Source: Siphonodentalium dalli
Lineage: Eukaryota > Mollusca > Scaphopoda > Gadilida > Siphonodentaliidae
Direction of reading: 5' to 3'
Assembly: GCA_032622095.1 (NCBI GenBank)
Contig: CP136064.1
Span: 260,813,863-260,877,862 of the forward strand
DNA: 64,000 nucleotides
Shown: piece after piece, positions 1 through 64,000 of the stretch
Layout: every line of letters begins with the position of its first letter
Numbering within the stretch: the first letter of the stretch is position 1
Program-made: the position numbers and the translations under genes
The notes under the pieces: model-generated
What the model saw: the letters and a program-made list of their open reading frames with translations, nothing else
What the model was told of the DNA's origin: nothing
Databases searched by the model: none

Positions 1-2
1 TA

Positions 3-62
3 GCAGAATGAGGTCCCCAGAGGGTGAATTTGGTGATGCTAGCCTGCTGTTTGCAAGCTTGA
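3..62. mobile_element. Family F MITE, right-end fragment
   Basis: Carries the F hairpin arm (GCAGAATGAGGTCCCCAGAG) and ends near GCAAGCTTG, like the right end of other F copies. The left part lies outside the window. Confidence 0.6.
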
Positions 63-378
63 TGTCTTCAGTGAAGTTCTGTCCCGCTCATTGAATATCG
101 GGGTTGCTTTGGTTATTGTTAGAACCAATTATAGCTGATATTAAAACCGATCATTTATAAATATCTTAAAGTTATGACCCCAGCGTTGCCATTCACAGCT
201 TGTTTCTTGTTGTTTGCCATTGACTGAATAATGTAATTAAGTATAATGATCTCTTAATTAAACGGCACGTGTGATTAGCTTCAACCTCTTGGCTAACACT
301 GCTACATATTTCTTCGCTAATAACCGGAGTAGGGGTGCAGGAACATAATATGATTATAAAAACACAGGACATGTTATG
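63..378. other. Unannotated AT-rich sequence
   Basis: No coding frame, hairpin or repeat shared with the rest of the window was recognised here. It is most likely intronic. Confidence 0.4.
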
Positions 379-382
379 TTAG

Positions 383-635
383 CCCCTTCTGCACTAAAGT
401 ATTATTGATGAGTAGTTATCCTGTAGGAAACGTTCAGATAATACATAACCATAGGTCATTTGTTGAACTTTTTATCTGAACATTTCCCTCAAACGAAAAT
501 GGTTTATTTTAAACTTGTATTATCTGTCGTCTGCTTATTTGACATGAAAACCCCTCCAGATGAACATCCCTGCAAATCAATTGACAGTTCCGATGTACAC
601 TGAATGTATTGGAGAAACCATTAAGTATAGAAAGG
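383..635. mobile_element. Family J TTAA element
   Basis: Left end is TTAG then CCCCTTCTGCACTAAAG; right end is AAGTATAGAAAGG then TTAA. The interior matches other J copies (7829-8087, 42682-42933). Non-autonomous, about 250 bp. Confidence 0.6.
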
Positions 636-663
636 TTAATATGTCATCTTATAGTCTGTAGTA

Positions 664-871
664 TAGTAATGCTCTAATTAATCGACCTCTTAACCACAGC
701 ATAATTATGGGTAACTTTTCAGGATTTAGTCGGAAATATGGCTTGTTGCCATTCATCGGAAAGCTCGAGAGCTTTCCGATGAATGGCAACAAGCCATATT
801 TCCGACTAAATCCTGAAAAGTTACCCATAATTCTGCTGTGGTTAAGAGGTCGATTAATTAGAGCATTACTG
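664..871. mobile_element. Family A palindromic MITE
   Basis: A near-perfect 208-bp palindrome flanked by TA. Ends follow CAGTAATGCYCTAA and its complement, and the centre is GAAAGCTCGAGAGCTTTC. TA duplication and CAGT ends fit a Tc1/mariner-type MITE. Short reading frames on both strands are mirror images of the palindrome and are not genes. Confidence 0.85.
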
Positions 872-990
872 TATATTGTATGCAATCAGGACATGTGAAA
901 TCAATTCCCACATGGTTAAAATTCAGAGTTCATCAACAGATCTATAGTTAGGCTAACATCGGGAAGATTATCTCACAACTCATATATGGA

Positions 991-1050
991 ATGTTATAGT
1001 CTCTTGATGGTTGGTGTGTAATGTTATAGTCTATTGATGGTTGGTGTGTA
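991..1050. repeat. Two-copy 30-bp tandem repeat
   Basis: Two adjacent copies of a 30-bp unit beginning ATGTTATAGTCT, differing at one base. Confidence 0.8.
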
Positions 1051-1197
1051 AAGTCTGATGTTCTCATTCTAAACCTGTCCAATATATTAAACTAAACAGA
1101 CCTGACTTCAAATCGTCACAACAAGAAAATATGAAAAGCGAAGACTACTAATTCTATTACCTACATGTACATGTATATGTCTGCCAAGTCTGTTTAA

Positions 1198-1940
1198 AGA
1201 TGGTCTATCTCTTACAGGCCACAATTACAACAACAACATCATTTTTGTAAAATCCGATTTGAGGTTGTAGAGCATAATATCTGACATTCTGCCTTAACCC
1301 TTTCAGTGCCAGGGGCCGATCTCATCGGCCCTAATTTACGGTCTGTAAAATCGGCCCTAAAAAAATAAAAAACCTTTTTTTTTTTTTTAGATTTTAAAAA
1401 AATTATTAAAATTGTCAAAAATTGTAAACAATAATAACAAATGATGAAAAATTGTTAGGCCAATGCATTCTCTTATATATGCGAGGCGACCTATGGTCGA
1501 CTCGCATATATAAGAGAATGCATTGGCACAGGGTATATGGGTTGATACAAAAATCGGACCTGGCACTCAAAGGGTTAATGGAAACTGCTAACAAGATATG
1601 GTTCTCCCGCATGCTACACTCCGAACTTGTCTGCAAGGCTCTATTGGGTGGCAGTCAAGTTATGTGAGGGATCGATTCCATTTGTACCTAACACTCAATT
1701 TCATTGAGAGTTCGAAGCATAGCAAGTGGGAGAACTCTAAACTTTATCTGAGATCACCTGAAGATTCATGGCCGATCTGTTCTAAAAATAGCCCATAAAA
1801 ATTTCCAATTGGTTGTATGTATTATACCAGAAAATTTGAAATAAAATCATTATTAATGGATGCAAGCTTTTCCGGACAGGAGTCTTCGATTCATATTTAT
1901 TTTTTTATACCCAGGAAACTATATACGATATACGGTATAA
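1198..1940. mobile_element. Family I TTAA element interrupted by family C
   Basis: Left end TTAA plus AGATGGTCTATCTCTT matches I copies at 43798 and 60333. I-like interior resumes after the C insertion (AGGAGAACTCTAA, then TATTTATTTTTTTATACCC). The right end is degraded, so its limit is approximate. Confidence 0.5.
1298..1574. mobile_element. Family C TTAA element with shared hairpin
   Basis: TTAA at 1294-1297 and 1575-1578. Ends are CCCTTTCAGTGCCAGG and CCTGGCACTCAAAGGG. It contains the 69-bp hairpin 1459-1527 with arms CCAATGCATTCTCTTATA. TTAA duplication with CCC-starting ends suggests a piggyBac-type MITE. Confidence 0.8.
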
Positions 1941-2068
1941 GGAAATTGTATAATCTGTTATAATCTGGCTATATGACAGTTGTTTGTTCAGATTTACAGA
2001 CAGCAAATACATGTAAGTTGAATCTATTTTGATTGTCTAATTGCTCAACAAATATTTAGTGTAAAATA

Positions 2069-2673
2069 CAGTAATTCCCTAAATAATCGACTCCTTTACC
2101 ACAGCAGATTTATGGGTAATTTTTCAGGATTTAGTTGGAAATATGGCTTGTTGCCATTCATCGGAAAGCTCTGTGAGAGCTTTCCGATGAATGGCAACAA
2201 GCCATATTTCCGACTAAATCCTGAAAAATTACCCATAATTCTGCTGTGGTTAACCCTTTACCCAACAAACCGGCCAAAACCGGCCAAATAAAGCTGCAAC
2301 AGCCTAAATTATCTTGGGTCTGTCTCAATAAAACCATACAAATATGGATATCATTGGAACCGGCTCATTGACCACACTGTGATGGTTACAGTTATGCCCT
2401 GTGCCAATGCATTCTCTTATATATGCGAGTCGACCATAGGTCGCCTCGCATATATAAGAGAATGCATTGGCCTAAAAAAAATCTTTTTTTAACACTTTTT
2501 ACCATTTTTTCTTACATTCTTTAACAATTTTATAATTTAATGTGTTAACCCAATGCATTCTCTTATATATGCGAGGCGACCTATGGTCGACTCGCATATA
2601 TAAGAGAATGCATTGGCACAGGGCCCTTCTGTTGGGTAAAGGGTTAAGGGGTCGATTATTTAGGGCATTACTA
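2069..2673. mobile_element. Family A MITE containing a nested family B element
   Basis: TA at 2067-2068 and 2674-2675. Without the insert the element is about 211 bp, the usual A length. The interruption falls exactly at the TTAA of GTGGTTAAGG, a motif left intact in other A copies. Confidence 0.85.
2254..2643 (+). mobile_element. Family B TTAA element, two hairpins
   Basis: Flanked by TTAA (2250-2253, 2644-2647), with ends CCCTTTACCCAACA and TGTTGGGTAAAGGG. It carries CCGGCC-rich subterminal sequence on the left and two copies of the shared hairpin (about 2403-2472 and 2549-2617) in inverted arrangement around an AT-rich spacer. Confidence 0.85.
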
Positions 2674-2675
2674 TA

Positions 2676-3108
2676 CATCTCTAGATCTTGTGTTCAGATT
2701 ACTGTGTTGACGGGATTCCCTCTATTTCATTTATTATGGATCCATGTAGTTTGTGATATCAAGGTAGTGTGCAAATGAAGTTTCCCAGTGTTCGTCTTCA
2801 ATGGGGAGGGGCCCGTGCAGTTGAAAAAGTTAGATATCCCTCTCCAGTAAAGATCACCTCGCCATATCAGATTATTTCTTCTCTGTATTTGTACAGCAGA
2901 GATGTCACTTCGCCCTGGCTAAACATAAGGGAATAGTAACATAATTCAGGGATTAAAGAACTTTTTGGTACATGTTGCAGAAGGACTACATGAAATTACA
3001 CTAGAACAAGAAATTTATGATATGCAAGTGCATGTGCACATTTAAAGTGCAGGTGCACAAAGCAGACAGTTAGTTCACAGGAACCACAGAGAGAGAGATA
3101 AACAATCA
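2676..3108. other. Unannotated sequence between MITEs
   Basis: No convincing exon or repeat was seen. Slightly less AT-rich than the surroundings. Confidence 0.4.
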
Positions 3109-3116
3109 TTAGAATG

Positions 3117-3370
3117 CAAGCCTTGAAATAGTGTGCCTGTCATTTGCAGAATGAGGTCCCCAGAGGGTGAATTTAGTGATGCTACCCCGCATAGCGGGCT
3201 AGCATCACCAAATTCACCCTCTGGGGACCTCATTCTGCTTACACCTCAGCAGAATGAGGTTCCCAGAGGGTGAATTTGGTGATGCTAGCCTGCTATACAG
3301 GGTAGCATCACTAAATTCACCCTCTGGGGACCTCATTCTGCAAATGACAGACACACTATTTCAAGGCTTG
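3117..3370. mobile_element. Family F MITE with 8-bp target duplication
   Basis: Ends CAAGCCTTGAAATAG and its complement are flanked by TTAGAATG at 3109-3116 and 3371-3378. Inside are two consecutive palindromes, each starting GCAGAATGAGG and ending CCTCATTCTGC. The 8-bp duplication suggests hAT-type mobilisation. Confidence 0.85.
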
Positions 3371-3486
3371 TTAGAATGTCTGGCAAATCGAGAATAAATT
3401 AATAAAAAATTAGCTTCATTCCTGGCTTTCCTCAGAAGGAAACCATTCATCATGATATCTGTATGAATTGCGTGTTCAGGTGACAC

Positions 3487-3972
3487 CAAGCCTGAATACA
3501 AATAGTGTGTCACCAAGCCTGAATACATATCGTGTGTCTGTCATTTGCAGAATAAGGTTCCCAGAGGGCAAATATAGTGACGCTATTCCGCATAGCGGGC
3601 TAGTATTGGAAAATTCAGCCTCTGGGTACCTCATTCTGCATGGCCTCATCTGCCTTGGGAGACAGCCTCAGATTGAAGTTCTCAAATGGTGAATATTGTG
3701 ATGTACACCCATTGGGAACCTCGATTATGCAATGAGTAGTCTGCCAATTTGGGGATAGAGAAACTAAACTAAAAAAGAAATAGAATATATGTGAATAAGT
3801 TTCTATAGAAATTTGATAATAAAGAAATTTCCAGAGAAGATGAGGCCTAAGCAGAATGAGGTCCCCAGAGGGTGAATTTAGTGCTGCTAGCCCGCTATGC
3901 GTGATAGTGTCACTAAATTTGCTCTCTGGGGACCTCATTCTGCAAATGACAGACACACTAAACTAAGGCTTG
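3487..3972. mobile_element. Family F MITE, long form
   Basis: Starts CAAGCCTGAATAC, with that end present twice, and closes with TAAGGCTTG. Two F hairpins flank a non-palindromic core of about 200 bp. No clear 8-bp duplication, possibly because the left end was duplicated. Confidence 0.7.
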
Positions 3973-4825
3973 GTCATGACAAAGAATCAAGTATAAAAAA
4001 AAAACTCCAAGGAGACATCACTATCACAGAGAAATTCTGAAACTTGTCACTGATAGAGATATATATTGCTGGAATTTTTACTTGTTCCTTGCCCTAACTA
4101 ACCATACACTATCATCACCGAGAGCTGGCCACATATGTGTCTTACATAACATCACGATCAGTGGAAAATTTTAGCAACTAACCCCAACCCCTGGGAAGAA
4201 ACAAGAAGGGCTTTTGTTATGATTTTTTTCGAAAATGGCCAAAGAAAATATCATTTGGCAGGGCATATAATTTGTACGATTCTCCCAAATGATTCTTGCA
4301 AAGTGAAACATGAGAATCAAGTTTGATTCTCACGTATCAAGTTTGATTCTCGCGTACATACCAATACATGTACATGTATCTCTGCTTTGTTATATAAAGA
4401 CATCATGTCATAGCTATTAGGCCAGTGTGTTTTTTTTTCATTTGGCCAACAGTAAATCTTTCAAAATTGAAAGCTATACATGTACATGTACAATAAATAT
4501 TGCAATTCTGCATTCCTGTCACATTCACATCATCTCATTTGACTGAAGATACCGGCCCTACCGGGAGAGGGTAAACTTTTTAAAGATTTGAAAGTAAGAT
4601 ATTACTGTTGAGAAATTGACTCAGTGCACTGAATTTTCAAACAGTCTATAACATGGAAGGAGTGATACACCATACCCCCCCCCCCCCCCCCCCTCCCAAC
4701 AAACTTTTGGCATAATCATGATTTGAATTTGATTTTCTTACCCTCAAACTTGTGAATCAGCTTTGATTCTCGCAAAAATGGATGGAATAGAAACTGCTAC
4801 ACAAAGATTTTTTTTTTTTTTTTTT
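3973..4825. other. Unannotated sequence with simple repeats
   Basis: Contains a C19 tract (4675-4693), a T tract near 4808-4825 and scattered ACATGTACATG strings. No exon recognised. Confidence 0.4.
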
Positions 4826-5083
4826 AGTTTCTCTACATTATACCCCCAAATTGGCAGATGACACATTGCATAATCGAGGTTCCCAATTGGTGTACATCAC
4901 AATATTCACCATTTGGTAACTTCAATCTGAGTCTATGTCTCCCATAGCATAATGATGCCATGCAGAATGAGGTCCCCAGAGGGTGAATTTGGTGATGCTA
5001 GCCCGCTATGTGGGATAGCATCACTAAATTCACTCTCTGTGGAACTCATTTTGCAAATGACAGGCACACTGAACTCAGACTTG
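4826..5083. mobile_element. Family F MITE, 5'-truncated
   Basis: F core and right hairpin (GCAGAATGAGG at about 4962) ending CAGACTTG. The left half is missing and replaced by a T tract. Confidence 0.65.
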
Positions 5084-5139
5084 ATCTCAATGAAAAACCC
5101 TTACATTTGCTGTCTGCTTAAAACGTTGCATGCACAATA

Positions 5140-5273
5140 CAGTAATGCTCTAAGTAATCGACTTCGGGGAGAGCTTTCCGATGAATGGCAACAAGCCATA
5201 TTTCCGATTAAATCCTGAAAAGTTACCCATAATTCTGCTGTGGTTAAGAAGTCGATTACTTAGAGCATTACTG
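5140..5273. mobile_element. Family A MITE, deletion derivative
   Basis: TA flanks (5138-5139, 5274-5275). Both ends are intact, but most of the left arm is lost, leaving 134 bp. Confidence 0.75.
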
Positions 5274-5275
5274 TA

Positions 5276-6160
5276 TGCTTCTAAAAGATAGGGGATCTAG
5301 AAATGATATGGTAATATTTTACCAACCACTATAAAAGAGTCGAGTTCAGAAATTAAAATGATATTTATCTACAATGTTTGACATTTATCGGAAGGACAAT
5401 GTATCGGAATATGAAATTAGGGAGTCATGTATTAATTCCCCAGGCTATGCGTATCTTCAGAGTAACAGTGCATCAATCCTGCTATTAAATCCGAAGCATC
5501 ACAGCATGATAGCATCCTCGTTCACACAGCACGCATTATCTATACCATCATTTTTTTCCGTCCCCTTAACACAATTCACAAGTCTGTAAAATCAATACGA
5601 AACTGCGGCAATTGTCGGTCGTGTTGAGCAGTTCCTTAATGAGAAATGTTACTGTTGGCCGGCATCGGCAAATTTTCTCGAAGTTAATCTTCTGAGGGTT
5701 TGAGCAGTCTGACACAGTATGTCATATACAGGTCTGAAAGTGTCAAGCCTACATGCAATAATTACTGGTATGATATGTCTGTCTGTCTGTTTGTTTGTGA
5801 TTTTTCTCCTGGATCTATTTTAAATTAGGTGTGATGACTCGGGGTACCCTGGCGGATGTTACAACAGTGTTAATTTTTTTTTTAATTTAATTAAAAAAAA
5901 ATTTAATTTAATTTGTTTTCAAAGTGAGCAAGTAGTTAAATCTAAATAACAATTCTAAAATTATTTATTTTTTTTATCAAAATGTTTAAAAGATCAAAAT
6001 GTGCACCTTGCTCACAAAGTGCCAGGCCCCTATGCCGCTGAATAAAGGCCACAAAATGAGCCTGTAACAGCTAGTAGTCAAGATATTAAATGAGAGAATT
6101 GAGTAACATACGTCCTAACAGAGTTTATGAATGTTTGATAGCGGCAGATCTTATATACTT
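5276..6160. other. Unannotated AT-rich sequence
   Basis: About 890 bp without recognised exon or element. An AT tract of TTTAATTTAATT type lies near 5875-5925. A 71-codon frame at 5374-5589 has no recognisable similarity and is probably chance. Confidence 0.4.
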
Positions 6161-6161
6161 A

Positions 6162-6327
6162 CAGTAATGCCATAAATAATCGACTCCTTAACCACAGCAG
6201 AATTATGGGTAACTTTTCAGGCTTTAGTCGGAAATATGACTTGTTGCCATATTTCCGAATAAAAAATCCTGAAAAAATACCCATAATTCTGCTGTGGTTA
6301 AGGAGTTAATTATTTAGGGCATTACTG
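6162..6327. mobile_element. Family A MITE, centre deleted
   Basis: TA flanks. Ends CAGTAATGCCATAAATAA and complement; the central GAAAGCTC palindrome is missing. Confidence 0.75.
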
Positions 6328-6624
6328 TAGTTACAGATTTCAGCTTGAAATACTGTCAACTCAACAAATCTATCTGAGTAAACTGTCTGACAAGCTCTCC
6401 CATAAGACCTCACACACTCTATCTGTGAAGTGAAGAAATCCCTCCAAGGTTGGTTTTAGAATGGATAAGCTTGTCTGAACTTGGTTTTAGAATGGATAAG
6501 GCTTGTCACAAGGAACTCAATTTCACAGATAAAGCTGCAAAGATGTTTGTGTGACACCCATCAAATATACCCAAGACAATTGAGTCTGTGCATATAATCA
6601 AGGGTTATACTATAAAGTCTGATT

Positions 6625-7000
6625 ATAGTGTGCCTGTCATGTGCAGAATGAGGTCCCCAGAGGGTGAGTTTAGTGACGCTATCCCGCACAGTGGGCTAGC
6701 ATCACTAAATTCACCCTCTGGGAACCTCATTCTGCATAGCCTCATCTGCTATGGGAGACATAGACTCAGATTGAAGATTGATGTGTCGTCTGCCAATTTG
6801 GGGACATAGAGAAACTAAACTAAAGAAATAGAATCTACTAGTATGTGAAGAAGTTTCTATAGAAATTTGATAATAAAGAAATTTCCGGAGAAGATGAGGC
6901 CTAAGCAGAATAAGGTCCCCAGAGGGTGAACTCAGTGATGCTAGCCCGCTATGCGCGATAGCGTCACTAAATTCACCCTCTGGGCACCTTATTCTGCAAA
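6625..7000. mobile_element. Family F MITE
   Basis: Two F hairpins (about 6643-6735 and 6904-6997) flank the usual core. Outer ends are degraded, so limits are approximate. Confidence 0.65.
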
Positions 7001-7110
7001 TTAAATCATTTGATTCAGACAGTAATCGCTTCATTTGAAGATCTCACTCCCTTCCATGAAGACATGACAATGTACATGTATTCATGTTTCAACTGAAAAC
7101 ATCATTTTAA

Positions 7111-7446
7111 AGTGATATGAAACACTCCGGTAGGGTGATCAAATAAAATTGGAGAATATTATGGCTCAAAGTACAATGTAGTTATTTTTACGAATATTAA
7201 TGGAAATTGACAACACATACTAACATTCTTATATATTAAATAAAAACAATGACTCTAGATGGCGAAATCATTTGCGTTAGTTTATCGCCGATTGTTGCGT
7301 CCCGAATCGAGATGTAAATATTTACAATTGAGCGTAGTTCAGACGATGTTTTCTATGTAGTGGTACGGTAGATTTCTTTGAAATTTCGGTGATGTTAGTA
7401 TAATGATACATTCCCCAGGTTGGCATAGCGCCTGAGTACTAACTCA
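7111..7446 (+). mobile_element. Family H TTAA element
   Basis: TTAA at 7107-7110 followed by AGTGATATGAAACACTCCGG. The same sequence occurs in reverse at 51391-51718 and 59314-59617. Non-coding, about 330 bp. Confidence 0.6.
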
Positions 7447-7448
7447 TA

Positions 7449-7552
7449 CAGTAATGCCCCAAGTAAACGACTTCTTAACCACAGCAGAATTATGGGAAAA
7501 GTTACCCATAATTCTACTGTGGTTAAGGAGTCGTTTACTTAGGGCATTACTG
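7449..7552. mobile_element. Family A MITE, minimal form
   Basis: A 104-bp palindrome with TA flanks, inserted at the right edge of the H element. It retains only the outer arms to TTATGGG. Confidence 0.75.
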
Positions 7553-7593
7553 TAAGTTTATCGCAGCCGAACAAGTCCATAATATGTCTTTAA

Positions 7594-7824
7594 CCCTTTA
7601 AGTGCCAGGTCCGATTTTTGTATCAACCCATATACCCTGTGCCAATGCATTCTCTTATATATGCGAGTCGACCATAGGTCGCCTCGCATATATAAGAGAA
7701 TGCATTGGCCTTTTTTTTTTTTTTTTACAATTTTTTACAATTTTAATAATTTATTCTTATATTCTTTAACAGACTTATTTTGTAGGTTTAGGGCCGATGA
7801 GATCGGCCCCTGGCACTCAAATGG
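7594..7824. mobile_element. Family C TTAA element
   Basis: TTAA 7590-7593 and 7825-7828. Ends CCCTTTAAGTGCCAGG and CCTGGCACTCAAATGG, with the shared hairpin. Its right TTAA is also the left TTAA of a J element. Confidence 0.8.
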
Positions 7825-7828
7825 TTAA

Positions 7829-8087
7829 TCCTTTCTTTGCTACTCACTGACGAGTATCAGTAGTTCCCTTAGGAAATGACATATGGCCATTTGTTAAACC
7901 TATTATCTGAACATTTGTTGAACTTATTATCTGAACATTTCCCCCCCCAATGTGTAGAATCCTTATGCATTTTTATTGTCTATTTTTTGCCTGCTTACAT
8001 TTCCTGAACATCCCTACAAACGAATAATTGATCATTCCAATGTACACTTTTATAACTGATGGGAGAATTCATTCAGAAAAGAAAGGG
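7829..8087. mobile_element. Family J TTAA element abutting C
   Basis: Begins TCCTTTCTTTGCTACTC after TTAA 7825-7828 and ends GAAAAGAAAGGG before TTAA 8088-8091. Confidence 0.65.
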
Positions 8088-8091
8088 TTAA

Positions 8092-8613
8092 TCCGACACA
8101 TGGCCATCTAGAAGAGTACAGTAAAACTCATTTAGACTTTTAAGGAAGCAACGGGGGTTTTCCTTCTGTATATATAAAGTACCCTAACTACCGGTAACAA
8201 ATTTAATATCTTAATACTCCCAACCTACATGTACATGTATATATATGCAGTATTGAGATGCTTTCACTTGTATAGCAGGCTACAGACCATATCCTAAGTA
8301 CCTGACATAATAAGGTTTCACCACTTAGTTATGCCTTTAATGACAAACAATTAATAAGATGGTGTATTTCCTCTGACATATTAAAATCCAGATGATAATC
8401 TTTACAATGCTGACATGTGTTAAATGTTCCCCACAAATGTATTGTGCAATTGCAGTCACAATGGTCAATTGGAGAACACAGGCGTGACATTACTACATTA
8501 ATCAATGCATTCAGTCTGTAGAATAATTGATGCTTAACTTCCACAATCATAGTAGCATCACAGACATGGGAAAGGTTTAGATTAAAACACTTCTAACTTC
8601 TCTTGTCAAAGCT
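8092..8613. other. Unannotated sequence
   Basis: A 73-codon minus-strand frame at 8329-8550 has no recognised family or splice context. No repeats seen. Confidence 0.35.
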
Positions 8614-10432
8614 TTAGCATAATATAATATCACCCCAGATTAATCCTTCAGCAGACTATATATACCCCAGATTAATCCTTTAGCAGACTATAATATCACC
8701 CCAGATTAACCTTTTAGCAGACTATAATATCACCCCAGAATAACCCTTGAGCAGCCTATAATATCACCCCAAGAGTAACCCTTTGGCAGACTATAATATC
8801 ACCCAGAATAACCCTTTAGCAGCCTATAATATACCCGACAAGATTAACCCTTTAGCAGACTATAATATCACCCCAAGATTAACCCTTTAGCAGACTATAA
8901 TATCACCCCAGATTAACCCTTTAACAGACTATATCACCCCAGATTAACCCTTTAGCAGACTAGATCACCCCATATTAACATTTTAGCAGACTATAATATC
9001 ACCCCAGAATAACCCTTTAGCAGACTATAATTATCACCCCAAGATTAACCCTTTAGCAGACTATATCACCCCAGAATAACCCTTTAGCAGATTATAATAT
9101 CACCCCAAGATTAACCCTTTAGCAGACTATAATATCACCCCAGAATAACCCTTTAGCAGACTATATCACCCCAGATTAACCCTTTAACAGACTATATCAC
9201 CCCAGATTAACCCTTTAGCAGACTAGATCACCCAATATTAACATTTTAGCAGACTATAATATCACCCCAGAATAACCCTTTAGCAGACTATAATATCACC
9301 CCAGAATAACCCTTTAGCAGACTATATCACCCCAGATTAACCCTTTAGCAGACTAGATCACCCCATATTAACATTTTAGCAGACTATAATATCACCCCAG
9401 AATAACCCTTTAGCAGACTATATCACCCCAGAATAACCCTTTAACAGACTATATCACCCCAGATTAACCCTTTAGCAGACTAGATACCCCATATTAACAT
9501 TTTAGCAGACTATAATATCACCCCAGAATAACCCTTTAGCAGACTATATCACCCCAGATTAACCCTTTAGCAGACTATAATATCACCCCAAGATTAACCC
9601 TTTAGCAGACTATAATATCACCCCAAGATTAACCCTTTAGCAGACTATAATATCACCCCAGATTAACCCTTTAGAAGACTAGATCACCCCATATTAACAT
9701 TTTAGCAGACAATAATATCACCCCAGAATAACCCTTTAGCAGACTATATCACCCCAAGATTAACCCATTAGCAGACTATATCACCCCAGCATAACCATTT
9801 AGCAGACTATATCACCCCAGATTAACCCTTTAACAGACTATATCACCCCAGATTAACCCTTTAGAAGACTATAATATCACCCCAGATTAACCCTTTAGCA
9901 GACTATAATATCACCCCAAGATTAACCCTTTAGCAGACTATATCACCCCAGATTAACCCCTTAACAGACTATATCACCCCAGATTAACCCTTTAGAAGAC
10001 TATAATATCACCCCAGATTAACCCTTTAGCAGACTATAATATCACCCAAGAATAACCCTTTAGCAGACTATATCACCCCAGATTAACCCTTTAACAGACT
10101 ATATGACCCCAGATTAACCCTTTAGCAGACTAGGTTACCTCATATTAACATTTTAGCAGACTATAATATCACCCCAGAATAACCCTTTAGCAGACTATAA
10201 TTATCACCCCAAGATTAACCCTTTAGCAGACTATAATATCACCCCAGAATAACCCTTTAGCAGACTATAATTATCACCCCAAGATTAACCCTTTAGCAGA
10301 CTATAATATCACCCCAGAATAACCCTTTAGCAGACTATATCACCCCAGATTAACCCTTTAGCAGACTAGATCACCCCATATTAACATTTTAGCAGACTAT
10401 AATATCACCCCAGAATAACCCTTTAGCAGACT
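8614..10432. repeat. ~34-bp satellite array
   Basis: About 1.8 kb of head-to-tail units of roughly 31-36 bp, pattern ACCCTTTAGCAGACTATA then ATATCACCCCAGATTA, over 50 copies. Variants omit TAA or change GATTA to GAATA, and a subset with CATATTAACATTTTAGC recurs, showing higher-order structure. The 3' border cuts an F element. Confidence 0.95.
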
Positions 10433-10433
10433 T

Positions 10434-10715
10434 CAGATTGAAGTTCCCAAGTTGAAGTTGGTGATATTCACCCATTAGTCATCTCGATTATGCATTTTAT
10501 CTTCTGCAGATTTAGGGATATAGAACAAAAAGTAACTAAAAACAATGTTAATTTGAGATTATAGATACATGTACTTTCTAGGAGACGAGGTCTAAGCAGA
10601 AAGGTCACCAGAGGGTGAATTTTGTGATGCTAGCCCACTGTGTGGGATAGCATCACTAAATTCACCCACTGGGGACCTCATTCTGCAAATGACAGACACA
10701 CTATTTGCAGGCTTG
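10434..10715. mobile_element. Family F MITE, 5' truncated by the satellite
   Basis: F core (CAGATTGAAGTTCCC) joins directly to the last satellite unit. The right hairpin and the end TTTGCAGGCTTG are present. Confidence 0.7.
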
Positions 10716-12862
10716 AGTGCAACTATAAATAATAATCCCTTCCAACAAAGACCCTCTAGACATATCCGTGACAGCAGAGACACCATTTTTGTCACTGTTT
10801 AAAGTTACTCAATCCGATTAAGCACCCCTAAATTACTATTTCTTTGGCTTCGGGGGTAAAAAATATTTGAATCGAGTCGAGGAACCCACCCTTCAAAGCT
10901 CAGAGTGATCAGATATCGATTTTTGAAGTTTGTTAATTTTTGGAAATGTGGTCCACTTCCTCGAGCTCAAACAGACAAATTGCGGGTGTAAGATGGATAA
11001 CTCGAAAATCAAGTGGTTACTATTAACAATAATAACCACTTGATTTCAGAGTGTAACTGTGATGAGAACAGAGCAACATTCGTGCCATGAAAAAGCTATT
11101 ACCATATCCCATATCCACAATGACACGCGGTCCCAAAAGGGATGGTGCGTTACTTTGTCAATCATTGGAAGCAACAGTTAGATTTACTAGAATCAATATC
11201 TTAGTGCGTCGTCTCGTCTTTGGACAATAAGTGAAAAAATTTACACTTTCAACCAAATTTTTTGAGAAAAATAATTACCAATTGGAAAAATTTCCAAAAT
11301 TTGAGGTACAAGTTGAGGGATGGTGTTTAGAGCAATTATAATATTAATCCCTTCCAACAAAGACCCTCTCGACATATCCGTGACAGCAGACATTTTTGTC
11401 GCTGTTATATATCACATTCTGTAGACGACAGACTTATTTAGATTCCGATTTGACCCCAAGCTGAGTGAGAGCAACATTCGTGCCATGAAAAAGCTATTAC
11501 CATATCCACAATAACACGAGGTCCCCAAAGGAATGGTGCGTTACTTTGTCAATCATTGGAAGCAACAGTTAGATTTACTAGAATCAATATCTTACTGCGT
11601 CGTCTCGTCTTTGGACAATAAATGAACAAATTTACACTTTCAACCAAATTTTTTGAGAAAAATAATTACCAATTGGAAAAATTTCCAAAATTTGAGGTAC
11701 AAGTTGAGGGATGGTGTTTAGAGCAATTATAATATTAATCCCTTCCAACAAAGACCCTCTCGACATATCCGTGACAGCAGACATTTTTGTCGCTGTTATA
11801 TATCACATTCTGTAGACGACAGACTTATTTAGATTCCGATTTGACCCCAAGCTGAGTGAGAGCAACATTCGTGCCATGAAAAAGCTATTACCATATCCAC
11901 AATGACACGAGGTCCCCAAAGGAATGGTGCGTTACTTTGTCAATCATTGGAAGCAACAGTTAGATTTACTAGAATCAATATCTTACTGCGTCGTCTCGTC
12001 TTTGGACAATAAATGAAAAAATTTACACTTTCAACCAAATTTTTTGAGAAAAATAATTACCAATTGGAAAAATTTCCAAAATTTGAGGTACAAGTTGAGG
12101 GATGGTGTTTAGAGCAATTATAATATTAATCCCTTCCAACAAAGACCCTCTCGACATATCCGTGACAGCAGACATTTTTGTCGCTGTTATATATCACATT
12201 CTGTAGACGACAGACTTATTTAGATTCCGATTTGACCCCAAGCTGAGTGAGAGCAACATTCGTGCCATGAAAAAGCTATTACCATATCCACAATGACACG
12301 ATGTCCCCAAAGGAATGGTGCGTTACTTTGTCAATCATTGGACGCAACAGTTAGATTTACTAGAATCAATATCTCACTGTATCGTCTTATCTTTTGACAA
12401 TAAATTAAAAAATTTACACTTTCAGCCAAATTTTTTGAGAAAAATAATTACCAATTGGAAAAATTTCCAACCATGTAGGGAAATTTCCAACCATGGGGGA
12501 TCGGGGGAAATTTCCAAAAGTTGAGGTACGAGTTGAGGGATGGTGTTTAGAGCAATTATAAATATTAATTCCTTCCAACAAAGACCCTCTAGATATACCT
12601 GTATCCGTGACAGCAGAGAAACCATTTTTTTGACACTGTTTAAAATATTACACTCGGTCGGTGACCGATTTATTTAGATTCAAATTTGACCCAAAGCTGA
12701 GTGTGACTATGATGACAACAGCACACCATTCGTGCCATGATAAAGCTATTACCATGTCCACAACGACACCGCAGCCCCCGGAGGGATGGTGTGTTACTTA
12801 GTCAATCACTGGATGCCACAATTAGATTTGCTGGAATCAATATTTCACTGTGTCGTCTCTAC
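10716..12862. repeat. ~391-bp tandem repeat, about five units
   Basis: The marker ATTCGTGCCATGA recurs near 11079, 11477, 11868, 12259 and 12729, giving spacings of about 398, 391, 391 and 470 bp. The central units are nearly identical. The last unit is diverged and contains an insertion with ATTTCCAACCATG repeats near 12464-12520. No long conserved frame. Confidence 0.9.
10803..11048. mobile_element. Family D element, truncated
   Basis: TTAA 10799-10802, then AGTTACTCAATCCGATT. It follows the palindromic D form (45294-45713) to the start of the second arm and then stops. Present in only one unit of the 391-bp array. Confidence 0.7.
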
Positions 12863-13072
12863 CCCTGTCCATGATTTGCTCAATGTGCGAACATGAGACG
12901 ATAGTCTACTGTTTGGTGACTGATCACCATGCAAGCACAAGTCCACTCCTGTATCCAGATATCACTAATTATTCATCCAATCTGAGGATTTATAGTACAA
13001 TTCCATAGGCTGGTACACTAAACATACATGTCCTTTTAGATGATCTTGCTATATACATTGATCAGTTCTCCA

Positions 13073-13457
13073 CAAGCCTCAGTTTAGTGTGCCTGTCATT
13101 TGCAGAATGAGGTCCCCAGAGGGTGAATTTAGTGATGCTATCCCGCATAATTTCTATTGAAACTTCTTCACATAGATTCTATTTCTTTTTTAGTTTGGTT
13201 TCTCTATATCCACAAATTGGCAAAAGACACATAATCGAGGTTCCCAATGGGTGTACATGTACATCACAATATTCACCATTTGGGAACTTCAATCTGAGTC
13301 TATGTCTCCCAAGGCTGATGAGATCATGCAGAATGAGGTCCCCAGAGGGTGAATTTGATGATGCTAGATTGCTAGCCCGCAATGCAGGCTAGAATCACTA
13401 AATACACTCTCTGGGGTTCTCATTCTGCAAACGACAGGCACACTAAACTCAGACTTG
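13073..13457. mobile_element. Family F MITE
   Basis: Starts CAAGCCTCAGTTTAGTG and ends CAGACTTG, with F core and right hairpin; the left hairpin is reduced to one arm. No matching 8-bp flanks. Confidence 0.65.
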
Positions 13458-13574
13458 ATGAGTCTAGTGAAGGCCAGATCCCATGACCTGTATCTACTTG
13501 ATATAGTATGCATGTTATTGTTTCTTTGTTCACTGTTTATAATTATATGTTCTTAACATACAATGTATATCATT

Positions 13575-13954
13575 GAGGGTATCAACCCCCCTCCCCCCTG
13601 AATCCTGAATACCAGTTAATTTTGGGGGGTGAATCCTGAATACATGTTAAGAAATAATATGCGATAAATGACATACAAATTGACTGTTTTAATATACCGG
13701 TTAATTAAAAGTTTGGAATTGGAACACAAATCAAATGTAGTTTCCGGACGCTTTCCGGTTAACGACAGAAGAGACGCCGGTCGCGTTATGGGCGTTATGA
13801 GGCCGTTATGATACGATTAATGATACTTTATGATGTCATGGTGGTCGAATATGCCCAAGAAGCTACTCTACCCACTCATTCGGGGGTATGAATCCCGCGT
13901 ATGGCTTCAAAACACCCTGAATCCAGCGAACCGAAAAGGGGAGGTGATACCCTC
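13575..13954. mobile_element. Singleton element K, 6-bp target duplication
   Basis: A 380-bp segment bounded by GAGGGTATCA and TGATACCCTC, with ATCATT at 13569-13574 and 13955-13960. Subterminal runs (CCCCCCTCC and GGGGAGG) extend the inverted similarity. The interior is richer in GC than the surroundings and has TGAATCC repeats. No transposase; superfamily unknown. Confidence 0.55.
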
Positions 13955-14030
13955 ATCATTGATACAGGTAATTGTTTCATTTGTATTTGTAATCACGGAA
14001 TACTGCTCTTGCGAGTGTATACAATAAACA

Positions 14031-14065
14031 TCTATCTATCTATCTACTAGTATCTATCTATCTAT
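14031..14065. repeat. (TCTA)n microsatellite
   Basis: Interrupted run of TCTA units. Confidence 0.9.
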
Positions 14066-14715
14066 GCACTTTATTTGGTACACAAAATTTGGTCAGCCAC
14101 TGACATGAATTTAAATCATTTATAATGGCCGAAAGAAGCAAATATATTTGTAACCAACTATTGAAAGCTATTGCTAAAAATATTGAAAAGGTTTGGAACC
14201 AATATTTCAACCAAATTTGAATTGAATCAAATATTTGTAGGAAAAAATCTCAATGTTTAGAATAGAAAACTGTAGTGTGCAGTGTAAAACCTATGTCAAG
14301 GTGCATTTCTTGGACAGCAACCATTATTATCCAAGTTTTATTGTGATGTCATTAAAGTGGTGGGCGCGCAGTGTATAGGAAATATTTCACTATTGGAATG
14401 CCCAATTAAGGGAATTATATAGATTTTAACAGTAAAACTCTGAATTACATTTGGGGGCCACACTATGAAGAGTAATAATAGAAAAATATACACTACAATG
14501 ACTACATCTATGATTTTGTTCGATGAATTAAATCTTATAAACTCTATTGATACATGCACATGCACATGTCACATGTTACTGTATTTTATGTCAACATCTA
14601 GTTTTATGGGTGGTGGAAAGACTGCACATAATTTTAGAGAGTCACTATATAATGACTAGTCGTCTCCTAAGCCTGTTAAGTTTATGTGAAAATAAAGCTA
14701 TATACATGTAAGGAC

Positions 14716-14996
14716 TTCCTTTTTAAGGATGTTCCCGCAGGCGAGGTGGTTATAGGTCGTGGATAAGATCATCACAGTCTGGGCTAGACGAGGTTGGCGC
14801 GAGTTCAAACCCTGGCATGGATGAAAATCGGGACCGATTTTCAAGCTTGATTTGGTTTGGGGAAAATCTCAATGTGCCATTCCGATTGACACATGGCGAT
14901 TTTGATAAGAAATGAGAAGAATTTGTTCATGCTCACTGAGTTAAGCAAATATGAAGAATGAACATGCATATAGTGAGTCCATGCCTCCATAACTCT
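14716..14996 (+). mobile_element. tRNA-derived SINE, type 1
   Basis: The head has a pol III box A-like region (GGCGAGGTGGTTATAGG) and box B GAGTTCAAACCC (14801-14812). The body and tail match a copy at 35036-35312 and fragments near 34186 and 55168. It is flanked by a 50-65-bp repeat (TATATAATGACTA) also seen at 14999 and 15053. Confidence 0.75.
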
Positions 14997-15308
14997 GACT
15001 TATATAATGACTAATTGTCTCCAAAGCCTGTTAAGTTTATGTGAAAATCATGCTATAAAATGACCAGTCGTCCTCCAAAGCCTGTTAAGAGTATGTGAAA
15101 TAAAGTAATAAATAAGCATTTAATGATTTCTTCTTCAAAGATTATGTATGATGTATGATGGAAAATGGCCCAGAAGCACTGTGTCATCAGTCTGCAGACG
15201 TGTGACAATGACTCCTATCACTACATAGAGTGCGTCATGCCGCAGACAGATCCGATATCAAACATATCATTACCCCAGAGGCTCATTAATGAGGGTTCAC
15301 ACCCAAGA

Positions 15309-15632
15309 TTGATGATTGATTGATTGATTGATTGGGGTTTAATGGTCACTTTCAGTAACTAAGGCCATATCACGTCATTGCCAGTTTTAGTGGTGGAGGA
15401 AATCTGCCCACTTTTGCACACTTACAGCTAATCTAACAGTGATTTCAATGGCTGATAAACTCATCGACCATATGTGGCAAACCACTGGCCATCGGCGGGT
15501 AACTGGCAACTCCACCAGATAACGATTTTGAGTTACAAAGTCCTCGATGGAAACATGTGGATTTGAACCCTTATCGCCAACGCTGGAGGGCAAAACAGCT
15601 TGGAGTGGTTCCCCTAACCGATTGAGCCACCC
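15309..15632 (-). mobile_element. tRNA-derived SINE, type 2, with target duplication
   Basis: On the minus strand the head reads TGGCTCAATCGGTTAGG (box A) and GGGTTCAAATCC (box B), and the tail is an (AATC)n run. The insertion is flanked by identical 13-bp TTCACACCCAAGA at 15296-15308 and 15633-15645, as expected for LINE-mediated insertion. Confidence 0.85.
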
Positions 15633-16043
15633 TTCACACCCAAGACAAACATGTCAAATGTGATGTCACACAATAAGTGTATGAGGACTAATTTCACACC
15701 CAGGATGAACACATCAAATGTCTTGTTACAAAATGAGGGTATTAATGACATGCACTCAGGGTTGCTGGTTGCCAAATTGGCTAATGGCCAGATTTTTTTC
15801 TAAAATAGCAAAAGTATCACACAAAACAGTAAATTATGTGACACACCGGGAAGCAAAAATATATATTTCAACCCAGAATAAACAAAACTCAAAATAACCA
15901 AAATAAAACTCTATGATCTTGAGCGCCTTCTCATGGAAGAACCGCATACCAAATATCAAGAAATTCTCTTAAATATTGCTCAAGTTATCAACCGGATAAC
16001 AAAAAAACTTTGCTCCATACCTATAAAACCGCCAACCATTTAA

Positions 16044-16457
16044 AGATGAATAATCCGAATTAACGCTCCCAAATGACTATTTCTTTGGCTTCGGGGGTAA
16101 ATAATATCAGATATCAATTTTTTTAATTTGTTATTTCCCTGAGATATATAATTTTTGGCAGCCTGGCAAATATTTGTCAAGATGACTGTTTCAGACCAAA
16201 TTGCAGATAGATGGATAACTCTAAAATCAAGTGGCTTTGGATTTTAGATATACGACAAATCCAACCAAATTTTGTTGAACAAAATGTTGATAATTAACAC
16301 ATTTTGGACAATTTTATACTATAGTTGACTGTTTTAAGCATTATTTTTGGGCAATTAATCGATTCTGAAATTTCTGATAACTGAAGCGGTATTTCAAAAT
16401 ATTTTGTTGCTGTTGGAATCTGATGATATGGGGACCATCGAATTGGATTGAGTACCT
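16044..16457 (-). mobile_element. Family D TTAA element, non-palindromic form
   Basis: TTAA 16040-16043 and 16458-16461. It is the reverse complement of copies at 26716 and 58229; its right end GATTGAGTACCT is the complement of AGGTACTCAATC. Confidence 0.75.
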
Positions 16458-16849
16458 TTAACGACATTCAACAATACAAGATAAACGTGCGAACAGTGCT
16501 CCAAGCTCCATACCTATAAAACCATTTAAGGTAACGGTAAAACATTTGTCTTCGGAGATTAGCCATGTTAAACAAACAAAAAGTGAACGATAGGCTGTCT
16601 GAGGGCCTATGGTGTATTAAAAGCCACTGGTGGTGTAGTCCAACAAATCGATTCATGCTGGATCTGTAAACATGACAGCCATGATTGCTTGCACATTCCA
16701 TGTTTGTTCTAATAATTTACAGAATGGGATATTCTTGTAATTAGCACACAACCCAATCCTGTAAAACAGGAAAGCTGACTGATTTAAAGATAAGAACACT
16801 GGTTGTGTAAAGTGACCCTCAGAGGTGGCAGATATATGCCTTACATTAA

Positions 16850-17086
16850 CTCTTTGAGTGCCAGGTCCGATTTTTGTATCGACCCATATACCCTGTGCCA
16901 ATGCATTCTCTTATATATGCGAGTCGACCATAGGTCGCCTCGCATATATAAGAGAATGCATTGGCTTAACATTTTTTTTTTTTTTTTTTTTTTTTTACAA
17001 TTATTTACAATTTTAATAATTTATTCTTATATTCTTTAACAGACTTATTTTGTAGGTTTAGGGCCGATGAGATCGGCCCCTGGCAC
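16850..17086. mobile_element. Family C element, right tip lost
   Basis: TTAA 16846-16849, CTCTTTGAGTGCCAGG, shared hairpin, then CCTGGCACTC joined directly to J sequence. Confidence 0.7.
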
Positions 17087-17548
17087 TCTGTTTACTGAAT
17101 ACCAGCAGATTCTCCCATTCAGTAATAGAAGTACAGTAATGCCCTAAGTAATCGACTCCTTAACGCAGCAGAATTATGGGTAACTTTTCAGGATTTAGTC
17201 GGAAATATGGCTTGTTGCCATTCATCGGAAACTCTCAATGAAACTTGTTGCCATTCAACGGAAAGCTCTCACTGAAACTCTCAGAAACATTACAACCTTA
17301 AAGCAAATATAATTTTTTGAATGGCAACAAGCCATATTTCCGACAAAATCCTGAAAAGTTACCCATAATTCTGCTGCGTTTAAGGAGTCGATTACTTAGG
17401 GCATGACTGTATACATTGGAATGATCTATTATTAATTTGGAGGGCTGTTCAGCTAATAAAAGAAGACAGACAGACAAAAATATAACTCTAGTACGGAAGG
17501 ATTCATATTCTTTGGTGGGAAATGTTCAGATAATAAGTTCAACAAATG
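17087..17548. mobile_element. Family J fragment interrupted by family A
   Basis: TTTACTGAATACC and CAGATTCTCCCATTCAG match the J left end. The J interior resumes after A as TACATTGGAATG. Confidence 0.6.
17134..17409. mobile_element. Family A MITE nested in J
   Basis: TA 17132-17133 and 17410-17411. Intact J copies read AAGTATACA at this point, so this is a filled/empty pair supporting TA target duplication. The centre carries about 70 bp of extra sequence. Confidence 0.8.
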
Positions 17549-17990
17549 AATTACCATTCCATCACTACTGGTATATGTTAATTACCATTCCATCACTACT
17601 GGTATATGCTAATTACCATTCCATCACTACTGGTATATGTTAATTACCATTCCATCACTACTGGTATATGTTAATTACCATTCCATCACTACTGGTATAT
17701 GTTAATTACAATTCCATCACTACTGGTATATGCTAATTACCATTCCATCACTACTGGTATATGCTAATTACCATCCCATCACTACTGGTATATGCTAATT
17801 ACCATTCCATCACTACTGGTATATGCTAATTACCATTCCATCACTACTGGTATATGCTATTTACCATACCATTCCATCACTACTGGTATATGTTAATTAC
17901 CATCCCATCACTACTGGTATATGCTAATTACCATCCCATCACTACTGGTATATGCTAATTACCATTCCATCACTACTGGTATATGCTAAT
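17549..17990. repeat. 31-bp minisatellite, about 14 copies
   Basis: Unit AATTACCATTCCATCACTAC then TGGTATATGYT, uninterrupted head-to-tail, with minor T/C changes. There are no unique spacers, so it is not a CRISPR array. Confidence 0.95.
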
Positions 17991-18606
17991 CTTCCAACAT
18001 TCCCCAATCGCTTGAATGTTCTAGCATCCAAAATATATGAGTACATGTACAGGTACGTTTTCCTGCATGGAGGTACTCAAATCTTGATGGGACAGACATA
18101 CGGATCATTCATCTAGTCCACTAAACGCAGAAACGTTGTGGGTCACAAAATGCCATATTGTGACCAGGGGTATGTGTATAAAAAACCAACAGTGTACCGG
18201 TTCATACACACAGGATCTATAAACATGGTGCCAGTGATTCCTTCCACATTCCATGTTTGTTCTTATAAAATATGGAAAAGGAGATTCTGTAATTAACACA
18301 TAACCAAGTCATGTTAAACAGGAGAGCGGACTAATTTACAGATGTGGTGGTGCAGAGTTGGATTATTTAACATTGATGGTCATTTAGAGATAAGAATATC
18401 AATCATGCAAGGTTACCATATGAGGTGGCCGAGATATGCCTTATATTGTATACATATACCAGCAATAATATAAGTAGCTGTAGTTTGTTCTTATAATTTA
18501 GAGAATGGCAAATTCCTGTAACTAGAACATAAGCAAATTGTGTTAAACAGGAGTGCGTTCTGTTTTACGAATTATTTTAACATTGATGGTAATTTTCAGA
18601 CATTTT

Positions 18607-19549
18607 GAGATAATCTATCTCTTTGTAAACACGTTTTATATAGTTTCAGGGGTTTAAAATGTTAGATATGAATCAAAGACCCATGTCCAGATATGCTTCT
18701 ATCGATTAATATTGATTATATTTAGAATATTTTCTGGCATAAAGATGGGTGATCGTTTAGCTAACAACCAATAGTGGTTACTGTAAACAGAAACCAGAAA
18801 TTTTATTGTGTAATTTTGTCACATACATACATTAATTATACTCATTATCGCGTGTAATTATAGAATATAACAATACAAACAATCAATCCGGGACATTTGA
18901 TGTTCGATGCGTGCAATGGCAGCACTCTAATAATCTCTATCACTAACTGATATAGCATGAATCGGTCTTTTATAAAAATAGAACAAATAAATGTCCCTTT
19001 TAATCATTGCATTGTATCAGAAAATAATCGAAATAAAATCAATATTAACCCTTTACCCAACAGAACGGCCCTGTGCCAATGCATTCTCTTATATATGCGA
19101 GTCGACCATAGGTCGCCTCGCATATATAAGAGAATGCATTGGCTTAACACATTAAAAATTATAAAATTGTTAAAGAATGTAAGAAAAAATGGTAAAAAGT
19201 GTTAAAAAAAGATTTTTTTTAGGCCAATGCATTCTCTTATATATGCGAGGCGACCTATGGTCGACTCGCATATATAAGAGAATGCATTGGCACAGGGTAT
19301 AACTGTAACTATCACAATGTGGTCAAGGAGCCGGTTCCAATGATATCCATATTTGTATGGTTCTATTGAGACAGACCGAAGATATTTTAGGCCGTTGAAG
19401 CTTTATTTGGCCGGTTTTGGCCAGTTTGTTGGGTAAAGGGTTAAGTGACAGAGGCATTTCTGGATAGGGGTCTTCAATTCATATTTATTATTTTATACCC
19501 ACAAAACTATTTCAAATTTGTTACATGTACATAAAGAGATAATCTATCT
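18607..19549. mobile_element. Family I element interrupted by family B
   Basis: Left end like GAGATAATCTATCTCTT; right end AAAGAGATAATCTATC before TTAA. I sequence continues on both sides of the B insertion at 19049-19440. Confidence 0.6.
19049..19440 (-). mobile_element. Family B TTAA element
   Basis: TTAA 19045-19048 and 19441-19444. The CCGGCC-rich subterminal lies on the right, so orientation is opposite to 2254-2643. Two shared hairpins. Confidence 0.85.
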
Positions 19550-19553
19550 TTAA

Positions 19554-19947
19554 CCCTTTACCCAACAAACCGGCCAAAACCGGCCAAATAAAGCTTCAAC
19601 AGCCTAAAATATCTTCGGTCTGTCTCAATAGAACCATACAAATATGGATATCATTGGAACCGGCTCCTTGACCACATTGTGATTGTTACAGTTATGCCCT
19701 GTGCCAATGCATTCTCTTATATATGCGAGTCGACCATAGGTCGCCTCGCATATATAAGAGAATGCATTGGCCTAAAAAAAAATCTTTTTTTAAACACTTT
19801 TTACCATTTTTTCTTACATTCTTTAACAATTTTATAATTTTTAATGTGTTAAGCCAATGCATTCTCTTATATATGCGAGGCGACCTATGGTCGACTCGCA
19901 TATATAAGAGAATGCATTGGCACCAGGGCCCTTCTGTTGGGTAAGGG
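19554..19947 (+). mobile_element. Family B TTAA element at the edge of I
   Basis: Begins directly after the terminal TTAA of family I (19550-19553) and ends before TTAA 19948-19951. Inverted relative to the B copy 110 bp upstream, so the pair can form a large inverted repeat. Confidence 0.85.
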
Positions 19948-19951
19948 TTAA

Positions 19952-20300
19952 CCTTACTAAATAGATTTTCCCAAAGTTCTTCTTGTTAATGCCTAATGTG
20001 TAGGGTGTGGAGAGTGAAGATCAACTCTCTCTCTCTCTCTATCTCTCTTTGTGATGCTGAGGTACTGTGCTGGGAGTTCAGTTGGGTTGTGGAGATTTCT
20101 TGTTCCTGAGATATGTGCATGCACGTTTTGTCCCCCCCGTGCGAGTCATCATTATCGTGGGTTACTGTAGCGAGGGACATGCTTGGTGTGGGGAGATTGA
20201 TATCACCGGATGTGACACTGGTGAGAGAGATGCTCCTGGCCATATTGCAGGTGATTGAGTTGCAAGTAAAGAAAATTAGGGGAGGATGATCCTCCAGGGA
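19952..20300. other. GC-richer unassigned segment
   Basis: Contains a CT tract near 20025-20050 and a 107-codon minus-strand frame (19986-20309) rich in Ser and Thr. Overlapping plus-strand frames and no recognised family or splice sites argue against calling a gene. It could be part of the retroelement whose tail follows. Confidence 0.35.
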
Positions 20301-20371
20301 GGTTCTCAATCACTTAAAAATCCAATAAATGACCAAGTGCTTTCAACAACTGGTTATCTTCATCAGGACCA
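20301..20371 (-). mobile_element. Possible Penelope-like retroelement fragment
   Basis: Read on the minus strand: GGTCCTGATGAAGATAACC then TTGAAAGCACTTGGTC. From memory this resembles the CCTGATGAAG tract found near GIY-YIG/terminal regions of Penelope-like elements. No reverse transcriptase is visible. Tentative. Confidence 0.3.
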
Positions 20372-20666
20372 GGGATCTATTGGTTACACCTGTCAGTAAG
20401 CCCATCCTTGAAGATAAGCCAAGTCTGGGTTTTTTACCCTAAATAAAACATGGGGTGGTCTTCGTAGTTAAGCCCACCCCCATTTTTGAGCATTTGGAAG
20501 GTGAATAGAATCACATGTTTCTATCCTGTAGAATACACATCTTATTCTATTCTTAATTGTTGGATCAATCAAAGAGGTATCAAATAAATAAAATCAAAGG
20601 ATGTGTCACTTATTGTTCACACCTCTATCAGAGTAAATCCAATGGGATGTGGAGTAATGACTTTTT

Positions 20667-20766
20667 NNNNNNNNNNNNNNNNNNNNNNNNNNNNNNNNNN
20701 NNNNNNNNNNNNNNNNNNNNNNNNNNNNNNNNNNNNNNNNNNNNNNNNNNNNNNNNNNNNNNNNNN
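20667..20766. other. Assembly gap (100 N)
   Basis: Exactly 100 N, a conventional placeholder. A tandem array begins at its right edge, so the true size is unknown. Confidence 0.95.
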
Positions 20767-22328
20767 TGTGATGAAGATGTGTTGTAACCTAGGCTGCAGT
20801 CATAGGAACAACTGTTGTGATGTAAGATTGAGTTGATACCTGGCTGCAGTCATAGAACACCTGTGTGATGTAAGATTGAGTTGATATCTGGCTGCAGTCA
20901 TAGAACACCTGTGTGATGTAAGATTGAGTTGATACCTGGCTGCAGTCATAGAACACCTGTGTGATGTAGTAAGATTGAGTTGATATCTGGCTGCCATCAT
21001 AGAACACCTGTGTGATGTAAGATTGAGTTGATATCTGGCTGCCATCATAGAACACCTGTGTGATGTAAGATTGAGTTGATATCTGGCTGCAGTCATAGAA
21101 CACCTGTGTGATGTAAGATTGAGTTGATATATGGCTGCCATCATAGAACACCTGTGTTATGTAAGATTGAGTTGATATCTGGCTGCAGTCATAGAACACC
21201 TGTGTGATGTAAGATTGAGTTGATATATGGCTGCCATCATAGAACACCTGTGTGATGTAAGATTGAGTTGATATCTGGCTGCAGTCATAGAACACCTGTG
21301 TGATGTAAGATTGAGTTGATATCTGGCTGCCGTCATAGAACACCTGTGTGATGTAAGATTGAGTTGATACCTGGCTGCAGTCATAGAACACCTGTGTGAT
21401 GTAAGATTGAGTTGATATCTGGCTGCCGTCATAGAACACCTGTGTGATGTAAGATTGAGTTGATACCTGGCTTCAGTCATAGAACACCTGTGTGATGTAA
21501 GATTGAGTTGATATCTGGCTTCAGTCATAGAACACCTGTGTGATGTAAGATTGAGTTGATATCTGGCTGCAGTCATAGAACACCTGTGTGATGTAAGATT
21601 GAGTTGATACCTGGCTGCCGTCATAGAACACCTGTGTGATGTAAGATTGAGTTGATACCTGGCTGCAGTCATAGAACACCTGTGTGATGTAAGATTGAGT
21701 TGATATCTGGCTGCCATCATAGAACACCTGTGTGATGTAAGATTGAGTTGATATCTGGCTTCAGTCATAGAACACCTGTGTGATGTAAGATTGAGTTGAT
21801 ATCTGGCTGCCATCATAGAACACCTGTGTGATGTAAGATTGAGTTGATATCTGGCTGCCATCATAGAACACCTGTGTGATGTAAGATTGAGTTGATATCT
21901 GGCTGCAGTCATAGAACACCTGTGTGATGTAAGATTGAGTTGATACCTGGCTGCCGTCATAGAACACCTGTGTTATGTAAGATTGACTTGATATCTGGCT
22001 GCCGTCATAGAACACCTGTGTGATGTAAGATTGAGTTGATACCTGGCTGCCGTCATAGAACACCTGTGTGATGTAAGATTGAGTTGATATCTGGCTGCAG
22101 TCATAGAACACCTGTGTGATGTAAGATGAGTTGATACCTGGCTGCAGTCATAGAACACCTGTGTGATGTAAGATTGAGTTGATATCTGGCTTCAGTCATA
22201 GAACACCTGTGTGATGTAAGATTGAGTTGATATCTGGCTGCCATCATAGAACACCTGTGTGATGTAAGATTGAGTTGATATCTGGCTGCCGTCATAGAAC
22301 ACCTGTGTGATGTAAGATTGAGTTGATT
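20767..22328. repeat. 48-bp minisatellite, about 32 copies
   Basis: Unit CATAGAACACCTGTGTGATG plus TAAGATTGAGTTGATAYC plus TGGCTGCMRT, about 48 bp. Because 48 is a multiple of three, minus-strand frames stay open with a 16-residue period. Open frames exist in more than one phase, so this is a length artefact, not a repeat protein. Variant types (ATCTGG/ACCTGG; GCAGTC/GCCATC/GCCGTC) alternate. Confidence 0.95.
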
Positions 22329-22369
22329 GCCAGATGGCAACAGGATATAAGTTTCAGTGCACAAATGTC

Positions 22370-22640
22370 TGATGACATCATGTGATTTTGTCTGATTGAC
22401 AGATGCCATGTTTCAACCAGGTGCTGTGATGTCATCAACATGGAATTTTCCATGGTTGCTTTTGATTGACATGGGTTAGGGTATTCGGGTCAAACATCTA
22501 TACTCTGAGCCACCTGGTGTGATGTCATCAGCATGGGATTTTCCAAAGTTGTCCTGTGAGTCTGTGATTGACAGGTGTCAGGGAATCGGGTCATGAACAC
22601 GTGTGCTTTGATTCCCTGAGTGGAGTTCTGAGGTCATGAA
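22370..22640. repeat. Diverged ~115-bp repeats
   Basis: GTGATGTCATCA followed by ATGGRATTTTCC and GATTGACA recurs two to three times. Old, degenerate and non-coding. Confidence 0.6.
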
Positions 22641-22723
22641 CAGATTTCAGGACAGAGTCAGCATGTCAATAAAATGTGCTGAAACTCAATGAAAATATTT
22701 TATGTTAGGACCAGTCTTAGGCC

Positions 22724-23025
22724 TCTAAGTATACCCCCTTTAAAAAGGGGGGGGGGGGGGGTATACTGTTTTGCACCTGTCCATGCATGCCTGCGTCTGA
22801 CCGATGTCTGTTCATGTCATAACTTGAACAGTAGTGCTCGGATCTCAATGAAATTTGGTATGGATGTTCACTATAAGGACGTTTAATAGTGGGTTCCATG
22901 GTTTTGTTCGGAGAGCTGAGACCCGAGTTTTTGAGGTAACAATGTTTGTTGGTATTTTCATAATCAGGGGTGATGGCACATCTGAAAACCCATTTCTTGG
23001 GACGTGTAGTGGATGCCCTTGTCTG
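22724..23025 (+). mobile_element. HEL-type element fragment
   Basis: Starts GTATACCCCC with inverted GGGGGGTATAC, then CATAACTTGAACAG and ATGAAATTTGGTATGG, motifs shared with HEL elements at 24550, 28649 and 30201. The 3' terminus is unclear. Confidence 0.5.
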
Positions 23026-23318
23026 AATATATATTTTTTTTAATCTCGATCAATAATAGCAACATAGACGTGCAATATGCTTATTAACGTGCACAATTGG
23101 TGTATAGACTAATCAGTTGTGTATTCGTGGAAATTCTGGGGAAAGCGCGACACCCATGACGTTTTATGATAACGTCAGCAAAAAATGTGTCACTGATTCA
23201 ACAAAACATGCATGTTTAACATAGCGTGAATAATAAATGTTCTAAGACAGGTAACCCAGTTACAATTGCAGTGATCGTCTGTGAATAGTATGCGCTATTA
23301 TTTGTCAACAAGATTATG

Positions 23319-23445
23319 CCTAAGCAGAATTAGGTCTCCAGAGGATGAATTTGGTGTTAGCCCGCTGTGTGGGGTAGCGTCACTAAATTCACCCTCTGGG
23401 GACCTCTTTCTGAAAATGACAGACGCACTATTTCAAGACTTTGCC
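23319..23445. mobile_element. Family F hairpin fragment
   Basis: One diverged F palindrome (GCAGAATTAGGTCTCCAGAG to GGGGACCTC) plus ACTATTTCAAGACTTTG. Confidence 0.65.
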
Positions 23446-24549
23446 ATAGGAGTCAATATTAGTTTGAAACACTGTATGACTTAAATATTGATGAAAAACA
23501 CACAGTTTTCGTTGAATTGAGTGACCTGAATATACCACATTGTAATGAAATAAGCTGATTTCTTGCTGCTTCAGTCGATAAAATAATCAAATTGCTTCAC
23601 TCAAGCAGTAACAACCATTTGACATTTAACCAGAAATTTTCTCTAATTTGAATTTTCAATAAATTCCAAAGCAATCATTCTGTAGATTGTGAACCTTAGT
23701 CCTGGAAAAGGATTTCATTTTTTTGATTAATAGCCAATTCCATGTTCGCAGCCAGAACATGCTACGTAATTTCCAGAATTCTTCTTATTGGTCGACCAGG
23801 TATTACCACATTAGTCGAAACAGTTCCCATATACAAATCAATCAGTTTCTGTACTAAAGTAAATTTTCACTAAATACATGTAGTTGATTGATTCTCGTTC
23901 CATTACAATGTAATTGTGCCCAAGGATAGAGAGCTAATATTTCTAGAGTTCTTTTTGGAATATTCACTGATATTCTCTACGTCGGTGCTTTGAGGACAAC
24001 ACTATATTTACTTCAGACAGACTGCTTTGTAACTTTAGACATGAAATCAGATATAGCCTTTGAAGCCTTATTAATTACTGTAGGTGATGAGGTCCTAAGG
24101 ACTATTTGAGGATTGTACTCTTATATCAGACTGTGCCATACGTGATGAGGCTTCAACAGCTATTTCTGATTTCCATGTCTGCACTTTTATATATTCTCTG
24201 TCTGTTTTCTCACTAATGGCTATTTGTATCATAAAAATAATCCGATTGAACTGACGCTCGGATTTCATTTGTCAGGGATTTTGACAGTTGCGGAAAATGA
24301 ATTGTCATTATCTTTGTCATTTTGAATCTGTGACATAATTTACAATAAATGAATAATCAGTTTCTCCTTTAGTGCAGATGCACTAAATGGTTGTTTGATC
24401 CAAGTTCCAGTGCAACGTAAATGTTGTCCCAAGAATAGAGAGCTAATATTTCTAGAGTTCTTTTTGGAATATTCACTGATATTCTCTGCGTCAGACAGAC
24501 TGCTTTGTAACTTTAGACATGAAATGAGATATAGCTGTTGAAGCCTTAT

Positions 24550-25168
24550 TATACCCCCCGCAACGAAGTTAGGGGGGGTATACTGGAGTCAGCTCGTCCA
24601 TCTGTCCGTCCGTCGTCCGTCCATGGACACAAATTTGTCCGGAGTTTTTCTCAGTCGTTTTTTTTATAAATTTCCGTGAAACTTGGCACAGGCATCAACC
24701 ACCATGGGAACCCGTGCACCTGCGATTATGATGTCTGTCTGACTTTTTTTGGTGGAGTTATTCCCCCTTTTTCGACTTAGAACATTTTTGCAACATGCCT
24801 AATTTTGTCCGAGCTTTTATTTCTACATTTTTAGGTCAATGTTTTTTAATCTTGGCTGATATTTATAGTACCATGAGAACCTGTGCACATGCGATTATGA
24901 TGTCTGTCCGCCTTTTTTTGTGGAGTTATTCCCCTTTTTCGACTTAGAACATTTTTGCAAAATGCATAATTTTGTCCGAGCTTTTATTCCTACATTTTTC
25001 GGTCAACAGGTTTAATATTACGGTTAGGTTTGTGCACCTGCAATGGGAACTGTTATTTTATTATTTTAACTAAATGTTTACTGACATGTTAGTATTAGTA
25101 TTAGTATTTTAAAAACACGGGGGGGGGGGGGGTATCCTTAGTCCCTTTGGGACAGTCACACCTCTAGT
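24550..25168 (+). mobile_element. Helentron/pearl-like element with identifiable empty site
   Basis: The 5' end is ATACCCCCCGCAACG with inverted GGGGGGTATAC. The 3' end has GGGGGTATCC, a hairpin GTCCCTTTGGGAC and then CACACCTCTAG. The neighbouring duplicate reads CCTTATTAATTACTG uninterrupted at about 24065-24080. The filled copy splits this between two T residues with no longer duplication, as known for Helentron-type insertion. Confidence 0.65.
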
Positions 25169-26428
25169 TAATTACTGTAGGTGATGAGGTCATAAGGACA
25201 AGTTGAGGACTATACTCTATATTCAAGATGAAAGTTTAGCAAGGGAAGCCTAACTGTCTTTGTATAGCATTTGTCAGTATGAGTTCTCGTAAGTTACTTG
25301 TTAAGTTTGATTACTTAGGTAATAAGTATTTGGTATACTAGTACTACGTTTATAGTTTTTACTGATTTCGCTTGGGTTAAGCTCTTCAGGTGTTTGTCAC
25401 GATCAGCAATAAGATTTTTTGTCTGAATAAGAGGGACGAGGTCTTGCACTGTTTCATTTGTATAGAGAAATTCCGGGTGGTGACCTTTAGGTTGACCTTG
25501 ACCTTATGTTAACCTTGACCTAGTTTTATTTTGTAAAGGTTACATGTCACAGTACATTCAGAGAACATGTTGTGAATTTGTTTAGGTTCTAAACACTTGT
25601 GATAGCTAGTGTTTTAGATTTGTTCCGCCATATATTCAGCTGTACTTCAGACTGTGACATACGTGATAAAGCTTCAACAGCTATTTCTGATTTCCATGTC
25701 TGCAGTCTGCACTTTTAAATATTCTCTGTCTGTTTTCTCATTAATGGCTATTTGTATCATAAAAATAATCCGATTGAACTGAAGCTCGGATTTCATTTGT
25801 CAGGGATTTTGACAGTTGCGGAAAATGAATTGTCATTATCTTTGTTATTTTGAATCTGTGACATAATTTACAATAATTCAAACTATAAAACCATGTTAAT
25901 GGAAACAGTTCCCATGAATAATCCGTTTCTCCTTTAGTGCAGATGCACTAAATGGTGTTTGATCCGAGTTCCATTACAACATAATCACATCCAACTTCCA
26001 AGAATAGGGAGCCAATAATTCTGCAGCCAATATTTCTACAGCCAATTCTACAGCCAATATTTCTACAGCCAATTCTACAGCCAATATTTCTAGTGTTCTC
26101 TTTGGAATATTCGCTGCTATTCTCTACGTCAGTGTTTTAAGGCCAACACTATACTACGTTTACTTCAGACAGACTACTTTGTAACTTTAAACATGGAAAT
26201 CAAATAGCTCTTGAAACACATTATCAATTACTCTAAGTGGTGAGATCCTAAGGACTATTTGAGGACTTTACTCTATATTCACCCGTAGTTCGGACTGTGT
26301 CATAAGTGACGAGGCTTCAACAGCTATTTCTGATTTCCGTGTCTACACTTTTAAATATTCTCCTTCTATTTTCACACTATTGGCTATTTGTATTATAAAA
26401 AATAAACAGATTCACCTGAATCTCTGAA

Positions 26429-26573
26429 CAAGCCTGGAAATAGTGTGTCTGTCATTTGCAGAATGAGGTCCCCAGAGGGTGGATTTAGCAATGCCATTCC
26501 ACATGGCAGGCTAACATCATCAAATTCACCATCTGGGAACCTCGTTCTGATGAGGCCTCAACTGCTAAGAGAT
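26429..26573. mobile_element. Family F left half
   Basis: CAAGCCTGGAAATAGTGTG and the first F hairpin. The remainder is lost. Confidence 0.65.
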
Positions 26574-26715
26574 ACCTATTATTATTACTTACTGTAATTG
26601 ATCAGGTTGCAATGTCTATTTGCGGGCTTTGCTCTATATTCATCTGTACATCAGACTGTGCCATAAGTGATAAGGCTTCAATGGCTATTTCTGATTTCCA
26701 TGTCTACACTTTTAA

Positions 26716-27147
26716 AGGTACTCATTCCGATTTGATGGTCCCCATATCATCAGATTCCAATAACAACAACATTTTTTTTGAAATGCCACTTCAGTTATCA
26801 GAATTGATTAATTGCCCAAAATTAATGCTAACCACAATCAAGTATAGTATAAAATTTCCCAAAACGTGCTATTTATCAACATTTTGTTCAACGAAATTTG
26901 GCTGGATTTGCCAAATATCTCACCCAAAGCCAATTGATGTTAGAGTTACCCATCTGCATCCGCATCGGCTCGTCAGCTTTTTTTCAGGCCACTAAAAAGT
27001 ACCAGTGGTGAAAATTAATAGATTTCAAAAATCGATATCCGATCAATCTGAGTGTTTATGGGTGGGTTCCTCGACTCGATTCAAATATTTTTTACCCCCC
27101 GAAGTCAAAGAAATAGTAATTTGCGAGCGTTAATCGGATAATGCATC
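26716..27147 (+). mobile_element. Family D TTAA element, non-palindromic form
   Basis: TTAA 26712-26715, then AGGTACTCATTCCGATTTG. It ends near ATGCATCT, where the right TTAA is lost at the junction with a J element. The 127-codon frame inside (26612-26995) spans the element border and is not a gene. Confidence 0.7.
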
Positions 27148-27148
27148 T

Positions 27149-27392
27149 TTCTATACAATTATTCATTGATGAGTTGTCCCTTAGGAAATGTTTGGATAAT
27201 AAGCTCGACAAACAACCATAGGCCGTTTGTTGAACTTATATTTGAATATTTCCCTTCCATGAATAAAATCCTTCTGCAATTGTATTATTGGCCGTCTGCT
27301 TTAATTTCCTGAACATTCCTCCAGATGAAAAATAGACCATTCCATTGTATACTTTTATAACTGAATGGGAGAATCTATTTAGAAAGAAGGTG
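27149..27392. mobile_element. Family J element
   Basis: CTATACAATTATTCATTG at the left and GAAAGAAGG before TTAA at 27393-27396 on the right. Confidence 0.6.
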
Positions 27393-27413
27393 TTAAAGAT
27401 GGCTCATCTATTT

Positions 27414-28632
27414 TTAGTCGAGTTTTTGAAAAAACTCGACTTATGGTTTGACGAGGGACGGTTGGCGGGCGGGCGGGCGGACCTAAAGAATGCCTTATAA
27501 CTTTGACATTTGTGAACGGATTCAAACAAATTTTGGTATGGCAGTTGCTCCCAATGACTATTTACTGCCTGTAGAAAATGGGTCACGTCCGAAATTTTTA
27601 ACAAGAGTTATCCATCTAATAGATGGTTTTTAGTTAAGTTTTTCACCGATAGCGCGATAACTCACGCAAATATTAACCAATTTCAACAATATTTGGTATA
27701 TGAGACTCTTGCAACAATATCTCAGACGAGTTCGAAAATCACGTTTGTCCGAATTTTTTTTCCGGAGTTATGGGTCTTAGTTTGTCTATTTTTAGCAATT
27801 TTATCACTGTTGGCGCGATAACTCGATGAAATGTTAACCGATTTCAACAATATTTGGCATATGAGTCTCTTGCAACAATATCTCGGACGAGTTCGAAAAC
27901 CAGGTTTGTCCAAATATTTTTCCCGGAGTTATGGGTCTTAGTTTGTCTATTTTTAGCAATTTTATCACCGTTAGCGCGATAACTCGATGAAATATTAACC
28001 GATTTCAACAATATTTGGTATATGAGTCTCCTGCAACAATATCTCGGACGAGATCGTAATTCAGGTTTGTCTGAATTTTTTTCGCAGAGTTATTGGTCTT
28101 AGTTTGTCTATTTTTAGCAATTTTATCACCGTTAGCGTGATAACTCGATGAGATATTAACCGATTTCAACAATATTTGGTATATGAGTCTCCTGCAACAA
28201 TATCTCGGACGAGTTTCGAAAACCAGGTTTGTCCAAATTTTTTTTCGCAGAGTTATGGGTCTTAGTTTGTCTATTTTTAGCAATGTTATCACCGTTAGCG
28301 CGATAACTCAATGAAATATTAACCGATTTAAACAATATTTGGTATATGAGTCTATTGCAACAATATCTCGGACGAGTTCGAAAACCTGGTTTGTCCGAAG
28401 AAAAAAATCCGGAGTTATGGGTCTTAGTTTGTCTATTTTAATCACAATTTTATCACCGTTAGTGCGATAACTCAATGAAATATTAACGGATTCAATTGAT
28501 ATTTGGTATATAGGTCTATTGCAATAATATACCACCGTCCAACTTTTTTCCCCGGAGTTGTGCCCTTATTGGCAGAAGTTTGGTTCGACTGCCAAAAAAC
28601 TCGACAAAAGCATCTTAGATGCGTACCCCTTG
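27414..28632 (+). mobile_element. Pearl/Helentron-like element with ~161-bp repeat core
   Basis: The 5' end carries the inverted pair TAGTCGAGTTTTTG / AAAAAACTCGACTTA. The core is about five tandem units of about 161 bp (GTTAGCGCGATAACTCGATG near 27970, 28131 and 28294). The 3' end repeats AAAAAACTCGAC, followed by hairpin GCATCTTAGATGC and GTACCCCTTG. Short subterminal repeats, a ~160-bp core and a 3' hairpin match published bivalve pearl/Helentron architecture. Confidence 0.65.
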
Positions 28633-28648
28633 TTATATCAACTTTTAT

Positions 28649-28870
28649 TATCCCCCGCAAAATGAAATTTTCGGGGGATATAGGAATGGGTTCTGTCTGT
28701 CCGTCCCGAATTTGTAAGAGTCATAACTTGAACAAATGTCAACGGATTTCACAGATATTTGGTATATGAGTTCATTTGACCATTACCTAGAATGAGTACG
28801 CAAGCCAGGTTCGGCCGGATATTTTTACCGGAGTTATTGGACTTTGTTTATTATTTTTGTCGATTATATA
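28649..28870 (+). mobile_element. HEL-type element, 3'-truncated
   Basis: TATCCCCCGCAAAATG with inverted TTTTCGGGGGATA, then CCGTCCCGAATTTG and ATTTGGTATATGAG. The same family as 30201-30836, but lacking a 3' terminus. Confidence 0.6.
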
Positions 28871-28890
28871 TAAGATTATACTGGATTATA

Positions 28891-29223
28891 CTGGCACAGG
28901 ATCTTTAATGCTGCACCAGCTCCTGTCATGAAAGGTTGAAGCTGCCCAATTTCTATAACTATTTTATAACATGCAAACTTTCATTGTCTTCATTTAACCC
29001 CTGCATGACGAGAGCTTCCTGAAAGTTTTGGGAAAGCCCTGTGCCAATGCATTCTCTTATATATGCAAGTCAGCAGTAGCCCATAGGGAGCCTCACATAT
29101 ATAAGAGAATACATTGGCCTAACAATATTTACCTTGACCTTGTAAGCCAGTGCATTCTCTTATATATGCAAGGCTTCCCATCGGAGACTTGCATATGTAA
29201 GAGAATGGACTGTCACAGGATCT
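28891..29223. mobile_element. Family E fragments
   Basis: 28891-28936 is an E right end (GGCACAGGATCTTTAATGC to GTCATGAAAGG). 28998-29223 is an E left end (TTAA, then CCCCTGCATGACGAG) with both E hairpins, broken at an internal TTAA by family C. A ~70-bp non-element sequence between them recurs at 29685-29757. Confidence 0.65.
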
Positions 29224-29227
29224 TTAA

Positions 29228-29679
29228 CCCTTTCAGTGCCAGGGGCCGATCTCATCGGTCCTAATTTACGGTCTGTAAAATCGTCCCTAAAAAAAAAAAA
29301 CATTTAGATTTTTTTGGGTTGAAATTTTTTTGGGTATGCTTAAGCATGCTATAGCGAATTTAAAAACAAACTGGATAAAACCTTAGGGGCATGTTATAAC
29401 TCAAAACTATCACCAAGAATTCATAGTAATAATTTTGATGCCCATAAAGCGTAAGATTCCCTGGCACTAAACCTACAAAATAAGTCTGTTAAAGAATATA
29501 AGAAAAAATTATTAAAATTGTAAAAAATTGTAAAAAATAATAACAAAGATGAAAAATTGTTAGGCCAATGCATTCTCTTATATATGCGAGGTGACCTATG
29601 GTCGACTCGCATATATAAGAGAATGCATTGGCACAGGGTATATGGGTTGATACAAAAATTGGACCTGGCACTGAAAGGG
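29228..29679. mobile_element. Family C element, long form
   Basis: TTAA 29224-29227 and 29680-29683. Ends CCCTTTCAGTGCCAGG and CCTGGCACTGAAAGGG. It carries about 170 bp of extra internal sequence (GGTATGCTTAAGCATGC) also found in 58909-59309. Confidence 0.8.
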
Positions 29680-29978
29680 TTAAGCTTCCCTATTTCTTTC
29701 AAACTATTCTCTAACATGCAAATCCATAACATGCAAATTTTCATTGTCTTCATTTAACATTGCTGAAGTGATTTCCAGGATTTCTCAAGGTGTAACGCAC
29801 AAGTTAAATAATTGATTGACATTCTGGTCACATACTAAACGCATTTGTGCTTTTAATGCCACAAGCAGGTTTCTACTTAACAAGATAGCAAGTGGTTTGT
29901 AAGACTCGTTGGTGTCAGACGGCATTAATGATGTTTCGATTATTGGTTCTAATTATTGATTTTTTTCTTTTTCTACAG

Positions 29979-30065
29979 ATACTCAGACCCCTCACAAAAA
30001 GAAAATCTTGGCATCGTCGTCTCTTACAAAGTTAAAGTCAAGTTAATAATGGGGTTTGGTTCAGG
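29979..30065 (+). CDS. arrb: Beta-arrestin, antepenultimate coding exon (C-domain)
   Basis: Beta-arrestins are cytosolic adaptors that bind phosphorylated G-protein-coupled receptors, stop G-protein coupling and link receptors to endocytosis. This 87-bp exon follows acceptor TTCTACAG and ends at donor GG|GTGAGT. It encodes YSDPSQKEN and LGIVVSYKVKVKLIMG, corresponding to the LGILVSYRVKVKLVV strand of vertebrate beta-arrestins in the second arrestin fold. One base completes a codon begun upstream, and two bases are left for the next exon, which supplies the missing G. No upstream arrestin exon was found in the window, so the preceding intron is probably longer than 29.9 kb. The YSDPSQKEN stretch lies where vertebrate proteins vary. 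Confidence 0.95.
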
Positions 30066-30200
30066 GTGAGTATTAGTCACAGACATAGATAATATCTATA
30101 TATATCCTTTGATCGGATAATGGTCTTATTGGATGAGCAAATTATATACACTTATGACTATTAACACCTTAGAGGGCGTTTCTTAGAGTATTTACATAGT

Positions 30201-30836
30201 TATCCCCCGCCAAATTAAAAATTTGCGGGGGATATAGTTATGGGTTCCGTCCGTCGTGCCGTCCGTCCCGAATTTGTAAGACTCATAACTTGAACAAATG
30301 TAAACGTATTTAAAAGATTTGTGGTATATGAGTTCACCTGACCATTACTAGAATGAGTTTGCAAGCCAGGTCTGGCCAGATATTTTTACCGGAGTTATTG
30401 GACTTTGTTTATTATTTTTGTCGAATTTACCAAATAGCAAATAGACGACGTCCCAGGGCTCATTTCCACAAATCTCAACGGATTTCAAAGATATTTGGTA
30501 TATGAGTTCACCTGACCATTACCTAGAATGAGTTCGCAAGCCAGTTCTAGCCAGATATTTTTACCGGAGTTATTGGACTTTGTTTATTATTTTTGTCGAA
30601 TTTACCAAATAGCAAATAGACAACGTCCCAGGGCTCATTTCCACACATCTCAACAGATTTCAATGATATTTGGTATATGAGTTCCCATGACCAGTACCTA
30701 AAATGAGTTCGCAAGCCATGATTTTTGACAAAATCCCACCTCTTGTTTAGCGCATACTGAGAATGTAAACATTATTGCGAATGCACTTCCCCAACTGCAC
30801 AATTAGGCGGGGGATACCGCCGTCTGCGACTGCTTG
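30201..30836 (+). mobile_element. HEL-type element in arrestin intron
   Basis: TATCCCCCGCCAAATT with inverted TTTGCGGGGGATA, then three related internal units (ATTTGGTATATGAGTTC). Near the 3' end is GGCGGGGGATACC followed by CGTCTGCGACTGCTTG. Located about 135 bp after the exon donor. Confidence 0.65.
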
Positions 30837-31042
30837 TTTTATTTAGTATGATGAAATGGTGAGCCAATAATGAAATGTTCTCTCGATAACGACGGCCACA
30901 TTGATGTTGCCACAAAAACTGCTGGCACTAACAGAGAAAACATCTCCTGAATTTACGTTCACATGACCAGAGACTTGAAGTATTCTGTTATGTAGCATGC
31001 ATCAGCACTGTATGTCATCTATATATATCAAAGAGTAGGATA

Positions 31043-31203
31043 TGTCTGTCTTATATATGAGAGTCACCCATAGGGTGCCTCAAATATATAAGAGAATGCA
31101 TTGGCCTAACAATATTTACCTTGATCTTGTAAGCAGTGCATTCTCTTTTTATGTGAAGCTCCTATGGAAGACTCGCATATCTAAGAGAATGCGCCATACC
31201 AAC
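31043..31203. mobile_element. Family E fragment
   Basis: Two degraded E hairpins around the spacer CTAACAATATTTACCTTG. Terminal repeats are lost. Confidence 0.6.
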
Positions 31204-31285
31204 AGACCCATTAACACATGTGTCTTTATGTGTTTATTACATGCCACCTCATCCTGGAATCCATGAATTAAAAAAAAAACGGAAC

Positions 31286-31556
31286 TACTGTAATGCTCTA
31301 AGTAATCGACCCCTTAACCACAGCAGAATTATGGGTAACTTTTCAGGATTTAGTCGGAAATATGGCATGTTGCATTCATTGGAAAGCTCTCAGTGAGAGC
31401 TTTCCGATGAATGGCAACAAGCCATATTTCCGACTAAATCCTGAAAAGTTACCCATAATTGTGAGAGCTTTCCAATGAATGGCAACAAGCCATATTTCCT
31501 ACTAAATCCTGAAAAGTTACCCATAATTCTGCTGTGGTTAAAGGTGTCGATTACTG
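31286..31556. mobile_element. Family A MITE with a third arm
   Basis: Left end CTGTAATGCTCTAAGTAATC. The right arm is present twice (31394-31460 and 31462-31534), giving three arms. The right tip is shortened to GATTACTGTA. Confidence 0.7.
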
Positions 31557-31961
31557 TAAAGGGCTTGTTTTGTCATGTGTGATAATGCTTTATTTTATTG
31601 TTCCGGCTTCATGGTTGAGGGACATGTCTTTGGACATCTACGGGATGCGTATGGAATGTATGTTCCACACAGATTTGTAAATATGGAACAACACGATCAC
31701 TGTAATTGTAGTAACAGGCTTGTAATAAATGTGTTTACGGACCCATTTTGATCCCTGAAGGCCTGAACTGGCGAGGAAGATGACACAAGCAATTATTACA
31801 GGGTACAATTTAACAGCTCCAAACCACCATAGGCCTTTCACACCAGGATGTTACTCCTATAAAATTTAAAATATGGTTGTAATGTAGAGTGAGAGAACCA
31901 TTTATTGTTCTATATACAGCGTCGGCAGGATGTCAGTTTTATCTCGCTGCTATAGTCTCTA
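31557..31961. other. Unannotated intronic sequence
   Basis: No exon or repeat recognised; lies between arrestin exons. Confidence 0.4.
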
Positions 31962-31965
31962 TTAA

Positions 31966-32035
31966 CCCTTACATGACTGGAGTTTCCTGAAATTTTGCGA
32001 AGCCCTGTGTATTCTCTTATATATGCAAGTCTCGG
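31966..32035. mobile_element. Family E left-end fragment
   Basis: TTAA 31962-31965, then CCCTTACATGACTGGAG and half a hairpin. Confidence 0.55.
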
Positions 32036-32334
32036 AACTGTTCAAACATATCGCAATATATTTCTTCTGAAAGAATCGCGATACATCTGTAATCAGAACA
32101 GCTCCCTTAACAAATAAACCCCCTGGTGTTCAACTGACATACTTTGTTTTTCATTTTAAAATCATGCACCATTTTGTTTTGTTTATGGTCTTGGTGCCGT
32201 TGATGTTGAAATTGGCTAAATGAATATGCAGACTGAAACAATAAACATTTTCAATGAAATGCATGCATGTTTATTGGAATACCAGACTAATAATCTCTCT
32301 GTAGGTTGTATTGTTTGTGCTGTTAAGTCAGTTA

Positions 32335-32408
32335 TTATCCCCTGCAAATAAAGTTTGGTGGGGCGTCCGTCCGTGATTATGTCTGTGCATCTGTTACAAC
32401 TTTGATGC
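32335..32408 (+). mobile_element. HEL-type 5' fragment
   Basis: TTATCCCCTGCAAATAAAG then GGGGCGTCCGTCCG. Cut by the D element that follows. Confidence 0.5.
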
Positions 32409-32412
32409 TTAA

Positions 32413-32819
32413 AGGTACTCAATCCAATTTGATGGTCCTCATATAATCAGATTCCAACAACAACAACATTTATAGAATAGAAATGCCTCTTCAGTTATCA
32501 GAATTGATTAATTGCCCCAAAATAATGCTAACCACTGTCAACTATAGTATAAAATTGCCCGAAACGTGTTAATTAATCAACATGTTGTTCGATGAAATTT
32601 GGCCTTAATATCAACACAAAGCATCTTGATTTTAGACTTATCGATGTTCATCCGTAATTTTTCCGAAACCGTCGGCTCGTCAACTTTTTACTGGGCCACT
32701 AATAAGTCTCGATTGTGAATAATAATTTATTTTTAAAATTTATATCTAATAACTCTGAGCTTTGATAGGTGGGTTCCTTGACTCGAATCAAATATTTTTT
32801 ACACCCGAAAACAAATAAA
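32413..32819 (+). mobile_element. Family D element, right end lost
   Basis: TTAA 32409-32412, then AGGTACTCAATCC. It runs through ACTCGAATCAAATATTTTTT and then joins a half A element. Confidence 0.7.
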
Positions 32820-32923
32820 TAGAGCTTTCCGATGAATGGCAACAAGCCATGTTTCTGACTAAATCCTGAAAAGTTACCCATAATTCTGCTGTGGTTAAGG
32901 AGTCGATTATTTAGGGCATAATG
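32820..32923. mobile_element. Family A MITE, right half only
   Basis: Starts at the palindrome centre (AGAGCTTTCCGATG) and ends TTAGGGCATAATG before TA. Confidence 0.7.
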
Positions 32924-33388
32924 TATAACAGCAGTAATAGTTAGTTTTTATCAGTTTCTTAGCATGATAACATGAACAAATATCAACTGATTTTTTTTTT
33001 TTTTTGTATTTGCAACTCATTATTTAATCAACGATCTCTTGATCAAGTTCAAAAACAAGTTTGATCTTCCTACTTTATGTGCGATAACATGTACCAGTAT
33101 TAATTGTTGATATTTGGTATAATTTCACATATGGTTAAATTTATTTTTATTTTAAACCCAATTTAATTTTTCATATATCCACACCTTGCTTTAAAGACAC
33201 TGTCAAATAAAAAAAATAGAATATTTGCCCATGCAAGTAGAACTCTGACAAAGCATAGGCTATCTTGTGACTTCGGTTTTAGACAAGATTATTATACAGC
33301 ACTGTCAGCTGATATCTGTATTGAAATCTGTCAATAAAAATTGATCAACGATCATGCTAGCAGAAACACCTGAACAAAATTATGCCTA
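32924..33388. other. Unannotated intronic sequence
   Basis: Includes a T tract and faint HEL-like phrases (ATTGTTGATATTTGGTATA). No exon. Confidence 0.35.
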
Positions 33389-33600
33389 CATTAATGCCCT
33401 AAATAATAGACTCCTTAACCACAGAAGAATTATGGGTAATTTTTCAGGATTTAGTCGGAAATATGGCTTGTTACCATTCAACAGAAGCTCTGACTGAGAG
33501 CTTTCCGATGAATGGCAACAAGCCATATTTCCGACTAAATCCTGAAAAATTACCCATAATTCTTCTGTGGTTAAGGAGTCTATTATTTAGGGCATTACTG
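33389..33600. mobile_element. Family A palindromic MITE
   Basis: 212 bp, TA flanks, ends CATTAATGCCCTAAATAA and GGGCATTACTG. The 134-codon frame starting at 33463 reads out of the palindrome and is not a gene. Confidence 0.8.
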
Positions 33601-33700
33601 TATTTTATCTTAATATTCTCCCTCCCTCCTCCCCTGGCTTTGAGCCAAAAAATGCGTAAACCAAGTACTAAAAATAAAATGCCTAAGATGTATGAATTAA

Positions 33701-34075
33701 AGGCCTGTTTAATTTTTGAGTCACCGATTATATTTTTTTATAGTGCCTTGATATACGGTTTTAATAACAATCTATGCCATGAAATATGTTTAAAATACTA
33801 TAATTCATCACCAATTGAAACATCTGCATCTCAGATGGTGCCCATAGAGAAACAGCTAAAATCATAGAAAGATTTCCCCAATTATGGCTCCCAGAATGCA
33901 ACAGAATTCAAACTAAAAATATATTTTCAATTGAAGGAGAATAACTCTATAACTTAGATATAGTGTTATTCCCCTTCCATTGAATAAAATGAAATGACCA
34001 CAGAACACAAGTCGATATCTCAACGAAAACAACATGTTCACAGTTTATTACACCGAATAAGTTGATAATACAATT
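33701..34075 (-). mobile_element. Family G TTAA element
   Basis: TTAA 33697-33700, then AGGCCTGTTTAATTTTTGAG. The order is the reverse of 62481-62881 (CACCGATTATATT, TTCCCCTTCCATTGAA). The far end is eroded. Confidence 0.6.
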
Positions 34076-34079
34076 AGTT

Positions 34080-34305
34080 AATTGGTCGATTAATTAGAGC
34101 ATTACTGTACTTCATTACATTCTGCCTTGCTTTCTTCATGCAAAACAATTTGAAGAAAAACTGGTAAAATGTGGTAATTTCTATGACTTTAATAAGTCGA
34201 TACATGGCCATTACAATAAGAAATGAGAACTGGTTCATGCTCACGGAAGAAAGCCAATTTGAAGAAATGAACATTCATACTGAGTCCGTGCCTCTATAAA
34301 TATTA
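34080..34305. mobile_element. Family A tip and type 1 SINE 3' fragment
   Basis: 34080-34107 is an A right tip (TCGATTAATTAGAGCATTACTG). From about 34186 the sequence follows the SINE 3' half (GGTTCATGCTCACGG, ACTGAGTCCGTGCC). Confidence 0.6.
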
Positions 34306-34316
34306 TCAGTGTCCGC

Positions 34317-34881
34317 GCTGGACTGAAAATTACTTTTGCCAAATAATTTGCCAAATGAAAATATTTTTTGCCAAACAATTTTAGCATTTGCCAAATGCTA
34401 TCCTGATAGTACCTCAAGTCTTATGTTTGGACACTCGCGGTTTGGACGACTTTTGATATCGATAGAAAAGCAGTTAGTTAATAATTAGTAACTCGCATCT
34501 CGATTGTGGTTTATCATACAACAATAAGCCAATCACTGAACAATACAATGGTACTCTGCTGCACCAGAAGGGCATATCACAAGAGGATTAGCTATGTAAA
34601 CACCACCACCACACTAAATAGTAGTAATCCCTCCAACCACCAGTACAAATGCTATGAGATTCACTGCATCTTAATAGAGGTGTTAACTTTTCCTAAACCT
34701 CATACAACTCCACCAATATAAATATGTTGTAAGAGTTTCCTGAAATGAATGGTATTGATTGACCAATATTTTTCAACATTCTTGAGGAACTAACAAGTGA
34801 CTTGCCAAATGAAAATATTTTTTGCCAAATGTGAATTATTTTTGCCATTGGCAAATTTGGCAAGTGGCAGCGCGAACCCTG
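34317..34881. mobile_element. Family L hAT-like element, 565 bp
   Basis: Ends CAGTGTCCGCGCTGG and GGCAGCGCGAACCCTG, with 8-bp AATATTAT at 34309-34316 and 34882-34889. Subterminal TTTGCCAAATG motifs repeat inward from both ends, as hAT transposase-binding clusters often do. No transposase. Confidence 0.85.
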
Positions 34882-35035
34882 AATATTATATATATACACC
34901 AGTATCACTAATCGCATGGCCACAGATATAATTTCGTAGGAAGTGCATTGTGCTGTTCTAATATAATGTTAGATCCGTTCTATGTCAATATTCGAACCCA
35001 TGTTCAGACTGGTACTCTTCCAAACTCTTGGTGAA

Positions 35036-35312
35036 AAGGCTGCCTTTTAAGGATGTCTCCTTAGCCAAAGTGGTTAGGATGTGGATACAATCATCACAGT
35101 CTGGCCTTGACAAGGTTGGCACTGGTTCAAACCCTGACATGGGTGAAAATCGGAACTGAATTTCAAGCTTTATTTGAGTTGAGAGACATCTCAATGTTCC
35201 ATTCAGATCGATACATGGCCATTTCGATGAGATATGAGAATTTGTTCACGCTCACTTAAGTAAGCAAATTTGAAGCAATGGACACTCATACTGAGTCCGT
35301 GCGTCCTTAAAT
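35036..35312 (+). mobile_element. tRNA-derived SINE, type 1
   Basis: Box A TAGCCAAAGTGGTTAGG and box B GGTTCAAACCC (35124-35134), followed by the same body and tail as 14716-14996. Confidence 0.8.
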
Positions 35313-35517
35313 CTTATATGTATTTATGGACCTTTGCTATCATGACGATATGAAGATACCTCAGGCTGATATCTCAGCTGATATCAAACTAACCAAGTAA
35401 TAATCTCGATATATCGCATCTCATTAAATATAATAAACTTGGTTATGCGAAAAATGGATGTCATTGCTCATCTCATGAAGACCTTGAAGCATCATTATTA
35501 AGTTTTACAGTAAAGCC

Positions 35518-35719
35518 CTAGTAATCGACCTCTTAACCACAGCAGAATTATGGGTAACTTTTCAGGATTTAGTCGGAAATATGGCTTGTTGCCATTCATC
35601 TGAAAGCTCTCAGGGAGAGCTTTCCGATAAATGGCAACAAGCCATATTTCCGACTAAATCCTGAAAAGTTACCCATAATTCTGCTGTGGTTAAGAGGTCG
35701 ATTACTTTGGGCATTACTG
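35518..35719. mobile_element. Family A palindromic MITE
   Basis: TA flanks, ends CAGTAAAGCCC and GGGCATTACTG, intact centre. Confidence 0.85.
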
Positions 35720-35937
35720 TACATGGTCAGCTTTTAGTCAATATTCACACAGAAAGTTAGAGTAGACAGGAGTCAATGGTCCTTCAGCATCCTGTCACCG
35801 TACAGAGAGGGATTAATTAACAGCTATTGATGTGTTTTCACCGACCTTATTGCTCATTTTCTCAGCCATCAAGGCAGAATTGCTTCATTTATTGCTTCTA
35901 AATGATGATTGACGTGATCCTCCTCAACCCTGTTTAA

Positions 35938-36079
35938 CCCCTTCTTTACTAAATGGATTACCCATTCAGTCATAAAAGTATACATTGGAATGGTGTATTA
36001 TTCATGTGGAGGGGTGTTGAGGAAATGTAAGCAGATGACAGAGAGAGGAAATAATAATACAAGTGCAGATGGATTTCTA
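35938..36079. mobile_element. Family J left part
   Basis: TTAA 35934-35937, then CCCCTTCTTTACTAAATGG. Cut by the family E element at its internal TTAA. Confidence 0.6.
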
Positions 36080-36083
36080 TTAA

Positions 36084-36567
36084 CCCTTCCATGACTGGAG
36101 CTTCCTGAAACTTTGCGAAAACCCATTCTCTTATATATGTTAGTCTCCCATAGGCAGGGTCTGCGCTGGACCGTAATTTACTTTTGCCAAATAATTTGCC
36201 AAATGAAAATATTTTTTGCAAAATCAAGAGGACTAGTAATCCATCCAACCATCAGTACTAATGCTATGAGATTAACTGCTTCTTAATAGATGTGTTATCT
36301 TACCCTAAACCTTATAAAACACCACTAATATAATTAAGATGTAAGAGTTTCCTGAAATTAATGGTATTGATTGACCAATATTTTTCAAATTGCTTGAAGA
36401 ATTAAAAAGTGACTTGCCAAATGAATATATTTTTTGCCAAATGTGAATTATTTTTGCCATTGGCAAATTTGGCAAGTGGCAGCGCGAACCCTGCCCATAG
36501 GGAGCCTTGGATATATAAGAAAATACATGTGCCTCAAAATATTGACCTTGACCTTGTAAGTCATGCA
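36084..36567. mobile_element. Family E element interrupted by L
   Basis: TTAA 36080-36083, then CCCTTCCATGACTGGAGC. First hairpin is split at its loop by L; ends after TTGACCTTGTAAG, with the second half missing. Confidence 0.65.
36155..36493. mobile_element. Family L hAT-like element, 339 bp
   Basis: Ends CAGGGTCTGCGCTGG and GGCAGCGCGAACCCTG, with CCCATAGG at 36147-36154 and 36494-36501. CCCATAGG is the uninterrupted loop sequence of other E hairpins, giving a clean filled/empty pair. Confidence 0.9.
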
Positions 36568-36885
36568 ACTATGTGAACTGATACTTATGCATCTTGAACA
36601 AATCTTAATATCTTATATTTACGTACATATAATGTTTCTTCCACTTCTCCGATAGAGCAACAAATGTCACACACTCTGTGCTAATTTGGTCATTAACCAA
36701 CTAACTGCATTGGCTGTCATTTTTAGCCATCATATTCCATTAACCACAAAGATCCCAGACATCACCGGACATGGTCAGACATTAACGACTAATAGACTAC
36801 ATGATTATTCATCATGTTGGGTTTTGGCAGTGTGCCAACACCGTACTCTCCGAACTTAATCATTTTTGCTTTTTGTTTTTTTCAG

Positions 36886-37032
36886 GGATTTGGCAGTGGA
36901 ACTTCCATTCACATTAACCCATCCTAAGCCATTAGACTCACCGCCTCCATCCAGACCATCTAGTGCAGCTCCACCTAGTGGAGAAAACTATGACACGCCC
37001 ATTGACACAAATCTCATACAGTTAGAAACAAG
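36886..37032 (+). CDS. arrb: Beta-arrestin, penultimate coding exon (clathrin-box linker)
   Basis: This 147-bp exon follows acceptor TTTTTTCAG and ends at donor AG|GTAGGT. Translation continues in phase from the previous exon: [16 protein letters not shown], then a Pro/Ser-rich linker, then [13 protein letters not shown]. VELPFxLxHPKP closes the arrestin C-domain. LIQLE fits the clathrin-box consensus (L-hydrophobic-x-hydrophobic-acidic) and sits where vertebrate beta-arrestins have LIEF or LIEL, so clathrin binding is inferred to be conserved. Visual arrestins generally lack this box, supporting a non-visual type. The exon leaves two bases (AG) that make Ser with the first base of the next exon. 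Confidence 0.95.
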
Positions 37033-38100
37033 GTAGGTTGATTTTTTCTGTAGTCCAAAAATTAAAGATAAATGTTCCACTTCCAGTAAGAAACAGTGTC
37101 TTTGATTGGTCAGAGAGCCGCGCAGCATATCCCATGTTTACATTTAGAGCCATTAACATATTGAAACCAAGACAACCATTTCATCGCCTCTCCTTTGCCT
37201 GCTTTATCATAACATCATTTACGGAAGAATGTCAAATTTCCATGAATGACCAGAACTATCGGCAGAACATATTATATTTGTTATTTTCGCGACTCGGTTG
37301 AACATAGGCTCCAAGCTGTCAATGTCACACCATGTTACCGTCAATCCACCACAATAACTTATAATGTTCTGATTCGTGTTGATATTCTATTGAACTTTGA
37401 AGGCTACTCTTATACAACAATTGATTTTATAATGCACTCGATATCATGGATACAAAAAGAGGTTTAGCAAGGGATGTCTAACTGTCTTAATATAGTGTTG
37501 TTCGGAAAAAGTTCTCGAAAGTTGCTTGTTAAGTTTTCTAACTTTTGTTTTAACTCGTTTCACCCGTACAAACATAAATTATTTTAATATAAAATAACAA
37601 CTACGAATTCTAGCAACTTAGTTTTAATCTGGAAAGACAGGTAAACTTATTTAGCTTCAGTGTGCATATCATGCAACATATTACAATATATATATAATAC
37701 ATGTACAATATACATATTTATGTATCATGAATATCCCATATTTTATCATGATTACTCTTTGATATACAGGCATATTAATCCCTACAAGAAATTGATTGAC
37801 ATTCAGACTGCAATATTAATAAACAAATCTTTCACTTTCAAAACAAATTTATTATAAAAAAAACATTATAATGGGTGGGTGGGAGGGTGCTGCACACACT
37901 TTTGAAGCTGAACGTAGAATGATCGCTATATCTACCGTCTCTCCACAATACCTTAGCAGTCCATGCTTAAGCCATCCAAAATATTATACGAATACTCCTC
38001 ATGCGTAATCATCCTCCACAAATCACCGAAATAATTCTTCATTGAACTTCAATAAATTAATTTATTTATGATAGTTTGTTTTATACAAATATAATTTTCG
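37033..38100. other. Intronic sequence, mostly unassigned
   Basis: 37455-37550 (GGTTTAGCAAGGGATG, TCTAACTGTC, AGTTGCTTGTTAAG) resembles 25225-25310 and marks an unnamed dispersed repeat. The rest has no recognised element or exon. Confidence 0.4.
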
Positions 38101-38119
38101 ATGCCAAGATCACATTATA

Positions 38120-38708
38120 TACCACATATTCCATATTATATACCATTTGGAAGAGGAACCAAAAATATATATATATTCTACCAGAATACACAACACCTGT
38201 GGCCTAGGAGTGTCCACCAAGTGACAGAGATTCTCAGATTCACACCGAAACTTCTCCCGTTATTTACCCCAGAATGCATCAAAATTCACAACTAAGAGAT
38301 AAAGTTGTTCCCCTTCCATAGAGAATAATAGACTGGGAGTTCAGACTAGATCTAAATTAAGCATAGAACACATGTCGTTACCTTGACAAAAACACAGATT
38401 ATTGACCAGATATGTTTTGAAGCTTCCTAATATGACATACATTATGCCCTAAGTAATCGACCTCTTAACCAAAGCAGAATTATGGGTAACTTTTCAGGAT
38501 TTAGTCGGAAATATGGCTTGTTGCCATTCATCGGAAAGCTCTCGCCGAGAGCTTTCCAATGAATGGCAACAAGCCATATTTCCGACTAAATCTGACTAAA
38601 TCCTGAAAAGTTACCCATAATTCTGCTTTGGTTAAGAGGTCGATTACTTAGGGCATTACTGTATGTTGTATCTAATGTGATCTAGAGATTCGAAAATTAA
38701 GTGAGCCT
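38120..38708 (+). mobile_element. Family G element containing family A
   Basis: CCATATTATATACCATTTGG and CCCCTTCCATAGAG match G. The right end TTCGAAAATTAAGTGAGCCT is followed by TTAA 38709-38712. The left limit is uncertain. Confidence 0.55.
38440..38661. mobile_element. Family A palindromic MITE nested in G
   Basis: TA flanks, ends CATTATGCCCTAAG and GGGCATTACTG. A short repeat of GACTAAATC lengthens the right arm. Confidence 0.8.
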
Positions 38709-38951
38709 TTAATGCAGTTGATTTCACATGATTTAAGCTCCTCATGTGATATTCACAATCAGCAATCGAATACGGACAACCAACCATTGAATAGGCATAT
38801 CTGGACCTCTACACAAAAGCAATAATGTACACAACAAAACACTTTTTAGATGTTCTAACTAACAGCAAACCATGTCTAAAAGTGATAAAAATTCACACAG
38901 ACGATGATCAATATAGTTGGCGCGAATAAAGCTTGACTGGATATTCCAACT

Positions 38952-39256
38952 TTGGATTAAACATCCAGAGGGCACGAACAGGTCAACACCTAATGTGACC
39001 TTCATTCTTACCGTGGATTAAACATCCAGAGGGCACGAACAGGTCAACACCTAATGTGACCTTCATTCTTACCGTGGATTAAACATCCAGAGGGCACGAA
39101 CAGGTCAACACCTAATGTGACCTTCATTCTTACCGTGGATTAAACATCCAGAGGGCACGAACAGGTCAACACCTAATGTGACCTTCATTCTTACCGTGGA
39201 TTAAACATCCAGAGGGCACGAACAGGTCAACACCTAACGTGACCTTCATTCTTACC
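38952..39256. repeat. 61-bp minisatellite, five copies
   Basis: 305 bp, exactly five units of ATTAAACATCCAGAGGGCAC plus GAACAGGTCAACACCTAATG plus TGACCTTCATTCTTACCG. Near-identical copies suggest recent expansion. Confidence 0.9.
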
Positions 39257-39322
39257 TTCATCATGGATAGTATCTTTCTCATATATAAAAAAGCATGTCT
39301 ATTATTCAAAGAAATTATTTAA

Positions 39323-39575
39323 ACCTTCCATGACTGGAGCTTCCTGAAACTTTGCGAAAACCCTGTGCTAATACATTCATTATATATACGAGTCACCCAT
39401 AGGGAGACTTGCATATTTAAGAGAATACATTGGCCTAACATTATTTACCTTGACGTTGTAAGCCATGCATTCTCTTATATATACGAGGCTCCCTATGGAA
39501 GACTCACATATATAAAAGAATGCACTGGTACAGGATATTTAATGATGCACCAGCGCAGCTCCTGCCATGAAAAGG
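39323..39575. mobile_element. Family E TTAA element
   Basis: TTAA 39319-39322 and 39576-39579. Ends ACCTTCCATGACTGGAGC and GCTCCTGCCATGAAAAGG, with two hairpins around TAACATTATTTACC. Confidence 0.75.
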
Positions 39576-39584
39576 TTAAACACA

Positions 39585-39910
39585 ACGGTATAAATCAGTA
39601 CGTTCAATATATAAGATTTAGACATGACGGTATAAATCAATACATTCTATACGGTATAAATCAAATCAATACATTCAATATATAAGCTTTAGACATAACG
39701 GTATAAATTAATACGTTCAATATATAAGCTTTAGACATAACGGTATAAATTAATACGTTCAATATATAAGCTTTAGACATAACAGTCTAAATCAATACAT
39801 TCAATATATAAGCTTTACACATAACAGTCTAAATCAATACATTTAATATATAAGATTTAAACATAACGGTCTAAATCAATACGTTCAATATATAAGCTTT
39901 AGACTTAACG
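39585..39910. repeat. ~42-bp minisatellite, about seven copies
   Basis: Unit ACATAACGGTATAAATTAAT plus ACGTTCAATATATAAGCTTT plus AG, with diverged first units. Confidence 0.85.
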
Positions 39911-40048
39911 GAAACTGACTGTTTTTACTTTCTATTACATTTTATCCAATAATGTACTAAAATTTTAAACTACATTCTCGATTTAACATGTTTGGGGGTG
40001 TAGCAACTATTAATATACCACAATTTGCAAATCGTTTTTGTTGTTTAA

Positions 40049-40372
40049 CCCTTTACCCAACAGAACGGCCCTGTGCCAATGCATTCTCTTATATATGCGA
40101 GTCGACCATAGGTCGCCTCGCATATATAAGAGAATGCATTGGCTTAACACATATTAAAAATGATAAAATTGTCAAAGAATGTAGAAAAATATTATAAAAA
40201 TTGTTTAAAAATGTAAGAAAAAATTATAAAATTGTTAAAGAATGTAAGAAAAAATGGTAAAAAGTGTTAAAAAAAGATTTTTTTAGGCCAATGCATTCTC
40301 TTATATATTTTTTTTACAATTTTAATAATTTATTCTTATATTCTTAACATACTTATTTTGTAGGTTAAAGGG
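40049..40372. mobile_element. Chimeric B/C TTAA element beside last arrestin exon
   Basis: TTAA 40045-40048 and 40373-40376. The left end and first hairpin are family B (CCCTTTACCCAACAG). The right part (TTATTCTTATATTCTTAAC, TTATTTTGTAGG) is family C interior, and the second hairpin is cut to one arm. It ends where the duplicated arrestin acceptor block begins. Confidence 0.7.
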
Positions 40373-40418
40373 TTAAAACTTTGATAACCACTTCATCAAT
40401 TACATTATTCTTTTTCAG

Positions 40419-40461
40419 TGGTGACCAGTTTCATGTACATAAAGATGTTTATGTTCTTTAA
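40419..40461 (+). other. Duplicated terminal-exon start (alternative or decoy exon)
   Basis: The block 40373-40447 matches 40458-40532 with four differences. Each copy contains polypyrimidine, acceptor TTTTTCAG and the first 29 coding bases of the last exon; the one coding difference is synonymous (GAC/GAT). If this acceptor is used after the exon at 36886, the frame reads SGDQFHVHKDVYVL and stops at TAA 40459-40461, losing the AP2 motif. It could be a real alternative end or a splicing decoy. Confidence 0.7.
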
Positions 40462-40503
40462 AACTTTGATAAACACTTCATCAATTACATGTTTCTTTTT
40501 CAG

Positions 40504-40603
40504 TGGTGATCAGTTTCATGTACATAAAGATGATGATTTTATATTTGAGGATTTCGCGAGACTTCGTCTGAAAGGGCAGGACGAGGATGATACGGAAGCA
40601 TGA
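40504..40603 (+). CDS. arrb: Beta-arrestin, last coding exon (AP2-binding tail, stop)
   Basis: After acceptor TTTTTCAG this exon completes Ser and encodes GDQFHVHKDDDFIFEDFARL, then RLKGQDEDDTEA and TGA at 40601-40603. FEDFARLRLKG matches the vertebrate beta-arrestin 2 tail. The Phe and Arg residues of this stretch are the known contacts to the AP2 beta-appendage, and in the inactive state the tail packs against the N-domain. The acidic end is short, as in beta-arrestin 2, without the long C-terminal extension of beta-arrestin 1. 3' UTR follows. The first clear AATAAA downstream is at 41850-41855, but whether it is the polyadenylation signal is unknown. Confidence 0.97.
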
Positions 40604-40676
40604 CAACTTGACGTTTGTCAATGTTTTGTTCTGAATGTGTTGATATGGACACTTTGATGCTCAATGTTACACTCAG

Positions 40677-41030
40677 CCTTGTATAGATAGCTGGGACTAT
40701 CAACCAAATCAACTGAGTCTGTTGTTTCACATGTTTCATCTTCACTGTAATCCTAATTTCTTCATGTTTTAATCATGTGACTGATGTCAGCGGTCAGAAG
40801 AAACATGTAATATCCTTGTATAGATAGCTGGGACTATCAACCAAACCACCTGAGTCTTGTTTAACATGTTGATTTAACTATAATCCTAAAGTGGAAATTC
40901 TTCATGTTTTAATCATGTTACTGATGTCAGAGGTCATAGGTCAGGAGAAGCATGTTTGTTTTCTTGCTGATGGAATCTTACTCTAATTTCTCTATCTTAT
41001 AATCATGTGACTGAATCAGAATTATTTTGT
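40677..41030 (+). repeat. ~137-bp direct repeats in arrestin 3' UTR region
   Basis: CCTTGTATAGATAGCTGGGA recurs at 40677 and 40814, followed in both by TTCTTCATGTTTTAATCATG and ACTGATGTCAG. A third, diverged copy starts near 40951. Confidence 0.8.
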
Positions 41031-41040
41031 GAGTGCTTAA

Positions 41041-41163
41041 CACTGTCATGACAGGAGCTGCGCTGGTGCAGCATTAAATATCCTGTGCCAGTGCATTCTC
41101 TTATATTGTGAGTCTCCCATAGGGAGCCTCGCATATATAAGAGAATGCACTGGTTTACAAGGG
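41041..41163. mobile_element. Family E element, single-hairpin form
   Basis: TTAA 41037-41040 and 41164-41167. Left end CACTGTCATGACAGGAGC, one hairpin, then TTTACAAGGG. The second half is deleted. Confidence 0.7.
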
Positions 41164-41167
41164 TTAA

Positions 41168-41423
41168 CGTTCTCTATACTAAACACTCATTTAACGGTTA
41201 CCCTTCTCTATACTAAACACTCATTAAAGGGTTATTTAACCTTCTCTATACTAAACACTCATTTACGAGTAGTTCTGATCAATGAATTGGAATCCTTCTG
41301 TATTTGTATTATCTTTTCATCTGCCTCTCCTCTGCTCATTGTTTTCTGGACACCGCTCCAAATGAATGACAGACCATTCTAATATATATTTTTATATCTG
41401 GCTGAAAGAATCCATTTAATGGG
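41168..41423. mobile_element. Family J element with triplicated left end
   Basis: TTCTCTATACTAAACACTCA occurs three times in about 110 bp before the J body. The right end reads ATTTAATGGG before TTAA 41424-41427. Confidence 0.65.
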
Positions 41424-41427
41424 TTAA

Positions 41428-42279
41428 TTGCCAATCTCAGAATATATATCAGAATGTTTTCCCAATTGTTCAATTAATCTTACAATGAGCAAGTGTAGTT
41501 CTGATATCAAATAGAAGGCAAATTATGTTACTGCTGAATGTCTGTTCATTTATCAAGAACAATTGTCATTGACTGCGTCTAGCACAAAGAATTGACAGCA
41601 ATTCATCAACATAGTTGGTTGCCATGGAGATCTGATGTGGCTTTAACTTGATTTGCCTTTGTGCAGTCTTCGTATTTTATTTTGCATCAATGACAGTAAT
41701 TTTCTGCAGTGCATCAGCTGAGTGCATGCATTATTTTGTTCATCAAACTTATGAACAGGATATCACTAATTAATTTCTTTGATTGCTAGAGCATGCCTTA
41801 TATTTTCACGAACCCATGCTTTATTTTTTCAGCAAATCAAAGAACACAGAATAAATGAATTGAATTGAAATAATTCTTTTATGAGATAACTGCACAGTTA
41901 ATTAGTTGGTTTACAAACCTGCAAACAACTTTTTTTTACCAAAAATGCCAAAAAATAATATAAAAAGTTCAATTTTTTTTTTTTGCCCATTGCGTTGAGT
42001 TTGTATAAGACATCTCACGAAACTGTTCTATCAGTCATAATAGTATGCGATATCAAGAATAATTGAAATACCAATGTGTTGATTTTATTTATATCAAATT
42101 AATCCTGCTTCTGCCAAAAAGACTTTTCAATTTTAAAATTCAAGGCATATTTTTGTTTTGGTTGTTGATTGTCAATCATACATATTTTCTGTCAGGTCAG
42201 TTTGGTGTCCGCTCAATGCTTTTGTTATCTCGATCTTAATTTATAAATTAAATTATAACTGATGCACTTCTCGACATAT
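41428..42279. other. Downstream sequence without recognised element
   Basis: AT-rich. Contains AATAAA at 41850-41855. Could hold the arrestin 3' UTR end or intergenic DNA. Confidence 0.4.
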
Positions 42280-42473
42280 AAAGTGATGCCCTAAATAATA
42301 GACTCCTTAACCACAGCAGAATTTAGTCGGAAATATGGCTTGTTTCCATTCATTGGAAAGCTCTCACTGAGAGCTTTCCGATGAATGGCAACATGCCATA
42401 TTTCTGACTAAATCCTGAAAAATTACCCATAATTCTGCTGTGGTTAAAGAGTCGATTATTTAGGGCATTACTG
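42280..42473. mobile_element. Family A palindromic MITE
   Basis: Degraded left tip (AAGTGATGCCCTAAATAA), intact right tip and centre. A short stretch of the left arm is deleted. Confidence 0.75.
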
Positions 42474-42681
42474 TATATTCATCTCTCTATCATTCTCTCG
42501 CTTTTAGTCTCTTTATAGAACTCGTATTCATTTACTATTGTATTTCTCATATTTGACAGATCTGTAACTTATAGTTTATTAATTAAGAAACTAATCATTC
42601 ACACCTAATTTGTATTCACTTCTGTTATATTTATTACAAATTTGGGTCAATTGCTTTGTCCCAGGTTCATACCTCATTTAA

Positions 42682-42933
42682 CCCTTTCTATACTAAATGG
42701 ATTCTCCCACTCAGTTATAAAAGTATACAATGGAATATCCTATTATTCATCTGGAGGGGTTTTCACGAAAAATAAGCAGACGACAGATAATAAAAGTGCG
42801 GAAGAAGTCCTATGCATTGGAGGGAAATGTTCAGATAATAAGTTCATCAAACGACTAACTGTCATTTTAACTTATTATCTTAATATTTCCTATGGGGTTA
42901 CTGCTCGTCAATGAGTATTTAGTAAAGAAAGGG
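42682..42933. mobile_element. Family J TTAA element, complete
   Basis: TTAA 42678-42681 and 42934-42937. Ends CCCTTTCTATACTAAATGG and TATTTAGTAAAGAAAGGG. About 250 bp, partly palindromic, without the shared hairpin. Confidence 0.75.
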
Positions 42934-43182
42934 TTAATTTAACATTGATAACTTTTTGTTTGATTATAGTCATTGCGGATGATGATACTTCATGATTTTT
43001 TCTTACATTATGTTTAGAATTGGTAGAATTCTTTTCAAAAAATTGCTAACAGCCTTTCTCTTGTCTTGGCTCCGTGCCGGGCTCTCATTTACCACAATCT
43101 TCCTCTTGTCTTGGCTCCATGCCCTGGACATATTTATCATACTAATCTTCAACGTCATGCATTTATTATCTGTTTCTAGGGG

Positions 43183-43606
43183 CAAGCCTTGAAATAGCAG
43201 AATGAGGTCCCCAGAGGATAAATTTAATGTTGCTACCCCACACAAGGCTAGCATCACTATATTCACCCTCTGGGGACAACATTCTTCTTAGGTCTCATCT
43301 TCTGGGAAGTATCTATAATCTCAAATTAACATTGTTTTAGTTACTTTTTCCCTTCTCTTGAGTTTCTACATGTTTTTCCCCTAATTTGCAAATATTAAAA
43401 TGCATAATCGAGGTGACTAATGGGTGAACATCACCAACTTCAATCTGATGATCCTAGGTCTCTCATAGCAGTTGAGGCCTAAGTAGAGAATGAAGTCTCC
43501 AGAGGGTGAATTTGGTGATTCTAGCCTGCTGTGTTGGATGGCGTCACTAAATTCACCCTCTGTGGACCTCATTCTGCAAATATCAGAACCACTATTTCAA
43601 GGCTTG
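43183..43606. mobile_element. Family F MITE, 424 bp
   Basis: Ends CAAGCCTTGAAATAG and CTATTTCAAGGCTTG. Flanks TCTAGGGG (43175-43182) and TCTAGGGA (43607-43614) match at seven of eight bases. Two hairpins with core. Confidence 0.8.
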
Positions 43607-43797
43607 TCTAGGGAATAATTCAATATGTACATCAAAATAGGGCATATGACTACATTCTTAATACTTATTGAAATCCACCATGAAAGGCCTTTGAAACAAT
43701 TATGGGTATTCAAATTACATCATCTCATAGGTCATGAAAAAAATACTGGAGATCATGGACATGCAATACAATATAACCCTAGACTTCACATAATTAA

Positions 43798-44150
43798 AGA
43801 TGGTCTATCTCTTCCTATAACAAGTTCTATGTAGTTTCTGTGGTATAAAATAATAGATATGAGTCAAAGACACCTGTCTGGAAATATTTCTATCAACTAA
43901 TTTTGATTTTATTACGAATTTTCTGGTATAATATACATACAATAAATTTGGGACATTTTACGTCTCGTGTTCGTTCGGAGCGTACCAAGCAGGAGAACTC
44001 TAACTAAAAAATGTCCCATTTGATTATCGCATTATACAAGAAAATATTGATATAAAATAAATATTAATTTGCATTTCCAGACATGTGTCTTCATATTTAT
44101 TATTTTATACCCCGGAAACTATATAACACGTAGGAAGAGATAGACTATCT
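43798..44150. mobile_element. Family I TTAA element
   Basis: TTAA 43794-43797, then AGATGGTCTATCTCTTCCTA. Right end TAGGAAGAGATAGACTATCT is followed by ATAA, a decayed TTAA. Confidence 0.75.
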
Positions 44151-44315
44151 ATAAGAATTGATCTATTTGCCATTATACAGGATGATTAATTGATTAAAAT
44201 GCAGCTGTTTGTAGACTGGGGGGGGGGGGAATTGTCAAATTAAATATTGTGTCAATAAGAAAAGACTAGGTACTCTCCAGCCAGCCAGATTACAGTATTA
44301 ATACTGGTTCAAATA

Positions 44316-44767
44316 CAGTAATGCCCTAAATAATCGACTCCTTAACCACAGCAGAATTATGGGTGATTTTTCAGGATTTACTTGGAAATATGACTTGTTG
44401 CCATTCATCGGAAAGCTCTCCCCCGACTAAATCCTGAAACGTTACCCATAATTCTGCTGTGGTTAACCCTTTACCCAACAGAACGGCCCTGTGCCAATGC
44501 ATTCTCTTATATAGGTCGCCTCGCATATATAAGAGAATGCATTGGCTTAACACATTAAAAATTCTAAAATTGTTAAAGAATGAAAGAAAAAATGGTAAAA
44601 AGTTTTTAAAAAAGGAGGTCAAGGAGCCGGTTCCAATGATGTCCATATTTGTATGGTTCTATTGAGACAGACCGAAGATATTTTAGGCTGTTGCAGCTTT
44701 ATTTGGCCGGTTTTGGCCGTTTTGTTGGGTAAAGGGTTAAGGAGTCGATTACTTAGAGCATTACATT
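44316..44767. mobile_element. Family A MITE containing nested family B
   Basis: Left end CAGTAATGCCCTAAATAATC after TA. Arms resume after the insert with GGAGTCGATTACTTAGAGC. B sits at the same TTAA of GTGGTTAAGG as in the 2069-2673 nest. Confidence 0.8.
44467..44736 (-). mobile_element. Family B element, internally deleted, nested in A
   Basis: TTAA 44463-44466 and 44737-44740. One hairpin, itself missing part of its loop, and the CCGGCC-rich end on the right. Confidence 0.8.
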
Positions 44768-44967
44768 ATATTCATCGCAATCTAGTAGACTTCATCTTCG
44801 AGTTTTTATCAGTCAACGATAATTATTACGGATTATTCTTTGCATCTTGTTGCTTTTATAATTACTGCTAAATACTATGATTCTCACAAATGTTTACTCC
44901 GCCAGACATGCACTCCATATTTGGAAGCCGCATCGTCTTAGAAAATGAAAAGTGAATGGGAGATTAA

Positions 44968-45211
44968 CCCTTTACCCAACAAACCGGCCAAAACCGGCCA
45001 AATAAAGCTTCAACAGCCTAAAATATCTTCGGTCTGTCTCAATAGAACCATACAAATATGGATATCATTGGAACCGGCTCCTTGACCACATTGTGATAGT
45101 TACAGTTATGCCCTGTGCCAATGCATTCTCTTATATATGCGAGGCGACCTATGGTCGACTCGCATATATAAGAGAATGCATTGGCACAGGGCCGTTCTGT
45201 TGGGTAAAGGG
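44968..45211 (+). mobile_element. Family B element, single hairpin
   Basis: TTAA 44964-44967 and 45212-45215. Both ends intact. One hairpin only, and the AT-rich spacer is missing. Confidence 0.8.
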
Positions 45212-45293
45212 TTAAGAGATGTAGATCTGAAATGATCACCGTCGGCTTTTCAAAGAGACTGCAGTCAATGAATCCAAGTTTTATGACAATTAA

Positions 45294-45713
45294 AGATATT
45301 CAATCTGATTAAACGCTCCTAAATCACTATTTCTTTGGCTTTGGGGGTAAAAAATATTTGATTCGAGTCGAGGAACCCACCCATAAAAGCTCAGAGTGAT
45401 CAGATATCGATTTTTGAAGTTTGTTAATTTTTGAAGACAAAATTGAGGGTGTAAGATGGATAACTCTAAAATCAAGTGGTTATTATTGTTAATAGTAACC
45501 ACTTGATTTTCGAGTTATCCATCTTATAACTGCAATTTGTCCGTTTGAGCACGTGGTTCTGGTCCACATCTCCAAAAATTAACAAACTTTAAAAATTTAT
45601 ATCTGATCACTCTTGAGCTTTGGTGGGTGGGTTCCTCGACTCGAATAAAATATTTTTTACCCCCAAAGCCAAAGAAATAGTAATTTAGGAGCGTCTAATA
45701 TGATTCAGTACCT
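45294..45713. mobile_element. Family D TTAA element, full palindrome
   Basis: TTAA 45290-45293 and 45714-45717. Two ~200-bp arms (ACTATTTCTTTGGCTTTGGG and complement) meet near 45485 at AACCACTTGATT. Predicted to fold as one long hairpin. Confidence 0.85.
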
Positions 45714-45807
45714 TTAAGATTGCTCTTTCAGCTAATATTTCCCCCTGATAGGAGTACAGTCCTCATTATACCTGTAACAGTGTTTCAAAGGTCTTTAATG
45801 CCATTTA

Positions 45808-46021
45808 CAGTAATGCTCTAAATAATCGACTCCTTAACCACAGAATAATTATGGGTAATTTTTTCAGGATTTAGCTGGAAATATGGCTTGTTGCCATTCA
45901 TCGGAAAGCTCTCACTGAGAGATTTCCGATGAATGCCAACAAGCCATATTTCCGACTATATCCTGAAAAATTACCCATAATTCTGCTGTGGTTAAGGAGT
46001 CAATTATTTAGAGCATTACTG
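45808..46021. mobile_element. Family A palindromic MITE
   Basis: 214 bp, TA flanks, ends CAGTAATGCTCTAAATAATC and GAGCATTACTG. Confidence 0.85.
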
Positions 46022-46469
46022 TATCTTTTAACATCCGGTGAGAACCCAAGTAATTGATATTTATTTGCTTTTATAGGATTTATTTATCATATGCTAATTA
46101 GTATTCATTTGTCAGTTTATATTTCCTTTTTTCATTTATATCTCCTGTAATTTGTATAGATCCATATATATATGTATAAGTTTTGAAGAAAGTCGACGTA
46201 TAAAAATGTATACACTATGCCAGACTTGTGATTTTACTCTGTTGGATATAAGATGCTCGTAAATGAACTAAGAATATTATGCGCAAATATAGTCTGCGCT
46301 GAATTTAGTAAATTATTATAGTCGTTTAATATACAATTATACACGCTTCATTCTAATCCAGCATAAAATATTTTTGGTGAGAAAAATGAACTAAGATCTA
46401 TGGGAGGTAACTCTAGGAACTAATATCTATGAGAGATAACTCTATAGGTTTTACAATCTGTGGGAGCCA
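46022..46469. other. Unassigned sequence
   Basis: Contains a short repeated phrase AACTAAGATCTATGGGAGG (near 46390 and 46828, with a related copy between). No exon. Confidence 0.4.
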
Positions 46470-46478
46470 ACATTACTG

Positions 46479-46813
46479 CAAACTCCAGGCAGAATTATCT
46501 CCCATCGCTCCGCTGAGATACCACTGCCATAATGACATTAATTGGTAAGGAATTCTTACGTGTTTTTAGTTCTTATGTTTTAGGATTAAAATTGTCTATC
46601 TCAGTTCATATTGTTCTTATCAATACCGAAAGAATTACCATTATTGCAAACTTTATAAAAAATTTGGTGGTCAAAACAAGATAATAGGTGACTAAATAGT
46701 AGTAAATACAGTTCCGCGACGATATGTAAAAATAGATTTATCGTCGGCAAAGTACACTCATTGTGGCAGTGATATATCGCAGCGATAGCATAGAGGGCGC
46801 TGTATGGAGTTTG
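46479..46813. mobile_element. Singleton element M, 9-bp target duplication
   Basis: A 335-bp segment with ends CAAACTCCAGGCAG and CTGTATGGAGTTTG (12 of 14 complementary). Flanked by ACATTACTG at 46470-46478 and 46814-46822. Superfamily not assigned; 9-bp duplications are typical of Mutator-type and some other elements. Confidence 0.65.
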
Positions 46814-46996
46814 ACATTACTGTAGGAACTAAGATCTATGGGAGGTAACTCTATAAGAACTAGAGAGTTCAGACTTAAAGTTGCTTAATATATTGAGAGC
46901 TGATAACATCTCATGCAGTACATTTTATGGTGTTTCAGAAACATGTCCCTACCCATATTGTATTATTGTCATTTTTTGTAAATATGTGACCTAAAA

Positions 46997-47080
46997 ACAT
47001 CCAAGCCTGGATTAAGTGCGTCTAGCATGGCGGGCCAGCATAACCAAATCCCCCTCTGTGGACCTTAATTATTAAATAGT
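46997..47080. mobile_element. Decayed family F fragment
   Basis: CCAAGCCTGGATTAAGTG followed by GGCGGGCCAGCATAACC and CCCCCTCTGTGGACC. Confidence 0.45.
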
Positions 47081-47108
47081 GACCAGACTCCCGGAAAACT
47101 GAACCCAA

Positions 47109-47512
47109 AAATCATACAAATTGTAAATATTGAGGGTTCCAAGCAGTGTTAGTAAAAAACATAACAATTCAAAATATTTCAGGCTGTGTTTAAAAACATA
47201 CAAATTCAAAATATTTCAGGCTGTGTTTAAAAACATACAAATTCAAAATATTCAGGGTTCCAAGCAGTGTTAGTAAAAAACATAACAATTCAAAATATTC
47301 AGGGTTCCAAGCAGTGTTAGTGAAAAACATAACAATTCAAAATATTCAGGGTTCCAAGCAGTGTTAGTAAAAAACATAACAATTCAAAATATTCAGGGTT
47401 CCAAGCAGTGTTAGTAAAAAACATAACAATTCAAAATATTCAGGGTTCCAAGCAGTGTTAGTAAAAAACATAACAATTCAAAATATTCAGGGTTCCAGGC
47501 CGTGTTAGTCAC
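47109..47512. repeat. ~47-bp minisatellite, about eight copies
   Basis: Unit AAAAAACATAACAATTCAAA plus ATATTCAGGGTTCCAAGCAG plus TGTTAGT. Early units lack TTCCAAG and read TTTCAGGCTGTG instead. Confidence 0.9.
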
Positions 47513-47621
47513 AAAATTGATCTTATAGTTTGTTTCTAAAGAAAAATCCAAAAAGTTCCACCTTGAAATTTATGGTTATTTTTATTTTTTGTTTCAATGA
47601 ATTAGAGGGACACGGAGATAA

Positions 47622-47704
47622 ATTAGCATTAATTTCCCATTAAGATTGCTCTGTTGGTATTTATTAGCATTAATTTCCCATTAAGATTGCTCTGTTGGTA
47701 TTTT
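47622..47704. repeat. 41-bp tandem duplication
   Basis: ATTAGCATTAATTTCCCATT and following 21 bp occur twice without change. Confidence 0.85.
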
Positions 47705-47815
47705 AACTTGATAAAAACAAAAACTACTCTTATAAAATACTTTTTTCATAAGAAAAGAGAGGTATACAAAATTGTAATGTTTACACACATGAATATTCAG
47801 TGGAAGAATTATTAA

Positions 47816-48045
47816 CCCTTTCATGACGGGAACTTCTTAAAATTTTTGTTAAAACCCTGTGCCAATGCATTCTCCTATATATGCGAGTCTCCCATAGAGA
47901 TCCTCGCATATACAAGAAATACATTGGTCTAACAATATTTACCATGACCTTGTAAGCCAGTGCAATCTCTCATACATGCGAGGCTCCCTATGGGAGACTT
48001 GCATATATAAGAGAATGCACCATCATAGCTCTCGTCATGAAAGGG
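47816..48045. mobile_element. Family E TTAA element
   Basis: TTAA 47812-47815 and 48046-48049. Ends CCCTTTCATGACGGG and CTCGTCATGAAAGGG. Both hairpins present, slightly decayed. Confidence 0.8.
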
Positions 48046-48219
48046 TTAAGGATGTTGTTGTAATCGACGGTTTTGAGCTCTGAATATATCTTTACACCCA
48101 TCCTCATGGGATTACTCTTTAAGATCTGAAACTTTACTCATGCCGTACAGTTTGTTCTCCACTTATGCATTTAGCAATCTGCCAACAGCTTATAAGTGAA
48201 ATGTAAATGCGTTTCTTAA

Positions 48220-48468
48220 AGGTACTCAATCCGATCAGACGCTCCTAAATTATTGTTTCTTTGGCTTCAGGGGTAAAAAATATTTGATTCGAGTCGAGGA
48301 ACCTACCCATCAAAGCTCAAGAGTGATCAGATATAAATTATTGAAGTTTGTTATTTCAATGGTTTCTGGGCCAGAAGCACAAGGTCAAACGGACGGTCTT
48401 GTAGATAAAGATGGATAACTCTAAAATCAAGTGGTAATAATAGGAGCATCTGATCGGATTGAGTACCT
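48220..48468. mobile_element. Family D element, short palindromic form
   Basis: TTAA 48216-48219 and 48469-48472. Ends AGGTACTCAATCCGATCAG and CTGATCGGATTGAGTACC. The left arm is long, the right arm mostly deleted. Confidence 0.75.
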
Positions 48469-48472
48469 TTAA

Positions 48473-48712
48473 CCCTTTCACCCTTTCATGACAACATCTG
48501 CATTGGTGCAGCATTAAAGATCCTGTGCCAGTGCATTCTCTTATATATACGAGCCTCCCACGAGGATCCTGGTATATATAAGAGAATGCAATGGCTTACA
48601 AGGTGAAGGTAAATATTGTTAGGCCAATGCATTCTCTTAAATATGTGAGGCGCCCTATGAGAATGCATTGGCACATTTCGCAAAATTTCAGGAAGCTCCA
48701 GTCATTGAAGGG
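48473..48712. mobile_element. Family E element abutting D
   Basis: Shares TTAA 48469-48472 with the D element; right TTAA 48713-48716. Left end CCCTTTCACCCTTTCATGAC carries a small duplication. Second hairpin truncated. Confidence 0.75.
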
Positions 48713-48716
48713 TTAA

Positions 48717-49347
48717 GGTTTAAATAGACAGTAGTTAACTGTTTTGAGTAGTGTACAGTTTTTCTCCTCGAGTGAGATGTGGAGAATTATACTTACGAGG
48801 CGTTAGCCGAGTTAAAATAATCCTCGCATCTCACAAGATGAGATAAACGGAACGATATTCAGAACTGTTGTTTTTATTATATCTTCTATACTAGTTTGTT
48901 ATCGCTCAGACCACAATGAAATACACGGTCAGACGTTATGTGTTCTTAAGCAACAACATCACCAGCAATAAGGCGCAAGGATACCGAATGACGCAAAAAT
49001 ATGATGTACTGCTGAGAGTAGAGTAACATCTTGAGAGTGGAATAACATGTTCTGTCTTCTAGGCATGGGGATACGATTTATATTTTGACGTAAAAAGTTG
49101 ATGAAAATATAATAAAAGAGATTTTCTGATCATTCATATAGACCCCTACAGTGTATTGATATGAGGTATTGATATGGTGTATTGATGAGAACATAAATCA
49201 ATCCATAAAAAGATTATATTTTTACACAATATGGGAAAAAAGTTGTAGGATGAGTTCGTAAGCCACACTAATTACCTAAACGCATTCTCAAAAAAGGTCT
49301 TCATAAAAAGCTTCAGGTCATATGCAGCATTATTCCACTGTCCTTAC
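48717..49347. other. Unassigned sequence
   Basis: Includes an imperfect inverted repeat near 48765-48840 (CGAGTGAGATGTGGAG and CCTCGCATCTCAC). No element ends found. Confidence 0.4.
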
Positions 49348-49474
49348 CACAACACAAATCCCATCTTTCATGACCAATGGCTTGGGTACACCATTTGCCA
49401 GGGTAGGATTTGTGATCAATATCACAATCTTTGGACACTTTCACTTTGTCATCCTCATCCCGTCTCTTTGGACA
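49348..49474 (-). CDS. Candidate cysteine-rich exon, unidentified gene
   Basis: On the minus strand, after AG at 49475-49476, a 127-bp segment encodes CPKRRDEDDKVKVSKDCDID, then HKSYPGKWCTQAIGHERWDL and CC. It ends at a good donor G|GTAAGG (49347 downward). The frame shows coding-like composition, five cysteines and a WC-x(n)-W-x-x-CC pattern loosely reminiscent of kringle or fibronectin type II ends. An in-frame stop lies just before it, and reading through the donor meets TGA soon after. The acceptor polypyrimidine tract is weak and no partner exon was found, so it may be a lone exon of a minus-strand gene or a relic. Confidence 0.45.
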
Positions 49475-49510
49475 CTAAGCATGCTATAATGTTATCATGT
49501 AAGATGATAA

Positions 49511-49752
49511 CCCTTTCATGACAGGGGGCTGCGCTGGTGCATGATTAAAGATCATGTGACAGTGCATTCTTTTATATATGCGAGCCTCGGTTATATAAGA
49601 GAATGCACTGGCTTACAAGGTGAAAGTAAACATTATTAGGCCAATGTGTTCTCTTATATATGCAAGGCTCCCTATGGGAGACTCGCATATATAAGAGAAT
49701 GCATTGGCACAGGGTTTTCGCAAAATTTCAGGATTCTCCAGTCATGGAAGGG
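49511..49752. mobile_element. Family E element
   Basis: Left flank GATAA (decayed TTAA), then CCCTTTCATGACAGGGGG. Right end CAGTCATGGAAGGG before TTAA 49753-49756. Two hairpins. Confidence 0.75.
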
Positions 49753-50112
49753 TTAATTAAATACATGGTAGATATGCGTTCATGCTAATCCATTGTTGGA
49801 GAATTGTCTGTGTGGTATACTTGCTATTTTATTTCATTTCAACTTTCAATACTCTTTACTCTTAGTTTTTCCCATGTTGTATTAAATTATTTATCCTTTT
49901 TACAAATATTATTTTATAGAATAATATTGATACCAGACTAAAATATTTTATAAAAATTTAGATCAATTGGCTTTAACTTGCTCTACTTTCATGTTTAAAT
50001 CAATTTGATTGAACCTCGATGTTAAAATCATTGCATTTTTACAGGAATTAAATATTTCAATGTGATTTGCATATCTCTACTTACAGATTACAATGGATAG
50101 AGGATGTGACAC

Positions 50113-50948
50113 CAAGTCTGGATTTAGTTGTATCTGACATTTGCGGGCTAGCATCACTAAATTCACCCTCTGGGGACCTTATTCTGCTTAGGCCTCATCT
50201 GCTATGGGAGACCTGGGATCAGATTGAAGTTCCCCAGTTGAAGTTGGTGATTTTCACCCATTAGTCACCTCAATTATGCAATATATCTTCTGCAAATTAA
50301 CCCTTTACCCAACAGAAGGGCCCTGTGCCAATGCATTCTCTTATATATGCGAGTCGACCATAGGTCGCCTCGCATATATAAGAGAATGCATTGGCTTAAC
50401 ACATTAAAAATTATAAAATTGTTAAAGAATGTAAGAAAAAATGGTAAAAAGTGTTAAAAAAAAAATATTGTTTTTAGGCCAATGCATTCTCTTATATATG
50501 CGAGGCGACCTATGGTCGACTCGCATATATAAGAGAATGCATTGGCACAGGGCATAACTGTAACTATCTCAATGTGGTCAAGGAGCCGGTTCCAATGATA
50601 TCCATATTTGTATGGTTTTATTGAGACAGACCCAAGATAATTTAGGCTGTTGCAGCTTTTTTTGGCCGGTTTGTTGGGTAAAGGGTTAAAATTAGGGGAT
50701 ATAGAAACTGATAATTAGGGGATATAGAAACTGATAATTAGGGGATATAGAAACTGAACAGAAAGGAAAAAGTATCTAAAACAATGTTAACTTGAGACTG
50801 TAGATACTTCTCAGAAGATGAGGCCTAAGCAGAATGAGGTCCTCGGAGGGTGAATTTAATTATGCTAGCCCACTGCAGGATAGCATCACTAAATTCACCC
50901 TCTGAGGACCTCATTCTGCAAATGTCAGACACACTATATCTAGGCTTG
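50113..50948. mobile_element. Family F MITE interrupted by family B
   Basis: Ends CAAGTCTGGATTTAG and TATATCTAGGCTTG. Flanks TGTGACAC (50105-50112) and TATGACAC (50949-50956) match at seven of eight. The F core is split at TTAA by B, and a 24-bp unit (AATTAGGGGATATAGAAACT) is triplicated after the insert. Confidence 0.75.
50301..50685 (-). mobile_element. Family B TTAA element nested in F
   Basis: TTAA 50297-50300 and 50686-50689. Two hairpins; CCGGTT-rich end on the right. Confidence 0.85.
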
Positions 50949-51067
50949 TATGACACTTCATCAAAGCAATAAATTGTTATTATTTACAACTTGTTTCGAT
51001 TGTATGGCAACAATGATGATCATGAATTTGAAGAGCATAACTCAAGAAATAATCTTCATATCTTTAA

Positions 51068-51348
51068 CCCTTTACCCAACAAAACGGCCAAAAACGGCCA
51101 AATAAAGCTTCAACAGCCTAAAATATCTTCGGTCTGTCTCAATAAAACCATACAAATATGGATATCATTGGAACCGGTTCATTGACCACATTGTGATGCT
51201 TACAGTTATGCCCTGTGCCAATGCATTCTCTTATATATGCGAGTCGACCATAGGTCGCCTCGCATATATAAGAGAATGCATTGGCCTATGGTCGACTCGC
51301 ATATATAAGAGAATGCATTGGCACAGGGCCCTTCTGTTGGGTAAAGGG
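51068..51348 (+). mobile_element. Family B element, collapsed hairpins
   Basis: TTAA 51064-51067 and 51349-51352. The two hairpins are fused into about 1.5 with the AT spacer lost. Confidence 0.8.
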
Positions 51349-51390
51349 TTAAGACATATTATGGACTTGTTTGAGTGTGTAAAACTGATA

Positions 51391-51718
51391 AGTTAGTACC
51401 CAGGTACTATGTCAACCTGGTAAATATAGCATTCTACTAACATTGCCGAAAATTTCATAGAAATCGACCATACCACTCCATAGAAAATATCGTCTGTACT
51501 ATGCTCAATTGTAAATATTTACATCTCGATTCGGGACGCAACTATCTGCGATAAACTAACAAAAATGATTTTGTCATCGAGAGCCATTGCATTTAATTAT
51601 TATATAAGAGTGGCGGTGTGTGTGGTCAATTTGTATTAATATTCGTAGAAATAAGAACTTTGAATAAGAATATTCTCTATTTCTATTTTATCACCCTACC
51701 GGAGTGTTTCACATCACT
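51391..51718 (-). mobile_element. Family H TTAA element
   Basis: Right end CCGGAGTGTTTCACATCACT before TTAA 51719-51722. The left limit GTTAGTACCCAGG corresponds to the right end of 7111-7446. Confidence 0.65.
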
Positions 51719-51996
51719 TTAATACGATTACAAATTATAAACACGATGGTCCAAATCACAAATATGAATCACGAAGCAATCAAGTTTTTTTGTGGTAGGC
51801 ACCACTGTGTTTATTCTGTGTTATAATATCAAGATATGAAGATTGTTTCTTATAATTATATAACATTATCGGCCTGAAATGCATTTAGAACCCCGAAATA
51901 TCGTTTCCTACATTCTGTGTTAATTTTCACCTTGTTGTATTTATTTCAAGGCATTTTTGGAACCTAAGGTCAAAATACCATTCAAGATCAGGTGTA

Positions 51997-52172
51997 CAGT
52001 AATGCTCTAAGTAATCGACTTCTTAACCACAGCAGAATTATGGGTAACTTTTCAGGATTTAGTCGGAAATATGGCTTGTTGCCATTCATCGGAAAGCTCT
52101 CCCCGACTAAATCCTGAAAAGTTACCCATAATTCTGCTGTGGTTAAGGGGTCAATTACTTAGAGCATTACTG
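51997..52172. mobile_element. Family A MITE, central deletion
   Basis: TA flanks, ends CAGTAATGCTCTAAG and GAGCATTACTG. One inner arm is deleted at CTCTCCCCGACTAAATC. Confidence 0.8.
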
Positions 52173-52217
52173 TATGTTTATTAAGCCTTCCATGGCTGGA
52201 GTTACCTCCCTTATTAA

Positions 52218-52381
52218 GCCTTCCATGACTGGAGCTTCCTGAAATTTATCGAAAACCCTGTATTATTAGGCCAATGTATTCTCTTATATATGCGAGGCTC
52301 CCTATGAAGACTCGCATATATAAGACAATGCACTGGCACAGGAACTTTAATGCTGCACCAGCAGCTCCTATCATGAAAGGG
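52218..52381. mobile_element. Family E element, one hairpin, with duplicated left tip
   Basis: TTAA 52214-52217 and 52382-52385. Left-end sequence TTAAGCCTTCCATG also occurs about 30 bp upstream. One hairpin deleted. Confidence 0.7.
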
Positions 52382-52443
52382 TTAAGATAACTAAATAAAT
52401 CTGTGCATCACAATACCGAGGCAATCAACAATCATATCTGCTA

Positions 52444-52656
52444 CAGTAATGTCCTAAATAATCGACTCCTTAACCACAGCAGAATTATGGGTAACATTTC
52501 AGGATTTAGTCAGAAATATGGCTTGTTGCCATTCATCAGAAAGCTCTCAATGAGAGCTTTCCGATGAATGGCAACAAGCTATATTTCCATCTAAATCCTG
52601 AAAAGTTACCCATAATTCTACTGTGGTTAAGGTGTCGATTATTCAGGGCATTACTG
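52444..52656. mobile_element. Family A palindromic MITE
   Basis: 213 bp, TA flanks, ends CAGTAATGTCCTAAATAATC and GGGCATTACTG. Confidence 0.85.
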
Positions 52657-52658
52657 TA

Positions 52659-53161
52659 CATTTGTAAAATGATTGTCCGTATCATCACTAATCCTTGAGA
52701 TTCAACTTTAAAGTTGCTTCAGTCTGCGATAATTTCATAGGTTCGTAGTCGTTCTTGTATAACTCTTTATGATGAATCTCACTGGGGTTTTATGATGTAT
52801 GTTTTATCAAGGAAATCTGCCGCCCACATAATTTTGTCGGTGTATCAGATTGTGTTCTTAAGAACTTGAAATAATACTAACACTTTTTTTTTTTGTCTCA
52901 ATAATTTTTGTCAGTTTTCAGGAAATGTTGTATATATCACTTCCTTGCTACATAATTTATGAAGCATGCCAAAAATTGTAAATATTTGTAACGGCATCTG
53001 TGCTGGTACTGACATGGCTACGTCGTATTGGTTATACTTATATGAAGTAAGAGTAAGAAAAGTATTGGAAAGAAAATTGATGTACAAACTTTCCAACAAT
53101 TTTGTGCATGTACGACAGATACACATGTACGACAGATACACATGCTGGCAGACAAATGATA
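52659..53161. other. Unassigned sequence
   Basis: Contains a short duplication ATGTACGACAGATACACATG near 53106-53145. Small frames on both strands overlap and look like chance. Confidence 0.4.
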
Positions 53162-53169
53162 GTAATAGA

Positions 53170-53611
53170 CAAGCCTGCAAATAGGGTGCCTGTCATTTAC
53201 AGAATGAGGTCCCCAGAGGGTGAATTTAGTGACGCTACCCCGCATAGCGGGCTAGCATCACTAAATTCACCCTCTGGAGACCTCATTCTGCTTAGGCCTC
53301 ATCATCTTGGAAGTATCTACAGTATCAAATTAACATTGTTTTTAGTTTTTCCCTTCTGGGAAGTTTCTATATCCCCTAATTTGCAGCAGATAAAATGCAT
53401 AATCGAGGTTCCCAATGGGTGAACATCACCAACTTCAACTGGGGAACTTCAATCTGATCCTAGGTCTGCCATAGCAGTTGAGAGCCTTAGCAGAATGAGG
53501 TCCCCAGAGGGTGAATTTAGTGATGTAAGCCCGCTATGCGGGATAGCGTCACTAAATTCACCCTCTGGGGACCTCATTCTGCAAATGACAGACACGCTAT
53601 TTGCAGACTTG
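53170..53611. mobile_element. Family F MITE, 442 bp, perfect 8-bp duplication
   Basis: Ends CAAGCCTGCAAATAG and CTATTTGCAGACTTG, flanked by GTAATAGA at 53162-53169 and 53612-53619. Both hairpins and core intact. The reference copy for the long form. Confidence 0.9.
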
Positions 53612-53991
53612 GTAATAGAAGCTCTGGAGTTTAAAGGAGTTTATTTTATTCTTCTTTGGGGTGAGTCGTAATAACAGGTTCCGGATCATCACTGCTTTTA
53701 CAAACCTATGTTGCCCGCTGAGAGACGTATGGGTGACCAATGTCCAGCTCTAAAGTATCGACAATGGAGCTTTCCACACATAAGTGGGAGGAGCTTTCAG
53801 TTGCATTGAGAAATAATTTAGGGTGTATTTGAGCACACATGCTGTAGCCAGCTGTAGCTGTGGCTTATAAGATATGTACAGTAGAAAGCTACAGCGGCCA
53901 GGGAAATAAATGGCGACTATCACTAAAGTGACTAAACATTGTATTCCGACTCTGATAGGGGCATTTCTTATCAGGGAGATATTTTTAGTCG

Positions 53992-54952
53992 AGTTTTTTT
54001 CCAAAACTCGACTTATAGTTTGATGAGGGACGGTGGACAGGCGGGCGGCGTGTTTTGCTTATAACTCAACCGTTTATTGACGGATTAAAAGAAATTTTGG
54101 TGTGTGAGTACATATCCATGCACGTAAGCTGCAGACAAATCGGGTTTGTCCGCACATTTATTACAGAGTTATGGCCCTTTGCCATTTTTCACTGATTTTA
54201 GGCTCGTTAGCGCAACAATTTCAACAAACGTTAACTGATTCAATTGAAATTTGGGATATAGGTGTCTCCCAAGAATATCTCGGACGAGTTCGAAAACCGG
54301 GCTGGTCTGATAAAATTTGATAGAGTTATGGCCCTTAATTAGTCATTTTTCACGAATTTTCAGCTCGTTAGCGCGATAACTTCAACAAACGTTATCCGAT
54401 TTGATTGAAATTTGGTATATAGGTGTCTCCCAAGAATATCTCGGTCGAGTTCGAAAACCGGCCAGGTCCGATAAAATTTGATAGAGTTATGGCCCTTAAT
54501 TAGTCATTTTTCACGAATTTTCAGCTCGTTGGCGCGATAACTTCAACAAACGTTATCCGATTTGATTGAAATTTTGATATATAGGTGTCTCCCAAGAATA
54601 CCTCGGACGAGTTAGAAAACCGGCCCGGTCCGATAAAATTTGATAGAGTTATGGTCCTTAAGTAGTCATTTTGTACGAATTTTGAGCTCGTTAGCACGAT
54701 AACTTCAACAAACGTCATCTGATTCAACTAAAATTTGGTATATAAGTGTCTTCCAATAATATCCTGGACGAGTTCGAAAACCAGCCTGGCCCAATAAAAT
54801 TTGATAGAGTTATGGCCCTTAATTAGTCATTTTTTCGTGAATTTTTAGCTCGTTAGCGCGATAACTTCAACAAACGTCCTCCGATTTGATAAAATTTTCA
54901 CCAGCGGTAAGCCACCGAAAACGAGACACAGCATCTCTGATGCCACCTCTTG
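53992..54952 (+). mobile_element. Pearl/Helentron-like element with ~161-bp core
   Basis: Starts TTTTAGTCGAGTTTTT with inverted AAAACTCGACTTA. About five core units (CAGCTCGTTAGCGCGATAAC near 54361, 54522 and 54684). Ends with hairpin GCATCTCTGATGC followed by CACCTCTTG. Confidence 0.65.
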
Positions 54953-55289
54953 TTTTTAATACTGCTCCCTGGCCAGTGGGGACCCATAATTGTCATTTCC
55001 ATTTTGTTGGCATCGAACTAAATATTTTATATCTATGACATATTTCTTGCTTGGTGAATAATTAAACTTATTTCATAAAAATATATATAATTATATCTTG
55101 TTTATATATCCCTATTTAGAACAGATATATATTTCACATATCCTACACTTTTAAATATGAGATTTATGGAGGCATGGACTTAGTACTTGTGTTAATTGCT
55201 TCAAATGTGCTTGCTTCATTGAGCGATACCATTGGTGAATAGATATAGCAACATTATGCCGCTACACTATTATCTATCAGTCACATTCC
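54953..55289. other. Unassigned AT-rich sequence with SINE fragment
   Basis: 55168-55226 is a reverse-strand fragment of the type 1 SINE 3' part (GGAGGCATGGACTTAG). The rest is unrecognised. Confidence 0.4.
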
Positions 55290-55715
55290 AAGTTCGGAGT
55301 ACCGATACAACAGTTAGTGACCACCAGTTATGGCCGGCTGCAGCTTTCTGTAGCTTTCTACTGCGCATGCCTAGCCAGGTGTAGCCTGTGATGCTCAAAT
55401 ATACCCTTAATTAGTTTCTACAGTGTTCATATATGTGCTATTATCATACACCTGAGAAGGTACATTCTTTTCACCTTTAGTTGTGAAAATATGACCGATC
55501 TCACGCAAAATGACAAATAGTTTTATTATCATGAATAAATTTCCAACATCATGCACAAATCAATATAATTTGACAGGTAAAACACATAAGGGACAGGTGT
55601 GACACCAATTACCTCTCATGTGAAGGACTGTATTATCTGTATACTACAGTACTGATTGATTGCTATTATTTTTGTGCAATAAGCATTTATACTGACATCT
55701 ATAGATCTATTTTAA

Positions 55716-55941
55716 CCCTTTCAGTGCCAAGTTCGATTTTTGTATCAACCCATATTTCCTTGATCAAATGTATTGATTATAATAATTTGATACATTGATG
55801 GAAAGAGCTCTTAGCTCTAAGAAATGTTCTTAGTTCTTAGAGCTCTTTCCATCAATGTATCACATTATTATAATCAATAAATTTGAAAAATGATCAAGGA
55901 AATATGGGTTGATACAAAAATCGGACTTGGCACTGAAAGGG
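55716..55941. mobile_element. Family C element carrying a different palindrome
   Basis: TTAA 55712-55715 and 55942-55945. Ends CCCTTTCAGTGCCAAG and CTTGGCACTGAAAGGG. The whole element is one palindrome, with arms TTGATACATTGATGGAAAG and complement, instead of the shared hairpin of other C copies. Confidence 0.8.
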
Positions 55942-55945
55942 TTAA

Positions 55946-56337
55946 ATAATGAATTTCCTTATTTTTTTGAGTGCAATGATCTGCAGAATTTATACTGACA
56001 TCTATATATCTATCAAATTATTAATTTCCATATTTTTTAGTGCAAACGACAATTACACATAGAAATGCACAAATCATTTACAAAAACAATGTTATTTGTT
56101 GGAGGTATATAATTTTAGCATCATTTCAATTTCATCTCATCACAATGATTTTTATGTAGAGTACTTACATGTCAGCTTATCCAATCATCTACCATCATGT
56201 GTATAAATATACACATACAACTGCTAACAGTATAAACTTATAGAATTATCACATTTTGTCAAGCATCCTGCAGCAAGGCCAACAATAGTTGAATCAATTT
56301 TCATTAAAAATTCATAAAAACTTGTCACAGAATGTTT
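55946..56337. other. Unassigned AT-rich sequence
   Basis: ATACTGACATCTATAGATC-like phrases occur on both sides of the C element (near 55690 and 55995), a small local duplication. No exon. Confidence 0.4.
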
Positions 56338-56345
56338 ACTGAAAT

Positions 56346-56760
56346 CAGTTCTCAAAATATGGTGCTGGATATTTGCAGAATGAGGTCCACAGAGGGTGAA
56401 TTTAGTGATGTTACCCTGTACAGTGGGCTAGCGTCATCATCAAATTCATCCTCTGAGAACCTCATTCTGCATGGCCTCCGCCGTCTTCTATAAGAGACCT
56501 GGACACAGGTTTAAGTTCCCCGATGGTGAAAATGGCACCTCGATTATACATTTTGTCACGTGCCAATATTGGGATATAGAGAAAGTAAAAAAACTTTTAA
56601 ATTTGATAATAAAGATACTTTCCAGAGAAGATTAGGCCTGAGTAGATGAGGTCCCCAGAGGGTAATTTAGTGATGCTAGCCCACTGCGGGGTAGCGTCAC
56701 TAACTTCACCCTCTGGAGACCTTATTCTGCTAATGTCCAGCACCATATTTTGAGGACTTG
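56346..56760. mobile_element. Family F variant with altered ends
   Basis: Internal hairpins and core are F, but the ends are CTCAAAATATGGTGCTGG and complement in place of the usual GAAATAGTGTG. Target duplication not clear. Confidence 0.65.
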
Positions 56761-56825
56761 GAATTGACCCCACTGTTCTTAGATCTCTATGTAATGTAAG
56801 GTCTGGATATGATATATCTCATGTA

Positions 56826-56952
56826 CAGTAATGCTCTAAGTAATCGACTCCTTAACCACAGCAGAATTATGGTAACTTTTCAGGATTTAGTCGGAAATAT
56901 GGCTTGTTGCCATTCATTGTGGTTAAGGAGTCGATTACTTAGGCCATTACTG
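56826..56952. mobile_element. Family A MITE, right arm deleted
   Basis: TA flanks. The left arm continues to GTTGCCATTCATTG and then joins the right tip at GTGGTTAAGG. Confidence 0.8.
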
Positions 56953-57135
56953 TATGTTATATTTATCTTATAACTTCTTTCCATCTAAAAGAGACCCAAA
57001 TTATTTGTTTTCTCAAGGGCCAAGCAAGTCTTATTTCACAACATGATCATTCTTATCTTGATCTTTATTTTTGTATATTAAATTACTACATATCTCGCCT
57101 GTTCTTTGCCAAATTCTTATTAAGTTAATTCTTAG

Positions 57136-57376
57136 CCTTTCCATGAAATGTTGTGAAAACCATGTGCCAATGCATTATCTTATATATGCGAGTCTCCCAT
57201 AAGGAGCCATGCATATATAAGTGAATACATTGGCCTAACAATATTTACCTTGACCTTGCAGGCCAGTGAATTCTCTTGTATATGCGAGGCTCCCTATGGG
57301 AGACTCGCATTTATAAGAGAATGCACTGGCACAGGATCTTTAATGCTGCACCAGTGCAGCTCCCGTCATGAAAGGG
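57136..57376. mobile_element. Family E TTAA element
   Basis: Left TTAG (decayed), right TTAA 57377-57380. Right end GCAGCTCCCGTCATGAAAGG. Two hairpins around CTAACAATATTTACCTTG. Confidence 0.8.
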
Positions 57377-57709
57377 TTAATAAGTTTGAAATCCAATAAG
57401 AATTATACAATTGTGTTGACGACACATGGAGAGAAACGATGAACTACTTGTTTATTTTGTCAGGATTTCTGTGCAAATAGCCAGGTTCAGGTTACTGATG
57501 TGTGACTTCTGACTTAAGTAGCATTCAGACAAATCTGTTGTGTTGGTCCGTACGTTGAGATGACACAATCTGTTGTCTGCGTCAACCCTTCACACATTAT
57601 AATGCAGAGCTTCCAATTTATAATTGCAGCTAATAAGTTTGGTATTGGAATAAATGCAATAATTCGAATCAATCTGTCTACTAAATAAATGCTAAGACAA
57701 TGTTAAACC

Positions 57710-57933
57710 CAAGCCTTGAAATAGTGTGTCTGTCATTTGCAGAATGAGGTCCCCAGAGGATGAATTTAGTGATGCTACCCTGCATAGCGGGCTAGCATCA
57801 CCAAATTCACCCTCTGGGAACCTCATTCTGCTGAGGTGTAAGCAGAATGAGGTCCCCAGAGGGTGAATTTGGTGATGCTAGCCCGCTCTGGGGACCTCAT
57901 TCTGCAAATGACAGACACCCTATTTCAGGCTTG
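57710..57933. mobile_element. Family F MITE, short form, perfect 8-bp duplication
   Basis: Ends CAAGCCTTGAAATAG and CTATTTCAGGCTTG, flanked by GTTAAACC at 57702-57709 and 57934-57941. One full and one shortened hairpin, no core; same layout as 3117-3370. Confidence 0.9.
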
Positions 57934-58228
57934 GTTAAACCTGTCAAATTCCCAAAAGTTAAACACTTTTTTACATGAATACAATATGTGGCAAGTTCGA
58001 CACAAAGAATCTGAATGGAATGGTCATATATGTGTAGGTGCAGGGATCATGTGACCTTCATTCAGAAGTCACATCTATGTAACTGAATCTGGCTAAAAAT
58101 GATTTGGACAGTATCATTCTAGGAATTCATTGATTTTCCCAGTGATACAGCTGAGAGCTATGAATATTTTGATTTGCTGGAATCGCAATTTCAGATTCAA
58201 GTCCTAACAGTTCTGACTTATAAATTAA

Positions 58229-58634
58229 AGGTACTCAATCCGATTTGATGGTCCCCATATCATCAGATTCCAACAACAATTTTTTTTTGAAATGCCGCTT
58301 CAGTTACCAGAATCGATTAATTGTTCAAAAAATAATTCCGCTAACCACCGTCAACTACAGTATAAAATTGCCCAAAACCTGTTATTTATCCAAAAAAAAT
58401 TCACGAAAGCCACTTGATTCTAGAGTTATCCATCTTCATCCACAAGACCATTGGCTCGTCGACTTTTTTTACAGGTCGCTAAAAAGTACCAGTGATGAAA
58501 AATAATAGATTTCAAAAATCGATATCAGATCGCTCTGAGCTTTGTTGGGTGGGTTCCTCGACTCAAATCAAATATTATTTACCCCCGAAGCCAAAGAAAT
58601 AGTAATTTGGGGGCTTTAATTCAGATTATGCATC
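58229..58634 (+). mobile_element. Family D TTAA element, non-palindromic form
   Basis: TTAA 58225-58228 and 58635-58638. Ends AGGTACTCAATCCGATTTG and CAGATTATGCATCT. The best complete copy of this form. Confidence 0.85.
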
Positions 58635-58908
58635 TTTAACATATTCTAGACATTTAAATGTGTGACATAAATTGAATTATTCACCAGAGATGATTGGTTA
58701 TTTAGTATATACATTTGTAATTTGATTATAAAACTGGGCTGTATAGTTGACTTTTATTTAGCCCTCTAGATCTAGATATTTGTTCTGTTAAAACGAGATA
58801 TTTTTATTGTTTGATGTAATCTCCTGTTTTACTTTGTATACCTGTGAAATAAATGTGGGAATACTAGTGTTTGGGTTTGTTTTATTATACTATTAAAGGC
58901 CCACTTAA

Positions 58909-59309
58909 CCCTTTCAGTGCCAGGTCCGATTTTTGTATCAACCCATATACCCTGTGCCAATGCATATATAAGAGAATGCATTGGCCTAACAATTTTTCAT
59001 CCTTTGTTAATAGTTTTTACAATTTTTTACAATTATAATATTTTTTTCTTATATTCTTTAGCAGACATATTTTGTAGGTTTATAGCCAGGGTATCTTACG
59101 TTTTTCATGGGCATCAAAATTATTACTATGAATACTTGGTGATAGTTTTGAGTTATAACATGCCCCTAAGTTTTATCCAGTTTGTTTTTAAATTCGCTAT
59201 AGCGTGCTTAAGCATACCCAAAAAAATCTTTTAAAAAATGTATTTTTTTAGGGCCGATTTTACAGACCGTAAATTAGGGCTGATAAGATCGGCCCTGGCA
59301 CTGAAAGGG
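58909..59309. mobile_element. Family C element, long form
   Basis: TTAA 58905-58908 and 59310-59313. Ends CCCTTTCAGTGCCAGG and GGCACTGAAAGGG. Extra internal block as in 29228-29679 but in the other orientation. Hairpin reduced to one arm. Confidence 0.8.
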
Positions 59310-59313
59310 TTAA

Positions 59314-59617
59314 AAACATTATGGACTTCATTCTACTACATCGCCGAAAATCTCAAGCAAATCTACCGTACCACTCCATAGAAAACATCATATGAACTAT
59401 GCTCAATTGTAAATATTTACTTCTCGATTCGGGACGCAACTATCGGCGATAAAGTAACAAAAACGATTTCGCTATCGAGAGTCACTAAATTTAATTAATA
59501 TATAATAATGATGGTGTATCTGGTTAGTTTGGATTTAGTATTTGTAAAAATAACTATTTTGAGCAATATTATCATCCATTACTATTTTATCACCCTACCG
59601 GAGTGTTTCACATCACT
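59314..59617 (-). mobile_element. Family H element
   Basis: Left TTAA shared with C. Right end CCGGAGTGTTTCACATCACT, then TTAG (decayed TTAA). Confidence 0.65.
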
Positions 59618-59738
59618 TTAGTTTTCGAACCCCCAGATAATTTAATATAAAATATTTGCCATATTATATACCATTTGAAAGAGGAAGCTCCAAAACATAG
59701 TATTATCAACTTTTTCAGTGTAATAAACTGAGAACATG

Positions 59739-60179
59739 TTGTTTAGTGTGCCTGTCATTTGCAGACTGAGGTCCCCACAGGGCGAATTTAGTGACGCATA
59801 GTGGGCTAGCATCACTAGATTCACCCTCTGGGGACCTCATTCTGCTTAGGCATCATCTTCTCTGGAAAGTTTCTTTATTATCAAATTTCTATAGAAACTT
59901 TTTCACATTGATTCTATTTCTTTTTTAGTTTAGTTTCTCTATATCCCCAAATTGGCAGACGACACATTGCATAATTGAGGTTCCCAATGGGTGTACATCA
60001 CAATATTCACCATTTTGGGAACTTCAATCTGAGTCTGTCTCCCATAGCAGATGAGGCCTACGCAGAATGAGGTTCCCAGAGGGTGAATTTGGTGATGCTA
60101 GCTCGTTGTGCGGGATAGCATCACTAAATTCACCCTCTGGGGACCTCATTCTGCAAATGACGGGCAATAATCAGGCTTG
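59739..60179. mobile_element. Family F MITE, long form
   Basis: Starts TGTTTAGTGTGCCTG; two hairpins, full core; ends ATAATCAGGCTTG. Outer tips diverged, no clear duplication. Confidence 0.7.
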
Positions 60180-60332
60180 CCTACAGTTATTGGAAACAAA
60201 CCAACTTTGCAATCACTGAAAGGATTATGCAGCCTAATGTGCTGTCCATCTTACTGACTGAACCACTGGGGCCCCTAATTCAAGGGATTTCTAAGAAAAA
60301 AGTAACCAATGTAACATCAGTTGATAGGTTAA

Positions 60333-60709
60333 AAATGATCTATCTCTTCCTACACATGTTTTATAAAGTTTGCGGGTTATAAAACAATAGACATGTATCT
60401 AAGACACCTGTCTGGAAACTCTTCTATCAACTAAAATGATTTTATATCAATATTTTCTTACATAATGCGATAATGATGTGGGAATTTTAAAAAAAAATAA
60501 TTTTACAATTTTAGAGTTAACCCGCATGGTACGTTCCGAATGAACACGAGCCGTAAATTGTCCCAAATTGATTGTATGTATATTATACCAAACAATTTCA
60601 ACTAAAAACAAAATAAATTGATAGAAGCATTTCTAGAGGTGTGTCTTCGATTCATATTTATTACCCAGGAATCAAAATAAAACTTGTTATAGGAAGAGAT
60701 AGACCATCT
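60333..60709. mobile_element. Family I TTAA element inside tandem repeat
   Basis: TTAA 60329-60332 and 60710-60713. Ends AAATGATCTATCTCTTCCTA and TAGGAAGAGATAGACCATCT. Confidence 0.8.
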
Positions 60710-60862
60710 TTAAGAATCCTGATGTACCGACTGTAACCATGCAGTTACTAAAGTAACCATAAGTAACCACATGTACTGGCTGTACCTTGTGTGTCCATGG
60801 GCTTGAAATGATGTCTGGGAATATGTTTTCTAAAATTTATCCTTGCATATTCGGATTTCTAC

Positions 60863-61233
60863 AGGAAAACAAGAGCATCGATAGGGCGTGGCAAAATACG
60901 CCCTTTAGCCATTTCGAATTGTACTATCGCAAAATAAGATAATACTTTGAGCTTACATTTGAAGAAAATCTGATATACCCCTAATTTCAATGCCAAAATG
61001 TGGTCAAATTCTAAGTCGAAAAATGGCCGTAACTCATGTAAAAATAATTAAGACAGAACCTATATTCAAACTTGGTCTGTATCTTTAGCTGGGAAATACA
61101 CATACCAACTTTGGTTCAGATCAAATAATCCAAACTGGAGTTATTGATCGGAAACCAAAAATGTTAACGGACAGACAGACGGACGGACAGACTGATAACA
61201 TAATACGACCTTTTTTCAAAAAAGGCGTATAAA
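60863..61233 (+). mobile_element. HEL-like dispersed repeat
   Basis: Starts ACAAGAGCATCGATAGGGCG. Ends with GACGGACGGACAGACTG, then the hairpin CCTTTTTTCAAAAAAGG and CGTATAAAA. Inserted in the ~170-bp tandem array. Class uncertain. Confidence 0.45.
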
Positions 61234-61757
61234 AATAAAACTAACCAATGTAACAGCTGAATGTAACATTATTTGATAGGTAAAGTTGCCAGAAGTAACC
61301 ATTTGTACACCGAGTGCCAATGGGCTTGAAATGAGTTCAGGGAATATGTTTTCTTATTTGTACCTAATGTTCCCTGGTATTTTGGGATTTCTAAGAAAGA
61401 CAAATAAAAGTAACCAATGTAACATTAATTGACACATGTAGGTAAATTAATCAGAAGTAACTACATGTACCGGCTGTACACTATGCCCATGGGCTTGAAA
61501 AGAGTTTAGGGAATGTTTTCTAATTTGTACCCAATGTACCTCGTATCCTGGAATTTCCAAGAAACCAAACAAAAAAGTAACCAATGTAACATTAATTGAT
61601 GGGTAATGTAGCCAGAAGTAACCACATGTACCCTGTGTACCAATGAGCTGTAAATTAGTTCTGGGAATATGTTTTCTAATTTGTACCCAATGTTCCTTGA
61701 CACCCTGAGAGGAAGAGAGCTAATTTGAGTAGATGTACATTGTAATAACATACACTA

Positions 61758-61947
61758 CAGTAATGCCCTAAATAATCGACTCCTTAACCACAGCAGAATT
61801 ATGGGTAATTTTTCAGGATTTAGTCGGAATATGGCTTGTTGCCATTCATCAGAAAGCTCTTACTGAGAGCTTTCCAATTAATGGCAACAAGTAATATTAC
61901 CCATAATTCCGCTGTGGTTAAGGAGTCGATTATTTAGGGCATTACTG
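61758..61947. mobile_element. Family A palindromic MITE
   Basis: TA flanks, ends CAGTAATGCCCTAAATAATC and GGGCATTACTG. A short deletion in the right arm. Confidence 0.8.
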
Positions 61948-61954
61948 TAACTGA

Positions 61955-62276
61955 CAAGCCTGGAAATAGTGTGACATTTGCAGAATGACGTCCCCAGAGG
62001 ATGAATTTAGTGATGCTACCCCACACAGTGATAAATGAGTGAACATTCACCACAACTGCGGAACTTCGATCTGATCCTAGGTATCCCATAGCAGTCACCT
62101 CGATTATGCATTTTATCTTCTGAAAATTAGGGGATATAGAAACTGAACAGAAGGGAAAAAGTAACTAAAAACAATGTTAATTTGAGACATTAGATACTTC
62201 CCAGAAGATGAGGCCTAAGCAGAATGAGGTCCTCAGAGGGTGAATTTAGCAATGACAGACAGTATTTCAAGGCTTG
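61955..62276. mobile_element. Family F MITE, deleted hairpins
   Basis: Starts CAAGCCTGGAAATAGTG, F core intact, ends GTATTTCAAGGCTTG. Each hairpin keeps only its left arm. Starts seven bases after the A element ends. Confidence 0.7.
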
Positions 62277-62480
62277 CTCACCCCATTTTGAAATATTATA
62301 ATTTGATGGGCGATTTTGTTCAATCTAAACCTATATATATATGACCCATGATCTCTTTTAATTAATGGAATGTCTGAAAAATGGGTCAATCTTTCTACAA
62401 TATAGAAAATTATTTATCCAAGGAATCAACATGCGTTATTTTACTGAATTCTCACCACAATGAAGCAAGCAATTTCTTAA

Positions 62481-62881
62481 AGGTCCACTTAATTTTCGAA
62501 CCCCCAGATAATTTCATATTATATACCATTTGAAAGAGGAAGCTCCAAAACCTTGTAGTATCACATTATTCTGTGTAATAAACTGAGAACATGTTTTTGT
62601 TGAGATACCAACTTGTGTCCTGTGCTCAAGTTCATTAATTTCAATGGAAGGGATATAACTCTATATTTTAAGATTGAATTTGGCTGCATTCTGAGAGCCA
62701 TAATGGGGGAAATCTTGCTATGATTTCAGCTGTTTTATATGGGCATTTTCTGAGACACAGACGTTTGAAATGGTGATGATTTGTAGTATTTTAATCATAT
62801 TTTATGACATAAATTGTTATTAAAATGGTGTATCAAGGTACTATAAAAAAAAAATCAGTGATTCGAAAATTAAATGGGCCT
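62481..62881 (+). mobile_element. Family G TTAA element, complete
   Basis: TTAA 62477-62480 and 62882-62885. Ends AGGTCCACTTAATTTTCGAA and TTCGAAAATTAAATGGGCC. 401 bp, non-coding; reference copy for G. Confidence 0.8.
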
Positions 62882-63046
62882 TTAAATTTATACAAATCAG
62901 CTTCTTTTTTTTGTGGCTTCATCGACTAGGAAATTCATGCTATTTATTAAAACTGAGGTTTGAAAATAGCGATCTACCAGTAGGAAACAACATTGGGTGC
63001 ATGGGTAGATCTAGATCGATACCCCAGACTAATTATGCCAGTTTAA

Positions 63047-63377
63047 AGGTACTCAATCCGATTCGATGGTCCCCATATCATCAGATTCCAAAAATAAACA
63101 AATTTGAAATGCCGCTTCAGTTATCAGAATCGAGTAATTGCCCAACAATAATGCTAACCAGCGTCAACTATAGTATAAATTGCTCAAAATCTGTTATTTG
63201 TCAACATTTTGTTCAACAAAATTTTGCCGGTTTGTCAAATATCTGACACAAAAAAGCCACTTGATTTTAGAGTTATCCATCTGACCACTCTGAGCTTTGA
63301 CTTGAATCAAATATTTGTTTTTACCCCCAAAGCCAAGGAAATAGTAATTTGCGAGCGTTGATTTGGATTATGCATCT
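63047..63377 (+). mobile_element. Family D TTAA element with internal deletion
   Basis: TTAA 63043-63046 and 63378-63381. Ends AGGTACTCAATCCGATTCG and GGATTATGCATCT. Confidence 0.8.
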
Positions 63378-63381
63378 TTAA

Positions 63382-63670
63382 TATATATATTTAGATCAAA
63401 CATTGAAATCTTCTAACTTCGCCCGTCAAGAAATATCAGACTATAGTATATTCGTCACAGTGTTATGCCAGTTTAAAGGTATTCGTCACAGTGTAGGAGA
63501 TCATGCCATGAATCTCTACTCTGGCTAACGCCCGTAAAGATCATATCCCACCAGTAAAAAACCTGGGAACTTTTTGAAGTTTTGACAGGGAACCTAATAA
63601 AGTCTAACAAATATCGCGGGGAACAGCTGGGGAATTGCAGGGAATATATTTCTTTGTTGTTATCTGTTTC
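63382..63670. other. Unassigned sequence
   Basis: TTATGCCAGTTTAAAGGTA near 63463 repeats the flank of the D element at 63035; ATTCGTCACAGTGT occurs twice. No exon. Confidence 0.4.
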
Positions 63671-63674
63671 TTAA

Positions 63675-63911
63675 CCCTTTGAGTGCCAGGGGCCGATCTT
63701 ATCGGCCCTAAACCTACAAAATAAGTCTGTTAAGAATATAAGAATGAATTATTAAAATTGTAAAAAAAAAACAAAACAAAAAAAACATTTGTTAGGCCAA
63801 TGCATTCTCTTATATATGCGAGGCGACCTATGGTCGACTCGCATATATAAGAGAATGCATTGCCACAGGGTATATGGGTTGATACAAAAATCGGACCTGG
63901 CACTCAAAGTG
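63675..63911. mobile_element. Family C TTAA element
   Basis: TTAA 63671-63674 and 63912-63915. Ends CCCTTTGAGTGCCAGG and CCTGGCACTCAAAGTG, with the shared hairpin. Confidence 0.8.
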
Positions 63912-64000
63912 TTAATAATGTACTTCACTGTAGGTGATGGTCCCAACTCATCGAATTATGGCATTTTTCCTGGGTAATTAATTTGATGTTAATTGCAATA

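Follow-up and report, generated by a model that had tools for sequence, protein, structure and literature searches.

A tandem-duplicated acceptor before the last coding exon of a Siphonodentalium dalli beta-arrestin gene and a possible AP2-less C terminus

Beta-arrestin exons

The window, meaning the whole 64-kb stretch of DNA that was analyzed, contains three coding exons on its plus strand (29979–30065, 36886–37032, and 40504–40603). By sequence similarity, they are the 3′ end of the gene of a non-visual (beta) arrestin. Their search by tblastn, with the sequence of human beta-arrestin-1 as the query, gives three plus-strand pieces with E-values from 0.002 to 7.5e-9; a minus-strand piece with an E-value of 3.6 was taken as a chance match. 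The first exon (29979–30065; E 0.002) belongs to the arrestin C-domain and encodes YSDPSQKENLGIVVSYKVKVKLIMGFGSG, with the last codon being split, between the splice sites ctacag/A and AGG/GTGAGT. The penultimate coding exon (36886–37032; E 7.5e-9) carries the clathrin box LIQLE and ends at the donor AAG/GTAGGT. It is followed by the repeat-rich last intron, which extends over 37033–40503 when spliced to the downstream acceptor, and by the regular last coding exon (40504–40603; E 1.1e-4), which encodes (S)GDQFHVHKDDDFIFEDFARLRLKGQDEDDTEA and the stop codon TGA. The last intron also holds five copies of a 61-bp unit (38953–39256; 99 percent matches). An N-domain exon was not found in the window with this query. 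Since tblastn gives only the three plus-strand pieces and one chance-level match, the earlier exons are probably located before the window start.

The joined translation of 106 residues finds beta-arrestin-2 as its best PDB match (E 1.3e-23, residues 2–103 of the query). The Pfam profile Arrestin_C is matched with 19.1 bits, which is below the cut-off of 27.7, and only over positions 100–136 of 137, since the remaining profile falls in exons outside the query. In the PDB comparison, the clathrin box LIQLE of the tail aligns with LIEFE and LIELD. In addition, the tail encoded by the last exon is similar to the arrestin peptide bound to AP2 in 2IV8 (E 1.7e-4); the AP2-binding motif is present in the regular exon. 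As expected for an animal gene, the DNA of 40373–40603 yields 0 matches against phages and plasmids, and a 48-residue exon query yields 0 confirmed relatives among 230 pattern stretches of IMG/VR.

Tandem duplication of the acceptor

The border between the last intron and the last coding exon is present twice. The stretch 40373–40447 recurs at 40458–40532 with 71 of 75 bases identical and a period of 85. The upstream copy (40373–40447, plus strand) comprises the intron tail, the acceptor, and the beginning of the coding sequence (46 intron and 29 coding bases), and the downstream copy of the 85-nt unit occupies 40448–40532 on the same strand. Three of the differences lie in the intron part (40388, 40406, and 40407) and one in the coding part (40425), where GAC/GAT is synonymous. 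Tandem Repeats Finder also detects the duplication (period 85, score 292), and a blastn search of the window with the upstream unit returns the second copy with an E-value of 9e-30, far beyond chance as sequence. Hence, the 75-bp block that the first-pass annotation had described, with its 85-bp period, four differences, and a lone synonymous one in the coding part, is borne out. Both the genomic duplication and the reading frames are confirmed.

The synonymous GAC/GAT difference carries no weight on selection, since it is a single site, the comparison of coding (1/29) with intron (3/46) differences gives a Fisher p of 1.0 in a test without power, and 14 of the 84 possible single changes in the 29-base coding part are synonymous. 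Near-tandem duplications are common in the window: one scoring rule finds 29 loci with periods of 20–399 in 64 kb, the arrestin locus, arrays or satellites, and MITE hairpins included. Hence, little coincidence is needed for one of them to straddle an acceptor. A second tandem duplication, with a period of 137, lies at 40677–40936, probably within the 3′ untranslated region of the arrestin gene, where 40677–40720 and 40814–40857 agree by 95 percent. Elsewhere, a 48-bp satellite of ~32 copies (20792–22327) adjoins the sole N run of the window.

MITE in the upstream copy

New relative to the earlier annotation is a TTAA-flanked, piggyBac-like MITE at 40045–40376, which is situated within the leftmost part of the upstream copy. 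It shows CCCTTTACCC-type termini, its right end being diverged, and an internal near-perfect hairpin (40075–40143) with arms that are 97 percent complementary. Six further copies were examined, which begin at 2647, 19045, 19951, 45215, 50297, and 51352; these start with TTAACCCTT and end with AAAGGGTTAA. The TTAA target duplication and CC[C/T]T termini are present in the seven MITE copies examined and are described as hallmarks of piggyBac-type MITEs (PMC2872659). The inner parts of the copies differ, which suggests nested or shuffled elements.

Directly left of the MITE, the bases 40035–40044 (plus strand; 8/10 identical to 40448–40457) are probably the left 10 bases of the upstream unit, severed by the MITE. 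With the MITE set aside, the unit measures 85 nt in each copy, with 6 differences and no filler, and this is probably the true duplicated unit. An end-joining filler was considered for the 10-nt stretch 40448–40457; the MITE model was preferred because the match sits exactly at the left TTAA of the MITE. Taken alone, the 8/10 match is weak, since ten places at 39900–41200 match this stretch equally on either strand. The argument is carried by its position, as only 4 of the 540 TTAA sites at positions 1000–63000 have at least 8/10 matches just upstream. One of the four is 40458 itself, another is the left TTAA of the MITE (40045), and the remaining two fall within further copies of the right part of the MITE. 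The simplest order of events is probably the duplication first and then the insertion of the MITE into the TTAA of the upstream copy. Divergence fails to order the two events, since the MITE at 40045–40376 differs from the majority of four other copies at 12 of 167 sites and the duplication copies differ at 6 of 85.

A MITE in the TTAA of the upstream copy suits a real duplication of some standing. A false duplication made by the assembly, with a MITE-bearing and a MITE-free allele laid head to tail, is improbable in our judgment. It would account for the copies differing by the presence of the MITE, as a heterozygous insertion could look alike. Six differences in 85 bases (7 percent) are, however, much for alleles, and an overlap would span 85 bases only. 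Some invertebrates reach several percent heterozygosity. For the three vertebrates treated in PMC9516828, the values are 0.22 to 0.95 percent. The same source identifies heterozygous alleles as the main origin of false duplications in two of the three earlier assemblies it studied, one hummingbird assembly being the exception, and names gaps between the copies as a mark of false pairs; at the arrestin locus there is no N run near, the 100 N of the window lying at ~20.7 kb.

Predicted products of the two acceptors

The donor at 37033 can be combined with the acceptors before 40419 and 40504, which gives two predicted products. Joining of 37032 to 40504 is predicted to yield a product ending in NLIQLETSGDQFHVHKDDDFIFEDFARLRLKGQDEDDTEA, and joining of 37032 to 40419 one ending in NLIQLETSGDQFHVHKDVYVL, each followed by the stop. 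In the possible alternative last exon, the coding part (40419–40461, plus strand) would encode (S)GDQFHVHKDVYVL and the stop codon TAA. The frame is kept for nine codons as previously proposed (a split Ser and GDQFHVHKD), followed by VYVL and the TAA at 40459–40461, and with LIQLE the predicted product also retains the clathrin box, in agreement with the first-pass annotation. The tail loss it had claimed stands with regard to the AP2 motif, which is absent from the predicted upstream product, but not with regard to its extent, which would amount to 23 residues (DDFIFEDFARLRLKGQDEDDTEA) instead of eleven. The predicted upstream frame is open and ends before the AP2/clasp segment. Both predicted stops fall in the last coding exon.

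A short new tail needs no special cause, since a stop is reached within five codons at 908 of the 3,280 positions of the last intron. In the upstream product, VYV follows an acidic residue, much like FIF in the regular tail. The VYVL end might partly replace the β-strand clasp and hence perhaps be no plain truncation; this idea is weak because 187 of the 2,723 stop-free triplets of the last intron are equally hydrophobic. The upstream copy was also considered as an internal cassette exon and rejected: of the six GT sites at 40419–40503, the five located before the end of the stop (40421, 40428, 40435, 40447, and 40453) look like poor donors by eye. A cassette reading in which 40446 is joined to 40504, followed by hand, likewise ends in a stop.

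Acceptor strength and proposed origin of a second splice site

Acceptors, in bits, and branch points were scored with approximate matrices. The acceptor before 40504 reaches 9.18 bits and the one before 40419 reaches 8.95 bits on this approximate scale, a difference of 0.23, and they rank first and second among the 173 AGs scanned at 37040–40700. Neither copy looks strong enough to dominate alone, since the same approximate matrix gives 13.75 and 14.61 for the two remaining acceptors of the arrestin gene. Throughout the window, at least 8.95 bits are found for 27 of 3,426 AGs on the plus strand, the two arrestin sites included, and for 21 of 3,470 on the minus strand. Branch-point candidates at −24 and −35 are common to both copies, and an extra one at −32 occurs in the upstream copy only. 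A stable RNA fold over either acceptor was not found beyond shuffled sequences (z 0.76; an equal or better fold in 161 of 200 shuffles), and local folding does not distinguish the two copies. The site scores make use of 40419 plausible. They are no proof of use, since a third, decoy-like acceptor at the diverged right end of the MITE (40364–40376, plus strand), which would give ETRLKG and a stop, reaches 8.15.

The duplication may be real and yet silent in RNA: 40419 would be a decoy, recognition would prefer the copy adjoining the regular last exon, and the upstream one would be drifting. The tract of the upstream copy, with TA versus GT downstream, and its slightly lower score point in this direction, as do the frequent near-tandem duplications of the window (29 loci), most of which are presumably without function. 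The difference of only 0.23 bits and the richer set of branch-point candidates in the upstream copy argue against a silent copy, which we regard as unlikely while still deserving serious attention.

The explanation that we favor, with a probability somewhat above even, is a recent 85-bp duplication across the last intron–exon border that gave rise to another 3′ splice site, almost on a par with the first, with some use of 40419 and a product that is a young, tolerated by-product. The new site would lie 85 nt upstream of the original, and the spliceosome would pick it in some transcripts, since both copies are equipped with a branch-point region, a pyrimidine tract, and an AG. We consider low-level use of 40419 likely. 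The product would keep the clathrin box, lose the AP2 motif and the polar-core arginine, and end in VYVL. A stop in the last exon is not expected to trigger NMD. As the upstream stop sits in the last coding exon, NMD of the upstream product would not be expected, provided that the 3′ untranslated region contains no intron.

Functional implications

The C-tail of arrestin, which harbors the AP2 site, serves as a clasp on the N-domain, and its removal enhances receptor binding, as described in PMC11173308 and PMC6251804. The internalization of CCR5 is reported to be reduced by removal of the AP2 motif, not by removal of the clathrin box and not by R395A alone (PMC12815460). Hence, of the two contacts, the predicted upstream form would retain the one that matters less. 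By analogy, easier receptor binding and weak promotion of endocytosis would be expected of it. If 40419 is used, receptor desensitization would be split from AP2-driven endocytosis in one arrestin gene, without gene duplication, and an alternative splice site would have been caught close to its birth.

Another reading is a maintained regulatory isoform, with the choice of 40419 being controlled by tissue and furnishing an AP2-less arrestin in addition to what may be the only non-visual arrestin of the animal. This reading is favored by the preserved frame, by the position of the stop within the last coding exon, and by the fact that the functional module is what would be lost; moreover, a single non-visual arrestin is said to be expressed in invertebrates (PMC11173308). 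Against these points stand the lack of a sign of selection in the powerless test described above and the frequency at which the last intron offers a stop within five codons. Maintenance as a regulatory isoform is very improbable, and a maintained function of the upstream acceptor is unlikely altogether. The upstream product is most likely a young, tolerated by-product and not a maintained isoform. Very improbable as well is an elaborate version in which twin acceptors supply two beta-arrestin forms by a duplication young in the lineage, the VYVL form being half-latched and endocytosis-poor, with VYV clasping the N-domain in place of FIF. This form might then be latched without the polar-core arginine and the AP2 contact.

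Comparison with known systems

Among the literature matches listed, no title or abstract start reports an AP2-less splice form of an invertebrate beta-arrestin, which leaves its absence unproven. The available part of PMC2515105 provides background on the three-element interaction and contains nothing on arrestin splicing. From the sequence, an AP2-less isoform is a fair hypothesis; p44, caspase-cut arrestin-2, and the fixed loss of exon 16 in some fish visual arrestins come closest to it. p44 is a short splice variant of vertebrate arrestin-1 for which enhanced rhodopsin binding is reported (PMC11173308, PMC6251804). It resembles the predicted 40419 product as a natural arrestin that lacks the C-tail owing to splicing. 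However, p44 is a visual arrestin, whereas the product predicted here would be a beta-arrestin with a clathrin box, and its end would derive from a tandem-duplicated acceptor.

The clathrin box LIELD of arrestin-2 comprises residues 376–380, so the caspase cut that leaves arrestin-2 (1–380) falls just after it. I377 is named in PMC12815460. The C-tail is likewise lost in this caspase product (PMC6251804), which arises by proteolysis and has no new C terminus, whereas splicing to 40419 would add VYVL. In teleost ARR3 and ghost shark SAG, the last arrestin exon, exon 16, is reported as lost (PMC5501109). This loss is fixed and concerns visual arrestins, whereas the regular exon stays in the present gene and the loss would be optional. 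With regard to mechanism, intron changes by tandem duplication are described in Drosophila, where copying of a splice motif leaves the spliceosome with an additional site (PMC2891723). The Drosophila cases involve an exonic proto-splice site from which a new intron is made, whereas an existing acceptor was copied in the arrestin gene.
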